Part shown: one piece after another, positions 1 to 60,163 of the stretch | How positions within the stretch are numbered: the first letter of the stretch is position 1 | Layout of the letters: each line of letters starts with the position of its first letter | Assembly: GCF_024696245.1 (NCBI RefSeq) | Contig: NZ_JAILGZ010000162.1 | Location: forward strand, 1 to 60,163 | DNA from: Treponema sp. | GTDB lineage: Bacteria; Spirochaetota; Spirochaetia; Treponematales; Treponemataceae | Direction of reading: 5' to 3' | DNA length: 60,163 nt | The notes under the pieces: model-generated | The model's database searches: none | The model's input: only the letters and a program-made list of their open reading frames with translations | Told to the model about the DNA's origin: nothing | Position numbers and translations under genes: made by a program

Positions 1-1031
1 TCATAGGTGATTCCCTTGGAAGTAATGGCACCCCAGTAATTTACATCAGACACACCACGATAATTCTGACCATAAGCAAAAGTTCCGGCGGTAGCTATAG
101 TAGGATTTTTAAGTTCAACACCGGCAAGAGTTACGCTTAAATCAGGCTCTTCATCTTTTTTAAGAGGCTTTCTTCTTGGTGAAGGTTTTGCAAAGGAAAT
201 AATTTTTGAATCAAACACAGGTCCATCTTTACAAACTCTTTTTTTACCTAAAGTAGTATCGATTGTACAGCCAAGACAGGCACCAAGACCACAAAGCATT
301 CTGTGTTCCATACTTATATAACACTGAATACCAAGTTCATCAGCTATGGATTTAACATAAGCAAGGGCCGGAGTAGGACCGCAGGCATAAATTAATTTAT
401 ATCCGGCTTTTTCTACAGCTTCTTTGGTAAAGGCAACGGAAAGCATCCCCTTTATACCGGCACTGCCGTCATCAGTGGTAATAACAAGATTTGCAGGTTT
501 TACGTGCTCAAGACCATAGTATCCGCTTTTAAAACAGGCATAAAAGTCATAAGAGCCGTCTGGTAAAGAAGAGGCAAGGTTTGCAACAGGAGCAACACCA
601 ATTCCTCCACCAATGATACAGATTTCGTTTTTACTTAAATCAACATCTTTTGCTTCCGGCCAGGGAGTCCCAAGAGGGCCGATAACCTTTATTTTTTCTC
701 CGGCTTCAAGATGACAAAGTTCCTGAGTTCCCCTTCCTTTTTCCATTATCATAAACTGAACTGTAAATTCACTTTTACCTGTAGTTTTATTTATCTTTTC
801 TTCACAACGATAAACGCTTATAGGCCTGTTATACTGAACATCTGATTTCTGACCCTTTATAAGATAGAACTGTCCCGGTTTAGGGCCTACCTGATTTTCA
901 TGCTGCTGTACAATAGTGGTCTGTAAAAAATAAATGTTAGGCTGACCTTTGATTCCATAACATTTTTCTACAGAAGTTTCACCGTAAAATAAAATACCCC
1001 TGCCCTGTTCATCAATTTCTGCTAAATCCAA
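1..1031 (-). CDS. pyrK-pyrD: PyrK-PyrD fusion: dihydroorotate dehydrogenase with electron-transfer domain (partial)
   Basis: The C-terminus runs off the left edge; 343 codons are visible. Residues 30-275 form an FAD/NAD-binding ferredoxin-reductase-like module: an RPISVY flavin motif near 69, a GGGIGVAP nucleotide motif at 141-148, and a [2Fe-2S] site with Cys247, Cys252, Cys255 and Cys267. This is the PyrK pattern. After a basic linker, from about residue 297, the chain continues as the start of a class 1B PyrD (DLSVTLAGVELKNP, then TAGTFAYG). PyrK and PyrD are normally separate subunits of the pyrimidine pathway enzyme oxidising dihydroorotate with NAD. The start is a TTG at 1029-1031, about 10 bases after a GGAGG; no ATG lies nearby. 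The frame is absent from simple ATG-to-stop lists because no stop lies in the window. Confidence 0.88.
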   Translation of the reverse strand, partial: MDLAEIDEQGRGILFYGETSVEKCYGIKGQPNIYFLQTTIVQQHENQVGPKPGQFYLIKGQKSDVQYNRPISVYRCEEKINKTTGKSEFTVQFMIMEKGRGTQELCHLEAGEKIKVIGPLGTPWPEAKDVDLSKNEICIIGGGIGVAPVANLASSLPDGSYDFYACFKSGYYGLEHVKPANLVITTDDGSAGIKGMLSVAFTKEAVEKAGYKLIYACGPTPALAYVKSIADELGIQCYISMEHRMLCGLGACLGCTIDTTLGKKRVCKDGPVFDSKIISFAKPSPRRKPLKKDEEPDLSVTLAGVELKNPTIATAGTFAYGQNYRGVSDVNYWGAITSKGITY

Positions 1032-1141
1032 TTTAAATAAACCTCCACAGTCTGATAGCGTTTGCTAACTAAAGTTAATCAAAGCTAACTATATCAGAAA
1101 AAGGCCTGACTATGGAATACTTTTAAGGGTTGAATTTTTAT

Positions 1142-1363
1142 TTATTTATTCTGCTTTTCTGCAGCTGCATCGGTCGCTTCTTTATTCTCACCTTCAGGTG
1201 CAGGAGCTGGAGCTGGAGCTGCTTTTGCCTTTGGAAGACGGGGCTTTTTCTTATACTTTATTACATAATTTGCAAGGGAAATAAAAACAATCATGAGGAT
1301 AAGGATAAAAATTACATGCCAGTCCCTTAAGACTTTTAATCCAATTCCAATTGCTTCACCCAT
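1142..1363 (-). CDS. Small single-pass membrane protein, unknown function
   Basis: I do not recognise this 73-residue protein. It has one strongly hydrophobic segment (about residues 15-38), then a basic stretch and an Ala/Pro-rich, charged tail. The tail is presumably cytoplasmic by the positive-inside rule. I chose the ATG at 1361-1363 because an AGGAG lies 7-8 bases upstream. The longer frame starting at 1396 would begin inside the pnp terminator. It lies between pnp and the pyrKD fusion, 110 bp upstream of the latter, with no clear terminator between, so the two may be co-transcribed. The Pro/Ala tail could be a flexible linker. No function is claimed. Confidence 0.6.
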   Translation of the reverse strand: MGEAIGIGLKVLRDWHVIFILILMIVFISLANYVIKYKKKPRLPKAKAAPAPAPAPEGENKEATDAAAEKQNK

Positions 1364-1375
1364 AAATATTCTCCT

Positions 1376-1425
1376 GCAAAAAAAATAAGGCTCCATGAAA
1401 ATCTAAAAGAAACCTTCATGGAGCC
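1376..1425 (-). terminator. Intrinsic terminator of pnp
   Basis: An 11-bp perfect stem (GGCTCCATGAA at 1389-1399 with TTCATGGAGCC at 1415-1425) starts 14 bases beyond the pnp stop. On the minus strand it is followed by a T-rich run at 1376-1388. The other side is also T-rich, so it could act in both directions. Confidence 0.85.
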
Positions 1426-1439
1426 TTTATTTATTTATC

Positions 1440-3536
1440 TTACTTTGACTGTTCTTCTACAGCATCAATGTAAGAAAGGTTAAGACGGCCCATCTTGTCA
1501 ACTTCAAGAAGTTTAACAGGAACGCTCTGACCTTCCTTAAGTACGTCAGTTACTTTTTCTACACGCTGACGGCTGAGCTTTGAAATATGACAGAGACCTT
1601 CTTTTCCTGGAAGAATCTCAATGAATGCTCCAAAGTCCATGATGCGCTTTACAGTTCCCTGGTAAATTGTTCCAACTTCTGGATCTTCACAAATACCCTT
1701 GATTGCTTTTTTAGCTGCATCAGTAGCATTACCAGTCTTACCGTAAATTGTTACAGTACCATCATCTTCAGTATTGATTGTTACACCATACTGCTGGCAG
1801 AGAGCCTTAACATTCTTTCCGCCTGGTCCAATAAGGGCACCAATCTTATCAACAGCAATTTTCATTGTGTCAATTTTTGGTGCATAAGGACTGATTGGCT
1901 GTGGCTTGTTAATGCATTTTTCCATGATGCCAAGGATATGTTCACGACCACGCTTTGCCTGAGCAAGAGCCTTGCGCATAATATCCATAGAAACACCGGC
2001 AATTTTAATATCCATCTGGAATCCGGTAATACCGTCATGTGTTCCGGCTACCTTAAAGTCCATGTCTCCAAGGTGATCTTCTTCTCCAAGAATATCAGAA
2101 AGGATTGCATACTTCTTGTACTGAGGTCCGTCTGTAATAAGACCCATGGCAATACCGGCAACCATCTTCTTTAATGGAACACCAGCTGCAAGAAGGGAAA
2201 GACAGCCACCACAAGTAGAAGCCTGTGAAGAAGAACCGTTTGATTCCATGATTTCTGATACAACACGAATTGTATAAGGGAATTCTGCACGGCTAGGAAT
2301 CATTGGAGCAAGTGAACGGCGGGCAAGATTTCCGTGACCGATTTCACGGCGGCCAGTTGTAAGCTTACCAACTTCACCTACTGAATATGGAGGGAAGTTA
2401 TAGTGAAGGATAAAGTTTTCACTTCTGTCTCCTTCAATATCATCATATACCTGTTCATCCATTGCTGTACCAAGAGTTGTAACAGCAAGAGACTGAGTTT
2501 CACCACGGGTAAAGAGTGCTGATCCATGTGGACGTGGAAGAACGTTAACTTCACATGTAATAGGACGAATATCTTCTGTTCCACGACCGTCAATACGAAG
2601 ACCCTTTTCAAGAATGCTTGAACGAAGAAGGTCGTACTGCATGTCGTCAAAAAGTGTACCGAAAAGCTTAGCCTGTACAGGATCTTCAAGCTGTTCAGCG
2701 TATTTTTCTGCAATCTGGTTCTTTACAGCCTTAACTGCTTCACCACGAGCCTGCTTTCCTTTAAGGAAGCATGCTGTCTGCATAAGTGGAAGAGCTTCTG
2801 CCTTAATTGCATCAGCATTTGCAAGTTCAACATTAAGAGGTGCAAGTGGAAGCTTTTCTTTTCCGGCAAGCTTAACAAGTTCTTCCTGAAGAAGACACAT
2901 ATCTGTAATAAAGCCCTGAGCCTTTTCAAGAGCACCAAGCATTACTTCTTCAGAAACTTCGTTAGCACCACCTTCTACCATTGTAAAGCCGTCTTTTGTT
3001 CCGGCAACAACGATTTCAAGCTGAACTTTTTCCATCTGTTCATATGTAGGATTGATTACATATTCACCATCAATATATCCAACACGACATCCTGCAACAG
3101 GACCGTGGAAAGGAATGTCCGAAATAGAAACTGCAGCAGATGCAGCAATAACTGCAAGAATATCAGGTGGATTTACACCATCAACTGAAACACAAGTTGG
3201 TACAATCTGAATTTCACGACCAAAAGCTGTTTCAAAAAGAGGACGCATAGGACGGTCAATAAGGCGGCTTACAAGAATTTCCTTATCCTTTGGACGTCCT
3301 TCTCTCTTAACAAATCCTCCAGGGATTTTTCCGGCAGCATAGAATTTTTCGTTGTATTCTACTGTTACTGGAACAAAGTCAAGGCCTTCCTTAACTTCAC
3401 TTGATGCACAAACTGTAGCAATTACTGATGTTCCGCCAATCTGAGCATAAACACATCCGTTTGCCTGTTTTCCGATTTTACCAGTCTCAAGAATGAGTTC
3501 CTGGTCTCCGATCTTACGGGTTACTCTCTGTACCAT
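1440..3536 (-). CDS. pnp: Polyribonucleotide nucleotidyltransferase (PNPase)
   Basis: 698 residues, the normal length. It degrades RNA 3' to 5' with phosphate and is the core exonuclease of bacterial mRNA turnover. The order is standard: first RNase PH-like domain (IDRPMRPLF at about 90-100), helical linker, second RNase PH-like domain (LRIDGRGTEDIRP; SNGSSSQASTCGG active-site region), KH domain with GPGGKNVK, and C-terminal S1 domain (DFGAFIEILPGKEGLCHIS). The ATG at 3534-3536 follows TAAGGAA at proper distance and matches the family N-terminus (MVQRVTRKIG); an upstream in-frame ATG would add 15 unconserved residues. It sits 188 bases after rpsO, separated by a terminator. The leader holds a small TTCCG/CGGAA stem, of interest because pnp leaders are often autoregulated. 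Confidence 0.97.
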   Translation of the reverse strand: MVQRVTRKIGDQELILETGKIGKQANGCVYAQIGGTSVIATVCASSEVKEGLDFVPVTVEYNEKFYAAGKIPGGFVKREGRPKDKEILVSRLIDRPMRPLFETAFGREIQIVPTCVSVDGVNPPDILAVIAASAAVSISDIPFHGPVAGCRVGYIDGEYVINPTYEQMEKVQLEIVVAGTKDGFTMVEGGANEVSEEVMLGALEKAQGFITDMCLLQEELVKLAGKEKLPLAPLNVELANADAIKAEALPLMQTACFLKGKQARGEAVKAVKNQIAEKYAEQLEDPVQAKLFGTLFDDMQYDLLRSSILEKGLRIDGRGTEDIRPITCEVNVLPRPHGSALFTRGETQSLAVTTLGTAMDEQVYDDIEGDRSENFILHYNFPPYSVGEVGKLTTGRREIGHGNLARRSLAPMIPSRAEFPYTIRVVSEIMESNGSSSQASTCGGCLSLLAAGVPLKKMVAGIAMGLITDGPQYKKYAILSDILGEEDHLGDMDFKVAGTHDGITGFQMDIKIAGVSMDIMRKALAQAKRGREHILGIMEKCINKPQPISPYAPKIDTMKIAVDKIGALIGPGGKNVKALCQQYGVTINTEDDGTVTIYGKTGNATDAAKKAIKGICEDPEVGTIYQGTVKRIMDFGAFIEILPGKEGLCHISKLSRQRVEKVTDVLKEGQSVPVKLLEVDKMGRLNLSYIDAVEEQSK

Positions 3537-3669
3537 AAAATTTTCCTTAATTCTTTTTTGTTCTTTTTTTTTCTGCAGCACTCAGATTACCTAAATCACT
3601 GCAAGGTATATTCCGTTTGAACAGCCGGAATCACCGTTTTTCTTCAGTATGGAAGCAAAATCACAGAAA

Positions 3670-3712
3670 CTAAAAAGGCGGCACGATTAAAACCTAATCA
3701 TAATGCCGCCTT
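3670..3712 (-). terminator. Intrinsic terminator of rpsO
   Basis: A 9-bp perfect stem (AAGGCGGCA at 3675-3683 with TGCCGCCTT at 3704-3712) has a run of T on its minus-strand 3' side. It lies 12 bases beyond rpsO and separates the nusA-infB-rpsO operon from pnp. Confidence 0.88.
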
Positions 3713-3723
3713 CTCTTGAGAAT

Positions 3724-3993
3724 TTACTTACGGATACCAAGTTCCTTAATAAGAGCTCTGTAACCTTCAAGGTTTGTACGCTGGAAATACTTAAGAAGCT
3801 TTCTGCGTGCACCAACTACCTTAAGAAGACCACGTGATGCGCTTGTATCCTTAGGGAATGCCTTGCAGTGCTCTGTGAGCTGCTTGATACGTTCAGTCAT
3901 AAGTGCAATCTGAACTTTTGTGTTTCCGGTGTCATTTGCATTTGCACCGAATTTGCTTACGATTGAAGCAGATGTTTCTTTTGTAAGTGCCAT
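3724..3993 (-). CDS. rpsO: 30S ribosomal protein S15
   Basis: 89 residues, the usual S15 length, with family features: TGNTKVQIALMTERI, a TEHCKAFPKD helix-turn segment, RGLLKVVGARRKLLKY, and a C-terminal IKELGIRK. S15 is a primary 16S rRNA-binding protein. The ATG is preceded by AGGAG at 8 bases. It is the last gene of the rimP-nusA-infB-rbfA-truB/ribF operon, 45 bases after the TruB-RibF fusion, and is followed by a strong terminator. Confidence 0.97.
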   Translation of the reverse strand: MALTKETSASIVSKFGANANDTGNTKVQIALMTERIKQLTEHCKAFPKDTSASRGLLKVVGARRKLLKYFQRTNLEGYRALIKELGIRK

Positions 3994-4038
3994 AACTTAC
4001 TCCTTTAATATAAATTACCATGTTACCTAGCTTTTTCT

Positions 4039-5925
4039 TCACAAAGTAACATTAGGTTTGTAAACAAACTTTATCTCTGTAAGACGCCTTGCAGTGTCCA
4101 GTGTAGGTAAAAGAACTTCTACCCTTGTACCGGTAACAAAAAGACTTGTATGGAGAATGTTTTCTCCAAGACCGGCAACTACATCATAAGTACCGTTCTG
4201 TGGAAGAAGCTGACCGCTTTTTACATCAGAAGCAAACCATTCCATCATAGGATCAGAAGATTTTCTCTCTGACAAAGTCATTTCCATCTGACTGCAATCC
4301 AGAGTAAAAACTCCGGCAAGCATTTTCTGAACAGAAGCAAAATCACCTTTTTTAACAGCCTGCCTTATTAAGGAAGAACTGATACTCTGCCCTTCTGCAC
4401 AAACCTTTTCTACCTTACAGAAAAGAAATCCCAGCTTTTCAGAAAGTTCCTGTAAAGCCTGTGAATCAGTAAGCCCCTTATAGCCGCACCTGAAATCTGA
4501 ACCTTCAGCCATCATTTTCATTCCTGCTGATGTTACCAGTGCAGAGACAAAAGACTCGCCGTCAATTTTACTGAAATCCTCAGAAAAGTCAATGAGCACG
4601 GCAAAATCAAGGCCGGCTTCTTCTACAGAAGCAAGTTTCTGTTTTAAAGTCATTACATCACCTTCGTAATGACCGGTCCTGTTTTTTATCAGATCACCAG
4701 GGCGGGTAAAAGTAACAAGCCCCTTAACAGAACAGGAACTTTCCTTTACCCTGTCAATTAAAGCCCTGTGCCCCCTGTGCATTCCGTCAAAATTACCTAC
4801 AGTCAGGGCAGTTCCCATATTCTTCCAGATTAAAGGAAACTCTCCCCTTACCAGTTCTTCCCAGGTAAAGACCTTAAGCTTTTTTTTCTGTTTAGGAACA
4901 ACAAATCCATAAAAAAGCCTGTGTTCAGGATTAAGCCTTATCATCCCTGCAAAAGTTTTATCTGAATAAAATACAGCTATTTCCTTATCTTTAATCGTAC
5001 AGGGAGCTTCGTTAACGCCGGTAGTTATTCTGTTAAACATACTTCCGGATAAAGGCCTTCCGTTAAGATAAGATTTTTCTGCATCCTTTTTAAGTTCACT
5101 TATTTCAAAGCCGCAGGTCTGGGCAAGTTCAGGAGTAAAATCCAGAAAATGACTTCTTATGTCCGTAAATACAGATTCAGGAGTAAGGCGTCTTCCTGTA
5201 TTTAAGCCTGAAAATTCCTTAGCATTATTTATACCATATTCAATAGTAAAGTCTTTAAAGGAAGAATAGCAGGAGGCATCTTTAAGTAAAAATGGTCCAA
5301 CCTGGGTACGTCTTAAAGCACAAAGGTAAGCACAGCTGCCTGCTGCCTTAGCCATATCCCTTGCAAGTGCCCTGATATAGGTACCCTTTGAACAGGTAAT
5401 TTCAAGAAGGGCATAGGAAAGTCCGTCATCACCTGCTTCCTTAAAATCAAGAAGCTGATTTTTATATATAAAGACCTGGCGGCTTTCAAGCTTAACCTGA
5501 CCACCACTGCGGATAATGTCACTGGCTCTTTTACCACCTGAATGAAGGGCTGAATAAACAGGCGGAACCTGAAGCTGAACTCCTGTAAACTGGGGTATAA
5601 TTTTTTCAAAATCTTCCCGGCTTACAGCAGGAGCTGTTTTTATAATCTGTCCTGAAGGATCAAGAGTATCTGTTTCTTTTCCTAAACAAACTACAGCCTG
5701 ATATGTTTTTGTAAATCCTGTTATATGAGGTACAAGGTGGGTAAGATGTCCGCTAAGGACAACAAGAAGTCCTTCTGCAAAAGAATCCAGCGTTCCTGTA
5801 TGACCGATTTTGTCAGTATTCAGGGCGTGCTTTATATCCCATAGTGAAGAAAAGCTGGTAATACCGGGAGTCTTTGCATAAAGAAGAATCCCGTCCCTTA
5901 CAGAAGTCCTTTTATTTTTTTTCAT
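4039..5925 (-). CDS. truB-ribF: TruB-RibF fusion: tRNA pseudouridine-55 synthase plus FAD synthetase-like domain
   Basis: A single 628-residue frame. Residues 10-345 are TruB: GHTGTLDSFAEG with catalytic Asp47, KTYQAVVCLG, VPPVYSALHSGGKRA, and GTYIRALARD at 181-190. Residues 370-540 are the nucleotidyltransferase half of RibF: GNFDGMHRGH at 377-386 with its H-x-G-H signature, DFRCGYKG at 477-484, and SISSSLIRQAVKKGD at 514-528. The last 90 residues take the place of the riboflavin kinase domain but lack its GxPTAN-type motif, so kinase activity is doubtful. The two activities (tRNA modification and FMN adenylylation) are unrelated, but truB and ribF are neighbours in many bacteria, including T. 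pallidum as I recall. The frame is open throughout, so this is a true gene fusion in this sequence. Confidence 0.92.
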   Translation of the reverse strand: MKKNKRTSVRDGILLYAKTPGITSFSSLWDIKHALNTDKIGHTGTLDSFAEGLLVVLSGHLTHLVPHITGFTKTYQAVVCLGKETDTLDPSGQIIKTAPAVSREDFEKIIPQFTGVQLQVPPVYSALHSGGKRASDIIRSGGQVKLESRQVFIYKNQLLDFKEAGDDGLSYALLEITCSKGTYIRALARDMAKAAGSCAYLCALRRTQVGPFLLKDASCYSSFKDFTIEYGINNAKEFSGLNTGRRLTPESVFTDIRSHFLDFTPELAQTCGFEISELKKDAEKSYLNGRPLSGSMFNRITTGVNEAPCTIKDKEIAVFYSDKTFAGMIRLNPEHRLFYGFVVPKQKKKLKVFTWEELVRGEFPLIWKNMGTALTVGNFDGMHRGHRALIDRVKESSCSVKGLVTFTRPGDLIKNRTGHYEGDVMTLKQKLASVEEAGLDFAVLIDFSEDFSKIDGESFVSALVTSAGMKMMAEGSDFRCGYKGLTDSQALQELSEKLGFLFCKVEKVCAEGQSISSSLIRQAVKKGDFASVQKMLAGVFTLDCSQMEMTLSERKSSDPMMEWFASDVKSGQLLPQNGTYDVVAGLGENILHTSLFVTGTRVEVLLPTLDTARRLTEIKFVYKPNVTL

Positions 5926-5935
5926 TTATTTTAAT

Positions 5936-6346
5936 TTACTCTTTATCGTCTGAATCTTCGTTTTCGTTTTCATCTGCCTGAGATTCACGGGCTTTTGATT
6001 CAGCTTCAAGGGCATTAAGCTTCTGAACCATTTTATAGCCTTCCTTCATGCTGAAATCTGCTACGAAAGTAAGACGTGGAAAACGGAAAACAGAAAGTTT
6101 TTTTGCTATTGAACACTGAATAAAACCAGCTGCACTCTGAAGTCCGGCAACACCTCTTTTTACAGAGGCATCGTCCATAAATGATGATACAAATACTTTT
6201 GCATAGGCAAGGTCGCCTGCTACTTCTACTCTGTCAATGGAAAGGAATTCACTTACGCGGGGATCCTTAATCTCATGACGGAGGAGCATAAGTGAAATTT
6301 CCTGTCTGAGCTGTTCACCCAGACGTAACAATCTGTACTGTCCCAT
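5936..6346 (-). CDS. rbfA: 30S ribosome-binding factor A
   Basis: 136 residues with the RbfA fold signature: YRLLRLGEQLRQEISLMLLRHEIKDPRVSE at the N-terminus (cited in part), VEVAGDLAYAKVFVS, and FRFPRLTFVADFSMKEGYKM near the end. It is a KH-type protein that assists late 16S rRNA maturation of the small subunit. The first base follows the infB stop directly, so translation is probably coupled. The C-terminus is an acidic tail rich in Glu and Asp. The next gene, the TruB-RibF fusion, begins 10 bases downstream. Confidence 0.93.
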   Translation of the reverse strand: MGQYRLLRLGEQLRQEISLMLLRHEIKDPRVSEFLSIDRVEVAGDLAYAKVFVSSFMDDASVKRGVAGLQSAAGFIQCSIAKKLSVFRFPRLTFVADFSMKEGYKMVQKLNALEAESKARESQADENENEDSDDKE

Positions 6347-9076
6347 TTAGTTTTCCTGACTTTCTGAAGCAGCCTGTTTCTTTTCTGCTTCTGCCTGCTC
6401 TTCTGCAAGAGTCTGGCCAAGCTTACGTTTAACTTCAATATATTCAAAGGCTTCGATTGTATCGCCAACCTGAATATCCTGCCAGTTTTCAATACCAAGA
6501 CCACACTCAAAGCCTTCACGAACTTCTTTTGCATCATCCTTGAAACGCTTGAGGGAAGAAACCTTAGCTGCAGAACAAACTACTACACCATCACGGATAA
6601 CATTTACGAAGCTTGATCTCTTAACAATACCGTCGCGAACCATACATCCTGCAATAAGTCCAACCTTTGGAACCTTGAATGTATTAAGAACTTCGATAGT
6701 ACCTGTAACTTCTTCTTTTGTATCCGGCTGAAGCATACCTTCCATAGCCTGCTGAATCTCTTCAACACACTTGTAGATAATATTGTATTTGCGGATTTCT
6801 ACCTTTTCCTGTTCAGCAAGAGCCTTGGCTTTTGGAGTAGGACGTACATTAAATCCGATAATAATTGCATTTGAGTCAGCAGCTGCAAGGGTAACGTCAC
6901 TTTCGTTAATTGCACCTGCGCTTGAATGAATTACAGAAAGGCGGATTTCTTTAGTAGAAAGTTTTTCAAGGGAAGATTTAAGTGCTTCTGCAGAACCCTG
7001 AAGGTCAGCCTTAATAATAACCTTGAATTCCTTAACTTCACTGGCTTCGATTGTAGAGTAAAGATTATCAAGAGTAACTTTCTTAACAGCCTTTGCATCT
7101 TCAAAGCGCTTAAGTTCCTGACGTTTAGCTGCAAATGCACGGGCATCCTTTTCGCTTTCTGTTACCTGGAATGGATCGCCGGCATTAGGCATGCTTTCAA
7201 TACCAAGAACTTCAACAGGGGTACAAGGACCTGCTTCTGAAATCTTCTGTCCCTTATCATTAAACATGGCACGTACACGGCCTGAATAAATACCAGCAAC
7301 AAAAGGATCTCCAGTCTTAAGGGTACCACGTTCTACGATAACAGATGCTACAACACCACGACCCTGATCAATGCGGGATTCAATTACCTTACCTTCTGCA
7401 CGACAGTCATACTGTGCCTTAAGTTCAAGCATTTCTGCCTGAATAAGAACTGCATCAAGAAGATCATCAATACCTTCACGCTTAAGGGCAGAAATATTTA
7501 CATACTGAGTATCTCCACCCCAGGCTTCAGGAGTAAGTCCCTGTTCAGAAAGCTGAGTCATAACACGTTCCGGATTAGCATCAGGTTTATCCATCTTGTT
7601 AACGGCAACAATAATAGGAACCTTTGCATCTTTTGCATGGTGAATGGCTTCAAGAGTCTGAGGCATTACACCGTCATCAGCTGCAACTACAAGAATAACG
7701 ATATCTGTAATCTGGGCTCCACGGGCACGCATCATTGTAAATGCTTCATGTCCAGGAGTATCAAGGAAAGTAATGTCTCCCTTAGGAGTAGAAACCCTGT
7801 AAGCACCGATTTTCTGAGTAATACCACCGGCTTCTCCTGCTGCAACGTTTGCATCACGAATAGCATCAAGAGTCTTTGTCTTACCATGGTCTACGTGACC
7901 CATAACAGTAACGATCGGAGGACGTGTACGTTCACCTTCTGCATTACCCTTATCACTTTCAATAACTGTTTCATCGTAAAGACTGATAAGGTGTACCTTA
8001 CAGTTATATTCTTCTGCAAGAATTGTTGCTGTATCAGAATCGATTGACTGGTTGATTGTTACCATCATACCCATCGACATGAGCTTACCGATGATTTCTC
8101 CAGCCTTAAGGTTCATCTTGCGGGCAAGGTCAGAAACAGAAATTGTTTCCATAATATCGATTGTTGAAGGTACTACATTTGCAGGAGTAGCTTCCTTCTT
8201 TTTCTTGTAAAGTTCTTCCTCGTCGAAGAATTCTTCTTTATCCTTGCGCTGTGAATAATCCTGCTTCTTTCCCTTAAACTGTTTCTTAGCAGGAGTTTTG
8301 CCCTGTGGAATTGCTGAAGGAGCTGAAAATCCGCCGCCACCAAAAGAAGGACGGTTTCCTCCAAATCCACCCTGGCGGTTTCCGTTGTTATTGAATCCGC
8401 CCGGACGGTTATTGTTAAATCCACCCTGGCGATTTCCGTTGTTATTGAATCCGCCCTGACGGTTATTGTTAAATCCACCCTGGCGATTTCCATTATTATT
8501 AAATCCGCCCTGACGGTTTCCATTATTATTAAATCCGCCCTGACGATTATTGTTATAGCCGCCGCTGCGTTCACGGTTCTGATAGCCTTCACGGGCCTGA
8601 GCACCTGTAAAGCCTGAACCACGGTTATTTCCGTAATTGTTATTGTAACGGTTGCCATAACCGCCCCTGTTACCGGAACCGCTTAAGTTTCCGGCCCTTA
8701 CATTAGGACGGGTTGTATTAAGTTCAAATGACTGACGCTGTGGTCTGTTCTGCTGAGGACGTTCGTATGAAGAATCTCCCTTACGGTCAGCTGATTTTTC
8801 CTGAGCTGAAGCAGGTTTTACTGCTGCAGGTTTAGCAGTCTGTGCTGACTGCTGTACAGGAGTCTCTGCTGCCTTTTCAGAGGCCGGCTTTTCTTCCGGC
8901 TTAGGGGATGACTCAGCAGGCTTCTTAGTAACGACCCTTACTGCTACTTTTTTCTGTTTATCAGAAGCAGCAGGCTTTCGTTTAACTACGACAACCTTTT
9001 TTTCAGACTGAGTTTCCGGTTTCTTTTCTTTTTTGATTACCACAAATTCTGGCTTTTTTTCTGATTCATCCGCCAT
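6347..9076 (-). CDS. infB: Translation initiation factor IF-2
   Basis: 909 residues. IF-2 is a GTPase that places initiator tRNA on the 30S subunit. The N-terminus is a long Lys/Pro/Ala-rich extension followed by a low-complexity Asn/Gly/Arg/Gln tract (residues 169-242, units like [10 protein letters not shown]). An IF2 N-terminal domain follows ([21 protein letters not shown]). The GTPase domain has G1 GHVDHGKT, G3 DTPGHE and G4 NKMD, and domains II-IV end in the conserved C2 region. The bacterial IF-2 core is complete. nusA is 9 bases upstream and rbfA abuts downstream. The repeat tract is coded by near-identical DNA units and should vary between strains. Confidence 0.96.
8350..8572 (-). 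repeat. Minisatellite inside infB coding Asn/Gly/Arg-rich units
   Basis: Imperfect tandem units of 24 and 30 bases encode alternating GGFNNNRQ and [10 protein letters not shown] over residues about 169-242 of IF-2. All units stay in frame because both lengths are multiples of three. Such arrays change copy number by slippage. The opposite-strand and shifted frames through it are shadows. Confidence 0.85.
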
Positions 9077-9085
9077 GTTTCTCTA

Positions 9086-10549
9086 TTATTCCTCTTCAAA
9101 AACAAATTCAGCACCGCACTTAGGACAATGTGTCATATCCAAAGTGATTTTTTCTCCACATTCAGGACAATAGTAACAATCTTCATCATCCTGAACTTCT
9201 TCAGATGATTCTGTTTCTTCAGCTACTGCTTCTTCTTCAGATTCATCTTCAAATTCAACATTTTCATTGATGATTTTGTTAATAGCTTCGATATCGTCTG
9301 CATTAACACCCTGAACCTTAATGGCAGTACCGTCTTCTACAGCAGCCATAAACTGTTCAATATCATCGATTCCTGCTTCCTTAAGGAGAGCAGCAATATC
9401 CTGATTAACACCTGGAAGCTGAGAAACTGTTGTAATCTCTTCATATGATTCTTCAGCAGATTCATTAAAGAGGGATTCAGCAGCCTTACGTGTATCTGTT
9501 TCTGTAAGGTCAAGTTCTGCAGCCTGTTCTTCTGTCTTAACATCAATGAGCCAGTCACAAAGACGGTTTGCAAGACGAACATTCTGTCCCTGCTTACCAA
9601 TTGCAAGAGAGAAAGAGCTCTCAGGTACGATTGCAAGAGCTTCCTTCTTTTCTGCATCACGAATAACAACCTGTGTTACTTCTGCAGGAGAAAGGGCGTT
9701 TTTGATGAATACATGAGGATCTTCATCATATTTAAGGATATCAATTTTTTCACCTTCAAGTTCACGGATTACAGCCTGAATGCGCACACCCTTAGGACCT
9801 ACACAGGCACCAACAGGATCTACGTCAATCTTGTTTGAATAAACTGCAATCTTTGAACGATAACCGGCTTCACGTACAACTTTGTAAACGCTTACAATTC
9901 CTTCTGAGATTTCAGGAACTTCATTTTCGATTGTATCCTGAACAAACTTAGGATCTGAACGGCTGAGAACAATCTGAATACCGGTATTTGTCTTTTTAAT
10001 ATCTACGATAAGAGCCTTAATGCGGTCTCCCTTACCATAAGATTCCCTTGGACTCTGAAATTTCTGAGGAAGCATACCTTCTACTTTTCCAAGGTCAACA
10101 AAAATATTTCCATTGCGTTCACGCTGATAGTAACCGATTATAATCTGTCCTATCTTATCTTTATATTCATTGTAAAGATTATCCTTATAGCGTTCGTTAA
10201 AACCCTGATGAGCCATCTGCTTACCGGTTGTTACTGCTGAACGTTCAAAATTATGAGGATCTACAAGAATATCAATTTCATCTCCGATTTCACATTCAGA
10301 GCTGAGCTTAAGTGCTTCTTCAAGCTCAATTTCCTGAGAAGGATCATAAACACCGTCAACAATAGTCTTGCGGGAATAAACCATAACGTCAGACATATCA
10401 TCTGCAAATTTTACGATACAGTTGTCGGAAGTACCGAATGTCTTTTTGTAAGCCGCTTTAATTGTGTTTTCTACTGTCTGCCTGATTGAATCCTCACTAA
10501 GCCCCTTTTCTGCAGCCAGTGCCCGGATTGCATCTGCCATTTCTGACAT
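9086..10549 (-). CDS. nusA: Transcription termination/antitermination factor NusA with C-terminal zinc ribbon
   Basis: 487 residues. The N-terminal RNA polymerase-binding domain (to about 130) is followed by S1 (GNIFVDLGKVEGMLP), KH1 (VDPVGACVGPKGVRIQAV) and KH2 (SLAIGKQGQNVRLA). A helix-hairpin-helix-like region (ISQLPGVN/ALLKEAGIDDIEQF-type segments, about 375-440) and an acidic stretch come next. The chain ends with a zinc-ribbon-like segment holding Cys458, Cys461, Cys464, Cys475 and Cys478 (CPECG and CPKCG knuckles). This last element is not part of textbook NusA. The start has AGGGGG just upstream. It stands between rimP (11 bases) and infB (9 bases). The ylxR gene that often follows nusA is missing. 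Confidence 0.95.
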   Translation of the reverse strand: MSEMADAIRALAAEKGLSEDSIRQTVENTIKAAYKKTFGTSDNCIVKFADDMSDVMVYSRKTIVDGVYDPSQEIELEEALKLSSECEIGDEIDILVDPHNFERSAVTTGKQMAHQGFNERYKDNLYNEYKDKIGQIIIGYYQRERNGNIFVDLGKVEGMLPQKFQSPRESYGKGDRIKALIVDIKKTNTGIQIVLSRSDPKFVQDTIENEVPEISEGIVSVYKVVREAGYRSKIAVYSNKIDVDPVGACVGPKGVRIQAVIRELEGEKIDILKYDEDPHVFIKNALSPAEVTQVVIRDAEKKEALAIVPESSFSLAIGKQGQNVRLANRLCDWLIDVKTEEQAAELDLTETDTRKAAESLFNESAEESYEEITTVSQLPGVNQDIAALLKEAGIDDIEQFMAAVEDGTAIKVQGVNADDIEAINKIINENVEFEDESEEEAVAEETESSEEVQDDEDCYYCPECGEKITLDMTHCPKCGAEFVFEEE

Positions 10550-10560
10550 ATCAAGCCCCC

Positions 10561-11043
10561 TTATAAATTAAAAAATTTTGCCTTAGCAATATCTACATAG
10601 GAAACGGATTTTTTACTTCCGTCCTCTGATTCCAAAGTTAAATGATTATCGTCTGCCTCAATAAGTACACCTGCAACCCAGTCACTTACAGTCTTATCCC
10701 AGACACGAATTTTTCTGCCGGTAAAAACTGTAAATTCCCAGGCGTTCTTTATATTACGGTCAACACCAGGAGAACAAACTTCCATATAAAGATTATCTTC
10801 TGTAAGTGAGGAATACTTTCTCTGCAGAAGTTCAAGAATTTTAGGCCCTAAAAGATGGTGAACTTTGGAGCAGTCAGCAACACCAATATCCTTTTTTATA
10901 TCAGCTGGTGAAATTACTGCCGTTACATAAAAATCGCCGTTTTTTGGCGCAACCTGAAGTTCAACAAGAACAAAACCAGCAGACAGAACACTCTCTGCGC
11001 TTTCCTTAAAATAAGGATTATTTTCAGGTGAATTAAACTCCAA
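10561..11043 (-). CDS. rimP: Ribosome maturation factor RimP
   Basis: 160 residues, normal length. RimP binds the 30S subunit during assembly. The N-terminal alpha/beta domain carries VLVELQVAPKNGDFYVTAVI and the family core LYMEVCSPGVDRNIKNAWEF (SPGxDR motif). A C-terminal SH3-like domain follows (RKIRVWDKTVSDWVAGVL). The start is TTG at 11041-11043, with AGAGG 7 bases upstream; no suitable ATG exists. It opens the nusA-infB operon, as in most bacteria. The gap from the preceding terminator is short (about 30 bases), so the promoter may overlap that terminator or some read-through may feed the operon. Confidence 0.93.
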   Translation of the reverse strand: MEFNSPENNPYFKESAESVLSAGFVLVELQVAPKNGDFYVTAVISPADIKKDIGVADCSKVHHLLGPKILELLQRKYSSLTEDNLYMEVCSPGVDRNIKNAWEFTVFTGRKIRVWDKTVSDWVAGVLIEADDNHLTLESEDGSKKSVSYVDIAKAKFFNL

Positions 11044-11075
11044 TCTTTACCTCTGTAATGCCTTTAACGATTAAA

Positions 11076-11105
11076 CTAAAAAAAAGGAGCCGTTGTCCGG
11101 GCTCC
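11076..11105 (-). terminator. Intrinsic terminator of the RluA-type gene
   Basis: A GGAGCC/GGCTCC stem (11086-11091 with 11100-11105) with an 8-base loop is followed on the minus strand by eight T residues. It lies 115 bases beyond the pseudouridine synthase stop and just before rimP. Confidence 0.8.
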
Positions 11106-11220
11106 ACTTTAAAGTTTATTAAAATGTTACTTACATTAACATTTAGAACAGATTCTGTCAACTCCATGAAAAGCTCCGGAGAAAATCAGTGGGGAATCCA
11201 TAAAAAAAGTGACATAACAT

Positions 11221-11886
11221 TCAGTCTGAAAACTTATAGAAATGCTCCGGCAAATCAACCTGAAGAACCTTTTCTTTTCCATTAACAGGAATCGTAAGGC
11301 GAACGCAGGCAAGCTGGAGTTTTTTTATTCCCAGCTTCCTCAAAAGCTTGTTAAGTTTAAAGTTTCCATGCTGGTCATCGGCAGCAAGAGGAGCACCGTT
11401 TTTTGCCATCTGAATCCTGATCTGATGCATTCGTCCGGTACCAAGAACAATGTGAACCAGATTCAGCTTTACGCGGCTTTCAGTTTCCGGAATTTCAGCT
11501 TCAACAGACTTAACGACATCAAAGAACAATTCTGCATCCTGAACACGGCCGTGAGCTTCAACCTTAGAAACAAGTTTTCCTTTTCGGGAAGGCTTTCCGT
11601 TGCAGATTACCTCACCGCAGCAAACGCACATGTATTCTTTTTTAACTTCCTTTGTTCCTATTAATGTAGTCCATTTTGAAGCTGCAGCAGGATTTTTTGC
11701 AACTATAAGGAGGCCTGATGTTTCTTTATCAAGACGGTGAACAAGGTGAATTCTGTAACCTAAACGGGCAGAAAGTTCCTCATCAAGGGGATGTGCTATT
11801 CCCTTACCCCCCTGAACCGGAGTACCACAAGGCTTATTTATTACAAGGATTTCGTCGTTTTCAAAAATTATTGGAAAATCTTTCAT
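11221..11886 (-). CDS. RluA-family RNA pseudouridine synthase
   Basis: 221 residues. The catalytic motif HRLDKETSG places the nucleophilic Asp at residue 53. ENDEILVINKPCGTPV (10-25) and GRMHQIRIQMAKNGAPLAAD (about 152-171) are the other conserved blocks of the RluA/RluC/RluD group. There is no N-terminal S4 domain, so it is a short form acting on a position in rRNA or tRNA that the sequence does not define. It is transcribed away from the plus-strand gene at 11918 and ends before its own terminator. The exact target and gene name are not assigned. Confidence 0.9.
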   Translation of the reverse strand: MKDFPIIFENDEILVINKPCGTPVQGGKGIAHPLDEELSARLGYRIHLVHRLDKETSGLLIVAKNPAAASKWTTLIGTKEVKKEYMCVCCGEVICNGKPSRKGKLVSKVEAHGRVQDAELFFDVVKSVEAEIPETESRVKLNLVHIVLGTGRMHQIRIQMAKNGAPLAADDQHGNFKLNKLLRKLGIKKLQLACVRLTIPVNGKEKVLQVDLPEHFYKFSD

Positions 11887-11899
11887 GTGCCGATATTAT
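11871..11899 (+). promoter_or_regulatory. Sigma70-type promoter for the 11918 gene
   Basis: TTGGAA (11871-11876), 17 bases, TATTAT (11894-11899). It lies in the first codons of the divergent pseudouridine synthase and 19 bases before the downstream ATG, leaving room for the AGAGG ribosome site. Confidence 0.5.
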
Positions 11900-11917
11900 A
11901 TAAAAAGAGGTTTATTG

Positions 11918-13081
11918 ATGACAAGAATGACAAGTATAAAAAGAATAATTATCTGCCTGATTGTGACATTGTTTACATTACCGGCTTTCTGCGGAAAAAC
12001 TTATTTTAACAGCTTAAAACCTTCTGTATACATGGATTTACCGGAAGGCTTTGGAGTAAAGGAAACCGGAGAAAACGGCAGGTACTACATGCTGTCTTCT
12101 TCGATACTGCCGGTTACTGCCATTATAAGGATTTACCCCCAGGGCCGTTTTAATTCCAATAAAGAAGCCCTTGATGACGTTATGTCAAAATTTTCACTTT
12201 CTGCCCAGACCGGAGAATTTGAATGGGGGCAGTGTCTTTCTGCCATAAGCATCTTTGAAGGTAATATGCTGGGTATTCAGTCTTCCGGTTTTGCAGCCAG
12301 CACCAGTCTTCCTGACAACCAGGGAACTTTTCTTTACATGATATGGTCTTCATCAGAAAACTTTGAAGATTGCGCCGCCTTTATGGGAAGTTTTATGGAC
12401 AGTCTTTACCTGAGTCCGGACAACAGTCTTGAATGCGGAGCCATGACTGCCTTTGCCTACCCTAAAGAAAGTGAAAAGGAAGAAATTACCGTAAATATTG
12501 AAGGAACAGAAGTAAAAAGCTGGATAAACCCGGTAGATGTAGAAGCCGCAGATTATCTGGTAAAAAGAGAATACAACACCCTCCTTAATTATCAGAAAAG
12601 TCCTGTATGGCAGCTTGCCTGGCAGCGTTACTACAGGATGATTTACAGGGATTCCTGCTCAAGGCTGCTGCAGTTTACCTACGATGCTTATAAAAGCCTG
12701 GCTCCCAACTGTGAAGACAACACGGATTTAGCCACAAAACTCCTTAACTGGACCCAGAACTTTGAATATACAAGGGAAAGCAGGGAGTCTGACTTTGTTT
12801 CCCTTCCGGCAGCGGTCTGCGGAGAAGGCTGTGACTGTGATACAAGATCCATGCTTTTATGTGTAATGCTTAACGGAATGAATATGAACAGCTGTCTTTT
12901 TGTAAGTGCATCTTACGGACACGCAATAGCAGGTCTGGTTTCTGAACACCCGGGATTTGCTTTTACTTTGGGAGAAAAGGCTTATCTTACAGGAGAAACC
13001 ACAGCAAAAGGCCTGTCCTGGGGAAAAATAGCTTCCGACATGACAGACCAGTCACAGTGGATTCCTGTTCTTTTTTATTAA
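11918..13081 (+). CDS. Secreted transglutaminase-like protein, unknown substrate
   Basis: 387 residues. The ATG at 11918 follows AGAGG at 7 bases; a longer frame from 11885 lacks such a site. Residues 1-27 are a signal peptide (basic start, hydrophobic core, ending near AFCG). The C-terminal third resembles the transglutaminase-like/cysteine peptidase fold: GEGCDCDTRSMLL carries a candidate nucleophilic Cys, and YGHAIAGLV a candidate His. The remaining 250 residues are not recognised. It is therefore a periplasmic or envelope protein, perhaps cutting or cross-linking peptides. It stands alone on this strand and runs convergently into the HTH-EIIA gene with 6 bases between the stops. Confidence 0.6.
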   Translation: MTRMTSIKRIIICLIVTLFTLPAFCGKTYFNSLKPSVYMDLPEGFGVKETGENGRYYMLSSSILPVTAIIRIYPQGRFNSNKEALDDVMSKFSLSAQTGEFEWGQCLSAISIFEGNMLGIQSSGFAASTSLPDNQGTFLYMIWSSSENFEDCAAFMGSFMDSLYLSPDNSLECGAMTAFAYPKESEKEEITVNIEGTEVKSWINPVDVEAADYLVKREYNTLLNYQKSPVWQLAWQRYYRMIYRDSCSRLLQFTYDAYKSLAPNCEDNTDLATKLLNWTQNFEYTRESRESDFVSLPAAVCGEGCDCDTRSMLLCVMLNGMNMNSCLFVSASYGHAIAGLVSEHPGFAFTLGEKAYLTGETTAKGLSWGKIASDMTDQSQWIPVLFY

Positions 13082-13087
13082 AATGAA

Positions 13088-13726
13088 TTATTTAGTCAGA
13101 AGATTATAAACTTCTACAGGATCTTCTGACTTTAAAAGAGCATCCCTTAAAGCCTGATCCTTAAGTTTTGCAGTAAAGTAAGCAAGAGTCTGAAGATAAT
13201 AGTTATGCTGGTTGTAAGCGGCACCAATCATAAGAACAATGCGTACAGGAACATCATCCAGGGATGAAAAATCCATAATATCACACTTGGAAATACCAAG
13301 ACTAACTACAAGGTCAGTAATACTTGAGAGCCTTACATGAGGAATTGCAATTCCACGGCCAATAGCTGTAGAAACAAGTTCTTCCCTTTTAAGGATTTCT
13401 TCCTGAAGTTCCTTGGCATCCTTAATCTGAGGAGCTGTTGCCAGATTATCAGAAAGTTCTACAAGTGCATCATGTTTTGTAACGTGATTAAGGAAAATGA
13501 TACGTTCCGGAGAAATAATATTCTTAACTTTGATTTCGCCATCATTTCTGGAAGATCCTGAGAGACGCTGATTAACCCAGTGTTCAATTTCATCCTTCTT
13601 AAAACGCCATACTGTGCCAATCTTTCCGCTGGGAATTTCACCCTTCTGAGCCCAGTCATATACAGTACGTTCACTTACGCGGAGATACTTTGCAACTTCT
13701 TCTATTGTAAGGATATCATCTTCCAT
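13088..13726 (-). CDS. HTH domain-PTS EIIA fusion regulator (PtsN-like)
   Basis: 212 residues. Residues 5-55 are an excisionase/MerR-like winged helix domain (LTIEEVAKYLRVSERTVYDWAQ, then GTVWRFKKDEIEHWV), a likely DNA-binding module. Residues 72-211 are a PTS EIIA domain of the fructose/nitrogen type with phospho-His130 in AIPHVRL. Phosphorylation of the EIIA part would couple DNA binding to PTS or PEP status. No sugar permease is nearby, which fits a regulatory rather than transport role. As I recall, treponemes including T. pallidum carry such an incomplete, regulatory PTS. A TTGACA promoter lies just upstream. Confidence 0.88.
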   Translation of the reverse strand: MEDDILTIEEVAKYLRVSERTVYDWAQKGEIPSGKIGTVWRFKKDEIEHWVNQRLSGSSRNDGEIKVKNIISPERIIFLNHVTKHDALVELSDNLATAPQIKDAKELQEEILKREELVSTAIGRGIAIPHVRLSSITDLVVSLGISKCDIMDFSSLDDVPVRIVLMIGAAYNQHNYYLQTLAYFTAKLKDQALRDALLKSEDPVEVYNLLTK

Positions 13727-13759
13727 TTTTTAAACCTCAAAACATTTTTCTTTTGTCGT

Positions 13760-13788
13760 ATTTTGCAAACTTTACGTTTTTTTGTCAA
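13760..13788 (-). promoter_or_regulatory. Promoter of the HTH-EIIA gene
   Basis: On the minus strand: TTGACA (13783-13788), 17 bases, CAAAAT (13760-13765), 34 bases before the start codon. The -35 box is perfect; the -10 box is weak. Confidence 0.5.
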
Positions 13789-13873
13789 TGTTTACAAACA
13801 GGACTTCATAAAAAAATTACAGGGAGGCACATAGAACTTTTCTTTTTTACAATTATAAACTAATATCAGAAAC

Positions 13874-14935
13874 ATGAAATTAACATCTAAACACAAAATA
13901 GCAATAGGAGTAGCAGCCTTCTGTCTGCTTTATATAATTCTGGCCATGAGACCTCTTGGAAAAGAACTACACTTTATACCTGAATGGACCCAGGACATAT
14001 TCCACGTAGAAGAAAGCAGAGAAACAGAAGAAGACCTTATACCATTCAAACTGGGACAGAACATCGGTTACTTTACAGAAGATGGCAGAATAACAAAAAA
14101 CATACCTTTCCCATACAAAGCATCTATTTCTGACAGCTACTACACTATTTTTGGTGCAAACAATACCAGTGCAGATTTTTATAAGTGTGACGGAAGCAAG
14201 GCCGGCACTATAGAACTTTCCGGCTTTCCTTATTTTGACGGAGACAGGGTTTACCTCTTTTTACCGGGGGGAAATTCCTTTATAAAATGCGATGAAACAG
14301 GTAAAGCCCAGTGGAAATTTGAAAACTACGCTCCAATTACGGCATTCAGTTCAAGTAAAGGGGGAACAATTGCAGGTTATGCAGACGGAACCCTTATTTC
14401 CTTTAACAACGACGGCAGCATTAACCACCGTTTTTCACCAAAAGGAAGCAAATATGAAATTATCTTTGGAGCAGGCATTTCTTCTGACGGTTCATCTGTT
14501 GCCTGTATAAGCGGCAGGGACAGACAGAGATTTGTTGTTGCCAGAAAAGAAAAGGGTCACAGCAGGATTGTTTTTCATGAATACCTTAATGAAGAATCCT
14601 CTGAGCAGGAACTTGTAAAATACTCCCTTAATGACAGGGCAATTTACTACAGTTACAAGGATAATCTTGGCATATACAGCTTTAAGGACGAAAAATCCTT
14701 CCATATTCCTATGAAGGGAAATGTAGTTCAGATTGAAGAATCTGACAGCAGCGGCCTTGTTTTTGTATTAAGCAGGGAAGATTCAAAATATACGGTTACA
14801 GTACTTGAGAAATTTAACCATATTGCAGCAAAGTTCAGTTTTGATGCTGAATGTGCCTTTATTCAGGCAAGAGGGGACAATTTCTTTGTAGGAAGGAACA
14901 GTAAGATTTCCAGACTGACAGTTTCTAAAAAATAG
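13874..14935 (+). CDS. Membrane-anchored protein with beta-propeller-like repeats, unknown function
   Basis: 353 residues. One N-terminal hydrophobic segment (about 9-25, uncleaved anchor or signal) is followed by an extracytoplasmic region. The latter has several short beta-rich units in the style of WD/quinoprotein blades, such as GYADGTLISFNNDGSIN, AGISSDGSSVACISG and IYYSYKDNLGIYSF. No enzymatic motif is visible. No good ribosome site precedes the ATG. The next gene starts 9 bases after its stop and codes for a degenerate M23 protein. The pair looks like an envelope operon, possibly a scaffold for peptidoglycan or cell-wall work. The function is not known to me. Confidence 0.6.
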   Translation: MKLTSKHKIAIGVAAFCLLYIILAMRPLGKELHFIPEWTQDIFHVEESRETEEDLIPFKLGQNIGYFTEDGRITKNIPFPYKASISDSYYTIFGANNTSADFYKCDGSKAGTIELSGFPYFDGDRVYLFLPGGNSFIKCDETGKAQWKFENYAPITAFSSSKGGTIAGYADGTLISFNNDGSINHRFSPKGSKYEIIFGAGISSDGSSVACISGRDRQRFVVARKEKGHSRIVFHEYLNEESSEQELVKYSLNDRAIYYSYKDNLGIYSFKDEKSFHIPMKGNVVQIEESDSSGLVFVLSREDSKYTVTVLEKFNHIAAKFSFDAECAFIQARGDNFFVGRNSKISRLTVSKK

Positions 14936-14944
14936 GAAGGGAAT

Positions 14945-15823
14945 ATGAAAAAGATTATAGCTATTGCAGCATTAACGGCAGGACTTACAGCAGCAGCTTG
15001 TGTTTTTGGAGAGTTTTCATCATTTGACTGGCCTCAGAAGGAAACAGCAGCAGACTCTTTTTATTCATATTTCGGACAGCTTAGAGGGGGAACAATCAGT
15101 ACTTCCCTTATCTTTAATGATATTTCTGACATTAAATCCGTTCAAAAGGGAAAAATCCTTCTTACCATGAGGGAACATTCAAACGACTTTGGCCGCTTTG
15201 AATCTACTTTAGGAAATGCCCTGCTTATTTCCCATGAGGATTCTTTAATGGGAATATACGGAAATCTTGATGAAGATACTCTGGAAAAAAATCTTCCTGA
15301 TACAATAGAAAGCGGAACTTATCTTGGAAAAAGCGGAAATTCAGGCTGGCAGGACGGTTTAAGCTGTCTTGAGTTTCAGGTTCTGGATATAAAGAACTCT
15401 TCTGCAGTAAATCCCCGCATTCCAATGCCCCGCACAGGAACAGAACTTCCTCTTTATGCAACAAACATAACAATTCAGGATGAAAAGGGCATTTACCATA
15501 ATCCCCTTACAGAAAAAAGACTGCCTTCAGGTACCTACAGCATTTATAAAGACAGGCAGAAAACAGCTGTTCCTGCAAAAACCACAGTTTCTGTTAATGG
15601 AGCTGCAGTTGAACACATTCAGTTTGAAACCCTTAACGAAATAAACGGTAAACTTTGTACTTCCGGTGATAAAAGCTATTCCGTAGAAGAACTTTATCCT
15701 GATGATAAGAAGGAGCTTTTAGCCCGTATTCCCCTTACACCAGGAAAAAATTCCATAGGAATTACAATCTCCAATATTCTTAAAGAAAGTAAATCCTACT
15801 ATTTTACACTGGACATTTATTAA
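14945..15823 (+). CDS. Exported M23 (LytM-like) domain protein, probably catalytically inactive
   Basis: 292 residues with a signal peptide (1-22). Residues 90-165 follow the LytM/M23 peptidase pattern: GNALLISHEDSLMGIYGNL, then ESGTYLGKSGNSGW, then LEFQVLD and VNPRIPMPR. The zinc ligands are not there: the usual HxH before the F-E-V strand reads CLEFQ, and no H-x3-D metal pair is visible. It is thus likely a non-catalytic LytM protein, as in NlpD/EnvC-type activators of cell-wall amidases. An unrecognised C-terminal beta-rich domain follows. It is 9 bases downstream of the propeller-like gene and converges on mnmA with 3 bases between stops. Confidence 0.7.
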   Translation: MKKIIAIAALTAGLTAAACVFGEFSSFDWPQKETAADSFYSYFGQLRGGTISTSLIFNDISDIKSVQKGKILLTMREHSNDFGRFESTLGNALLISHEDSLMGIYGNLDEDTLEKNLPDTIESGTYLGKSGNSGWQDGLSCLEFQVLDIKNSSAVNPRIPMPRTGTELPLYATNITIQDEKGIYHNPLTEKRLPSGTYSIYKDRQKTAVPAKTTVSVNGAAVEHIQFETLNEINGKLCTSGDKSYSVEELYPDDKKELLARIPLTPGKNSIGITISNILKESKSYYFTLDIY

Positions 15824-15826
15824 TCA

Positions 15827-17047
15827 TTAATTCTGATCTTCCATTACCCTGACAGCCCGGCTGATTATACCGCCGCCCAGGGTAACTCCTTCACTGTAAA
15901 AGACTACAGACTGACCGGGAGCAACTGCCCTTTGTTTTTCTTCAAATATAACCCTGCAGCAAGGTTCTTTAAAGGACTCCCCTTCTGCAGGAATATAAGG
16001 TTCAACCCTGGCCTTTACCGGTCTTGAAGCCAGACGGATTTTTACCATGGCATCAAAGGCACACTCAGGGTTATAGTCTCCTGCCCACACCAGATCATCT
16101 GCTATAAGTTCAGAAGAGAAAAGTTCATCATCATGACCAAGGACAATTTTGTTTTCCTTTTCGTCGATTTCTGCAACGTAAAGGGGACGGGTTGAACTGA
16201 TTCCAAGGCCCTTTCTCTGACCAATAGTATAATGTTCAATTCCCCTGTGCTTTCCTAAAACATGGCCGTCCCTGTCTATAAAATCACCGGGAATGGAAGG
16301 CTTATCAGAAAAGAGAACTTCTATAAAAGGAGCAGGCATAAAATCCTGGCTTTCTGCCCTTTGAGCAGCTTTAAGATTCCATTCCCTGGCCATTTTAAAT
16401 ACTTCCTTTTTACTGTAAGAACTTAAAGGAAAGCGAACCTTTTCTAAGACAGAAGCAGGTATTCTATGGAGAAAATATGCCTGATCCTTGGAAATATCCA
16501 TGGCTACTGCTACCTGTACAGGACGGCTGTGTCCCTGAGGACTATCTGCTGCCTCCGGTCCGTAAATATTGCGGATATCTTCCATAGGACGAAGGGATTT
16601 TGCATAATGCCCCGTACAAAAATAATCATAGTCAATGCCAAGTTTTGAGATTCCTGCTAAAAGGGCTCCGAATTTTATAAAACGGTTACAGCGGATACAG
16701 GGATTTGGGGTTCTTCCTGCCCGGTATTCTGATTTAAAATAATCCAGTACTTCTTTCTGATAGGCATCCTTAACATCAATAACATGATATTCAATACCCT
16801 GCTCCTTACAGAAAGCCCTGCATTCTTCTATATCGTTTTCTTCCCCAGGACCATAACAGCTGTCATGAAGCTTTACTTCTTCCGGAAGCTGGGGCATATC
16901 GTTTTTCCACAAAGCCATTGTAACACCAATAACGGTGCAACCTCTTTCTTTCAGAAGCTTTGCTGTAACAGAGGAATCAACACCTCCGCTAAGACCTACA
17001 ACTACTACATCGCCTGCTGAAGGCTGTTCAAGTTCTTCATACTTCAT
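15827..17047 (-). CDS. mnmA: tRNA-specific 2-thiouridylase MnmA
   Basis: 406 residues from the ATG at 17045-17047. The enzyme adds sulfur to C2 of the wobble uridine of Lys, Glu and Gln tRNAs. The PP-loop motif GLSGGVDSS lies near the N-terminus. A catalytic Cys is in GRTPNPCIRCNRFIKFG, the second Cys is in the FCTGHYA region or nearby, and KDQAYFLHRIP and HYTIGQRKGLGI are diagnostic. A TTG start at 17072-17074 would add nine residues; neither start has a strong ribosome site. I prefer the ATG because the family begins close to the PP-loop. It is divergent from the phosphohexomutase gene. Confidence 0.93.
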   Translation of the reverse strand: MKYEELEQPSAGDVVVVGLSGGVDSSVTAKLLKERGCTVIGVTMALWKNDMPQLPEEVKLHDSCYGPGEENDIEECRAFCKEQGIEYHVIDVKDAYQKEVLDYFKSEYRAGRTPNPCIRCNRFIKFGALLAGISKLGIDYDYFCTGHYAKSLRPMEDIRNIYGPEAADSPQGHSRPVQVAVAMDISKDQAYFLHRIPASVLEKVRFPLSSYSKKEVFKMAREWNLKAAQRAESQDFMPAPFIEVLFSDKPSIPGDFIDRDGHVLGKHRGIEHYTIGQRKGLGISSTRPLYVAEIDEKENKIVLGHDDELFSSELIADDLVWAGDYNPECAFDAMVKIRLASRPVKARVEPYIPAEGESFKEPCCRVIFEEKQRAVAPGQSVVFYSEGVTLGGGIISRAVRVMEDQN

Positions 17048-17133
17048 ATAAAAACAATCTATAGGAAAACTCAACTTTGTTAAATATGTAAAGAAAAGAT
17101 TCAGCTGATTAATGGCAGGAATTAAAATGCGTA

Positions 17134-18975
17134 ATGGAATATAAGGAGATAAAACGATATAATCCTTTAATTATGGAACACAACATGATTTTATCAGCTT
17201 CGGGCTGGCGTAAGGTATTTGTTGAATCAGGAGATCAGCATGATACCAGTGAAAATATTGGAAATACAAACAGCTGTCTTTCTGTTCTTATAGCAGAAAG
17301 CTTTATAAATTACCTTCAGGATAAATGTCATAAAAAAAGACCTGTAATTGTTGTAGGAAGGGACACCAGACCTACAGGCATAAAGATTGCAGAAGCAGTA
17401 TTAAAAACCATGCTCTACTATAAAATAAAGGTAGAATATCTTGGCGTTACTGCTGCCCCGGAAATCATGGCCTACTCAAAAACTGCTGACGGTTTTCTTT
17501 ACATAAGTGCCAGCCACAATCCTGTAGGTCATAACGGAATAAAGTTCGGTTTAAATGACGGAGGTGTTCTTGAAGCTTCCCAGTCTAAAATACTTGCTGA
17601 TGATTTTAAAGCTAAGCTTCTTACCGTAAACTGCCAGACTCATGCAGAAAGCATTCTTAAGGCTGCAGGAGAAAAAGAATACTCTAAACTCCTTACAAAA
17701 GGCAGGGATTATAAGATTAAGGCCCTGGATTACTACGAGAACTTTATTAAGGAAGTAATTACCGGCAGCAATAAAAAAAGTGAAGAAGAAGACTTCTTTA
17801 ACCTTCTTGCTGAATGTACAGCACAGAATCCCCTTTCCATAGTATGCGACATGAATGGCAGTGCAAGATGCCGTTCTATCGATGAAAGATTTATAAAAAG
17901 CTGTAAATTGAATTTTATTGCCATGAATAATACTCCTGGAGAAATAGCCCACGAAATTATTCCGGAGCCGGAAAACCTTGTATGGTGTGCAGGCAAAATG
18001 AATGAACTCCACCAGGCAGGAGATAATACAGTACTTTTAGGTTACATGCCTGACTGTGACGGTGACAGGGGTAACATGGTTTACTGGGACGAAAAAAAGG
18101 AAAAGGCTTTTCCTATAGAAGCCCAGACTGTATTTGCCCTTTGTGTTATGGCAGAACTGGCCTTTGAATACTGGAAAAATCCTAAGGCAAAAAAACTTGC
18201 TGTTGCCGTTAACTGCCCTACTTCCATGAGAATAGAAGAAATCTGCAAAGTCTTTAAGGCAGAAGTATTCAGGGGAGAGGTTGGAGAAGCCAATATAGTT
18301 AACCTTGCCAGGGAAAAAAGAGCTGAAGGCTATAATGTCCGTATTCTTGGTGAAGGTTCCAACGGAGGTAACATTACCTATCCTTCCTGTGTAAGGGATC
18401 CTGTTGCTACAGTCTTTGCAGCAGTAAAACTTCTTTCAATCAGGGATACCCTGGATAAAAAGGGCAAAGTTCACGAAGGAATATTCCATCTCTGGTGCAG
18501 GCTTTCCGGAAATGAAGACAGGTATAAACAGGATTTTACCCTCTCTGATATTCTTGAAACCCTTCCTGAATATGTTACTACAGGTGTAAGCGAAAGCAGG
18601 GCTGTTCTTGATGTTAAAACAGAAGACAAGGGACACCTTAAACTCAGATTCCAGAAGATTTTCATGCAGGAATGGGAAGAAAGAAAGGCAGAACTTCTTG
18701 AAAAATACGGTATTGCAGATTACGAATGCATTACTACAAACGGAACAAAAGAAGTAAGGAATGCCAGTGACTGGAACAATGGTAACGGAGGACTTAAGGT
18801 TCTTTTTAAAAACCAGAATGGAACTTCACTGGCTTACATATGGATGCGCCCAAGTGGTACGGAAAAAGTATTCAGGGTTCTCTGTGACGTAAAGGGCAAA
18901 AAGCCTCAGATGAGTGCCAGCCTTCTTGACTGGGAAAGAGCCATGCTGACTAAGGCAGACAGCCTGAAAGCCTGA
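17134..18975 (+). CDS. Phosphoglucomutase/phosphomannomutase family protein
   Basis: 613 residues, alpha-D-phosphohexomutase superfamily. All four signatures are present: catalytic phosphoserine loop YISASHNP (Ser127), metal loop PDCDGDRGN (about 308-316), sugar loop GEGSNGG (about 410-416), and phosphate-binding loop RPSGTEKVF near the C-terminus. The length exceeds most family members (450-580) because of insertions around 185-230 and 480-560. The hexose specificity cannot be read from the sequence. Start choice is uncertain: the ATG at 17134 has only AGGA at 12 bases, and another ATG stands at 17173. The window has a second, clearly different mutase at 26324. Confidence 0.85.
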   Translation: MEYKEIKRYNPLIMEHNMILSASGWRKVFVESGDQHDTSENIGNTNSCLSVLIAESFINYLQDKCHKKRPVIVVGRDTRPTGIKIAEAVLKTMLYYKIKVEYLGVTAAPEIMAYSKTADGFLYISASHNPVGHNGIKFGLNDGGVLEASQSKILADDFKAKLLTVNCQTHAESILKAAGEKEYSKLLTKGRDYKIKALDYYENFIKEVITGSNKKSEEEDFFNLLAECTAQNPLSIVCDMNGSARCRSIDERFIKSCKLNFIAMNNTPGEIAHEIIPEPENLVWCAGKMNELHQAGDNTVLLGYMPDCDGDRGNMVYWDEKKEKAFPIEAQTVFALCVMAELAFEYWKNPKAKKLAVAVNCPTSMRIEEICKVFKAEVFRGEVGEANIVNLAREKRAEGYNVRILGEGSNGGNITYPSCVRDPVATVFAAVKLLSIRDTLDKKGKVHEGIFHLWCRLSGNEDRYKQDFTLSDILETLPEYVTTGVSESRAVLDVKTEDKGHLKLRFQKIFMQEWEERKAELLEKYGIADYECITTNGTKEVRNASDWNNGNGGLKVLFKNQNGTSLAYIWMRPSGTEKVFRVLCDVKGKKPQMSASLLDWERAMLTKADSLKA

Positions 18976-18984
18976 TAATTTTTT

Positions 18985-19013
18985 TTGCAAAATCCAGTAT
19001 TCCACAATAAAAT
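18985..19013 (+). promoter_or_regulatory. Candidate promoter of the chemoreceptor gene
   Basis: TTGCAA (18985-18990), 17 bases, TAAAAT (19008-19013). A second candidate downstream is TTTAAA, 16 bases, TATACT. A 10-bp inverted repeat (CCAGTATTCC at 18994-19003, GGAATACTGG at 19073-19082) has its left arm in the spacer of the first promoter and its right arm next to the start codon. Confidence 0.4.
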
Positions 19014-19086
19014 TATTATAAGCTTTAAACTTCCATTTATTGAATTATACTTTAAAGGGAAGAAAAAAAGGGGGAATACTGGATAT

Positions 19087-21183
19087 ATGGAACCTAAGAA
19101 AAAAAGCCTTATAAAAAAGATTGTTATTGTAACAGGACTTGCCATAGTCCTGCTCTTCTTACTGCTTATAGAACTTTCTGTTTATGTCGTAAACAAATCC
19201 TCAAGGGAAACTGCAGAAAACGACATAAGCATGATTGCTTCTTCCTATGCAAACTATGTAACTTCCTGGCTGGACGAAAACCTCAATCACATGGAGTTTT
19301 ACACTCAGGCAGATGCCGTTTACAATTACAAGTCACCGGATGAAATTGCTAAGTGGCTTGCAACTACTCCACCCCGCCGCAGCAAAGAAATCGACTATGT
19401 TCTCTTTATTGATGCCCAGGGAAATTCCTACTACGATTCCGGAAAAAGAGGAAACAACTCTGACCGTGCCTATTACAAGGCAATTATGACCGGAGCTGAC
19501 TTTTATATAACTGACCCTACCCTGGCAAAAGCAACAGGAAAGGTTTCCATTATGGTTGTTAAGGCAGCATACACTTCTACCGGCAAAAAAGTTGGTATGT
19601 TTGTAGGTGTTAAAACCATAGACAAGATTCAGGCAGAAATTCATGCCTTTACATTGGGAGAAAAGGGTTACGCCTTTATGCTGTCAGGAAACGGTACTGC
19701 CATGTGCCACCCTGATACAGAACTTCAGATGACGGCAAACTTTATTACTGATAATATTGAAGGTCATGCTGATATTAAGAAAACTGCAGAAAAAATGGCT
19801 GCAGGACAAAGGGGTGAAGCTACTGTAAACAGCTTTATCATGCCGGGAGAAAAGGATGTTATTTTCTATGCACCTGTAGAAAAGACAAACTGGTCTGTTG
19901 GTATCAGTATTCCTAAACCTCAGCTGGATGCATCTTCATTAAAAATCCGCCATATACTTATAGTTTCAAACATTATTATTGGATTAGTTATTATTCTTAT
20001 TATCGTAACCCTTATGGTAATTGCCTTCAGGCCACTTAAGCTTGTTGTCCGCAGTATTTCCGGAATAGCCAGCGGTAATGCAGACCTTACCCAGCGTATA
20101 GAAATAAAGAATGCAGATGAAATTGGTTCTGTAGGTCTGGGATTCAACAAGTTTATTATGAAGCTGCAGGAAATTATCGGTCAGGTAAAGGAATCTAAAA
20201 CAGCCCTTGTAGATGTAGACGAAAATCTTCAGGCAAGTATTCAGGATACAGAAACTTCCATTAAGGAAATACTTCAATGTATTCAGGAGCTTAAAAACCT
20301 TATCGGGGAACAAAACCAGAGCGTAGACGGAACAGCTACTGCAGTTGCAGAGATTACTTCAAATATTCAGTCCCTTGAGCATATGATTCTGTCCCAGTCT
20401 TCCGGTGTAAACCAGGCTTCTGCAGCAACGGAAGAGATGATAGGCAACATAAATGCAATTAATTCTTCTATAGAAAAAATGGCAGTTGAATTTAATTCCC
20501 TGCAGCAAAAGGCAAATATGGGTTCTTCAAAACAGCAGACCGTAAATGAACAGATCAGCGAAATAGAAACCCAGTCAGCCATGCTTCAGGAAGCAAACGT
20601 GGCTATTTCTGCCATTGCTGAACAGACTAACCTTCTTGCCATGAATGCGGCAATTGAAGCTGCCCATGCAGGGGATGCAGGAAAGGGATTTGCCGTTGTA
20701 GCTGACGAAATCAGAAAGCTTTCAGAAACATCTTCTGCCCAGTCAAAGACAATTGGAGACCAGCTGCAGAAAATCATGACATCAATTGACACTGTAGTAA
20801 CTTCTTCAAATGAATCAAGCGATGCCTTTATTGCAGTATCTACAAGCATTCAGGAAACAGACCAGCTTGTCCGCCAGATTAAGTCCGCTATGGAAGAACA
20901 GGCAGAAGGTTCAAAACAGGTTCTGGATGCCCTGCAGATAATGAGCGACAGTACTTCCAGGGTAAGGGCTTCTGCATCAGAAATGAGTATCGGAAGCAAG
21001 CAGATTCTTTCTGAAGTTGCAAGACTAAAGGACAACTCAGGCAACCTTAACAGCTCGGTAGAAACAATTACAGGCAGTGCTACAAAAATAGAAGAAACAG
21101 GAAATGCCCTTACAGGTATATCTTCAGAAATGAATTCTTCAATTGCAAGAATCGGAAAGGAAATTGACCAGTTTAAGGTATAA
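19087..21183 (+). CDS. Methyl-accepting chemotaxis protein with double Cache sensor
   Basis: 698 residues, start at 19087. The topology is TM1 (about 11-33), periplasmic dCache-type sensor (about 40-280, with [16 protein letters not shown] and [15 protein letters not shown]), TM2 (about 286-308), HAMP (to about 360) and a cytoplasmic signalling domain. The hairpin tip is [20 protein letters not shown], the CheA/CheW contact region. dCache domains bind small molecules such as amino acids or nucleosides; the ligand here is not evident. The gene precedes a nucleoside transporter but is separated by a terminator and a promoter. A longer frame from 18985 lies over the promoter and is rejected. Confidence 0.93.
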
Positions 21184-21192
21184 AAATAAGGA

Positions 21193-21226
21193 AAAGGCCG
21201 GCGTAAAATACCGGTCTTTCTTTTTT
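21193..21226 (+). terminator. Intrinsic terminator of the chemoreceptor gene
   Basis: AAGGCCGG pairs with CCGGTCTT (one G-T pair) around a 9-base loop and is followed by TTCTTTTTT. It begins about 10 bases after the stop. Confidence 0.8.
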
Positions 21227-21274
21227 AGTACTTTGTAAGAAACGGCTTTTTTTTATCAAAGACTAATATTTTCC

Positions 21275-21303
21275 TTGTCTTTTATACCCCTTAGATTTAT
21301 AAT
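21275..21303 (+). promoter_or_regulatory. Promoter of the nucleoside-binding lipoprotein operon
   Basis: TTGTCT (21275-21280), 17 bases, perfect TATAAT (21298-21303). The predicted leader of about 60 bases carries a short hairpin (CGGTTT at 21314-21319 with AAACCG at 21324-21329, GGAA loop) ahead of the AGAAGGAG ribosome site. Confidence 0.75.
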
Positions 21304-21370
21304 GTTCGGTACGCGGTTTGGAAAAACCGTGGATCTAAAAAATAAACGCATTTAGAGAAGGAGAAATCAC

Positions 21371-22504
21371 ATGAAAAGACTTATTGCAGCTGCTTTAGTA
21401 GCAATTACTGCATTTGCCGGATTAGCATCTTGCTCTTCTAAAGACAGTGCTGATATCTGTATGGTAACAGACTCAGGAGATATTACTGACCAGTCTTTTA
21501 ACCAGACAACTTATGAAGCTTGTAAAGAATTTGCAAAAGACAACAAGCTTAACTTCAAGTACTTTAAGCCAACAGCAAACACAACTGCTGCCCGCGTAGC
21601 ATCAATTGACCTTGCTGCTAAAGAAAAGAAAGTTAAGGCTATTGTTCTTCCTGGCTTCCTCTTTGCAGAAGCAATCGTAGAAAGAGCAGAAAAATATCCT
21701 CACATTAAATTCATCGCCCTTGACGTTTCTGAATTTGACGTTATGAGTGCTGCTGAAGCAAAACAGAAGAAAGGTTACATACTTCCAAAGAACGTATTCT
21801 GTGCTGTATATGATGAACAGATTCCTGGCTACATGGCAGGATATGCTGCAGTAAAAGAAGGTTTTGAACACCTTGGATTCCTTGGTGGAATGGCTGTTCC
21901 TGCTGTAATCCGCTACGGATACGGATACGTACAGGGTGCTAACCAGGCTGCTGTAGAAATGAAAAAGACTGACAAAGTAACAATCGAATATGTTTACGGC
22001 GGACAGTTCTACGGTGACGCTCAGATTAAGGGTGTTATGGATTCATGGTACACAGGACGCGGTGTTGAAGTTGTATTTGCCTGCGGTGGCGGTATCTTTA
22101 CTTCTGCATGTGAAGCTGCAAAAGATGTTGGCGGAAAGGTTATCGGTGTTGATACAGACCAGAGCGCACTTATCAACTCTACATACGTTGACGGAATGTG
22201 TGTAACTTCTGCAATGAAGGGTCTCGCAGCAACAGTAAAATCTAACCTTGCTGCAATCGTAGACGGAACATGGGATGATGTATACGGCGGACAGATTAAC
22301 AGCCTTGGTCTTGTATCTTCTACAAACCTTGACCTTAACTACGTTCAGCTTCCTACAGACACATGGTCTATGAAGAACTTCTCTGTTGATGAATATAAGG
22401 CTCTTGTTGCTAAACTTTGCACTGGAGAACTTAAAGTTTCTGCAGATACAGACAAAGCACCTGCAGTTGCCGTTAAATTCAACACATACGCAAACATCAA
22501 ATAA
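21371..22504 (+). CDS. pnrA: BMP-family purine nucleoside-binding lipoprotein (PnrA/TmpC-like)
   Basis: 377 residues with a lipobox LASC (lipid-modified Cys near residue 22). The N-terminal motif MVTDSGDITDQSFNQ is shared with treponemal PnrA (TmpC), whose Asp and Asn in this stretch contact the nucleoside. GQFYGDAQIKGVMDSWYTGRGVEVVFACGGG and VIGVDTDQSAL-type segments (cited in part) complete the BMP/periplasmic-binding fold. It would deliver purine nucleosides to the ABC transporter coded by the next three genes. The related riboflavin binder RfuA is a possible alternative. Codon use is that of a highly expressed gene. A strong promoter precedes it and an attenuating hairpin follows it. Confidence 0.85.
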   Translation: MKRLIAAALVAITAFAGLASCSSKDSADICMVTDSGDITDQSFNQTTYEACKEFAKDNKLNFKYFKPTANTTAARVASIDLAAKEKKVKAIVLPGFLFAEAIVERAEKYPHIKFIALDVSEFDVMSAAEAKQKKGYILPKNVFCAVYDEQIPGYMAGYAAVKEGFEHLGFLGGMAVPAVIRYGYGYVQGANQAAVEMKKTDKVTIEYVYGGQFYGDAQIKGVMDSWYTGRGVEVVFACGGGIFTSACEAAKDVGGKVIGVDTDQSALINSTYVDGMCVTSAMKGLAATVKSNLAAIVDGTWDDVYGGQINSLGLVSSTNLDLNYVQLPTDTWSMKNFSVDEYKALVAKLCTGELKVSADTDKAPAVAVKFNTYANIK

Positions 22505-22527
22505 TAAAAGCTAAAATCTAATGGCGG

Positions 22528-22569
22528 GTCATCATTCGGGCTAAGCACCCGGGTGGTGACATTTTTTTT
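22528..22569 (+). terminator. Attenuating terminator between binding protein and transporter genes
   Basis: A 13-bp stem with G-T pairs (22528-22540 with 22548-22560), a 7-base loop, then ATTTTTTTT. It lies between the lipoprotein gene and its ATPase gene. It probably lowers transporter expression relative to the binding protein rather than ending the operon. Confidence 0.8.
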
Positions 22570-22586
22570 CTAAAAAGGACTGCAAC

Positions 22587-24125
22587 ATGAGTGAATTCAT
22601 TATCGAAATGCTCAACATTACAAAAAGATTCCCCGGAATCATTGCAAATGACAACATTACGCTTCAGTTAAAGAAAGGTGAAATCCATGCCCTGCTTGGT
22701 GAAAACGGAGCCGGAAAATCCACCCTTATGAGCGTTCTCTTCGGTCTTTACCAGCCGGAAGAAGGACTGATAAAAAAAGACGGTACGGAAGTAAAAATCA
22801 ATAATCCAAATGATGCCACCGCACTGGGAATCGGTATGGTTCACCAGCACTTTAAACTTGTAGAAACATTTACTGTTCTTGACAACATTATTCTTGGTTC
22901 TGAACCGGCAAATCATGGTTTTCTTAACCGCAAAGAAGCTAAAAACAAAATCCTTGAACTTAGTAACAGATACGGTCTTTCAGTAGATCCTGATGCCGTA
23001 ATAGAAGACATACCTGTAGGAATGCAGCAGCGTGTAGAAATCCTTAAAATGCTCTACAGGAACAACGAAATCCTTATTTTTGATGAACCTACAGCCGTAC
23101 TTACTCCTCAGGAAATTACGGAACTCATGCAGATTATGAAAAATCTTGCAGCAGAAGGAAAATCAATTCTCTTTATAACCCATAAACTTGCAGAAATCAT
23201 GCAGGTAGCCGACAGATGTTCCGTTTTAAGAAAGGGAAAGTACATCGGCACCGTAAATATAAAAGATACTAATGAAAACGAATTAAGCCACATGATGGTA
23301 GGAAGGGACGTTCAGCTTCAGGTAGACAAGACTCCGGCAAAAGCAGGAGAAGCTGTTCTTGAAGTAGAAAATCTCTGTGTAAAAAGCCGTATCCATGATG
23401 CCCTGGCCGTTAAAAACGTAAGCCTTACAGTACATGCAGGAGAAATCGTATGTATTGCAGGTATTGACGGAAACGGACAGTCAGAGTTTATTCACGGATT
23501 AACAGGTCTTGAAGCTCTTGCATCTGCAGATACAAAAATCATTCTTGCAGGAAAAGACATTACAAAAGAATCCATCAGACAACGTTCTATAGACGGAATG
23601 AGCCATATTCCTGAAGACCGTCATAAGCATGGTCTTGTACTGGACTATAATCTTGAACAGAATATTGTCCTTCAGCGTTACTGGCAGAAGGACTTTCAGA
23701 ATAAAGGCTTTATTAAACCTGATGCAGTTACTTCTTATGCAGAAAAACTCATTGATCAGTATGACGTAAGATCAGGACAGGGATGTAAAACAACTGTACG
23801 TGCCATGTCCGGAGGAAACCAGCAGAAGGCCATTATTGCCCGTGAACTTGATAAGGAACATAAGCTTCTTATTGCAGTTCAGCCTACCCGCGGTCTTGAT
23901 GTAGGTGCAATCGAATACATTCACAAACAGATTGTTGCAGACAGAGACAGGGGTGCAGGTGTACTTCTTGTTTCCTATGAACTTTCAGAAGTATTTGCCC
24001 TTGCAGACAGAATCCTCGTTATGTACGAAGGAGAAATCAACGGAGAATTCAAGCCTGAAGAAATTACCTTTAAGGAACTTGGACTTTACATGTCAGGTGC
24101 AAAAAGACAGGGGAAGGATAAATGA
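22587..24125 (+). CDS. Nucleoside ABC transporter, tandem ATP-binding protein
   Basis: 512 residues with two ABC domains, as in RbsA/NupO-type ATPases. The first domain has Walker A GENGAGKST (38-46), a Q-loop at VHQHF, an unusual signature VGMQQRVEI and Walker B LIFDEPT. The second has a degenerate Walker A (GIDGNGQSE) but a canonical signature MSGGNQQK. The asymmetric arrangement is normal for this family and suggests that one site hydrolyses ATP. It powers import through the two permeases downstream. The stop overlaps the next start by four bases (ATGA), showing translational coupling. Confidence 0.93.
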   Translation: MSEFIIEMLNITKRFPGIIANDNITLQLKKGEIHALLGENGAGKSTLMSVLFGLYQPEEGLIKKDGTEVKINNPNDATALGIGMVHQHFKLVETFTVLDNIILGSEPANHGFLNRKEAKNKILELSNRYGLSVDPDAVIEDIPVGMQQRVEILKMLYRNNEILIFDEPTAVLTPQEITELMQIMKNLAAEGKSILFITHKLAEIMQVADRCSVLRKGKYIGTVNIKDTNENELSHMMVGRDVQLQVDKTPAKAGEAVLEVENLCVKSRIHDALAVKNVSLTVHAGEIVCIAGIDGNGQSEFIHGLTGLEALASADTKIILAGKDITKESIRQRSIDGMSHIPEDRHKHGLVLDYNLEQNIVLQRYWQKDFQNKGFIKPDAVTSYAEKLIDQYDVRSGQGCKTTVRAMSGGNQQKAIIARELDKEHKLLIAVQPTRGLDVGAIEYIHKQIVADRDRGAGVLLVSYELSEVFALADRILVMYEGEINGEFKPEEITFKELGLYMSGAKRQGKDK

Positions 24126-25228
24126 ACAAAAACTTATTAGAAAAAGAAAGCGTAAAATCAATTGTTTCAGCAGTTTTCTGTGCACTTCTTGGAATCATTG
24201 CAGGTTTTATAGTGCTTCTCTTTATAAATGCTGAACATGCAGGTGAAGGTATTCAGACCATTCTCCTTAACTTCCTTAACTTTCCTACAACAGAACTGAT
24301 TCTGGAAAATCTGGGAAACACACTGGTTCAGGCAGTTCCACTGATTCTCTGCGGACTTTCAGTTCTCTTTGCCTACAAGGCCGGACTCTTTAATATTGGT
24401 GCCGGCGGTCAGTACTGTATTTCCATTGCAGTAACCCTTACCTGTGCCATCAGATTCCACATGCCCTGGTACCTCTGCGTTATTTTTGCAATGCTTTCAG
24501 GTGCAGCATGGGGAGCCCTGGCCGGTATGTTCAAGGCTTTGTTTAACGTAAATGAAGTAATTGCCTGCATCATGCTTAACTGGATTGGTCTTTACATTAC
24601 AAATACAGTACTTAAAAACCCTGTTGTAATGAACAGCTCAAAATCCCTTACCTACAACATTACTACTGTTTCTCCGGATTCCCTGCTTCCAAACATTGGT
24701 CTGGACAAGCTTTTAAAATGCAGTTACGCAACAATCGCCATTCCACTGGCTATAGTAGTTGCAGTAATCATCTATATCATTCTTACCAAAACTACTTTTG
24801 GTTACGAACTCAGGGCAACAGGCTTTAACAAAAATGCAGCTAAATATGCAGGTATGAAGGCTAAGACCAACATCATCATTACTATGGCAATTGCCGGAGC
24901 CCTGGCAGGTATGGCAGCAGGTCTTTACTACCTTACTGACATGCAGCAATGGGAAACAAGTTCAGCAGTTCCTGGTATGGGATTTAACGGTATTGCAGTA
25001 GCCTTCCTTGGCGGACTTAACCCTATTGGAGTTGTTTTTGCAGGATTCTTTATTCAGCATATTACTTCAGGCGGTGCAGCCCTGGATACTACCTACTACA
25101 ATCCTCATATTGCTGACCTGATTTCTTCTACTATTATTTATCTCTGCTCATTTGTACTTATCTTTAAGACAATTATTGCAAAGATTTCCCTTAAGAAAAA
25201 AACAGAATCTACAAAGGAGGGTGAATAA
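24122..25228 (+). CDS. Nucleoside ABC transporter permease (BPD_transp_2 family), first subunit
   Basis: 368 residues with about eight to ten membrane helices. The family stretch GLSVLFAYKAGLFNIGAGGQ is followed by AWGALAGMFKALFNVNEVIACIMLNW (cited for reference, about 130-157), typical of NupP-like permeases of BMP-binding-protein systems. The first helix starts near residue 14. It overlaps the ATPase gene by four bases and the next permease gene by one base (TAATG). Together with the 25228 gene it forms the heterodimeric membrane channel. The nucleoside substrate is inferred from the PnrA-like binding protein. Confidence 0.92.
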   Translation: MNKNLLEKESVKSIVSAVFCALLGIIAGFIVLLFINAEHAGEGIQTILLNFLNFPTTELILENLGNTLVQAVPLILCGLSVLFAYKAGLFNIGAGGQYCISIAVTLTCAIRFHMPWYLCVIFAMLSGAAWGALAGMFKALFNVNEVIACIMLNWIGLYITNTVLKNPVVMNSSKSLTYNITTVSPDSLLPNIGLDKLLKCSYATIAIPLAIVVAVIIYIILTKTTFGYELRATGFNKNAAKYAGMKAKTNIIITMAIAGALAGMAAGLYYLTDMQQWETSSAVPGMGFNGIAVAFLGGLNPIGVVFAGFFIQHITSGGAALDTTYYNPHIADLISSTIIYLCSFVLIFKTIIAKISLKKKTESTKEGE

Positions 25229-26193
25229 TGGCCCTTATCATACAGTACACATTGATTTTTGCTTCAGTACTTGTACTGGTAGCTTTAGGCGGTATGTTTT
25301 CTGAACGTTCCGGTATCATAAACATCGGTCTTGAAGGAATTATGGTATTTGGTGCCCTGGGAGGAGCCTTTGTACTTTCTCAGATTCCTCCTGGAACAAA
25401 TGCCTTTGTTATTGTACTTCTGACAATTCTTGTAAGTGCAATCTGCGGAATGATTTCTTCTCTTTTACTGGCAGTAGCAGCCATTAACTTTAAGGCAGAT
25501 CAGACTCTTGTAGGTACTGCAATCAACATGCTTGCAACTGCAGCTGCAACAGTAATCGTTACTTCATTTAATACAGCCCGTACTGCAAAGGCAGCCCAGC
25601 AGGACTTCTCTGACATCCTTAAATACAATGAAACCCGTGAATCACTGCTTATAAACATTGGTTCCCTTAAGCTTAACTGGTTTATTGTCATTGCCATTCT
25701 TGTACTTATTGCCGCTACAATTATTCTTTACCGTACAAGATTCGGTTTAAGGCTCTGGTCCTGCGGTGAACATCCACAGGCAGCTGATTCAGTAGGTATT
25801 AACGTTTACAAAATGCGTTATGCAGGTGTAATCATTTCCGGTATTCTTGGTGGAATCGGAGGTATTACTTATATTTCTTCTGCTTCTGCTGAATGGAAAT
25901 TCTCCAACGGTGTAACAGGGGCAGGATTTCTTGCCCTGGCTGTAATGATTTTTGGTCAGTGGAAACCTCTTTACATTGCAGGCTCTGCCCTTCTCTTTGG
26001 TTTCTTCTATGCCCTGTCATTTACTTATTCAGCCTTTGACTTCCTTCTTAAGGCCCTGGATGTACTCCACCTTCCAAGTGAATCATTCCAGATGCTGCCT
26101 TACATTATCTCCCTTATCGTACTTGCCCTTACATCAAAGAAATCAAGGGCACCTAAGGCAGAAGGTATTCCTTATGACAAGGGAAGCCGCTGA
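25228..26193 (+). CDS. Nucleoside ABC transporter permease (BPD_transp_2 family), second subunit
   Basis: 321 residues, mostly membrane helices. The marker ALGGMFSERSGIINIGLEGI near residues 18-38 is diagnostic for the NupQ-like permeases. GLRLWSCGEHPQAADSVGIN near 170 is the cytoplasmic coupling loop that contacts the ATPase. It is the last gene of the pnrA operon, with an AGGAGG before its overlapping start. No clear terminator follows. A new promoter for the phosphoglucomutase gene begins seven bases after the stop. Confidence 0.92.
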   Translation: MALIIQYTLIFASVLVLVALGGMFSERSGIINIGLEGIMVFGALGGAFVLSQIPPGTNAFVIVLLTILVSAICGMISSLLLAVAAINFKADQTLVGTAINMLATAAATVIVTSFNTARTAKAAQQDFSDILKYNETRESLLINIGSLKLNWFIVIAILVLIAATIILYRTRFGLRLWSCGEHPQAADSVGINVYKMRYAGVIISGILGGIGGITYISSASAEWKFSNGVTGAGFLALAVMIFGQWKPLYIAGSALLFGFFYALSFTYSAFDFLLKALDVLHLPSESFQMLPYIISLIVLALTSKKSRAPKAEGIPYDKGSR

Positions 26194-26200
26194 TAAGTAC

Positions 26201-26230
26201 TTGACAAAAAGTGGTAGCAGAAACTAACTT
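26201..26230 (+). promoter_or_regulatory. Promoter of the phosphoglucomutase gene
   Basis: TTGACA (26201-26206), 18 bases, TAACTT (26225-26230). The -35 box is perfect and the -10 weak. The transcript would begin around 26237, just before a 13-bp inverted repeat. Confidence 0.5.
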
Positions 26231-26247
26231 ATTCTGATATATTTTAG

Positions 26248-26285
26248 ACGGATGTCTGAATATCTTACGGTTTTCAGACATCCGT
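26248..26285 (+). promoter_or_regulatory. Perfect 13-bp hairpin in the leader of the phosphoglucomutase gene
   Basis: ACGGATGTCTGAA (26248-26260) and TTCAGACATCCGT (26273-26285) are perfectly complementary with a 12-base loop. No run of T follows directly (TTACGTTTG comes first), so a strong terminator is doubtful. It could be an end for the upstream operon, an mRNA stabiliser or a regulatory element. Confidence 0.6.
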
Positions 26286-26323
26286 TACGTTTGTATACAT
26301 TTTTACAACAAAAGAGGATAAAC

Positions 26324-28105
26324 ATGAACGAACAGGAAATCATCTCTAAAGCACAGCAGTACATTGCAGAAGAAAAAGATGAAGCATTCCGCTCTCAGGT
26401 AGAAGAGCTCCTTGCTAAAAAAGACATGAAGGAACTTGAAGACCGTTTCTATCAGTCACTTGAATTTGGAACTGGCGGTCTCCGTGGTGTTATGGGCGGT
26501 GGTACAAACCGCATGAATACACTTAACATTTCAAAAGCAACACAGGGTCTTGCAAACTACCTTATTAAAGCTTTCCCTGAAGAACACAAAAATGGAACTC
26601 TCAGTGCCTGCATCGCTTACGACTCAAGACACAACCATGACAAGTTCTCTGACATTACAGCAAGAGTATTTGCTGCAAACGGAATCAAGGCTTACCTTTT
26701 TACAGGAATGAGACCAACTCCTGAACTTTCTTATGCTATCCGCGAAACAGGAAGTAAAACAGGTGTTGTTGTAACAGCAAGCCATAACCCACCACAGTAC
26801 AACGGATACAAAGCTTACTGGGATGATGGTGCTCAGGTTGTAGAACCACATGACAAGGGTATTATTGACGAAGTAAATGCCGTTAAAGAAGTAAAACTTA
26901 TTGACCGTGAAGAAGCAATTAAAGAAGGAAAAATCGTACTTGTAGACAAGGAACTTGATGATAAATTCCAGGCTATGATTAAGAGCCAGCTCTTCCGTCC
27001 TGAACTTATTAAGGAAAAGGCAAGTTCTGTAAAAGTTGTTTACACTCCACTCCACGGAACAGGTGCAATGCACGTAGAAAAAGTTCTTGGTGATCTTGGA
27101 CTTAACGTTATTACTGTTCCAGAACAGCGCGAAGGAAACGGTGACTTCCCAACTGTAGAAAAGCCAAATCCAGAAGAAGCTCCAGCACTTAAAATGGCTC
27201 TTGACCTTGCAAAGAAAGAAAAGGCTGACGTTGTAATGGCAACAGACCCTGATGCAGACCGCTTCGGTTCAGCATTCCCAGACAAAGACGGAAACTACGT
27301 TCTTGTTACAGGAAACCAGATGGGTGCCCTTCTTGCAGACTACGTTCTTCTTTCTAAAAAAGAATTCAACAAAATGCCTGCTAATCCTGTACTTATCCGC
27401 TCAATCGTAACTTCACCATTTGCTGACAAAATTGCAGCACATTATGGTGTAAAGAGCCAGGAATGTCTTACAGGATTTAAGTGGATTGCATATGACGAAG
27501 GTCAGATGGAAAAGAATGGTACAGGAAACTATGTATTCGGTTTTGAAGAAAGCTATGGTTACCTTATCGAGACACAGATCCGTGATAAAGACGGTGTAAG
27601 TGCAGCTGCAATGTGTGCAGAAATGACACTTTACTGGGCAAGCAAGGGAAAATCACTTCTTGAACGCCTTAACGAAATGTACAAGGAATACGGTCTTTAC
27701 CAGGATGTTTCAATCAACCAGTACTTCCCTGGAATCTCTGGTCCTGGCATTATGAAGGGTATTATGACTAAGCTCCGTTCAGAAGGACTTAAGACTCTTG
27801 GCGGAAAGAAAGTTCTCAAGATTCGTGATATTCAGGAAAGCGTTTCTTTTGATCCACTTAACCCATCTGTCAAAGAAGCAGTTAAACTTCCAAAGAGCAA
27901 TGTTCTTCAGTTCTTCCTTGAAGGCGGTACAGTTGTAAGTGCCCGTCCATCAGGAACTGAACCAAAAATCAAGTTCTACATCAACTCTACTGTACCAGTT
28001 GCAGAAAAGACAGATGCAGCACTTGCAGCAGCTAAAAAAGAAGCTGATGATCTTTGCGGTAAAATCTCTGCAGAAATCAAGGCTGTACTTGACGCTGCAC
28101 AGTAA
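26324..28105 (+). CDS. pgcA: Phosphoglucomutase, PgcA-type phospho-sugar mutase
   Basis: 593 residues. The N-terminal LEFGTGGLRGVMGGGTNRMN (47-66) identifies the PgcA/PGM2-like class. Catalytic Ser153 lies in TASHNP, the metal loop is DPDADRFG, the sugar loop GFEESYGY, and the phosphate loop RPSGTEPKIKFY. It interconverts glucose 1- and 6-phosphate and links glycogen or cell-wall sugars with glycolysis. The start at 26324 has AGAGGA upstream; an upstream ATG at 26252 lies inside the leader hairpin and is rejected. Codon choice suggests strong expression. A terminator with a 10-11-bp stem follows. Confidence 0.93.
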   Translation: MNEQEIISKAQQYIAEEKDEAFRSQVEELLAKKDMKELEDRFYQSLEFGTGGLRGVMGGGTNRMNTLNISKATQGLANYLIKAFPEEHKNGTLSACIAYDSRHNHDKFSDITARVFAANGIKAYLFTGMRPTPELSYAIRETGSKTGVVVTASHNPPQYNGYKAYWDDGAQVVEPHDKGIIDEVNAVKEVKLIDREEAIKEGKIVLVDKELDDKFQAMIKSQLFRPELIKEKASSVKVVYTPLHGTGAMHVEKVLGDLGLNVITVPEQREGNGDFPTVEKPNPEEAPALKMALDLAKKEKADVVMATDPDADRFGSAFPDKDGNYVLVTGNQMGALLADYVLLSKKEFNKMPANPVLIRSIVTSPFADKIAAHYGVKSQECLTGFKWIAYDEGQMEKNGTGNYVFGFEESYGYLIETQIRDKDGVSAAAMCAEMTLYWASKGKSLLERLNEMYKEYGLYQDVSINQYFPGISGPGIMKGIMTKLRSEGLKTLGGKKVLKIRDIQESVSFDPLNPSVKEAVKLPKSNVLQFFLEGGTVVSARPSGTEPKIKFYINSTVPVAEKTDAALAAAKKEADDLCGKISAEIKAVLDAAQ

Positions 28106-28166
28106 TTTTCAGTATCTATTAAATACTGACAGACAACTGCCCTTATAAAGGCGGTTATCCACATAC

Positions 28167-28206
28167 AATATCCCGTGGCTGTTTTAGGACACGGGATATT
28201 TTTTTT
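28167..28206 (+). terminator. Intrinsic terminator of the phosphoglucomutase gene
   Basis: AATATCCCGTG (28167-28177) and CACGGGATATT (28190-28200) form a perfect 11-bp stem followed by a run of T. It covers the upstream ATG of the next frame, supporting the later start at 28223. Confidence 0.9.
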
Positions 28207-28222
28207 AGGGAGGAAGATTTTA

Positions 28223-28879
28223 ATGGAAGACAGGGCAGCAATTCATCTGTACACAAAATTCAATAACGTTGCAAAGGAATACTATTCAGGAAGGACTTTT
28301 GTAGCCTTTGATACAGAAACAACAGGCTTAAAGGCATCCCAGGACTTTATGATGGAAATAGGTGCCGTTAAATTTAACTGTGACGGCCTTATAGGAGAGC
28401 CTTTTAACATGCTTATTAAGCCTCCGGTACCTGTTCCCCCAATGCTTACAGAGCTTACCCATATTACAAACCAGATGCTGGAAAACTGCCCGGCAGAAGA
28501 TGTGGCAGTAAAGGCTTTTATGGAATATATAGAAAACAAGGACACCATGCTTATAGCTCATAATGCACCTTTTGACCTTTACTTTATAAATGCAGCTTTA
28601 GACAGACTGGACGGTTCATCTCTTGGAAACCTCTGTATAGACACCCTGCCCCTTTCAAGATGGGCTTATCCAAGTCTTCAGGCTATGAATATAAAGGGAA
28701 CCTTTAAGCTTCAGTCACTGGCAGAGCGCTTTTCAATTAAAGTTACAGCTGCCCACAGGGCCCATGATGATGCAAGAGTCTGTATGGAACTTCTAAAAAA
28801 GATAATTCAAGACACCCTTCCCCTGCAGAAGGATTATAAAAAGGCTATAGAAGAAAAAAATCAGCTCAGTCTTTTTTAA
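28223..28879 (+). CDS. DnaQ-like 3'-5' exonuclease (DEDDh family)
   Basis: 218 residues from the ATG at 28223, with GGAGG 9 bases upstream. The exonuclease motifs are VAFDTETTG (Asp30, Glu32; Exo I), LIAHNAPFD (Exo II) and HRAHDDA (Exo III, DEDDh type with His). Size and motifs match the proofreading epsilon subunit of DNA polymerase III or one of the stand-alone relatives. No polymerase contact peptide is obvious at the C-terminus, although QLSLF at the very end resembles a beta-clamp-binding peptide. It converges on the LysM gene with 13 bases between the stops. Confidence 0.9.
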   Translation: MEDRAAIHLYTKFNNVAKEYYSGRTFVAFDTETTGLKASQDFMMEIGAVKFNCDGLIGEPFNMLIKPPVPVPPMLTELTHITNQMLENCPAEDVAVKAFMEYIENKDTMLIAHNAPFDLYFINAALDRLDGSSLGNLCIDTLPLSRWAYPSLQAMNIKGTFKLQSLAERFSIKVTAAHRAHDDARVCMELLKKIIQDTLPLQKDYKKAIEEKNQLSLF

Positions 28880-28892
28880 AAGCAGCCCTGAC

Positions 28893-29729
28893 CTAGCCTC
28901 TAGGAGCCTTTGCAGGATCTACAGGCTGGGACTTAAGGAATACCATAAGGCAGATCTGTGATGTCTGTTTAATTGAATCAACACCGGCTGTTCCAATAAC
29001 ATCACCAAAGACAACATAGTCGCCTTTCTTTACTTTTATTGAACCAAGACCTGAATATGAATAAATATGGCCTGTTTTAGACTGAATAAAGACAACCTGA
29101 CCGTAACCCCTGTAATTACCTACATACATTACAGTTCCGGCACGAATGGCTGTTACGCTTTCGTTTTTTGCAGCACTAAGCTGAACACCACTTACCTTGC
29201 CTTTAATATAAGTAACCTGTGGATTTTTTACCGGCCAAACAAGACTTGAGTCACCTTTTTTACTGGAATACTTTCTTGGATCACTGGAAGTAAGATCAGG
29301 AAGGGTAGTTTCTTTAACGTCTGCAGCTGATGAAGGAATCTTAAGCTTAGCCCCAACCTTTAATGCAGAAGCATCTTCAAGGCCGTTAAGTTTTTTTAAT
29401 TCGTCTACAGTAATGCCGTTAATCTTTGCGATTCTGTAAAGGGTATCTCCCTTCTGAACTGTGTACAGGTCGTATTTTCTTGCAGCCGATGTATCAGACT
29501 GCCCCTCTTTTGAAGGAATCTTAAGGGTCTGCCCGGTTTTTAACACATCGTTTTTTGTAATACCATTGGCCTTACAAAGTTCATCTACTGTAATTCCGTA
29601 TTTTTTACTTATTGAATAAAAGGTCTCACCCTTTGCAACTTTATGGTCAAGGGCAAAAAGAAGACTGACGCCCATTGCCAGAGATAAAATGAGTTTTTTA
29701 TAATTAAAATTAATTTTGCCGATTTTCAT
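28893..29729 (-). CDS. LysM repeat and degenerate M23 domain envelope protein
   Basis: 278 residues. An N-terminal hydrophobic segment (about 13-28) serves as signal or anchor. Two LysM peptidoglycan-binding repeats follow: GETFYSISKKYGITVDELCKAN and KGDTLYRIAKINGITVDELKKL (positions about 35-78 and 93-135). The C-terminal M23-like domain keeps the glycines and hydrophobic strands (GTVMYVGNYRGYGQVVFIQ, KKGDYVVFGDVIGTAG) but lacks the zinc ligands; the usual HxH reads ICLMVF. It is NlpD-like and probably regulates a cell-wall hydrolase. The ATG at 29727-29729 is preferred over a TTG three codons earlier. A GCCGAT/ATCGGC stem brackets this start. Confidence 0.85.
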   Translation of the reverse strand: MKIGKINFNYKKLILSLAMGVSLLFALDHKVAKGETFYSISKKYGITVDELCKANGITKNDVLKTGQTLKIPSKEGQSDTSAARKYDLYTVQKGDTLYRIAKINGITVDELKKLNGLEDASALKVGAKLKIPSSAADVKETTLPDLTSSDPRKYSSKKGDSSLVWPVKNPQVTYIKGKVSGVQLSAAKNESVTAIRAGTVMYVGNYRGYGQVVFIQSKTGHIYSYSGLGSIKVKKGDYVVFGDVIGTAGVDSIKQTSQICLMVFLKSQPVDPAKAPRG

Positions 29730-29767
29730 ACTCTTCAAATATCGGCATTTAAAGTGGCTAAAATTAC

Positions 29768-30610
29768 TTATTTTTCGTAAGTTAAAGGTATTCCATAAAA
29801 GTCTTCATATACCTTCTTCCAGACCTGGTAGTTTTTATCTTTCATAAACTCTACATTTTCTTTGGAAGTCTTTGATTCATCAGGATATATGGCTTCTTCT
29901 ATGTTTATAGTATATTCCTGTACAGGAAAGCCGTCTGGACCGATTTTATCAGAATCTGTCATGGTAATAAAAATCGGTAAAACAGGCACCTTATTCTTAA
30001 CGGCAAAACGGAAGGCTCCGTTTGTAAGGGGACGGGGCTTGCGGTAATTCCACCACATACCCTGTTCAGCGTAAATAAGTATTTTTTCTCCCCTCTTAAG
30101 AAGAATATCTACACTTTCAAGAAATTTCTTCATTGTGCTTGGATTCTGACTTAAAGGAAGAGTATTGCAGTTTCTGAACATAAGACCATAAAGACCAGGA
30201 AAAGAAGTAAAGTTGCCTTCACGAATTACCTTGTACATGATTTTATGTTTAAGCTCATATTCCAAAGCCTTAAGAACTGCAAAATTATCAAAGGCATTAA
30301 AATGGTTGCAGGTTAAAACGGCACCGGAGGCCTTAATCTTACGGAAATTTTCAAGACCCTTAACTTCCTTAATAACAAGCCAGCCCTGCTTAATCATTTT
30401 GTTAATAAAATGAAGGGCTATGCCGTTAACAATAAAAGTCTTTATCTTAGACGAAAGCTTTTTGCCAAGATAATCAACCTTATCAGGAGTAAGGGGAACT
30501 GTTGGAGGATCAGGCTCTACATCTTCTGTAAAGCGGCCTTCCCTTTCCAGTACCTTAATTTTTTCTATAACTTCAAGACGTCCCTTATCTTTTTCTATAA
30601 CTGCTTCCAT
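29768..30610 (-). CDS. PlsC-like glycerolipid acyltransferase
   Basis: 280 residues. The acyltransferase block I motif is NHFNAFD (His103, Asp108); block III is about AEQGMWWNYRKPRPLTNGAF, and PVLPIFITM resembles block IV. These define the 1-acylglycerol-3-phosphate acyltransferase family, which builds phosphatidic acid at the membrane. Residues 1-50 are a charged, Pro-containing extension not seen in short PlsC proteins. It begins 11 bases after the GT8 gene, so the two probably form one transcript and may share a role in making a glycolipid or modified surface lipid. The exact acyl acceptor is unknown. Confidence 0.82.
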   Translation of the reverse strand: MEAVIEKDKGRLEVIEKIKVLEREGRFTEDVEPDPPTVPLTPDKVDYLGKKLSSKIKTFIVNGIALHFINKMIKQGWLVIKEVKGLENFRKIKASGAVLTCNHFNAFDNFAVLKALEYELKHKIMYKVIREGNFTSFPGLYGLMFRNCNTLPLSQNPSTMKKFLESVDILLKRGEKILIYAEQGMWWNYRKPRPLTNGAFRFAVKNKVPVLPIFITMTDSDKIGPDGFPVQEYTINIEEAIYPDESKTSKENVEFMKDKNYQVWKKVYEDFYGIPLTYEK

Positions 30611-30621
30611 TTATTAAATCC

Positions 30622-31665
30622 TTATGCCGTACGGAAAAGTGAACGGCCTACATACATTACAAAGCGGCCTACATAAGTAACTTTACCCATAGCATGTAAA
30701 ACGTTGCGGCGTATTTTTGTAAAGCCCTTCATTACTTCTGCATTGCGGTAGTTATAAGGGTCTACAACATCTTCTTCTATCCAGCTGAGAAGGCGGTGGA
30801 AGTCCTCTACATCCTTGCGCTTACGTTCATCTGAATAAGAAGCCTTTCTGTCGGCAATAATCTGACCATAAGGTGTCTTAGATGCATAATTCCAGAAGTG
30901 ATCTTCATAAAGGGCATCATCAACCTTCCATGGCTTCCAGTTAAGCTTATAGTGAATAATCTTAAGGTTCTTTTCCTTAAAGGATTTAAGGGGGAAAGCT
31001 CCCCTGTTCCATCCCAGATTAAGAAGACGGGTTCTGCCCTTACAAAGTACATTAAGGTAATCCTCATCCTGAGTAATACGGAAAGTATACTTTGACATAA
31101 GGTTAAGGAACTTTCTTGAAAAAGCTTCCTTTCTGAAAAGTTTAGTATTCATAAGAAGAATACCGGCAGAAAAATACTTTCTTGGATTACAATCCAGGGC
31201 ATATCTTATATACCTGCGGTAAACTTCAAGAATGTCTGCAACATCTTCGTGAGCTGCAGCTACAAGATTATTGCCGAGATTTACGTTATAAAGCTCTGCA
31301 ATATCAGTTACTGTAACTACATCACAGTCCAGGTAAATAACCTTGTCATACTGAGGGAAGAGATCTGCAATAAAAATACGGTAATAAGTTTCTATTGAAT
31401 AATAATCCCTGATAGGAAAAAGTGACTTAATCTTTTCTATCTGATCTTTCATAGAGACAAACTTAATTGAAGAATTTTCTGTCTTAAGGGCATTTATTTT
31501 TTCTTCATTATCTTTGGAAAGATCTGTAGAAAGAATTATTATTTCATAGAAATTGTCAGCTGATGCGTGGTCAAAAATCGACTTTAAAGTAACCGCAAGA
31601 AATGGTGCGTAATTATCATCGGATGCCAGAAATACAGGGATCCTCTGTCCTTTTATCTTTTTCAT
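30622..31665 (-). CDS. Glycosyltransferase family 8 protein
   Basis: 347 residues. The start IPVFLASDDNYAPFLAVTLKS is the GT8 signature, and the metal-binding DxD is YLDCDVV (Asp113, Asp115). YFSAGILLMN at about 185 and HYKLNWKPW near 270 (usual HYAGxxKPW in GT8) are also conserved. GT8 enzymes are retaining transferases using UDP-glucose or UDP-galactose, often for lipopolysaccharide or glycolipid synthesis. No membrane segment is seen. Its neighbour is a PlsC-like acyltransferase. A small GC-poor hairpin lies upstream of the start. Confidence 0.85.
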   Translation of the reverse strand: MKKIKGQRIPVFLASDDNYAPFLAVTLKSIFDHASADNFYEIIILSTDLSKDNEEKINALKTENSSIKFVSMKDQIEKIKSLFPIRDYYSIETYYRIFIADLFPQYDKVIYLDCDVVTVTDIAELYNVNLGNNLVAAAHEDVADILEVYRRYIRYALDCNPRKYFSAGILLMNTKLFRKEAFSRKFLNLMSKYTFRITQDEDYLNVLCKGRTRLLNLGWNRGAFPLKSFKEKNLKIIHYKLNWKPWKVDDALYEDHFWNYASKTPYGQIIADRKASYSDERKRKDVEDFHRLLSWIEEDVVDPYNYRNAEVMKGFTKIRRNVLHAMGKVTYVGRFVMYVGRSLFRTA

Positions 31666-31740
31666 TCTATAAGTTTATATCCATTTTATTTTGTAAACAA
31701 GCTATTTTTATTAAGTAAAGGCAAATTTTCCGTAAAAAGA

Positions 31741-31765
31741 GGGGCAAAACTGAAGAATTTTCCCC
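31741..31765 (-). other. Terminator-like hairpin upstream of the GT8 gene
   Basis: On the minus strand GGGGAAAA (31758-31765) pairs with TTTTGCCCC (31741-31749, one bulged base), followed by TCTTTTTAC. It could attenuate transcription entering the GT8-plsC pair. The stem is short and AU-rich in part. Confidence 0.3.
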
Positions 31766-31773
31766 ATAATCTA

Positions 31774-31802
31774 TTGGAATTTTATTTATTTTTCTATAAA
31801 AT
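31774..31802 (+). promoter_or_regulatory. Promoter of rpsU
   Basis: TTGGAA (31774-31779), 17 bases, TAAAAT (31797-31802), 45 bases before the rpsU start. Confidence 0.5.
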
Positions 31803-31847
31803 GACCATACTTTCAACGGAACTACCGGAAAGAGGAGGTGAATATAC

Positions 31848-32054
31848 ATGGCTACAATCAGTGTTGACGACAATGAAAACCTTGAAAAGGCAATCAAACG
31901 TTTTAAGCGCATGGTTGAAAAGGAAGGCATTATCCGCGAATACAAAAAGCGCGAATACTTCGTTAAACCTTCTGCTACTAATCACCAGAAAAAGACTACT
32001 CTTGAGCGCAAACTTTTGAACAAGAGACGTCAGTCAGAAAGAAAAGATCACTAA
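31848..32054 (+). CDS. rpsU: 30S ribosomal protein S21
   Basis: 68 residues, normal for S21. The family pattern is ISVDDNENLEKAIKRFKRMV, GIIREYKKREYFVKPSATN and a basic Lys/Arg tail. S21 is a late-binding small-subunit protein involved in initiation. AGGAGG stands 8 bases before the ATG. It is monocistronic: its own promoter lies upstream and a T-rich terminator follows. Confidence 0.95.
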   Translation: MATISVDDNENLEKAIKRFKRMVEKEGIIREYKKREYFVKPSATNHQKKTTLERKLLNKRRQSERKDH

Positions 32055-32080
32055 TTTTTTATTGATACATCTTTTTGAAT

Positions 32081-32118
32081 AACAGGTTCCGGCTTAGGCT
32101 GAGAGCCTGTTTTTTTTT
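32081..32118 (+). terminator. Intrinsic terminator of rpsU
   Basis: AACAGG (32081-32086) pairs with CCTGTT (32106-32111), and GGCT/AGCC can pair inside in an alternative fold. A run of nine T follows. Confidence 0.75.
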
Positions 32119-32132
32119 GCCCTGAGCGCCAC

Positions 32133-32223
32133 TTATGTAAAGCAGGCCTCTGTTACGTAAAGCCGGGCACTGTTACGTATAGCAGGGCGCGGTTACGTAA
32201 AGCCCTCCCCCTTTATGTAAAGC
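32133..32223. repeat. Five 11-bp elements with exact 20-bp period
   Basis: The consensus TTAYGTAWAGC starts at 32133, 32153, 32173, 32193 and 32213. Each is separated by 9 variable, GC-rich bases. The core TTACGTAA is itself palindromic. The array lies between the converging rpsU and purA terminators in a 299-bp gap with no gene. The spacing equals about two DNA turns, as in protein-binding arrays. Its role is unknown. Confidence 0.85.
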
Positions 32224-32232
32224 TCCACCTGA

Positions 32233-32281
32233 ACAAAAAAAAAGCTGCCACCCGGACATATTAAAATGCAGGCAGCAGCTT
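32233..32281 (-). terminator. Intrinsic terminator of purA
   Basis: AAGCTGC (32242-32248) pairs with GCAGCTT (32275-32281); on the minus strand a run of T follows. It lies about 72 bases beyond the purA stop. Confidence 0.75.
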
Positions 32282-32353
32282 ATTTAGTATAGAAAATTCT
32301 TTTATCCGAGACAGGCCCTGTTTACAAAGCCAATCCTAAAAGCAGACTTATAC

Positions 32354-33640
<1,287 letters not shown>

Positions 33641-33704
33641 CTACCACTTTTCGCTCAATTTGACCATAGAGGCAGTTTATAAAATACAGTCATTCGCTGA
33701 CGTT

Positions 33705-33788
33705 AAAAAAAAAGACTGTCTGAAAAATTCAGTACATGGCGGTTAAATCTGTCAAAACCTCCATATATGCTGAATTTTACAGGCAGCC
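33705..33788 (-). terminator. Long hairpin terminator of the 33811 lipoprotein gene
   Basis: A stem of about 19 bp with two mismatches (33714-33732 with 33770-33788), extended by a weaker inner part, encloses a loop of about 37 bases and ends in nine T on the minus strand. It begins 22 bases beyond the stop. It is much longer than the other terminators here, suggesting a small palindromic insertion. Confidence 0.7.
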
Positions 33789-33810
33789 TTTTGCAATTCA
33801 ATTAAATTAT

Positions 33811-34605
33811 CTAGTCAGCCCAAAAAGAATAATAAAATTTTTTAAACTCAGCATTATCAGAGCTTTCATAATCCCTGAATTCATGTTTTAACAGTTTTTG
33901 AAGTGCAACTGTCTTTTTTATTTTTTCACCTGTAAAGACATCTTCAAAAGTTTTTTCGCTGTGTATTCCAAACCAGGAAGAATCAGTACATACAAAGAAC
34001 GGATTGAATCCTTCTGGAACATTTATTTCTTCAAGTTTATCACAATCCTCAAAGGCCATATTTCCTAAATATTTTAATCCTTCAGGCATTGTAATAGATT
34101 TAAGATTTGACTTTTCAAAAGCACGATCAGCTATACCAACAAGGCTTTTAGGGAGTTTAACTGATTTAAGAGGTGTACGTCCAAAATCAACAAACAAAAC
34201 GCCTTCAGGAATATCAACAGACTCAAGAACATTAGAGTGAAGACTGATAAACTTTAACGACGAAGGAAGTTTTATATATTTCAATATTTCAGAACGAACA
34301 TTAACGACTTCAACACCTTCTGAAATTACAAGGTTTTCTATTTCAGGCCATTCATCCGGACTAAAATTCACAACAGGGCAGCCCTGTATTTCAGACGGAA
34401 CAACAACATTTTTTGATTTTCCACTATAGTAATCAATGCGTATAGCGGTACCGTTTCTTACCAGACTAAATTCAAAATCTGATTCAGGATTCGGTTTAGA
34501 AAAATCAGGTTTACTTCCGGCTGATTCTTTACCTTTACAACTTGACATTGAAAAAACTGCGGCAAACAACATTGCAAAAAGTTTTACAGATTTACTCATT
34601 TTCAT
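33811..34605 (-). CDS. Leucine-rich repeat (BspA-like) lipoprotein, short
   Basis: 264 residues with signal peptide and lipobox MSSC. From about residue 85 it has LRR_5 (BspA/TpLRR) repeats of about 20-23 residues, for example LKSVKLPKSLVGIADRAFEKS and LKSITMPEGLKYLGNMAFED. Such proteins lie at the cell surface and bind host or bacterial partners in several species. It follows the larger LRR gene by 57 bases; that gap holds a 15-bp palindrome (AATGCATCATGCATT at 34641-34655). AGGAG precedes the first ATG. A second ATG two codons later is possible. Confidence 0.82.
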   Translation of the reverse strand: MKMSKSVKLFAMLFAAVFSMSSCKGKESAGSKPDFSKPNPESDFEFSLVRNGTAIRIDYYSGKSKNVVVPSEIQGCPVVNFSPDEWPEIENLVISEGVEVVNVRSEILKYIKLPSSLKFISLHSNVLESVDIPEGVLFVDFGRTPLKSVKLPKSLVGIADRAFEKSNLKSITMPEGLKYLGNMAFEDCDKLEEINVPEGFNPFFVCTDSSWFGIHSEKTFEDVFTGEKIKKTVALQKLLKHEFRDYESSDNAEFKKFYYSFWAD

Positions 34606-34662
34606 TTAAACGCTCCTTATAAAAAAGTTATATAACGCAAAATGCATCATGCATTATAAAAA

Positions 34663-37572
34663 TCAGTATTCAACTTCATGTTTTCGAAGACGGTACGGTT
34701 TTAAACCATCTAGACCAGCTTGATCCCACTTTTCAGCTTTAACAATATCTTCCGGTGATACATCTCCGAAGTTTTGCCAGCCAGACAGAGTACCATCACC
34801 ACTACCTGACCCAAAATTCATTTGCTTATACCAGTTTTCAGGATCTTCGAAAGAAATTTCAGTAAGACCTGAAGAGCTAAAAGCGAAATCTCCAATTTCT
34901 GTTACAGAAGCTGGAATTAAAATTTTTGTAAGAGACTTGCAGCTAGAAAATGCTGCATGGCCTATAGTTTTTACAGTTGAAGGAATAACAATAGAAGTAA
35001 TTTTTGAATCTGTAAAAGCATATTCACCGATTATCTGAGTTCCATTTGGTATGGTAAATTCAGTTCCAGTTACCGGATACGCAACAAGAGTTTTTTCATC
35101 CTTTGAATAAACGGCATTATTCTTAACAATAAAATTTTTTGCTGAAGGGCTGATAGAAACCGATTCAAGTTTATCCATGGAATACAAGGCACTACCCGAA
35201 AAAGTTTCAAGAGAAGCCGGCAGGTTAAGAAAAGTCAGGCCAGTTTCTTTAAAAGCTCCCTGTTCTATAACTTTTACACTGTCAGGAATTTCAATATTTT
35301 TAAGTGACCTACACTCGCAGAATGCAAATTCCCCTATACTTTCAAGTTCCGACGGAATAACAACTCGCTCAAGTCTCCAGCATTGATAAAAAGCATGTTT
35401 ACTAATTGTTTTTAGTCCAGCAGGCAATACTACGTCTGTAATATTCCATCCGGCAAACAGACTTTTACCCGAAACAGCTTCTAATTCAGTAATACCGGTT
35501 GTTGCACTTAAATCAAGATTAATTTTTACACTATCACTAGATAAGTTAAAATCTCTAATTAAAGCCGTTAAATCATTAAGGAAATCTGTTGTTATAGGTC
35601 CGCTTACTTTTATGGTTACAGTCGCAACAAGTTTATCCTTTGTAATTTCAGAAAGTGCATTTTCTGCAGTTACGTCAATCTGATGTTTATAAAGATATTT
35701 TCGATAAAAGCGGAAAGATAAATCCAAATCACTTTTTGCATGATAATTATCAGCTTTTTCCAGTTCTTCTTTTGTCAGACAATCGCTAGATTTCCATTGG
35801 TTATAATAATCATAGCTAAAGTTTTCAGTTTCAAACCAGCTGTAAGGATCTTTAAAAGTAACTTTATAAAGGCTACAGCAATCTTCAAAAACATTTCTAG
35901 AAATCTTTTTAACTGAAAAAGGAATAATTACATCACAAAGGTCAACACAGTTACGGAATGCATAATAGTCTATTTCTTCAACACCTTCCGGAATCTCAAT
36001 TTCAAACTTTGCTTTTGCAGCAGGCCATAAATAAAGAATTTTCAAATCTTTTGAATAAATAACTCCATCAACACTAGCATACTTTGTATTTTTTTCATCA
36101 ACAATGATGTTAGAAAGAACATGAGAATGAGAACAGCTTAATGCAAGAATAAAACTGCCCCTGTAGTTTTCAGGAACTGTTATACTTTTTAAATTTGAAC
36201 AGTTATAAAGAGCAAAATCGCCTAACTCTTCAAGTACATCCGGAAGAACAAGAGAGCCTAATTTTTTGTTTTTCTGAAGCATAACATTATCTGAAATAGA
36301 AGGATCCATTACTGTTAAACCGGTTGCCTTACTTAAATCAAGATTTAATTCTTCCACCTTCGAACTGTCTACTACAGCTTTTGAAAACTCTGTCAGAAAG
36401 TCTTCTGTAATTTCACCAGAAATTTTAATTGTATAAATACTACACTCCGGCAATTTTTTAATTACATCAAATGCGTCTTCTACTGTTACTTCATATTCAC
36501 TTTTAAGTTTCCAGACTGGAGAAAGAACAATATCTTCTGTCTGTTCATAAGCCTTCCAGCCTTCAATTCCCCCACTCCATCCTATAAAAATATAACCGTA
36601 ACGTTCAATTGATTCGAGTTCAACATCTTCATTTTCAAAGAAAGATGTTCTGGACGGTGCAGCAGAATCAGAAGGAATATCGTTATAAATAATATTATGA
36701 CTTACATACGGAAGGAACACCGCATAAATTTTTATTAAAGTGCAGTCATAATTTCCCCAGCAGTCTAGATCACTAAGTTCTTTTACTTCTTTTCCAGCTC
36801 CAAACCCTATACTGCTTCTAGTTCCTGAATCACTTGTAGACCAGCCTGCAAAATAATGATTATCAGGAACTTCGAATGTACATTCTGGAATTATAACAGG
36901 CTTTTCTACAGTAAAAATAATATCTTCCTTTTCTGCATTTTCTGTGCCGTCAGAAAGAAATTCAAGAACATATTCCTTTACAATCCATTTTGCCTTTACA
37001 GTGATATCACCAGAAATAACTGTTTCAAGTGTAAATTCACATTCATTTTCTTCACCAAGATTTAAAAACCATCCGCCAAAAGAATAATAATTTTTTACAG
37101 GTTCATCAGGCAGATACTGTAACGCATAATCTTCTTTAACTGATACAACTTTACTTGTTTCATCATACTTAGTTCCGCCATTATAATCAAAAGTTATTCT
37201 ATAAGTACCATCCTTTTCTCTCCATTTTGCATACAAAGTTAAAAAAAAGTCTTTAGCAGGAGTATTCTTAAAATCAAAAAGCGTATCACTGACACACTGT
37301 TTTTCCATATCCCATTCAGCCCAGCCTAAAAAAACATAACCGGCTTTATGCGGCACATACTCTGGTTCTACAACATAGTCACCTTGCACAACTTCCTGTT
37401 CAAAAGACTCAGAACCGTCATCAGGGTAAAAAGTTACCCGGCATTTATACTCAATATAAGGTTCAGACGAACCTTTACCGTCTCCATCTGACGAACATGA
37501 CACAAAAAATGAAATAAAAACTGCAGTTAAAAACAATAAAAAAAAGTTTACTGCCTTTTTTAAATGTTTCAT
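34663..37572 (-). CDS. Large lipoprotein with InlB-type (Flg_new) and BspA-like leucine-rich repeats
   Basis: 969 residues. Lipobox SFFVSC (Cys near residue 26). Residues 40-360 hold several Listeria-Bacteroides-type repeats with the GYVFLGWAEW, YSFGGWF, HYFAGWS and GYIFIGWSGG signatures of InlB beta-grasp modules. From about 420 on come LRR_5 repeats (LGSLVLPDVLEELGDFALYN; RVVIPSELESIGEFAFCE; SIVIPSTVKTIGHAAFSS), broken by spacer segments that recur twice with a W-x-x-S-D/E pattern. It is a probable surface adhesin. Its base composition looks poorer in GC than nearby housekeeping genes. A TATAAT box lies 42 bases upstream. Confidence 0.88.
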   Translation of the reverse strand: MKHLKKAVNFFLLFLTAVFISFFVSCSSDGDGKGSSEPYIEYKCRVTFYPDDGSESFEQEVVQGDYVVEPEYVPHKAGYVFLGWAEWDMEKQCVSDTLFDFKNTPAKDFFLTLYAKWREKDGTYRITFDYNGGTKYDETSKVVSVKEDYALQYLPDEPVKNYYSFGGWFLNLGEENECEFTLETVISGDITVKAKWIVKEYVLEFLSDGTENAEKEDIIFTVEKPVIIPECTFEVPDNHYFAGWSTSDSGTRSSIGFGAGKEVKELSDLDCWGNYDCTLIKIYAVFLPYVSHNIIYNDIPSDSAAPSRTSFFENEDVELESIERYGYIFIGWSGGIEGWKAYEQTEDIVLSPVWKLKSEYEVTVEDAFDVIKKLPECSIYTIKISGEITEDFLTEFSKAVVDSSKVEELNLDLSKATGLTVMDPSISDNVMLQKNKKLGSLVLPDVLEELGDFALYNCSNLKSITVPENYRGSFILALSCSHSHVLSNIIVDEKNTKYASVDGVIYSKDLKILYLWPAAKAKFEIEIPEGVEEIDYYAFRNCVDLCDVIIPFSVKKISRNVFEDCCSLYKVTFKDPYSWFETENFSYDYYNQWKSSDCLTKEELEKADNYHAKSDLDLSFRFYRKYLYKHQIDVTAENALSEITKDKLVATVTIKVSGPITTDFLNDLTALIRDFNLSSDSVKINLDLSATTGITELEAVSGKSLFAGWNITDVVLPAGLKTISKHAFYQCWRLERVVIPSELESIGEFAFCECRSLKNIEIPDSVKVIEQGAFKETGLTFLNLPASLETFSGSALYSMDKLESVSISPSAKNFIVKNNAVYSKDEKTLVAYPVTGTEFTIPNGTQIIGEYAFTDSKITSIVIPSTVKTIGHAAFSSCKSLTKILIPASVTEIGDFAFSSSGLTEISFEDPENWYKQMNFGSGSGDGTLSGWQNFGDVSPEDIVKAEKWDQAGLDGLKPYRLRKHEVEY

Positions 37573-37613
37573 AAAATCTCCTTATAAAAAAAAACATAAT
37601 TTTTATACGGAGA

Positions 37614-37619
37614 ATTATA
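37614..37619 (-). promoter_or_regulatory. -10 box of the large LRR lipoprotein gene
   Basis: Perfect TATAAT on the minus strand, 42 bases before the start. No good -35 box at 17 bases, which suggests an activator-dependent promoter. Confidence 0.45.
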
Positions 37620-37663
37620 TAAGACAATTTCTTATTTGTAGTCAGTATCAACACACTTAAAAG

Positions 37664-37680
37664 TTGTGAAAATTTCACAA
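37664..37680. promoter_or_regulatory. 17-bp palindrome, candidate operator
   Basis: TTGTGAAAATTTCACAA is a perfect palindrome around one central base. It lies 45 bases upstream of the -10 box of the large LRR gene and 27 bases beyond the response regulator stop. It resembles Crp/Fnr-type sites, but the TGTGA/TCACA spacing is 5 instead of 6. Confidence 0.5.
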
Positions 37681-37707
37681 ACAGATTTTTAGAGATATGG
37701 CAGGAAA

Positions 37708-38319
37708 TTATCCAAAGTGAGAGATTATTTCTTCGTGACCACGGCAGCCGAGTTTAGAATAAATGCGGCTCATATAATTTTCTACACTGCGGATGGAAAG
37801 ATTTAATTCTTCTGAAATCTGAAAATTATTTTTACGCTCAATGATTTTTTTAAAGATTGTCTGTTCCTGTTTTGTAAGACTCTGCAAAAGATTTGAATAT
37901 GTGTAAAGTGAAGCTGCAAGATTCTGATGAATAAAAAGTTTTCCGTTTATAATTTCACGTGCTGCTTTTATAAGTTCATCTTCAGAACCGTCCTTACAGA
38001 CAAAACCATCAGCACCGTATTCCAGTGCAAGCGAAACAATTCCGGGATTTGTAAACATTGAATACACGAGAACTTTTAATCCGGGAATAATTTTTTTTAC
38101 TTCCTTCAAAACATCAAGTCCGCTTTCATTTCCAAGATTCAAATCAAGAATCAAAAGCTGAAGGTTTCCTTTTAAGCTTTCAAGTTTTGAAAACGTCTCT
38201 TTTTTTGTAGAAGCAAATCCCGCACATTCAAATTCCTTAAAGTTAATAAAGAACTGTCTTATTCCAAGATTTGTAAGGGAGTGATCTTCCGTTACAAAAT
38301 AATTTATTTTTTCCATCAC
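37708..38319 (-). CDS. NarL/LuxR-type response regulator
   Basis: 203 residues. The receiver domain has acidic pocket EDHS (11-12), phospho-acceptor Asp59 in LLILDLNLG, Thr/Ser position at YSMF, and Lys at VCKDGS. The C-terminal LuxR-type helix-turn-helix (about 140-200) reads LTKQEQTIFKKIIERKNNFQISEELNLSIRSVENYMSRIYSKLG in part. It should bind DNA after phosphorylation by the kinase coded just upstream, which its start overlaps by four bases. It is the last gene of the guaB-led cluster. The neighbouring LRR lipoprotein gene with a palindromic site is an obvious candidate target. Confidence 0.93.
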   Translation of the reverse strand: MMEKINYFVTEDHSLTNLGIRQFFINFKEFECAGFASTKKETFSKLESLKGNLQLLILDLNLGNESGLDVLKEVKKIIPGLKVLVYSMFTNPGIVSLALEYGADGFVCKDGSEDELIKAAREIINGKLFIHQNLAASLYTYSNLLQSLTKQEQTIFKKIIERKNNFQISEELNLSIRSVENYMSRIYSKLGCRGHEEIISHFG

Positions 38320-39149
38320 AAAGATTCCTTCAGTTTTACAATCTGAATACAGGTACCTTCCCCTGCAACGCTACTGATTTCTAATTGTGCACCAATCAGT
38401 TCGGCTCTTTCTTTCATGCCGGTTATTCCAAAGTGAGTGCAGTCTGAACCGCGGCCTTCTACTTTAGAAACATCAAATCCTTTTCCACCATCAGTTATGA
38501 AAACATAAAGCCCTTCTGCTTCATAGTCAAGTTCATTACGGATTAAAACCGTAACTTCAGAAGCCTCTGCATGCTTTTGAATATTTGTAAGCGCTTCCTG
38601 AACGATTCTATAAAGATTAAGATTTTCATCGGCAGAAAGAAATTTTGTATCAAGCTCAGGCATAACGGTAAGACGGAATTCAACTTTATTCAATTCCGAA
38701 AAATTCTGGCACAAATTTAAAACATTTGCATGAAAATCATTTTTTATAATATCTGGAGGTGCAAGATTCAAGCTCAAACTTCTTACCATTTTCAAAGTTT
38801 TTGAAACGACTTCTGAAATTTTTTTTAATTCATCTGTATTCTGTTTTTCAAGAACATTTTTACACCAGCGCAAATCCTGTGCAACCGTATCATGAAGTTC
38901 ACGTGCAATACGGCTTCGTTCTTCTTCCTGCCCCTGAATTGCATAACGCAGATAGCTGTGACTTTTTTTAAACTGCTCACGCGATTTTAAAAAATTGATT
39001 GCAAGAATAATCGCAGTAACGGCTACAGCAAAAAACACAAAATCAAAAATCAGAAAAAATGTCGTGTAACCTTGAAGAATCGAACGAAGCCATTCAACTT
39101 CTTCTTCAACAGATGCATACGAGCGGGCAATATTATAAACTTCTTTCAT
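38316..39149 (-). CDS. Sensor histidine kinase, HisKA_3 (NarX/LiaS type)
   Basis: 277 residues. One membrane helix (about 29-52) with only a short extracytoplasmic part, a linker, then the HisKA_3 dimerisation domain with phospho-His86 in RIARELHDTVAQDL. The ATPase domain has the N-box YRIVQEALTNIQKHA, G1 ITDGGKGFD and G2 GITGMKERA. With so little outside the membrane, sensing probably depends on a partner. The membrane protein directly upstream (one-base overlap) is the natural candidate. The response regulator start overlaps the end of this gene. Confidence 0.92.
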   Translation of the reverse strand: MKEVYNIARSYASVEEEVEWLRSILQGYTTFFLIFDFVFFAVAVTAIILAINFLKSREQFKKSHSYLRYAIQGQEEERSRIARELHDTVAQDLRWCKNVLEKQNTDELKKISEVVSKTLKMVRSLSLNLAPPDIIKNDFHANVLNLCQNFSELNKVEFRLTVMPELDTKFLSADENLNLYRIVQEALTNIQKHAEASEVTVLIRNELDYEAEGLYVFITDGGKGFDVSKVEGRGSDCTHFGITGMKERAELIGAQLEISSVAGEGTCIQIVKLKESL

Positions 39150-39754
39150 CAGTTATTGATCTCTCCAAAAAAGCGGACTGCAAGTTTATAAACTCCAAAG
39201 CCTGCAAAAGTTGTAATAAATCTGTCTGAAAACGAAACCGGAACCTGACCCAAAATGCAGCTTGCAAAAAGACTGAACTTCTGAGAAAGAAAACTCATCG
39301 TAAAATTTTTAACAGGCGCAACCATATCCGGAAGATTAAAATACATATATTTATAGTAATCAATAATTCCGCTTATAAAAACCGAACAGAACGAAGTAAT
39401 AAATACAATCAGCAGAAGATACAAAAACGTAATGGCCGGTGAAATTTTAAATTCACTTTTGTTACGGGCAAAAAGCCATGTAATAAATGCGATTGAAATT
39501 CCGCACAAAGAAAAAAGCATCGTAAAAGCGCTGAACGGATATCCGTATAAAACTGCTATGAATGAATCAAAAATATTATATCCTGCTGCAACGATCAGGC
39601 CCGGAACAAGTCCTGCATAAAACACAACTGCAACTGTAAAAATTGTGTCCATAAAAAGAGGAAGATGCAAAGTCTCGTAAAAAATAAAAACTGAAAGAAA
39701 GTTCAGAAATTCTGCCACGGCACAAACCGCAGCAGTTTTAAAAATATATTTCAT
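39149..39754 (-). CDS. Polytopic membrane protein resembling ECF-transporter S components; probable sensor partner
   Basis: 201 residues with about five or six hydrophobic helices. The stretch LFMDTIFTVAVVFYAGLVPGLIVAAGYNI follows the pattern of ECF S components and their LDTIGT-type relatives (cited in part, residues about 33-61). No ECF ATPase or T subunit is encoded nearby. The gene starts 6 bases after the guaB stop with no separate ribosome site visible, and its stop overlaps the kinase start (TAATG). I infer that it binds a small molecule and signals through the kinase. The ligand is unknown; a purine is suggested only by the guaB linkage. Confidence 0.6.
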   Translation of the reverse strand: MKYIFKTAAVCAVAEFLNFLSVFIFYETLHLPLFMDTIFTVAVVFYAGLVPGLIVAAGYNIFDSFIAVLYGYPFSAFTMLFSLCGISIAFITWLFARNKSEFKISPAITFLYLLLIVFITSFCSVFISGIIDYYKYMYFNLPDMVAPVKNFTMSFLSQKFSLFASCILGQVPVSFSDRFITTFAGFGVYKLAVRFFGEINN

Positions 39755-39760
39755 AAAGCA

Positions 39761-41266
39761 TTACGAATTAATGCTTGTATTCTTTACAAGAACGTCGTGT
39801 GCACTACCTTCACTGATTGTAGTTGAACTTACCAGGGTAATTTTTGCCTTTTCCTGAAGTTCAGGAATTGTAAGGGCACCACAGTTACACATAGTATGAA
39901 TTACTTTATTCATACTCATGCTTACGCCGTCATGAAGATGTCCTGCATAAGGAACATAGGAATCTACACCTTCTTCAAATGCCATTCCTTTTTTACCACC
40001 AAGATCATAGCGCTGCCAGTTGCGGGCACGGTTACTGCCTTCTCCCCAGTACTCCTTAACATAGTTACCGTTTACGATAAGTTTGTTTGTAGGAGATTCT
40101 TCAAAGCGGGCAAAATAACGACCCAGCATTATAAAGTCAGCACCCATGGCAAGGGCTAAAGTCATATGATAATCATGTACAATACCGCCGTCTGAGCAGA
40201 TAGGTACATAAATACCTGTTTCTTTATAATATTCGTCACGGGCCTTAGCTACTTCGATTGTTGCAGTAGCCTGTCCTCGGCCAATACCTTTCTGTTCACG
40301 GGTAATACAAATTGAACCGCCGCCAATACCAATCTTTACAAAGTCTGCACCTGCTTCTGCAAGAAAGCGGAATCCTTCTGCATCTACAACGTTTCCGGCG
40401 CCAACCTTTGCCTGAGGCCACTTTTCATGAATATCATGAAGGGCTCTTCTCTGCCATTCGGAGAAACCTTCTGATGAATCAAGAGTCATAATATCAACCC
40501 CTGCTTCAAGAAGGGCTGGTACACGTTCCATATAATCACGGGTGTTAATTCCTGCACCTACGATATAACGGTGCTGGCTGTCAAGAAGTTCCTTTGGATA
40601 AGATTGATGGCTGTCAAAATCCTTTCTGAATACCATAGAAACCAGGCAGCCATTTGCATCAATAACAGGAAGCTGATTTACTTTATGAGCCCAGATAAGG
40701 TCGTTGGCATCACTTAAAGAAATACCATCCTGACCTGTAATAAGATCCTTAAAAGGAGTCATGTATTCACTTACTTTGGAATTTGCAGGAACATGATCAA
40801 TGCGGAAGTCACGTTCTGTAATAATACCGGCAAGTTTGCCGTGAGCAGAACCGTCTTCTGTTACTGCAATTGTTGAATGACCTGTTTTTTCTATAAGGGC
40901 AACAACTTCTTCAAGAGTCTGATCAGGGCGGATGTTAGAATCAGAGGTTACAAATCCAGCCTTGTAAGACTTAACACGGGCAACCATAGCTGCCTGGTCC
41001 TGAATTGTCTGGGAACCGTAAATAAAACTGATACCACCCTCTTTAGCAAGGGAAATTGCCATTCTGTCATCAGAAACTGACTGCATTACGGCACTTGTAA
41101 GCGGGATGTTCATTGAGAGAGGTGACTGTTCGCCGGCTTTTTTATTAAAGCGGACAACCGGTGTTTTTAAGGAAACATTATCCGGAATACAGTCTGCAGA
41201 AGTATAACCTGGAACCAGGAGATACTCACCAAAAGTGTGTGAAGGTTCTTCGTAGAAGTAAGCCAT
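39761..41266 (-). CDS. guaB: Inosine-5'-monophosphate dehydrogenase
   Basis: 501 residues. It oxidises IMP to XMP, the first step to GMP. Residues 103-215 are two CBS domains. The catalytic loop is [20 protein letters not shown] with Cys320, and the flap carries Arg419-Tyr420 in NWQRYDLGG. This loop ([10 protein letters not shown] rather than GPGSICTTR) and the segment [12 protein letters not shown] are those I recall from the Tritrichomonas foetus enzyme, whose Cys319 and Arg418 differ by one in number. The gene has its own promoter with an 18-bp palindrome at the likely start of transcription. It leads into a sensor/two-component gene set 6 bases downstream. Confidence 0.95.
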
Positions 41267-41282
41267 TTTATGGACCCCTTAT

Positions 41283-41300
41283 GAAAATTATATAATTTTC
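41283..41300. promoter_or_regulatory. 18-bp perfect palindrome at the guaB transcription start
   Basis: GAAAATTATATAATTTTC lies just downstream of the guaB -10 box, overlapping the expected +1 site. Position and symmetry suit a repressor operator. It is very AT-rich, so chance is a real alternative. Confidence 0.45.
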
Positions 41301-41305
41301 GCTGT

Positions 41306-41334
41306 ATTATACTGAAATAATCCGGCGATTTCTA
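41306..41334 (-). promoter_or_regulatory. Promoter of the guaB operon
   Basis: On the minus strand a weak TAGAAA (41329-41334), 17 bases, perfect TATAAT (41306-41311), 40 bases before the guaB start. Confidence 0.6.
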
Positions 41335-41352
41335 CAGTTTTTGCAAATGAAT

Positions 41353-41391
41353 AAAAAAAAAGCACTTACAGACACAAAGCCCGTAAGTGCT
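41353..41391 (-). terminator. Intrinsic terminator of ftsH
   Basis: AGCACTTAC (41361-41369) with GTAAGTGCT (41383-41391) forms a 9-bp stem; eight T follow on the minus strand. It separates ftsH from guaB. Confidence 0.88.
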
Positions 41392-41396
41392 CACAA

Positions 41397-43487
41397 TTAT
41401 TCTTCAGTCTTAGCTTTTCTTGTACGGCGCACAGTTTTCTTACCTGAGTCAGTAGTTTTTTCTGCTGCTGCCTTTTTTACGCGGGGAGACTTTTTATCCG
41501 AAGATTTTTCTTCTCCCTCATCATCTGCCTTTACGCAGTTTTTTTCTGCATTGACGATTTCATAGAACTCTTTACCATCCATTGTTTCGATTTCAAGAAG
41601 ACGGTCTGCAACATACTGCAGGAGATCCTTATGTTTTCCAAGAAGATTAAGGACGTAGTTATAGCGTTCATCCATCATGGAAGCAATTTCATCATCAATA
41701 TATTTCTGTGTTTCTTCAGAAAATTCCCTTACAAGAGTAGGTTCTGCAGCATATCCACCGCCACGCTTACCCAGGGTAACATTCTTAAAGCGGTCACTCA
41801 TTCCGTAGACAGTAATCATGTCGTGAATGATATCTGTTGCCCTCTGAATATCATTTGAAGCACCGGTAGAAATCTCTCCCAGCATAATCTGTTCTGCAGC
41901 ACGGCCGCCAAGACAGGTGTCGATTTCGTTAAGCATATCCTTCTTTGTACGGAAGAATCTTTCTTCTTCTTCCCTGTACTGGGTAAAGCCACCAACTCCC
42001 CTTGAACGAGGTACAACAGTAATCTTGTTTACCGGAGGATAATCTGGTGTAAAGGCTCCTACAAGGGCATGTCCTGTCTCATGGAAGGCAACAAGCCTGC
42101 GTTCCTTCATATTATCACGGCGGGTCTTTTTCTTAAGACCGATACTTACCTTATCAATTGCTTCATTAAGGTCTACCATGCATACCTTTTTACGGCCGTT
42201 ACGTACTGCAAGAAGGGCAGCTTCATTAATAACGTTGGCAAGATCTGCTCCTGCAAAGCCGCTTGTACCATGAGCAATGGATGTAAAGTCAACATCATCA
42301 TCCAGTTTTACGTTCTTGGCATGAATCTTAAGGATTTCTTCACGACCCTTTACGTCAGGACGTTCAACAGGAACCTGTCTGTCAAAACGGCCAGGCCTTA
42401 AAAGGGCAGGATCAAGAACATCTGCACGGTTTGTAGCTGCAAGAAGAATAAGTCCCTTTTCGTTATCAAAACCATCCATTTCTACCAGAAGCTGGTTTAA
42501 TGTCTGTTCACGTTCATCATTACCGCCAAGATTATTTACACGGCTCTTACCAATAGCATCAAGTTCGTCTATAAAAATAATACATGGAGCCTTTTCCCTT
42601 GCAGCACGGAAAAGATCACGTACTCTGGAAGCACCCACACCTACAAACATTTCTACAAAGTCAGAACCACTGATTCTGAAGAAAGGAACCCCTGCTTCTC
42701 CTGCAACTGCACGGGCAAGAAGGGTTTTACCTGTTCCAGGAGGTCCTACAAGAAGAACACCCTTAGGAATTTTACCACCAATGTCTGTATATTTTTTTGG
42801 TTCCTTAAGGAAATCTACAACTTCAATAAGTTCTTCCTTAGCTTCGTCAACACCGGCTACATCTGCAAAACGGGTCTTTACCTTACCTTCATCTACAGCC
42901 TTTGTTTTACTGCCATTACCGAAAATAGACATTCCGCCTACTCCGCCGCCGCCCATTTTTCTGAAAATAAAGAAATACATAAGAAGAAGGAAGGCTACAG
43001 GAACTGCAAGATTAAGAAGGAGCTGAAGGAAGTAATTGTTCTGAGGCTTTATAAAGGAATATTTAACTCCCAGCTGATCAAGCTGATCAAGGAAGGATTC
43101 CCTCAAATAACCCCTTGTTCTATATACACCTCTGTTTGAGGCAGAAGAAAAAAGTCCCCCGGAAGATCTGGAAGAAACACCATCTGCTGTATATCCGGTA
43201 AATACGTTTTCTCCAAGTTCAATTTCTACAATTTCATTGGAAAGAATCTTACTGCGGAATTCAGAAAAAGGAATCTCTTTTCCTTCATCTTTGTCTGTAA
43301 AAAGAAGGTTAACTGCAACAAGAATACCTAAAATAATGAGGAGAAGGCCCCAGAAAGGCATCTTTTTTTTGCCGTCAGGAGTCTTTTTATCATTATTATT
43401 GCCGCCAGTACCAGGATCCAGCTTAAAAAAATCATATGGATCGTTTTCATTGCGGTTGTCATTGTTTTTTTTGTTGTTTTCGCTCAT
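41397..43487 (-). CDS. ftsH: ATP-dependent zinc metalloprotease FtsH
   Basis: 696 residues from the ATG at 43485-43487 with AGGTG upstream; the longer frame begins with a GTG two codons earlier. Membrane helices lie at about 44-63 and 153-175, around a periplasmic loop. The AAA domain has Walker A GPPGTGKT (248-255), Walker B IIFIDELD, and the second region of homology [18 protein letters not shown]. The zinc site is HETGH (469-473, instead of the usual HEAGH). FtsH degrades membrane and short-lived proteins as a hexamer. A long basic, Lys/Arg-rich C-terminal tail (about 655-696) is unusual in its charge. It is divergent from fliS. Confidence 0.96.
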
Positions 43488-43584
43488 ACACACCTACATT
43501 AACAAAGTATCATCAATATACAATATAAGCATTTTTTTGTCTTGTGTGGGGATTAATTTTATACAAGAATTCAGCTAAAAAAGC

Positions 43585-43611
43585 TAAACTGTAATAATTT
43601 AATTCCGATAA
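43585..43611 (+). promoter_or_regulatory. Sigma28 (FliA)-type flagellar promoter of fliS
   Basis: TAAA (43585-43588), 16 bases, CCGATAA (43605-43611). This reproduces the sigma28 consensus TAAA-N15-GCCGATAA except for T in place of the first G. The fliS start is 31 bases downstream. Confidence 0.8.
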
Positions 43612-43642
43612 TCTTAAAAACTGAATAAAACAGAGGTGAATC

Positions 43643-44095
43643 ATGGCTTATAACAATCCATACAGCGGGTACAATGCATATAAATCAGTAGGCGTAAGAA
43701 CTGCCAGTCAGGGCAAACTTGTTGTAATGCTCTACGAAGGCGCTGTTTCGCACCTGGATAAAGCCATTGCCCTTATTGAATCCGGAGATAAAATTCAGGC
43801 AAAGCAGATAGAAAACTTCGGAAACCATCTTCAGAAGGTAATGGATATTATTACGGAACTGGAAGTCAGCCTTGATATGGAAAAAGGCGGAGAAATTGCT
43901 AAAAACCTTATGGCACTTTACATTTACTTTAACAAGGAAATACTTGATGCCAGCATTTCTCATAACAAGGAAAAACTCAGTTCAGTTAGAAAAATGCTTT
44001 CTGATCTTCACTCATCATGGGAAAGTGCTGCTGCTTCTACTGCAAACACTCAGAATGCAGGACCCCAGCACTCATCACTTAACATACAGGGCTAA
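43643..44095 (+). CDS. fliS: Flagellin export chaperone FliS
   Basis: 150 residues. FliS binds the C-terminus of flagellin and stops it from polymerising in the cytoplasm. Family features are the NPYSGYNAYKSVGVRTASQGKLVVML start (in part), LYEGAVSHLDKAI, and the four-helix layout with LMALYIYFNKEILDAS and a late LRS/VRKMLSDLHSSW helix. The last 15 residues are a Ser/Ala-rich tail. AGAGGTG precedes the ATG, and a sigma28-type promoter lies upstream. The FlgN-like gene follows after 24 bases. Confidence 0.93.
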   Translation: MAYNNPYSGYNAYKSVGVRTASQGKLVVMLYEGAVSHLDKAIALIESGDKIQAKQIENFGNHLQKVMDIITELEVSLDMEKGGEIAKNLMALYIYFNKEILDASISHNKEKLSSVRKMLSDLHSSWESAAASTANTQNAGPQHSSLNIQG

Positions 44096-44119
44096 AAAAG
44101 TCCCCTGGGGAGAAAAACC

Positions 44120-44602
44120 ATGGAAAATCTTAGTCAGGAAGAACTTAACGAAAGAATTGCAGTTTTAAGGCGCTTCAGGACCCTTCTTGAACAGCAGAGG
44201 GCTAAATTTGCTGAATATCTTAATGTACTTGAATGCCAGGAAGCTAAAATCAGTCAGGAAGACACCCAGTCCCTGATGAATCACACAGAACTGGAAGGTC
44301 AGATTGTTTCCAGTATTTCTTCCCTTCAGAAAGTAATCATTCCTATCAGGACCATGTATGAAAAAGAAAGAAGTTTCTACAGTCCTGAAGATGCCGTACC
44401 GGTAGAAACAATTCAAAAGGAACTTGATTCCCTGCAGCAGAAGGTTATTGCCCAGAATGAAAGAAACAGAAACCTGCTTAAAAGCCATTTAAGCCAGATA
44501 AGGCAGCAGATTGACAGCTTTAAAAATCCATACAGAAATGCAGCTTCTGTTTATGCAAGAAACTCTGCTTCTGCAGGAACAAGAATAGCTATTGAGGTAT
44601 AA
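44120..44602 (+). CDS. FlgN-like flagellar chaperone or coiled-coil flagellar protein
   Basis: 160 residues, nearly all helical with heptad patterns (about 1-55 and 85-135). It resembles FlgN-type export chaperones for hook-filament junction proteins: an early helix with LRRFRTLLEQQRAKFAEYL, and a later region rich in Gln, Asn and Leu (QNERNRNLLKSHLSQIRQQI). The Treponema family is divergent, so FlgN is a tentative name. The location in the fliS operon behind a sigma28 promoter supports a flagellar role. The alternative is a FliT-like chaperone. A terminator follows. Confidence 0.65.
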   Translation: MENLSQEELNERIAVLRRFRTLLEQQRAKFAEYLNVLECQEAKISQEDTQSLMNHTELEGQIVSSISSLQKVIIPIRTMYEKERSFYSPEDAVPVETIQKELDSLQQKVIAQNERNRNLLKSHLSQIRQQIDSFKNPYRNAASVYARNSASAGTRIAIEV

Positions 44603-44640
44603 AAAAAGCAGCCCCGGTTAAAGGGCCGCCTTAAGCAAAG

Positions 44641-44679
44641 GGACTGATTCCTTAAGTAAAAGGAAGCCAGTCCTTTTTT
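44641..44679 (+). terminator. Intrinsic terminator of the fliS operon
   Basis: GGACTG-A-TTCC (44641-44651) pairs with GGAA-GC-CAGTCC (44662-44673), followed by TTTTTT. It could also serve the converging GH35 gene from the other side. Confidence 0.75.
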
Positions 44680-44705
44680 ATTTACCGGCTTTTATTAAAA
44701 CTTAT

Positions 44706-46442
44706 TTACCAGACAAGGGAGTCTTCAAGAGAAAGGCTGCCTTCTTTTCCCTCTGTATCAAAGATAATTACAGTATTTTTACCTTTTTTAAGGACAGGTG
44801 CCGGAATATAAAGACGCTTCTGAGGTCCGATATTCCAGTAGCGGCCAAGATTAAAGCCGTTAACGAATGCTACGCCCTTTTCAAAGCCCTTTGTCTCAAG
44901 GAAGGTGTCGCAAAGTTCATCAGCGTCAAATTCATACTTATAGAAAGCAGGACGACCCTGAGTATAGCCCTTTGTAAAGTCAATTTTAGCAAGCTGTTCT
45001 TCATCAAGAGGAAGGTTGTAAATATCATAACCATGCTGAAGGTGGTCATTTAAAATCATGTAACCTTCAATACCCTTACGCTGAGTCTCTAAGGCAGGAC
45101 CGAAGTTTACGCGGCCATAGTTTTCAAAAAGCATGTCGATTACTGAACCTGCAGGAGCATCTTCACGCTTAAAGGCTTCCTTCATGTCTTCTATAGCAGT
45201 TGCAAAAAGCTGTTTCTGGTTTTCGTATACATTCACCCTGTCACCAGCACGGTCAAATTTAATGCTCAGGGCCTTTTCGTATTCAGGGAGACGGGTTCTG
45301 TAAAGGATAAAACCACCGCTCTGGTCCAGATCTTCCATTGTAAGAGGATATGGAGATGATGTTTTTTTACTGATGTCATCAAGAACGGCAAAAAGGTCTG
45401 TTTTAGCAGTGCATTTAAGCTGTCCGTAGGCCTTACGGCTGATTTTTGTAGAAAGAGGAACTTCTTCTATCTTACGGCTTTCTGAAATAATCTTTTTAAA
45501 GGCTTCATATTTTGGTGTAATCTGACCGTCTTCTGTAAGGATTGCATCGTAATCATAAGAAGTAATGTCGGCATTTTTTACACCAAAGTTACGTCCGGCT
45601 GTAAAACCAAAGTTTGTACCGCCTTCAAACATATAGAAATTAACATGACCTGTCTTAATTACATCAGCAAGGTCCTTTTTATTCTGTTCAAGATCTGAAG
45701 TATGGTGAGGTTCACCCCAGGCATCAAACCATCCGCACCAGAATTCCATGCACATTTTGGCCTTATTGCCACCTACATAGTTTTCCATAGCCTTAAACTG
45801 AGTTTCTACCTGTGAACCAAAGTTTCCTGTAGACCAGGCGCCTTCTACCCTTCCGTTTTTAAAGGATGCTTCTACCCATGGACCATCTGAAGTTACAAAA
45901 GGCTGGGTTACACCAAGGGAACGCATAGTATCTGCAAGGAAATTCATGTATGCATGGTCTGTTCCATAGTAGCCGTATTCATTTTCTATCTGGAAAAGGA
46001 TTATATTACCACCCTTATCATGCTGATAAGGTACAAGTCTTGGAATAAGTTCTTCGTAATAAGATTTTATTGCATCAAGATAAGGTTTATATGAACAGCG
46101 GAGTCTCATTCCCCTTTCTTTAAGGAGCCAGTAAGGAAGACCGCCAAATTCCCATTCTGCACAAATATATGGTGATGGTCTGATAATAACGTAAAGACCA
46201 AGTTTAGAAGCAAGTTCTATAAACTTAAATACATCATGACCACCCTTCCAGTTAAACTGTCCTTTTTTTTCTTCATGGAAATTCCATGGAATATAGGTTT
46301 CTACAGTATTACAGCCCATATTCTTAAGCTTTTCCAGGCGATCCTGCCAGTATTCTGGTACTACACGGAAATAATGTATGGAACCAGAGATAATGCCAGT
46401 TTCTTTTCCGTCGATGCTTACTTTTTCGTTAATTTCTACCAT
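44706..46442 (-). CDS. Beta-galactosidase, glycoside hydrolase family 35
   Basis: 578 residues. The GH35 start ISGSIHYFRVVPEYWQDRL, then YIPWNFHE and RPSPYICAEWEFGGLPYW, are diagnostic. Acid/base Glu155 lies in IENEYG and nucleophile Glu233 in CMEFWCGWFD. The C-terminus has the jelly-roll part with GFNLGRYWNIGPQKRLYIP. No signal peptide is present, so the enzyme is cytoplasmic and would split terminal beta-galactose from imported oligosaccharides. The ATG at 46440-46442 sits 7 bases after AAGGA; the ATG two codons earlier is too close to it. A LacI-type palindrome overlaps the promoter, and the gene is separated from the lipoprotein operon by a terminator. Confidence 0.95.
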   Translation of the reverse strand: MVEINEKVSIDGKETGIISGSIHYFRVVPEYWQDRLEKLKNMGCNTVETYIPWNFHEEKKGQFNWKGGHDVFKFIELASKLGLYVIIRPSPYICAEWEFGGLPYWLLKERGMRLRCSYKPYLDAIKSYYEELIPRLVPYQHDKGGNIILFQIENEYGYYGTDHAYMNFLADTMRSLGVTQPFVTSDGPWVEASFKNGRVEGAWSTGNFGSQVETQFKAMENYVGGNKAKMCMEFWCGWFDAWGEPHHTSDLEQNKKDLADVIKTGHVNFYMFEGGTNFGFTAGRNFGVKNADITSYDYDAILTEDGQITPKYEAFKKIISESRKIEEVPLSTKISRKAYGQLKCTAKTDLFAVLDDISKKTSSPYPLTMEDLDQSGGFILYRTRLPEYEKALSIKFDRAGDRVNVYENQKQLFATAIEDMKEAFKREDAPAGSVIDMLFENYGRVNFGPALETQRKGIEGYMILNDHLQHGYDIYNLPLDEEQLAKIDFTKGYTQGRPAFYKYEFDADELCDTFLETKGFEKGVAFVNGFNLGRYWNIGPQKRLYIPAPVLKKGKNTVIIFDTEGKEGSLSLEDSLVW

Positions 46443-46471
46443 ATACATATCCTTTTTATTGTTATATTAAA

Positions 46472-46499
46472 AGTATAACATTTTTGAAAACGTTTTCAA
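46472..46499 (-). promoter_or_regulatory. Promoter of the GH35 gene
   Basis: On the minus strand TTGAAA (46494-46499), 16 bases, TATACT (46472-46477). The -35 box and part of the spacer lie in the palindromic operator. Confidence 0.6.
46484..46499. promoter_or_regulatory. LacI-family-type operator over the GH35 promoter
   Basis: TTGAAAACGTTTTCAA is a perfect 16-bp palindrome with a central CG, the hallmark of LacI/GalR-family sites. Overlap with the -35 box implies repression. No LacI-type regulator gene is in the window. Confidence 0.75.
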
Positions 46500-46565
46500 G
46501 AAAAAGAAAAAAAATTATGTTTTTTTTTGTAGTATCATAATATCCATACCGCATTTATTCAATAA

Positions 46566-46617
46566 CAAAAAACGGCGGATATTATATAGAAGAAAACTTT
46601 CCATAAATATCCGCCGT
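46566..46617 (-). terminator. Terminator of the GH43 lipoprotein operon
   Basis: ACGGCGGATATT (46572-46583) and AATATCCGCCGT (46606-46617) form a perfect 12-bp stem followed by six T on the minus strand. It lies 56 bases beyond the last gene of the operon. Confidence 0.88.
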
Positions 46618-46672
46618 CATAAAATCTCTTTTATTCCTTCAGTTCAAAGGGTAGTTAATAACCTTAAAAAGA

Positions 46673-47938
46673 TTAATCCCTGCCCCCTGCCCGGCCAAAA
46701 TCAGGATATCCATTGGATTTCCAGGTAAAGGACTTGGCATAAAGGGCCCTGTTTTTATCACTGTAGGAATCTGTACCTGTAGAACCTGTACTTGTAAGGC
46801 TTAAGCCGTACTGAAGGCGGGCACTGTAGAACATAACGTCATATCCGTCATCAGTGGTAAAGCTGCAGTGACCAGGTCCATAAGTCTGGTAGGAAGTGTC
46901 AGATTCAAATACAGGGGAAGAAGATTTTGTCCAGTTAGCCATGCTGGTTAGGTCAGAAGTATTATTACACTTCATGATTCCCATACAGTAGCTTTCATCC
47001 ATATCACTGGCAGAGAATACTACAAAGAGGTCATTTCCGTGAATAAGGGCCTGTGGTGCGTTATTGGTGTTTCCAAAACTTGTGTCTGAATGTTCTGAAT
47101 AGATTCCGCATTCCCAGTCATATTCCGGAACAGAAATAATCTTTGCATCTGTTACCTGGGTAAAGTCATCAGGAGAAGTCTTACCTATAAAGATACAATC
47201 CCAGTAAATATTTGTGTCGGTATTTGGGTTTGTTTCGTTATAAGAAGTCAAAGTTGAATGAGCAAGATCCTCATAGGTTTTGTTTTCACCATCGATTTCC
47301 AGGGTAAGGGTTGTGTCATCATCGTCAAGATCCCAGTCAGAACCATTGGCAATTCTCTGGCTCCACATCATGTACCACTGATCATCATATTCAAAGACAG
47401 TTGTTCCAAGGGAATAGGAATCAATAATGTCATCATAAGTATTAAACTCTGAATCCGTTACGGCTTCTACCTTTCCTAAAACTGTCCAGGCAGAAGTAGA
47501 AACAGGGTCTTCTTCATCACACCTGGCAACAAAGGGTCTCTGTGTCCATGATGAAGTCGATGATGTACTTGCTGAATAGAACATGTACCAGCTTCCATCA
47601 ATAAAGCGGATCTCCGGTCCAAAGAAGTATGCATAGTTTGCATCTCCCTCTGATGTTGTAGAAGCAGAAATTACAGCTGCCTGGTCATCAGTAATTCTAA
47701 AATTATTGATGCAGTCTGTTCTCCTTAACTCTATACTGGCCCAGGTTCCGTATTCGTAGGCAAGGGCACAGTAATAGTTTCCGTCAGAATGCAGGTATAC
47801 TCCTGGTTCTGAACGTCTCTGTACAAGAGGACCAGTGTATACCTTGTAGTTTTCAACATCTTCACTGCAGGAAGCAAGGAAGGATGCAGAAAGGATAACG
47901 GAAGCTGCTGCGGTAATAATTGAAAGTAATTTTTTCAT
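46673..47938 (-). CDS. GH43-like lipoprotein with Asp-to-Glu change at the predicted base
   Basis: 421 residues, lipobox LASC (Cys near 24). The five-blade propeller family is shown by VYLHSDGNYYCALAYE, ASIELRRTDCINNF, FGPEIRFIDGSWYMFYSAS, TTVFEYDDQWYMMWSQR, and YGPGHCSFT near the end. Related arabinan- or arabinoside-active GH43 enzymes begin RRADPWxxxHTDGYYYF with Asp as base. Here the stretch reads RRSEPGVYLHSDGNYYCA, so Glu replaces that Asp. The Glu of GPEI and the His of GPGH remain. Activity is therefore uncertain. It is the last gene of the lipoprotein operon, 9 bases after the small lipoprotein gene, and is surface or periplasm-anchored. Confidence 0.78.
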   Translation of the reverse strand: MKKLLSIITAAASVILSASFLASCSEDVENYKVYTGPLVQRRSEPGVYLHSDGNYYCALAYEYGTWASIELRRTDCINNFRITDDQAAVISASTTSEGDANYAYFFGPEIRFIDGSWYMFYSASTSSTSSWTQRPFVARCDEEDPVSTSAWTVLGKVEAVTDSEFNTYDDIIDSYSLGTTVFEYDDQWYMMWSQRIANGSDWDLDDDDTTLTLEIDGENKTYEDLAHSTLTSYNETNPNTDTNIYWDCIFIGKTSPDDFTQVTDAKIISVPEYDWECGIYSEHSDTSFGNTNNAPQALIHGNDLFVVFSASDMDESYCMGIMKCNNTSDLTSMANWTKSSSPVFESDTSYQTYGPGHCSFTTDDGYDVMFYSARLQYGLSLTSTGSTGTDSYSDKNRALYAKSFTWKSNGYPDFGRAGGRD

Positions 47939-47947
47939 TCCGTTCTC

Positions 47948-48526
47948 CTATCTGATTGTTGCAAGGAAAGAAAGTCCCTTGATGTTGTAATGATTGACAG
48001 TTGAACTTGTATATGCTGAATCACATTCTACAGAGTTCTCGTCTCCAACCTGCCAGCTGAGGAAAAGTTTTCCTCCCTTTATAATTGATTTTTTGTAGTT
48101 ACCTGTTGTAAGTCCTGCAGAAGAATCAAGAGTAAAGGTACGCTGCTGATAAATATCAGAAGTATTTCCGTTCTGCTCAAGGCGGTCATAGAATACTACA
48201 GTCAGATATGGGCTTTCGTTACCACTTTGTGCAGGAACAAAAAGCACTTCTATTGACTGAAAAGGATCGTTATAACCGTTCTTTGCCTGAATCTTATATG
48301 CCGTTAAAGAAGCATTGTCTGCTGCTGTTGTAGTATCAGCATAGATGTCATCTTCTTCGTATGGCAGTGTAAATTCATACACAGTATCATCTGTTCCCTG
48401 AGTAAAAGTTATGGTGGCGTAATTTCCCTCATAAGCCTGGTCTGTTTCACATGACATTACAAGAAGAGAAAATGCAGCCGCTGCAAGGACAGAAGATACA
48501 ATCTTTTTCATACTGAAAATTTTCAA
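47948..48526 (-). CDS. Small lipoprotein of the GH43 operon, unknown function
   Basis: 192 residues from a TTG at 48524-48526, chosen because GGAG stands 6-7 bases upstream; the first ATG is at 48511 without a ribosome site. Signal peptide with lipobox LLVMSC. The mature part is beta-rich, with Thr, Tyr and Asp frequent, and no known catalytic motif. It lies between the barrel protein gene and a GH43-like gene in the operon. It might be a periplasmic carrier or a glycan-binding accessory. I do not recognise a family. Confidence 0.65.
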   Translation of the reverse strand: MKIFSMKKIVSSVLAAAAFSLLVMSCETDQAYEGNYATITFTQGTDDTVYEFTLPYEEDDIYADTTTAADNASLTAYKIQAKNGYNDPFQSIEVLFVPAQSGNESPYLTVVFYDRLEQNGNTSDIYQQRTFTLDSSAGLTTGNYKKSIIKGGKLFLSWQVGDENSVECDSAYTSSTVNHYNIKGLSFLATIR

Positions 48527-48553
48527 TTTGCTCTCCAATAAAAAATGTCACAA

Positions 48554-50362
48554 TTAGAAACTAACTTTTACAGTTGTTTCGAATTTTCCAAGTTTTGTAT
48601 ATTCTTCACCGTTGTTAAATCCAGTAAGAAGGTCGTTTGATTCATATTCAAACTTAAGGGTAATTCTTTCATAGCATACTTCGATACCGCCCTTAAGGTA
48701 GCAGTAGTCATTTTCGTCATTGTAAGTATCGTGGTAGCGGGTAAGAAGAGCCTTAGGCTTAAGTCCGAATCCGTGATCTCCAAGTGGAAGCCAGTAAGCT
48801 GCTCCAAGAGTACAACCCATAACGCAACGGTCAGAAAGAAGGTTAACAAGATCAAGGGCACCAACAGCTTCAAGATTCTTTACAAAAAGATTGTTTCCTG
48901 TGTTGAAAGAAGCGTGAAGGATAAGCATATCATCATTGAAAGTATCAAGAGTGTTTGTACCTGTAAAGATTGTTGAGTTTTCTGCAAGTTTTTCATCTGC
49001 ATACTGAACTGCAAATGCAAGACCAGGATATGGACCATAATCATCTTTAGAGTATTTGCATCCCCAGTAATCAAATGCACTCTGCTTGTCTTCCCAGCCC
49101 AGCATTACACCGGCAGAAACAAGTGGATAGAAATCTCCCATAGATTCTTTCTGAATCATTGTGAATCCTGCTGAAGGCTTAAGGTAATAGATGTCATAGA
49201 AATCCCACTGATAATCAGCCTGAGCACCAAGACGAAGGTCTTCCTTAACCTGAGAATCCTTTCCAAGGAAACCATTAGAGAAACCAGCCTGAATGCTGAG
49301 ATTGTCGATCATATTGAATTCACCTGACAGCTTATAAAGATAATCAGTTGCATTCTGAGAAAGATCTGCTGAATCAAGAGTTGTATCTGAATTACCTGCA
49401 GACCATTCACTTGTAGAAGCAATATCTCCTTCTACCTTAAAGATTCCAGGCATTTCGTATCCTGCACTAAGACCAAATACTGTTGCATCTTCATCAAAAG
49501 AAGAAAGATAGGTATGAAGGTTGCGCTTTGTAAGATGACCATAGCGGTAATCAGGATCTGCAGCCATAAAGCTGAATGCTACATCACTTCCTGTTGTGTA
49601 GTTGATGTAACCCATGTCGGAGTATTCCTTATCAAACAAAGTAAGGTAAGCATTTCCAACGTGAATCTTTGCGCGGTCTACAAGAATTGCAAAATCTCCA
49701 TCATTTGTATAAAGGTCTGTATCACTGTCTGAGTCTACCATGTAGCGGAGAGGATCACCTTTTGTATAAATACGGATTTCTCCCCAGATAGGGATACCAT
49801 CTTTGTTTTCTCCAGCCCATACTTCACCGAGGTTAAGAACATCAAGCTTAAGTTTTACATTCTGGTCTGTAGTAAATCCTGACTTACCTGTATCAAGGTC
49901 AAATCCCCAGGTAACACTTGCATCACCAGTAAGACCTGTAGAAAGATTAAGTCCTGCACTTGCTGGTTTTGGTCCATACTTTGTGATTTCTACTTCACAT
50001 TCTGCTGTAGAACCATCTGCAGCTTTTGCAGTAATTGTTGCCTTACCAAGTCCCTTAGGGAAAAGACGTCCCCTCTGGTCTACCTTTACAACTTTCATGT
50101 CACTTGATGACCACTTAAGGTCACGGCTGTTGTATCCCGGAACAGAAAGTTCAGGAATTGAATTATCCCAGTCAGACTGATTAAGGGAAACTTCTTTTGT
50201 AGAAACATTCATTGAAAGTTTTTTAGCTGATGAAGATGATGAAGTTACTGCAGGTCTTCTTTCTTCTGAAGCTGCTGCAGTTTCTGCATCCTGAGCAAAT
50301 GCTGCACCTGTTAAAAGGGAAGCACATGTTAAAGCTGCCGCTGTTTTTATAATCTTTTTCAT
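48554..50362 (-). CDS. MSP/Tpr-like outer-membrane beta-barrel with N-terminal Ig-like domain
   Basis: 602 residues. Signal peptide 1-23 ending at GAAFAQ. Residues about 48-128 match a Big_2 bacterial Ig-like domain (DLKWSSSDMKVVKVDQRGRL, LGKATITAKAADGS). The rest alternates polar and aromatic strands typical of an outer-membrane barrel, including ASVTWGFDLDTGKSGF, AKIHVGNAYLTLF, LKPSAGFTMIQKE, and a C-terminal strand ending FETTVKVSF with terminal Phe. Strand phrases recall treponemal major sheath protein and Tpr proteins. In this operon a channel for oligosaccharides is a sensible inference. GGAG lies 8 bases before the chosen ATG; the longer frame has none. Confidence 0.78.
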   Translation of the reverse strand: MKKIIKTAAALTCASLLTGAAFAQDAETAAASEERRPAVTSSSSSAKKLSMNVSTKEVSLNQSDWDNSIPELSVPGYNSRDLKWSSSDMKVVKVDQRGRLFPKGLGKATITAKAADGSTAECEVEITKYGPKPASAGLNLSTGLTGDASVTWGFDLDTGKSGFTTDQNVKLKLDVLNLGEVWAGENKDGIPIWGEIRIYTKGDPLRYMVDSDSDTDLYTNDGDFAILVDRAKIHVGNAYLTLFDKEYSDMGYINYTTGSDVAFSFMAADPDYRYGHLTKRNLHTYLSSFDEDATVFGLSAGYEMPGIFKVEGDIASTSEWSAGNSDTTLDSADLSQNATDYLYKLSGEFNMIDNLSIQAGFSNGFLGKDSQVKEDLRLGAQADYQWDFYDIYYLKPSAGFTMIQKESMGDFYPLVSAGVMLGWEDKQSAFDYWGCKYSKDDYGPYPGLAFAVQYADEKLAENSTIFTGTNTLDTFNDDMLILHASFNTGNNLFVKNLEAVGALDLVNLLSDRCVMGCTLGAAYWLPLGDHGFGLKPKALLTRYHDTYNDENDYCYLKGGIEVCYERITLKFEYESNDLLTGFNNGEEYTKLGKFETTVKVSF

Positions 50363-50381
50363 TTTATATCTCCTCTCTTTT

Positions 50382-52475
50382 TTATTCAATAACTTTATAA
50401 GAAACGGCCCAATCACCATTTGTCGTACCAATATCTGAATCCATACTTACATTGTAGTTATTGGAATACAGATTATAATCTGGAGCTCCAACAAGGTTCA
50501 TGTTTGTCCAGTCACAATAATCTTCATAACCGGCAGTTGCAGAAGGCTGAGCATAAGAACCGGATATATCCATAGTCTTAGTACCAAGCTGGAACATGGC
50601 AAAGTTTGTATTATCACCAATTATATCTGCAGACACATACATACTCTTATATGTATGTGCACTGTCTGTATAACCCCATGAATTATTACCGCTGTTATAA
50701 TTAGCAGTACCGATTAATGTCGTGGCAAAATACAGGTATAGTCCAGAACCATTACCTTCACTGTCTGCGGCTTCAAGATAGAATTTAGAACTGTCATCAG
50801 AAGAAGCCGGATGCATTATCCAGTAAGGATAAACAAAATTATCCGGAGAAGCATTAATTATTACATTTGCGTATTCAACCTCTGACGTCTTAAAAGGAAC
50901 GACCCGCTGCTTGCTCCACGGCTGAATAATTGCCCACAATTCAGTTTTAGGAGTGGTAACCTCAACAATATCCAGTGATGTAGATTTATACAGAATGGTT
51001 ACGCCGTTAATGACACTGCTTCCTGCAATTTCTACAGAATAAGAAGCATCAGATTTTAATTCTGTAAGTTTAATGGAATCGACCATACCAACGAACGTAT
51101 CAGAGTAAACCTTATCTGAAGCATCTGAAGTGTTTGTTGCAATAAGCTGATAAGAAACTCCATCAGAACAACTGTTAACAGTAAATGAATACTGACCTGT
51201 CATTGCATCCAGCACAGGTGTACTTACATAAGGAGATTCTCCTCCTGAAGTTTGGAAAACTGCCGTTACAACCTGAGATTTATTGCTGTCATAATCAAGT
51301 ACATAAACTGAAACTTCATTATCACCTGAACTGAGAGTAAAGGAACCTGATGTAAGGTCAATTGAATTTTCAACAACTTTTATACTGTTGCATTCAACAA
51401 CGACCGTTCTGGCATCTTCATTATCAGGAACTGCATATGTAATTTCTGCATTCAGATCATTAACAGTTATGTAAACATCAGTAACAGCATCAGGTGAAGT
51501 TTCATCATCAGCCGTCGTAACAGTAACTGTCAGAGAAGCATCAGCATTATTAGAATCTCCCTGAATATTTCCATACTTATCTTTTGTTGCAAAAGTAAAG
51601 ACATATTCAGTAGAAGCCATAACCTTTGAATAGGTAATTGTCTTCTGGCCTTTTTCATATTCAACTGCTTCAAGGGCTGTACCATCATAAGTCTGACTTC
51701 CGTCAGCAGGTGTAATGTTTACTCCTGCATAATCAGAATCTGAAGGTTCTGTCCAGGTAAGTTTGATTGTATGATCTGTAACTGTACTTGTAACTGTAAC
51801 AGAAGCCGGAGCTGTAATATCTGCCTGAGTTGTTGCTGTTACTGCATCCGTATAGTCAGAAGCATATTCTTTTGTACTTCCAGGATTGTTAACTGCCCTT
51901 GCTGTAAAACTGTATTCTGTAGAAGGTGAAAGACCTTCCAGAACTCCGGCATTATCAGAAGCTGTAAAATACTGACTTACAGTATCTGTATCATCTGCTG
52001 TTGAAGTAGCAGTAACCTCTACTGAACCTGCACTTGAAGGAGCAGTCCATGTAAGGCTGGCACTTTCTACAGTTGTTGATGTAACGGCAAAATCAGAAAG
52101 GTTTCCACAGGCAATGGTTCCCAAAGTTACTGTTACAGTACAGTAAGCAATAAGGGCATTATCTTCTGTATAAGCGCTGATTTTAGTACTTCCATCACCG
52201 GCTGCAATTACAGAAACTGTATTTGAAGAAAGTTTTTCTACAGTAACAACATCAGTGTCATAACTTTTAAAGCATATGTCACTGGAGTTACCTGTAAGGC
52301 TTACAGAAAGCTGAGCAGAGGTAACATTGGAAAGTGCATCTGTAATTGCAAGGCTTGATTTGTTAAAGGCAATTGATGCACTGGAATCAGGGCTTGCAAT
52401 TTCTGTACAGGAAGCAAGAAGAGCTGCTGCAGATAAGGTCAAAAATATTCTTGAAAATAAATTCTGTTTTTTCAT
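50382..52475 (-). CDS. Ig-like/fibronectin type III lipoprotein, probable glycan-binding protein
   Basis: 697 residues, lipobox LLASC. Residues 30-117 form an Ig-like (Big_2-type) domain. FN3-like domains follow at about 118-218 (SASLTWTAPSSAGSVEV), 219-325 (IKLTWTEPSDSDYAGVNI) and beyond. The last 190 residues are a distinct module with YPYWIMHP, GSGLYLYFATT and NFAMFQLG, which looks distantly like the module shared by the 52490 and 58330 proteins. No catalytic motif is seen. A surface glycan-binding role is inferred from domain style and operon. Its start is 14 bases after the upstream gene, and the barrel gene follows after 19 bases. Confidence 0.75.
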   Translation of the reverse strand: MKKQNLFSRIFLTLSAAALLASCTEIASPDSSASIAFNKSSLAITDALSNVTSAQLSVSLTGNSSDICFKSYDTDVVTVEKLSSNTVSVIAAGDGSTKISAYTEDNALIAYCTVTVTLGTIACGNLSDFAVTSTTVESASLTWTAPSSAGSVEVTATSTADDTDTVSQYFTASDNAGVLEGLSPSTEYSFTARAVNNPGSTKEYASDYTDAVTATTQADITAPASVTVTSTVTDHTIKLTWTEPSDSDYAGVNITPADGSQTYDGTALEAVEYEKGQKTITYSKVMASTEYVFTFATKDKYGNIQGDSNNADASLTVTVTTADDETSPDAVTDVYITVNDLNAEITYAVPDNEDARTVVVECNSIKVVENSIDLTSGSFTLSSGDNEVSVYVLDYDSNKSQVVTAVFQTSGGESPYVSTPVLDAMTGQYSFTVNSCSDGVSYQLIATNTSDASDKVYSDTFVGMVDSIKLTELKSDASYSVEIAGSSVINGVTILYKSTSLDIVEVTTPKTELWAIIQPWSKQRVVPFKTSEVEYANVIINASPDNFVYPYWIMHPASSDDSSKFYLEAADSEGNGSGLYLYFATTLIGTANYNSGNNSWGYTDSAHTYKSMYVSADIIGDNTNFAMFQLGTKTMDISGSYAQPSATAGYEDYCDWTNMNLVGAPDYNLYSNNYNVSMDSDIGTTNGDWAVSYKVIE

Positions 52476-52489
52476 CTGTTTACTCCTCC

Positions 52490-54262
52490 TTAGTCCTCAG
52501 TTGTTGAATCTTCTTCTGTGACAGTCCACTGCCATTCAGCATATCCAGGACTTCCGCTTGAATAACGATACCGGATTACCGAAGAAGCTGATCCAAGCTG
52601 ATAATAATCTTCTACAAAGCGAAGGGCATAAGTTCCACTTGCATTAGATTTAGCATTAAAGAAAGTAGCAAAAGAAATCTTATCAGCAGAAGTAATTGTT
52701 GATTCATCTGCAATTGTTACAGGGGCTTCAGCTCCACTTCCATTTGAAGAATCTGCTTCAGTCATATAAAGATAAAGACCAGAAGCTTCTTCATTTACAG
52801 TCTGTGCCATAATGGAATAGGTTGAACCTGTTTCATCATAAGTTCCTGAGAAATCATAAGTTGTACTTCCATCAAGGGCAGGCATCTTGAGCCACTTATA
52901 TTTATAAGCTGCAGTTGAGCCGCTCTGTGTCTTTAATGCATAAGCACTTGTTACAACCATAAAGCCTGAAGAGTTTGAACTATAGAACCTGATTTCAATT
53001 TTAGAAGCATGAGCCTCAGTAGAAGAAATACCAATATTTTGACCTTCTGAATCCACAAGGGCAACGCATACAGTATAAAGGGCATCAGGAGTAAGTCCGC
53101 TTATAGAGCAGGATTCAGTTCCGGCAGCAATATTATCTACGCTGACAGGATCTTCACCATCTGCAACTACAGTAACTTTAATATGGTCAAAGTCACTTTC
53201 AGGGTCAGTCCATGTCATATTGAGGATACCTGAATAAGAAGTACTGTGGCTTACAGTAAGATCACTTACATGTTCTCCATTTTCATATTCAATACTTGCC
53301 GGAGCAGAAATGTTATAGTTATCATCAACAGAATAAACTTTTACGGTAAAGACAATGTCCTCTGCAGCAACATCTGATAGAACTGCTGTAGTAGCAGAAG
53401 CATCAGCTGTTACAGATGAAAGTTTATTACCATCTGAGTCATAAGCATAAATAAGGTAATACTGAAGGTCACTGCTTGCAGAAGCTGTCCATGAAATGGT
53501 AGCTGTAGAAGATGTAATCGAAACAACAGCAAGATCTGTTACGGCATCCGGTGCAGTAATATCAGCAGCAGCAGTTGTTGTTGTGGCTGTTATACAATCA
53601 TCAGAAATATAACCGTTTACAGTTTTAGCATAGGCTTCTACATAATATTCAGTAGAAGAAGAAAGCTGGTTGATTCTTCCGCTGCAGCTTGCACCGGAAC
53701 CACTACCTTCAAGAATATCTTCAAGAACCTTTGTTCCGGTGTTGTCGCTTCCTTCATACACATAAACAAGAATACCTTCAAGAGCATCAGCATTTACGCT
53801 AGCATTTGTCCATTCAACTTCAATATTGTTTGAATATGGAGTAAGGCTGATTGCAGTGGGAGCAAAAGGAACAGTAGAAGAAAGACTTGTTGTAACAGTA
53901 CAGCTGGCAGAAACTTTTCCGCTGTATGTTGTAGCTGTAACTACAGCACTACCTTCACCCTGAAGTGTAATTGTACATGTCGAAGTTGTATCTTCTGAAA
54001 CAGTAACAATGTCTTCATCAGAAGATGTCCATTTAATGTAAGTATCCTGTGCGGCTTCCGGATAATATGTAGCAGTAATGTCTACTGTATCTACACCCTT
54101 ATTGCCGTAAAGATAAATATTATCCTGACTTAGTTCCAGAGCCTGTATTACAAGACCCCTGTCAGACTGAACGGTTAATTCTGTTTCTGAAACATCACAG
54201 GAAGCAAAGACAAATGCAGCTGCAAGTAAAAGTGATGCTGACTTTAATAATTTTTTCATCAT
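52490..54262 (-). CDS. Ig-like/fibronectin type III lipoprotein with shared C-terminal module
   Basis: 590 residues, lipobox FASC. A Big_2-type domain (about 40-128; YIKWTSSDEDIVTVSEDT) is followed by FN3 domains at about 130-232, 235-330 and 332-420 (TISWTASASSDLQYYLIYAYD; LNMTWTDPESDFDHIKVTV). The C-terminal 169 residues form a module with RFYSSNSSGFMVV, KWLKMPALDG, SGLYLYM, ISFATFF, YALR and SSVIRYR. The same order recurs in the 58330 protein. No enzymatic residues are seen. It is likely a carbohydrate-binding surface lipoprotein. AGGAGG precedes the start, and the gene is 6 bases after the GH43-like gene. Confidence 0.75.
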   Translation of the reverse strand: MMKKLLKSASLLLAAAFVFASCDVSETELTVQSDRGLVIQALELSQDNIYLYGNKGVDTVDITATYYPEAAQDTYIKWTSSDEDIVTVSEDTTSTCTITLQGEGSAVVTATTYSGKVSASCTVTTSLSSTVPFAPTAISLTPYSNNIEVEWTNASVNADALEGILVYVYEGSDNTGTKVLEDILEGSGSGASCSGRINQLSSSTEYYVEAYAKTVNGYISDDCITATTTTAAADITAPDAVTDLAVVSITSSTATISWTASASSDLQYYLIYAYDSDGNKLSSVTADASATTAVLSDVAAEDIVFTVKVYSVDDNYNISAPASIEYENGEHVSDLTVSHSTSYSGILNMTWTDPESDFDHIKVTVVADGEDPVSVDNIAAGTESCSISGLTPDALYTVCVALVDSEGQNIGISSTEAHASKIEIRFYSSNSSGFMVVTSAYALKTQSGSTAAYKYKWLKMPALDGSTTYDFSGTYDETGSTYSIMAQTVNEEASGLYLYMTEADSSNGSGAEAPVTIADESTITSADKISFATFFNAKSNASGTYALRFVEDYYQLGSASSVIRYRYSSGSPGYAEWQWTVTEEDSTTED

Positions 54263-54268
54263 ATCCTC

Positions 54269-55474
54269 CTACTCTGCACTTACTGTGCCCTTAGCGGCAT
54301 CAATTGTAATTGTGTCATAATCATCAAAATACGGTTCATCAAATGTTTGGGTAACCTTGTTAAAGAAAAGTGGCTGCCATACGTAAGCACTCTGACTTAG
54401 ATCAGATGAATCCCACTGGTTAAAAGTAAGCATGTAACTTATACCTTCACTGCCCTGAATTTTAAAGCAGTCAGAGAATTCATAATCTTCATAATCAGGC
54501 CCGAATGTAGAAAGTCCGCTCCATGGTCCGTCAAGGCTCTGGGCTGAACAGTACATTACACCGGTATAAGCCTTAGGCGTGCTGACACTTGTTCCTCTAT
54601 AGAAATCATAATAAGTAAAGTGATAATCAAGCCAGCCGTCTGCAGAAGACATACTGTTGGCACCGTTATCAAGATCACCATAGAAAGTTGCACCAATGAG
54701 ATAGTAATAACCATTGTGCTTTACGATTGCTGAACGGCCTACATAGGTCTCAGGGAAAAGCATTGCTACATTTGAACTTACTCCCAGATAATCATCTGTA
54801 AGCTTGTTGATGTAAAGTCTCCATGAGTTGTTATAGTTAGCCCAGTCAAGACAATAAGCTGAGCCATCATCATCAACAAAGAGACTTGTAATTGCAGCAC
54901 CACCATTTACAGTAAAGTATGAGTTTGCAACTTCAAAAGCTTCGTATGGTGTATCTGCTGTAGCACAAAGGTTTGCATTAAGATAAAGCTTGTTGTGAGA
55001 GCTTCTTAATGTCCAGTAACTTAAAGAAGTTCCGTACATGTAAGTTGTGTTGTAGCCCATCCACATTACAAACTTATTTGTGTTTTTATTGTAAATAACA
55101 CGGACGTTATTTACGTCAGCTTCGTTAAGAGCGACGCTTGAGTTTGCAGTAAGAACGTTATTCTTAAAAGTCCAGTTAACAAGGTCTTCTGATTCATAGC
55201 ATTTTACAGCTTTAAATCCACCGGAACCTCCGTTAATAAGATTTTGTGAATAATCAAGTCCGTACCAGTAATATTTTCCCTGCCAGTAAATAATTCCGTC
55301 ATGAGTCTGAATGTCTTCTCCGGAAGTATCCTGCCATACACTTTTATTTACCTTATCAACTGTATCTGCTGCAGAAGAAGCAATTACACCAGTTGAAATA
55401 TCAGATTCACTTTTACAGGAAACAAAAGTCAAGGCTGCTGCAAGACAGGAAAGTAAAATAATATTTTTCTTCAT
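54269..55474 (-). CDS. GH43 (galactanase-like) lipoprotein lacking the predicted catalytic acid
   Basis: 401 residues from the ATG at 55472-55474, AGGAG 7 bases upstream, lipobox TFVSC. It aligns by eye with the 56603 protein: THDGIIYWQGKYYWYGLD, VKCYESEDLVNW, VRVIYNKNTNKFVMW, SLFVDDDGSAYCL, LYINKLTDDYL. Where the 56603 protein has SSREAPCIFKEGDVYY, this one has YVGRSAIVKHNGYYY, so Glu is replaced by Ser. The ERPKVIYN block also reads NNVRVIYN. It is probably a non-hydrolytic relative that binds galactan, or an enzyme with changed chemistry. It sits 10 bases after the 55485 gene. Confidence 0.78.
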   Translation of the reverse strand: MKKNIILLSCLAAALTFVSCKSESDISTGVIASSAADTVDKVNKSVWQDTSGEDIQTHDGIIYWQGKYYWYGLDYSQNLINGGSGGFKAVKCYESEDLVNWTFKNNVLTANSSVALNEADVNNVRVIYNKNTNKFVMWMGYNTTYMYGTSLSYWTLRSSHNKLYLNANLCATADTPYEAFEVANSYFTVNGGAAITSLFVDDDGSAYCLDWANYNNSWRLYINKLTDDYLGVSSNVAMLFPETYVGRSAIVKHNGYYYLIGATFYGDLDNGANSMSSADGWLDYHFTYYDFYRGTSVSTPKAYTGVMYCSAQSLDGPWSGLSTFGPDYEDYEFSDCFKIQGSEGISYMLTFNQWDSSDLSQSAYVWQPLFFNKVTQTFDEPYFDDYDTITIDAAKGTVSAE

Positions 55475-55484
55475 CAGTTTACTC

Positions 55485-56591
55485 CTAGAATGCCGCAATG
55501 AGGGTGTTAAGTTCATCTTCTGTAATTCTACATACCGATGCATCAATATTGCTGTCAGGTAATGTAAAACTAAGCCCCAGGCTACTTGCTTCTACCCAGC
55601 TTGAATTATCAGAAATATCTGTTGTTGCGTAAGTTGACCAGGTAGTAGGACTGTTTTCCTGATTTACAATCATTACCCATGTTGCATCATCTTCAAGTTT
55701 GAAAACACATGGATATTCAACATATTCAACTGAAAGCTGATCAGAAACACGATTAATGTAACGGTCTGAAATACGGTTAAAATGATTACCCCATGAATCA
55801 GTACTTGCTACCTGAATGTCACCACCCTTGAAAGTTGCATAATTTTTGTCAGCATCACGGGCAAAAAGATAATAGTCACTGTCCTTAACAATATAAGCTG
55901 CAGTAACTGAATATCCAGGTGAATAAATCAATTCAGGAGAAAGAGACTTTACACTGTAAAAGTCATAAGTCTGGGAAACATAAACCATGTTTGTTCCGTC
56001 ATTGTTATCTCCAACCCAGTAGATGTCGTAACACTTGTACTGTTTGTTGTACATTGCACGTGGAGTCCATACATGGCGGGTTGCTCCGTCTGTACCTGTG
56101 GCATTTGTAATCTGAAGCTTGTGTTCGTTTTTCCAGTTAACAAGGTCATCTGAAAAGGCAACGATAATACAGTTACTTGGATGATTCCAGTAATTGTTTA
56201 CATCTGAACGGCTTCCAAGATCCCAGTACTTTCCGCTCTGAGTAAAGTCAGCAGCAAGAAGTACAAATGATCCATCGTTAAGACGGAAGATACATGGATC
56301 CCTGAAGTGACAGCTTCCAATTGTAGATGTAAAAACAGGTTCATTGGAATTTAATGTTGTCCATGTAAGACCATCTTCTGAATAAGAAAGATGAAGGGCA
56401 TCACTTTCTATATATTTGTTTGGACCGATTGAACTCATAAGATAGGCAGAAGTTGTCATCTTGCCTTCACTCCAGTCTGAAGGTTCAACCTTAACATCAT
56501 CAGCAAGATCGTTACAGGAAGTAAAAAGAGATGATGCTGCAAATACCGCTGTTAAGGAAAGAACGGCAAAAGTTTTTTTATTAATTTTCAC
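55485..56591 (-). CDS. GH43 lipoprotein, probable arabinosidase-type hydrolase
   Basis: 368 residues starting with GTG at 56589-56591, GGAG 8 bases upstream, lipobox LFTSC. The GH43 base is likely the Asp in HFRDPCIFRLNDGSFVLLA. VWTPRAMYNKQYKCYDIYW corresponds to the WAPE-type second blade, and VEYPCVFKLEDDATWVMIV contains a Glu fitting the general acid. All three expected acidic spots are therefore at least plausible, unlike in two other GH43 proteins of this operon. Arabinofuranosidase or arabinanase activity is common in GH43 but the substrate cannot be read here. It is 11 bases downstream of the galactanase-like gene. Confidence 0.8.
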   Translation of the reverse strand: MKINKKTFAVLSLTAVFAASSLFTSCNDLADDVKVEPSDWSEGKMTTSAYLMSSIGPNKYIESDALHLSYSEDGLTWTTLNSNEPVFTSTIGSCHFRDPCIFRLNDGSFVLLAADFTQSGKYWDLGSRSDVNNYWNHPSNCIIVAFSDDLVNWKNEHKLQITNATGTDGATRHVWTPRAMYNKQYKCYDIYWVGDNNDGTNMVYVSQTYDFYSVKSLSPELIYSPGYSVTAAYIVKDSDYYLFARDADKNYATFKGGDIQVASTDSWGNHFNRISDRYINRVSDQLSVEYVEYPCVFKLEDDATWVMIVNQENSPTTWSTYATTDISDNSSWVEASSLGLSFTLPDSNIDASVCRITEDELNTLIAAF

Positions 56592-56602
56592 TTTTCTACT
56601 CC

Positions 56603-58258
56603 TTACGGTGCGATTTTAAATGCCATGTAATTAATACGGGTCTGATAATCAGCAGCCGTAATGATTGAATCTGCAGTCCAGTAAGGATTGCGGTATGCCC
56701 ATGAAGTCTGAGCAACAGATCCGGAAAGTGGATGACTGTCAGTAATGTAATATCCGGAACACTTGTTCCTGATTTTGTAGTAAGGACTCATATAGTCATC
56801 AATGTACCAGAGCTGTTTAGTATCAGATGAATTACGGGTAGAAACTGTAAGAAGTGAATTAAGGGCATCATCTGCAGATGACAAAGCCATTCCACTCCAG
56901 CGGTTGATAATCATATAGGCATCACCTACAGGATAGAATCTCCACTGTGATTTATAATAATCCGAATTGCTTACAGAAGTACTTCTTTCAGGATTCTGTC
57001 CTGAGAATGAAGTAGAAGGATTTACAATATATCCACCACCCAGATCGTTAAGCTGATAGTAAGCAGGACTTGAAATTTTTCCGTGTTCAATATCAATCAT
57101 CAGGGCTTCTGAGAAGTACATGTGACTTGAACCTAAGTTAAGATAGATATCGCACCATACATACTGGCTGTCATAAGGAGAGCTTCCGCCAAAAGCAGGA
57201 CCCCAGCGGTCACCCATATAAAGCCAGTCATGATCACCTGAACCATCAGTTGCTTCCAGCTTGAATACAAAAGCTGGCTGTGAACGGTCTGATTCAGTAA
57301 GCTGACCGGCACTTTCTGTATCACCAATTGTAAGGGTGCTTGACCATGGTCCCCTAAGGTCATAGGCATACTGAATTGTTGTAACTGTAGAAGTCCATCC
57401 TGCAGTTCCTGAAGTTACGCAGTAATAAACATCGCCTTCTTTAAAAATACATGGTGCTTCACGGCTTGATGTATTAAGAACATTGTCTGTAGGCCAGTAA
57501 GTTTCATCAATGTGAAGGTAATCATCTGTAAGACGATAGATATGGATGTAAGCATTTTCGTTATATGAACTTGCAAAATATGCAGTACCGTCATCATCAA
57601 CAAACAAAGTTGAGTCACGGCTCATGTAACCGTATGGATCTGCATTGCGGATATCTTCTTCACTGTAAACATATCCTGCAGAATTATTATCATGAACATT
57701 GAATTCAACTCCGTCAAAAGGCCTGAACCAGTCAACGTATTCCCAGCTGCCGTCTGAATTGTCAGGGCTGTTTCCCTTACAAACAACAACGCCGGCAAGA
57801 CCGTAACCAATATCCAGGTGTCCCCACATTACGTAGTATCCCTTGGCTTCGTTGTAAATAACCTTAGGACGTTCAACGATTACAGAACCACTTGGACCAT
57901 AAGAAAGGATTGTACTTGAATCAGCAATATCCCATCTTACAATGTCACCAAAGTTTTCCCAGTTTACCAGGTCTGTAGAACGGTAGCAGCTTACACCGTA
58001 GAAACCATAGTTGGCAAAACGGTGCTCTCCATACCAGTAGAAATATTTTCCTACCTGAAGAAGACATCCGCCTGAGCCGAATACGTCGTTTCCGTCGGTA
58101 TCCTGCGTCCTGACACCTGTAGCAACTACACTTGTTCCGTTCTGACTTACATATCCGTAATTTGAGTAAGTGATAACCTGATCATCACTGTTGTCAAAAG
58201 CGGAACAGCCGGAAAAGAAAAGAGCTGCTGCTGCAAGAAGAGCAAGAAGCTTTCTCAT
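56603..58258 (-). CDS. GH43 exo-beta-1,3-galactanase-like lipoprotein with ricin-type C-terminal domain
   Basis: 551 residues, lipobox FFSGC. The catalytic part (about 30-400) matches the GH43 subfamily 24 pattern: GGCLLQVGKYFYWYGEH, VSCYRSTDLVNWENFG, ERPKVIYNEAKGYYVMWGH, STLFVDDDGTAYFASS, IYRLTDDYLHID, SREAPCIFKEGDVYYCVTS, YAYDLRGPWSS. The Glu of SREAP is where I expect the general acid. From about 435 a beta-trefoil/ricin-like module follows (SQWRFYPVGDAYMIINRWSG, LWYIDDYMSPYYKIRNKCSG). Such enzymes release galactose from the beta-1,3-galactan backbone of arabinogalactan proteins. It would act outside the cytoplasm. The start has GGAGG upstream. Confidence 0.85.
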   Translation of the reverse strand: MRKLLALLAAAALFFSGCSAFDNSDDQVITYSNYGYVSQNGTSVVATGVRTQDTDGNDVFGSGGCLLQVGKYFYWYGEHRFANYGFYGVSCYRSTDLVNWENFGDIVRWDIADSSTILSYGPSGSVIVERPKVIYNEAKGYYVMWGHLDIGYGLAGVVVCKGNSPDNSDGSWEYVDWFRPFDGVEFNVHDNNSAGYVYSEEDIRNADPYGYMSRDSTLFVDDDGTAYFASSYNENAYIHIYRLTDDYLHIDETYWPTDNVLNTSSREAPCIFKEGDVYYCVTSGTAGWTSTVTTIQYAYDLRGPWSSTLTIGDTESAGQLTESDRSQPAFVFKLEATDGSGDHDWLYMGDRWGPAFGGSSPYDSQYVWCDIYLNLGSSHMYFSEALMIDIEHGKISSPAYYQLNDLGGGYIVNPSTSFSGQNPERSTSVSNSDYYKSQWRFYPVGDAYMIINRWSGMALSSADDALNSLLTVSTRNSSDTKQLWYIDDYMSPYYKIRNKCSGYYITDSHPLSGSVAQTSWAYRNPYWTADSIITAADYQTRINYMAFKIAP

Positions 58259-58289
58259 TTTTTTTATTTCCTCCTTTTTTTATATTGCA

Positions 58290-58309
58290 AGCCGCCTTTT
58301 ACAGCGGCT
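58290..58309 (-). other. Intercistronic hairpin in the GH43 operon
   Basis: AGCCGC (58290-58295) and GCGGCT (58304-58309) form a 6-bp GC-rich stem with an 8-base loop in the 71-bp gap between two operon genes. No T run follows on the minus strand, so mRNA processing or stability is more likely than termination. Confidence 0.45.
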
Positions 58310-58329
58310 GTCAACATCACAATTTTTTA

Positions 58330-60163
58330 TTAAATTGAATTTACAAGACTGGTATCATCTGCCTCAGTGTACTTCCACTCCCAGTATGTATTTCCCGGTG
58401 TATCCTGAACTGATCTGTAATTAATTACAGAACCATTATTACCAAGCATGAAGAAGCAGCTTCCGTTATTATAGAAAGTACGGAGGGCGTAACATTCAGA
58501 GTCATTAGCAGTATCAAGGAAGAAGGTAGCAAAGATTCCTGTGCTTACTTCTGTACTGCCATCAACAGTGCAAACCATTGCAGTTTCTTCTTCTGCCACC
58601 GCAATATCAGCAGCTGTAGCTGTAGAACCAACACTTGTAGATACAGAAGCAAGATAAAGGTATTCACCAGTTGCCTTACCATCTGTATCCATCATTTCAA
58701 GACTGAAGGTATCGCAGTCCCTTGTTCCTGGATTATCACCTGTTGCTGTAAATGAAACGGAAGAAGTTCCATCAAGAGCCTTTCTTTTAAGCCAGTAGTA
58801 CCTGGTGGAGGTTGCAGTTACACTGCCATCGCTTACAAGTAAAAACCTTTTTGTTTCCTTATTGTAGAATCTGATTGTCATTTTTGAAGGCTGTCCTGTA
58901 ACAGAGGCTGCACCAATTACATTACTCTCAGAATCAAGGCTCTTAACTGTAAAGGTAAAATCACTTCCAACTTCTGCAAGATCTTCAAGTGCAAGAGTCT
59001 GAACTCCGGAAGCAACTTCTACGTTTGTATAATTTTCTCCGTCACAGCTATAAGAAATGCTTATACTGTTAAAATCAGTATCCTCAGGATCTGTCCATGT
59101 AAGAGTTATATATCCTGAATAATCAAAATCGGAATTTGTTAATGTAAGGTCTGTAACAGGACTGGCACCAGAAATATAAAGTGCATCAGAAGTAAGACCA
59201 CCAGATACATTGTCTGATTCATCCTTAGTCTGAATTAAATATTTGTAATAAGAAGCTGGTGTAAGATCCGTAAAGTCATAAGATGTAACACTTGTATCAG
59301 TAATTGTTACGGCATCAAGAGCTGAATATGCACTTGTTTCTGCGGCCTTTTGATAAGGAGTAATTACAATTGCTGCAAAGTCATCATCAGAAGGATTTGT
59401 CCATGCAAGGGAAACACTTGCACCACTTGTACTTGCAGAAGTAATTGTAACCTCTCCAGGAGCAGTAACATCTGCATTGATACAGATTTCATCACTTGTA
59501 ACCCCGGCAGAAAGATTACCGGTTTCATCCTGAGTCTGGATTAAATACTTGTAAGTAGAACCTACTGTAAGATCCGTAAAGTCATAAGTTGTAACACTTG
59601 TATCAGTAATTGTTACGGCGTCAAGAGCTGAATATTCACTTGCTCCGGAAGCCATTTCGTATGGTGTAATTATAATTGCTGCAAAGTCATCATCAGAAGG
59701 ATTTGTCCATGCAAGACTTATAGTTGTACGATTTGCAACAGCAGATGTAATTGTAACTTCTCCAGGTGCTGTAATATCACCTGTAATGAGTAATTCATCT
59801 GTTGTTACACCTGTAGAAATATTGTCATTTGTATCCTTAGTCTGAATCAAATACTTGTAAGTAGAGGTTACAGTAAGGTCAGTAAATTCGTAAGAAGTAA
59901 CACTTGTATCAGTGATTGTTACAGTATCAAGGGCTGTATATTCACTTGCCCCGGAAACCATTACATAAGGTGTAATTACAATTGCTGCAAGGTCATCATC
60001 AGATGGATTTGTCCATGCAAGACTTACAGTAGTTTCATCAGCTCCTGCAGATGTAAGGGTAACATCTCCAGGAGCTGTAATATCATCTGTTGTAGAGAAA
60101 CTTACAGTAGAAAGGCCGTAAGAAGTAAGGTTATCTTTTGTAAATACTGTATAAACTTTTGCA
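58330..60163 (-). CDS. Fibronectin type III repeat protein with shared C-terminal module (partial)
   Basis: The frame is open to the right edge, so the N-terminus is missing; 610 codons are visible. An internal ATG at 59959-59961 is not the start, because in-frame repeat sequence continues beyond it. At least three consecutive FN3 domains of exactly 102 residues are nearly identical (TAPGEVTITS, LAWTNPSDDDFAAI, TPY, ALDAVTITDTSVT, DLT...YKYLIQT). A further diverged FN3 domain (about 59160-58880) and a 180-residue C-terminal module follow: TIRFYNKETKRFLLV, YWLKRKALDG, GEYLYLAS, IFATFF, YALR, GSVINYR. The protein probably projects from the surface and binds glycans. It is the first gene visible of the lipoprotein operon. 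Confidence 0.82.
   Translation of the reverse strand, partial: AKVYTVFTKDNLTSYGLSTVSFSTTDDITAPGDVTLTSAGADETTVSLAWTNPSDDDLAAIVITPYVMVSGASEYTALDTVTITDTSVTSYEFTDLTVTSTYKYLIQTKDTNDNISTGVTTDELLITGDITAPGEVTITSAVANRTTISLAWTNPSDDDFAAIIITPYEMASGASEYSALDAVTITDTSVTTYDFTDLTVGSTYKYLIQTQDETGNLSAGVTSDEICINADVTAPGEVTITSASTSGASVSLAWTNPSDDDFAAIVITPYQKAAETSAYSALDAVTITDTSVTSYDFTDLTPASYYKYLIQTKDESDNVSGGLTSDALYISGASPVTDLTLTNSDFDYSGYITLTWTDPEDTDFNSISISYSCDGENYTNVEVASGVQTLALEDLAEVGSDFTFTVKSLDSESNVIGAASVTGQPSKMTIRFYNKETKRFLLVSDGSVTATSTRYYWLKRKALDGTSSVSFTATGDNPGTRDCDTFSLEMMDTDGKATGEYLYLASVSTSVGSTATAADIAVAEEETAMVCTVDGSTEVSTGIFATFFLDTANDSECYALRTFYNNGSCFFMLGNNGSVINYRSVQDTPGNTYWEWKYTEADDTSLVNSI
59155..60072 (-). repeat. 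Three 306-bp tandem units coding FN3 domains
   Basis: The block TCTCCAGG recurs at 59453, 59759 and 60065, and GTAACACTTG at 59285, 59591 and 59897. Both give a period of exactly 306 bases, which equals 102 codons. Units look close to identical, so they arose by recent duplication and may vary in number. Confidence 0.88.

Follow-up and report, generated by a model that had tools for sequence, protein, structure and literature searches.

The gene studied here, from the genome of a gut Treponema sp., probably encodes TruB fused to a monofunctional type II FMN adenylyltransferase, with FMN supplied by a separate kinase that is non-homologous to the known riboflavin kinases (RFKs). TruB is the tRNA pseudouridine-55 synthase, and FMN is essential. 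It is proposed that the cell would make riboflavin by its own rib operon, that the separate kinase would turn riboflavin into FMN, and that the fused protein would then make FAD from FMN. The RFK-descended barrel of the protein would be dead and may be kept for stability or assembly of the adenylyltransferase or for flavin contact. The Spirochaetia, a bacterial class that includes the syphilis agent, seemingly lack any known riboflavin kinase, though many members make riboflavin. The missing enzyme is a defined question with a concrete candidate, a spirochaete flavin step differing from that of the host is indicated, and the findings warn against annotating type II genes as 'bifunctional RibF'. 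In the open-access literature no paper was found on a missing or an FGGY riboflavin kinase in spirochaetes.

The fused gene and its distribution

The window, the whole stretch of DNA that was analysed, comprises 60,163 nucleotides. The fused gene is housed in a translation operon with the order rimP-nusA-infB-rbfA-truB-rpsO-pnp, the names being given by sequence reading (Table 1); the order from infB to pnp matches that of other spirochaetes. The N-terminal part of InfB (region 8173-8658, minus strand) contains Gly/Asn-rich low-complexity repeats. The initial annotation described a single frame joining tRNA pseudouridine synthase and FAD nucleotidyltransferase, and the ORF, Pfam and NCBIfam agree on this. 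Pfam matches to TruB_N (E 4e-42) and FAD_syn (E 8e-31) were found at residues 32-184 and 369-518, and the TruB equivalog TIGR00431 of NCBIfam scored 212.2 bits against a cut-off of 151.45. For the same 628-aa protein every score of the NCBIfam RibF equivalogs was far under the cut-off, and the Pfam search gave no match to Flavokinase (PF01687) at E<=1. Since residues 336-369 contain no ATG, GTG or TTG codon, the FAD synthetase (FADS) half is presumably made within the fusion, and a separate translation start for it appears unlikely.

Table 1 Positions of the fused gene, its domains and motifs, and the neighbouring genes in the window
Feature	Coordinates	Strand	Basis
Fused gene truB-ribF (type II), 628 aa	4039..5925	-	ORF, ATG to stop
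TruB part, residues 1-345 (TruB_N 32-184 = 5374-5832)	4891..5925	-	Pfam, TIGR00431; exact border read by eye from alignment
FMN adenylyltransferase (FAD_syn) domain, residues 369-518	4372..4821	-	Pfam
HxGH motif, residues 383-386 (HRGH)	4768..4779	-	Conservation in 57 relatives
SSSxxR motif, residues 516-521	4363..4380	-	Conservation in 57 relatives
Probable vestigial RFK barrel, residues 537-628, without PTAN and without conserved catalytic Glu	4042..4317	-	AlphaFold2, structure superposition, PF01687 search
QxLPxxGxY strand, residues 572-580, counterpart of RFK GxY motif, kept	4186..4212	-	Conservation; aligns to CaFADS LPADGVYA
rpsO, downstream	3724..3993	-	Homologue at same site in most truB loci compared
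pnp	1440..3581	-	Gene order common to other spirochaetes
rbfA, upstream	5936..6346	-	Gene order common to other spirochaetes
infB	6347..9076	-	Gene order common to other spirochaetes

A scan of public genomes yielded 80 loci, the titles of which are Treponema or other spirochaetes. TruB and FADS were found in a single frame in 42 of these loci, among them that of the isolate T. berlinense; truB and FADS genes are adjacent but unfused in 5/80, and FADS lies distant from truB in 33/80. A sequencing error joining two genes, which had been raised as an alternative, is ruled out because the identical fusion occurs in all of those 42 loci. Among the nearest genomes fused and unfused states are mixed inside the genus. 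Only part of the genus has the TruB fusion; the absence of the kinase site is an old trait of nearly the whole class.

In the genus members covered by both the fusion and the RfuA surveys the importer RfuA was absent from 8/8 fused genomes (G028 has one weak match, E 4e-14) and present in 8/8 unfused genomes, counts that take no account of kinship. This pairing of fusion with absence of RfuA may be plain shared descent.

Motifs and fold of the FADS half

The adenylyltransferase site of the protein is strongly conserved. His383, Gly385 and His386 are invariant in 57/57 relatives, and so are Ser516-518; Arg521 was found in 52/57. The riboflavin kinase site is not kept. Of 47 different type I proteins in the phylum 46 contain the PTAN motif, and an HMM alignment of the 57 type II relatives against the FADS of C. 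ammoniagenes (CaFADS) showed PTAN to be absent at the loop position. A PTAN-like pattern gave 2 matches in these 57 proteins, and the one that was traced (L007, L309 likewise) is a PTIN in the C-terminal tail. The catalytic-Glu motif occurs in 41/47 type I proteins versus 0/57 type II proteins; in the Glu603 column, the nearest candidate for E268 of CaFADS, a Glu was found in 5/57. None of the 57 relatives matched PF01687 at E<=1. According to the available part of a study on CaFADS, mutation of T208, N210 or E268 impairs RFK activity, with E268 put forward as the base, and the isolated N-terminal domain is inactive (PMC2573891). RFK residues were also searched in PMC5544777, where no match was found, and in PMC6010069.

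The fold of the C-terminal module has been retained. The module is short, about 90 residues versus 124 positions in the RFK profile, and is predicted to form a compact barrel (AlphaFold2, mean pLDDT 95.7). Superposition of the model on both modules of CaFADS (2X0K) gave a Z of 26.4 and an rmsd of 2.9 over 265 residues, with the RFK module superposing, and the FADS of T. maritima (1T6Y) gave a Z of 22.8. Foldseek matched the model to CaFADS with E 2.9e-18, and the matches listed by the superposition search are FADS and pantothenate synthetases. The profile of the 57 relatives aligns with CaFADS through the LPADGVY strand, and within this strand Q572, P575 and G578 are each conserved in 56/57 relatives and Y580 in 54/57.

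The alignment and the motif counts bear out the initial annotation in that the C-terminal ~90 residues lack the kinase PTAN motif, and the catalytic-Glu motif is gone too. Its description of an eroded kinase half holds for the loss of the active site; the loss is not peculiar to one gene, being an old state of nearly the whole class. An intact flavokinase fold complete with active-site residues would have spoken for a working kinase; the model keeps the fold, and the active-site residues are gone. The C-terminal barrel is most likely a catalytically dead RFK kept as support for the adenylyltransferase. Against this reading stands that the barrel is well folded and that its QxLPxxGxY strand is nearly invariant, which need not hold for a dead relic.

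Riboflavin supply and the missing kinase

The assembly of the own genome consists of 163 contigs and is 98.98% complete. It harbours ribD, ribE, ribBA and ribH in one run, a complete ribD-E-BA-H operon, with no kinase gene carried among them. For three of the four Rib proteins both copies from the same genus are the nearest ones, and for RibD one of the two is, so the operon is not a contamination. RfuA gave no match at E<=1e-10 in this genome; some match is present in 100/118 genomes of the family, the weak ones being taken as other proteins of the same family. Neither a PF01687 kinase nor the CTP-dependent RFK (PF01982) was found in the 163 contigs.

In the phylum, PF01687 was found over cut-off in 183/392 genomes. 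Within the class it is limited to 6/148 genomes and absent from 142/148, including single-contig ones, and the same search was positive in 10/14 control genomes. CTP-dependent RFK was found in 0/148 class genomes by a PF01982 search that was positive in its control genomes. FAD_syn is present in 99/148 and lumazine synthase RibH in 82/148 class genomes. RibH occurs without PF01687 over cut-off in 79/148; 55 of these genomes, among which the own genome, have FAD_syn and 24 do not. The 24 riboflavin makers without FAD_syn and without a known flavokinase are represented by e.g. G380, G425, G436, G441 and G406. A gene taking the place of ribF in FAD_syn-less genomes was looked for and rejected, as rpsO comes immediately after truB in 27 readable loci; in some loci of this survey a longer antisense ORF obscured rpsO, and G409 shows a different ORF at this site. 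Several type II lineages possess a second, intact RFK, either as a type I copy alongside (G148, G444) or, in family f13, as a separate PF01687 protein, which suggests that type II does not supply RFK activity.

Some further genes were observed in these neighbourhoods. A gene for an APC-family-like permease, named by eye and possibly a flavin transporter, adjoins or lies near PF01687 matches in three lineages (L125, L129, L130). Two kinds of ORF flank rfuA in Treponemataceae (loci L422, L423, L428-L432, L434 and L435): those of cluster C3 (9 loci) are small and regulator-like, ~150 aa, and those of cluster C2 (12 loci) encode a membrane protein of ~265 aa.

Imported FMN had been suggested in the initial annotation as the source for FAD synthesis. 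This does not suffice as an explanation, because a riboflavin-making cell requires a kinase for its product; the own ribD, ribE, ribBA and ribH would be pointless without one, and RfuA, the importer searched for, gave no match at E<=1e-10. Spirochaetes with only type II and no rib operon do exist, e.g. T. pallidum (G114, RibH absent), yet for the present genome the idea that FMN or FAD is imported and riboflavin kinase unneeded is scarcely credible. It is also very unlikely that a conventional flavokinase is present and escaped the search because of gaps in the assembly or very strong divergence: the own genome is indeed divided over many contigs, but the family is lacking over cut-off in nearly the whole class, single-contig genomes included, and most controls were positive. 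A different solution would be that the barrel of type II has diverged yet still works as a riboflavin kinase, with another phosphate-binding loop and QxLPxxGxY in its site, making the protein bifunctional. The confident prediction of the barrel, its superposition on CaFADS and TmFADS and the near invariance of Q572, P575, G578 and Y580 agree with this, and the missing kinase of the 55 genomes with RibH and FAD_syn would be dissolved. However, the PTAN loop and catalytic Glu, essential in CaFADS by the available account (PMC2573891), are absent, RFK activity was not observed in plant-like FADS that share this loss, in the 2010 account as far as accessible (PMC2972280), and the 24 genomes with RibH and neither FAD_syn nor RFK would be left unexplained. 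An active barrel is considered improbable. The other option of the initial annotation, another flavokinase, survives in altered form, as neither of the known families is represented in the own genome: we infer that an RFK non-homologous to the known families must exist.

A candidate kinase of the FGGY family

In a survey of FMN riboswitches at 30 loci, rib genes followed at 25, rfu genes at 2 and nothing labelled at 3; at 20 longer loci, judged by clusters and reading, these numbers were 17, 2 and 1. As pointers to a kinase the riboswitches were rejected, only the rfu operons of G304 and (by coordinates) G479 carrying one. In G304 an FMN riboswitch precedes rfuABCD, and a coupled gene for an FGGY kinase comes next; the RfuA encoded matches the T. 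pallidum structure 4IIL with E 5e-86. T. pallidum RfuA binds riboflavin, according to the accessible part of the report (PMC4418817).

The signature RAGTSEG of this candidate (GNGP...RAGTSEGIN) was readable in 91 loci of 90 genomes. Of these loci 17 lie in ADH-FGGY-DeoC aldolase cassettes, and the other 74 were counted for linkage. The QMHG of xylulokinase, which we take to be the xylulose-binding motif, has become GNGP in the candidates (P 73/73, G 69/72, N 56/72), and the Asp that is presumably the catalytic residue is kept in 74/74 loci. The candidate thus resembles XylB-type kinases (2ITM) in its FGGY family and catalytic Asp; it differs in having GNGP for QMHG and RAGTSEG for GTSG, and in scoring far under the XylB equivalog cut-off. 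The solved structures closest to it are those of sugar and glycerol kinases. Among the matches listed, the candidate is present in at least 52 of the 79 genomes with RibH and no RFK, and in at least 21 of the 24 that lack FAD_syn as well; it was not seen in 27/79 among the matches listed, in which weak ones are not displayed. It was found in 0/6 PF01687-positive genomes among the matches listed, of which G276 and G320 have an ordinary xylulokinase and the others were visible in part. The own genome has two FGGY matches, the readable one being an ordinary xylulokinase (571 bits versus a cut-off of 380), and the candidate was not found in this match or in 7 contig stretches (93 kb).

Genes of rfu were found at <=2.5 kb from the candidate in 38/74 loci (16 families, T. 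pallidum among them), divergent in 32 and on the same strand in 6. The prs gene adjoins the candidate in 45/74 loci (14 families). Both rfu and prs are near in 22 loci and neither in 13, some of which are cut by contig ends; rfu neighbours without prs occur in 16 loci, including operon-mates and directly divergent genes. Nearness to rfu amounts to 24/59 when the 15 loci chosen or spotted because a riboswitch or rfuA was near are dropped, and to 32/64 when the sugar-cassette clade and three odd members are left out. In T. pallidum (G114) the order is prs, FGGY, coaE, one ORF and rfuABCD, its RfuA being identical to 4IIL over residues 24-348. In a phylogenetic tree the T. pallidum FGGY groups with the prs-linked FGGY of family f19 (0.965). 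The cases with rfu in the same operon (G304, G479, G277, G309 and G459) are placed inside the clade of sugar-type ADH-aldolase cassettes, and the prs-linked and divergent cases, T. pallidum included, form the remainder. A role of the FGGY enzyme as a pure riboflavin kinase is complicated by the prs linkage and by this placement of the rfu operon-mates.

It may tentatively be suggested that the missing kinase of the class is this FGGY-family kinase linked to rfuABCD and prs. A broader and still more speculative scenario is that in Spirochaetia, T. pallidum included, the RFK half of RibF was replaced by an FGGY kinase phosphorylating the ribityl chain of riboflavin, and that the sister clade, which has ADH and a DeoC-type aldolase, represents a riboflavin-degrading cassette. 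If true, a third type of riboflavin kinase, unrelated to the two known ones, would exist. The identity of the kinase, though not the need for one, is contested by the view that the candidate is a sugar kinase of pentulose/ribose type that supplies PRPP synthase (prs) and lies near rfuABCD through inherited gene order. This could well be the case, without being the expected outcome: prs linkage is also found where rfu is absent (f6, f8, f10, f18), and the ADH-FGGY-DeoC aldolase operons of the sister clade and the nearest structures are in agreement with a sugar substrate. The 16 loci with rfu neighbours and no prs, the change of QMHG to GNGP with the low XylB score, and the FMN riboswitch upstream of the G304 operon argue against it.

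The cassettes at L224-L228 contain a zinc ADH, an FGGY kinase and a DeoC/LacD aldolase; an MFS-like protein is present in some, and three of these loci also have RfuC/D-like permeases. They partly resemble the fin neighbourhood of C. scindens, in which, as the accessible part of a preprint describes, an alcohol dehydrogenase and a class I aldolase lie beside a kinase gene; the fin genes are riboflavin-induced and the flavin-phosphorylating gene is a RibF homologue (PMC12934955). In contrast, the kinase of the spirochaetal cassette is FGGY and no RibF homologue. In C. ljungdahlii an FMN riboswitch precedes a 'putative carbohydrate kinase' (PMC4418817, accessible part). Both clostridial parallels may serve as leads only and are not tests.

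Comparison with known FAD synthetases

The fused protein has the fold of both modules in common with bifunctional RibF, or FADS-type I (2X0K, 1T6Y). It differs from type I in that the RFK active site is gone, in being about 60 residues shorter than CaFADS and in its fusion to TruB. Plant-like FADS (AtRibF1/2) likewise have a short C-terminal module and a changed PTAN with the GxY and PP motif kept, and their RFK activity was undetected by others, as stated in the accessible part of the 2010 account (PMC2972280). These are plastid proteins, however, and plants own a separate RFK (FHy/RFK), whereas here every known RFK is absent. The closest likeness is to FADS-type II, with adenylyltransferase motifs kept, PTAN lost, the C-terminal module shortened and a GxY-type strand kept (Yruela et al. 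2010, PMC2972280, as far as accessible). T. pallidum was listed in that account among the genomes with type II only; a TruB fusion is unmentioned in its accessible part. Most type II genomes described there also hold type I (PMC2972280), whereas in the class studied here type II as a rule occurs by itself. The kinase-less FADS half is a known variant, named FADS-type II in 2010, and the new point is the metabolic gap, riboflavin makers without a known riboflavin kinase.
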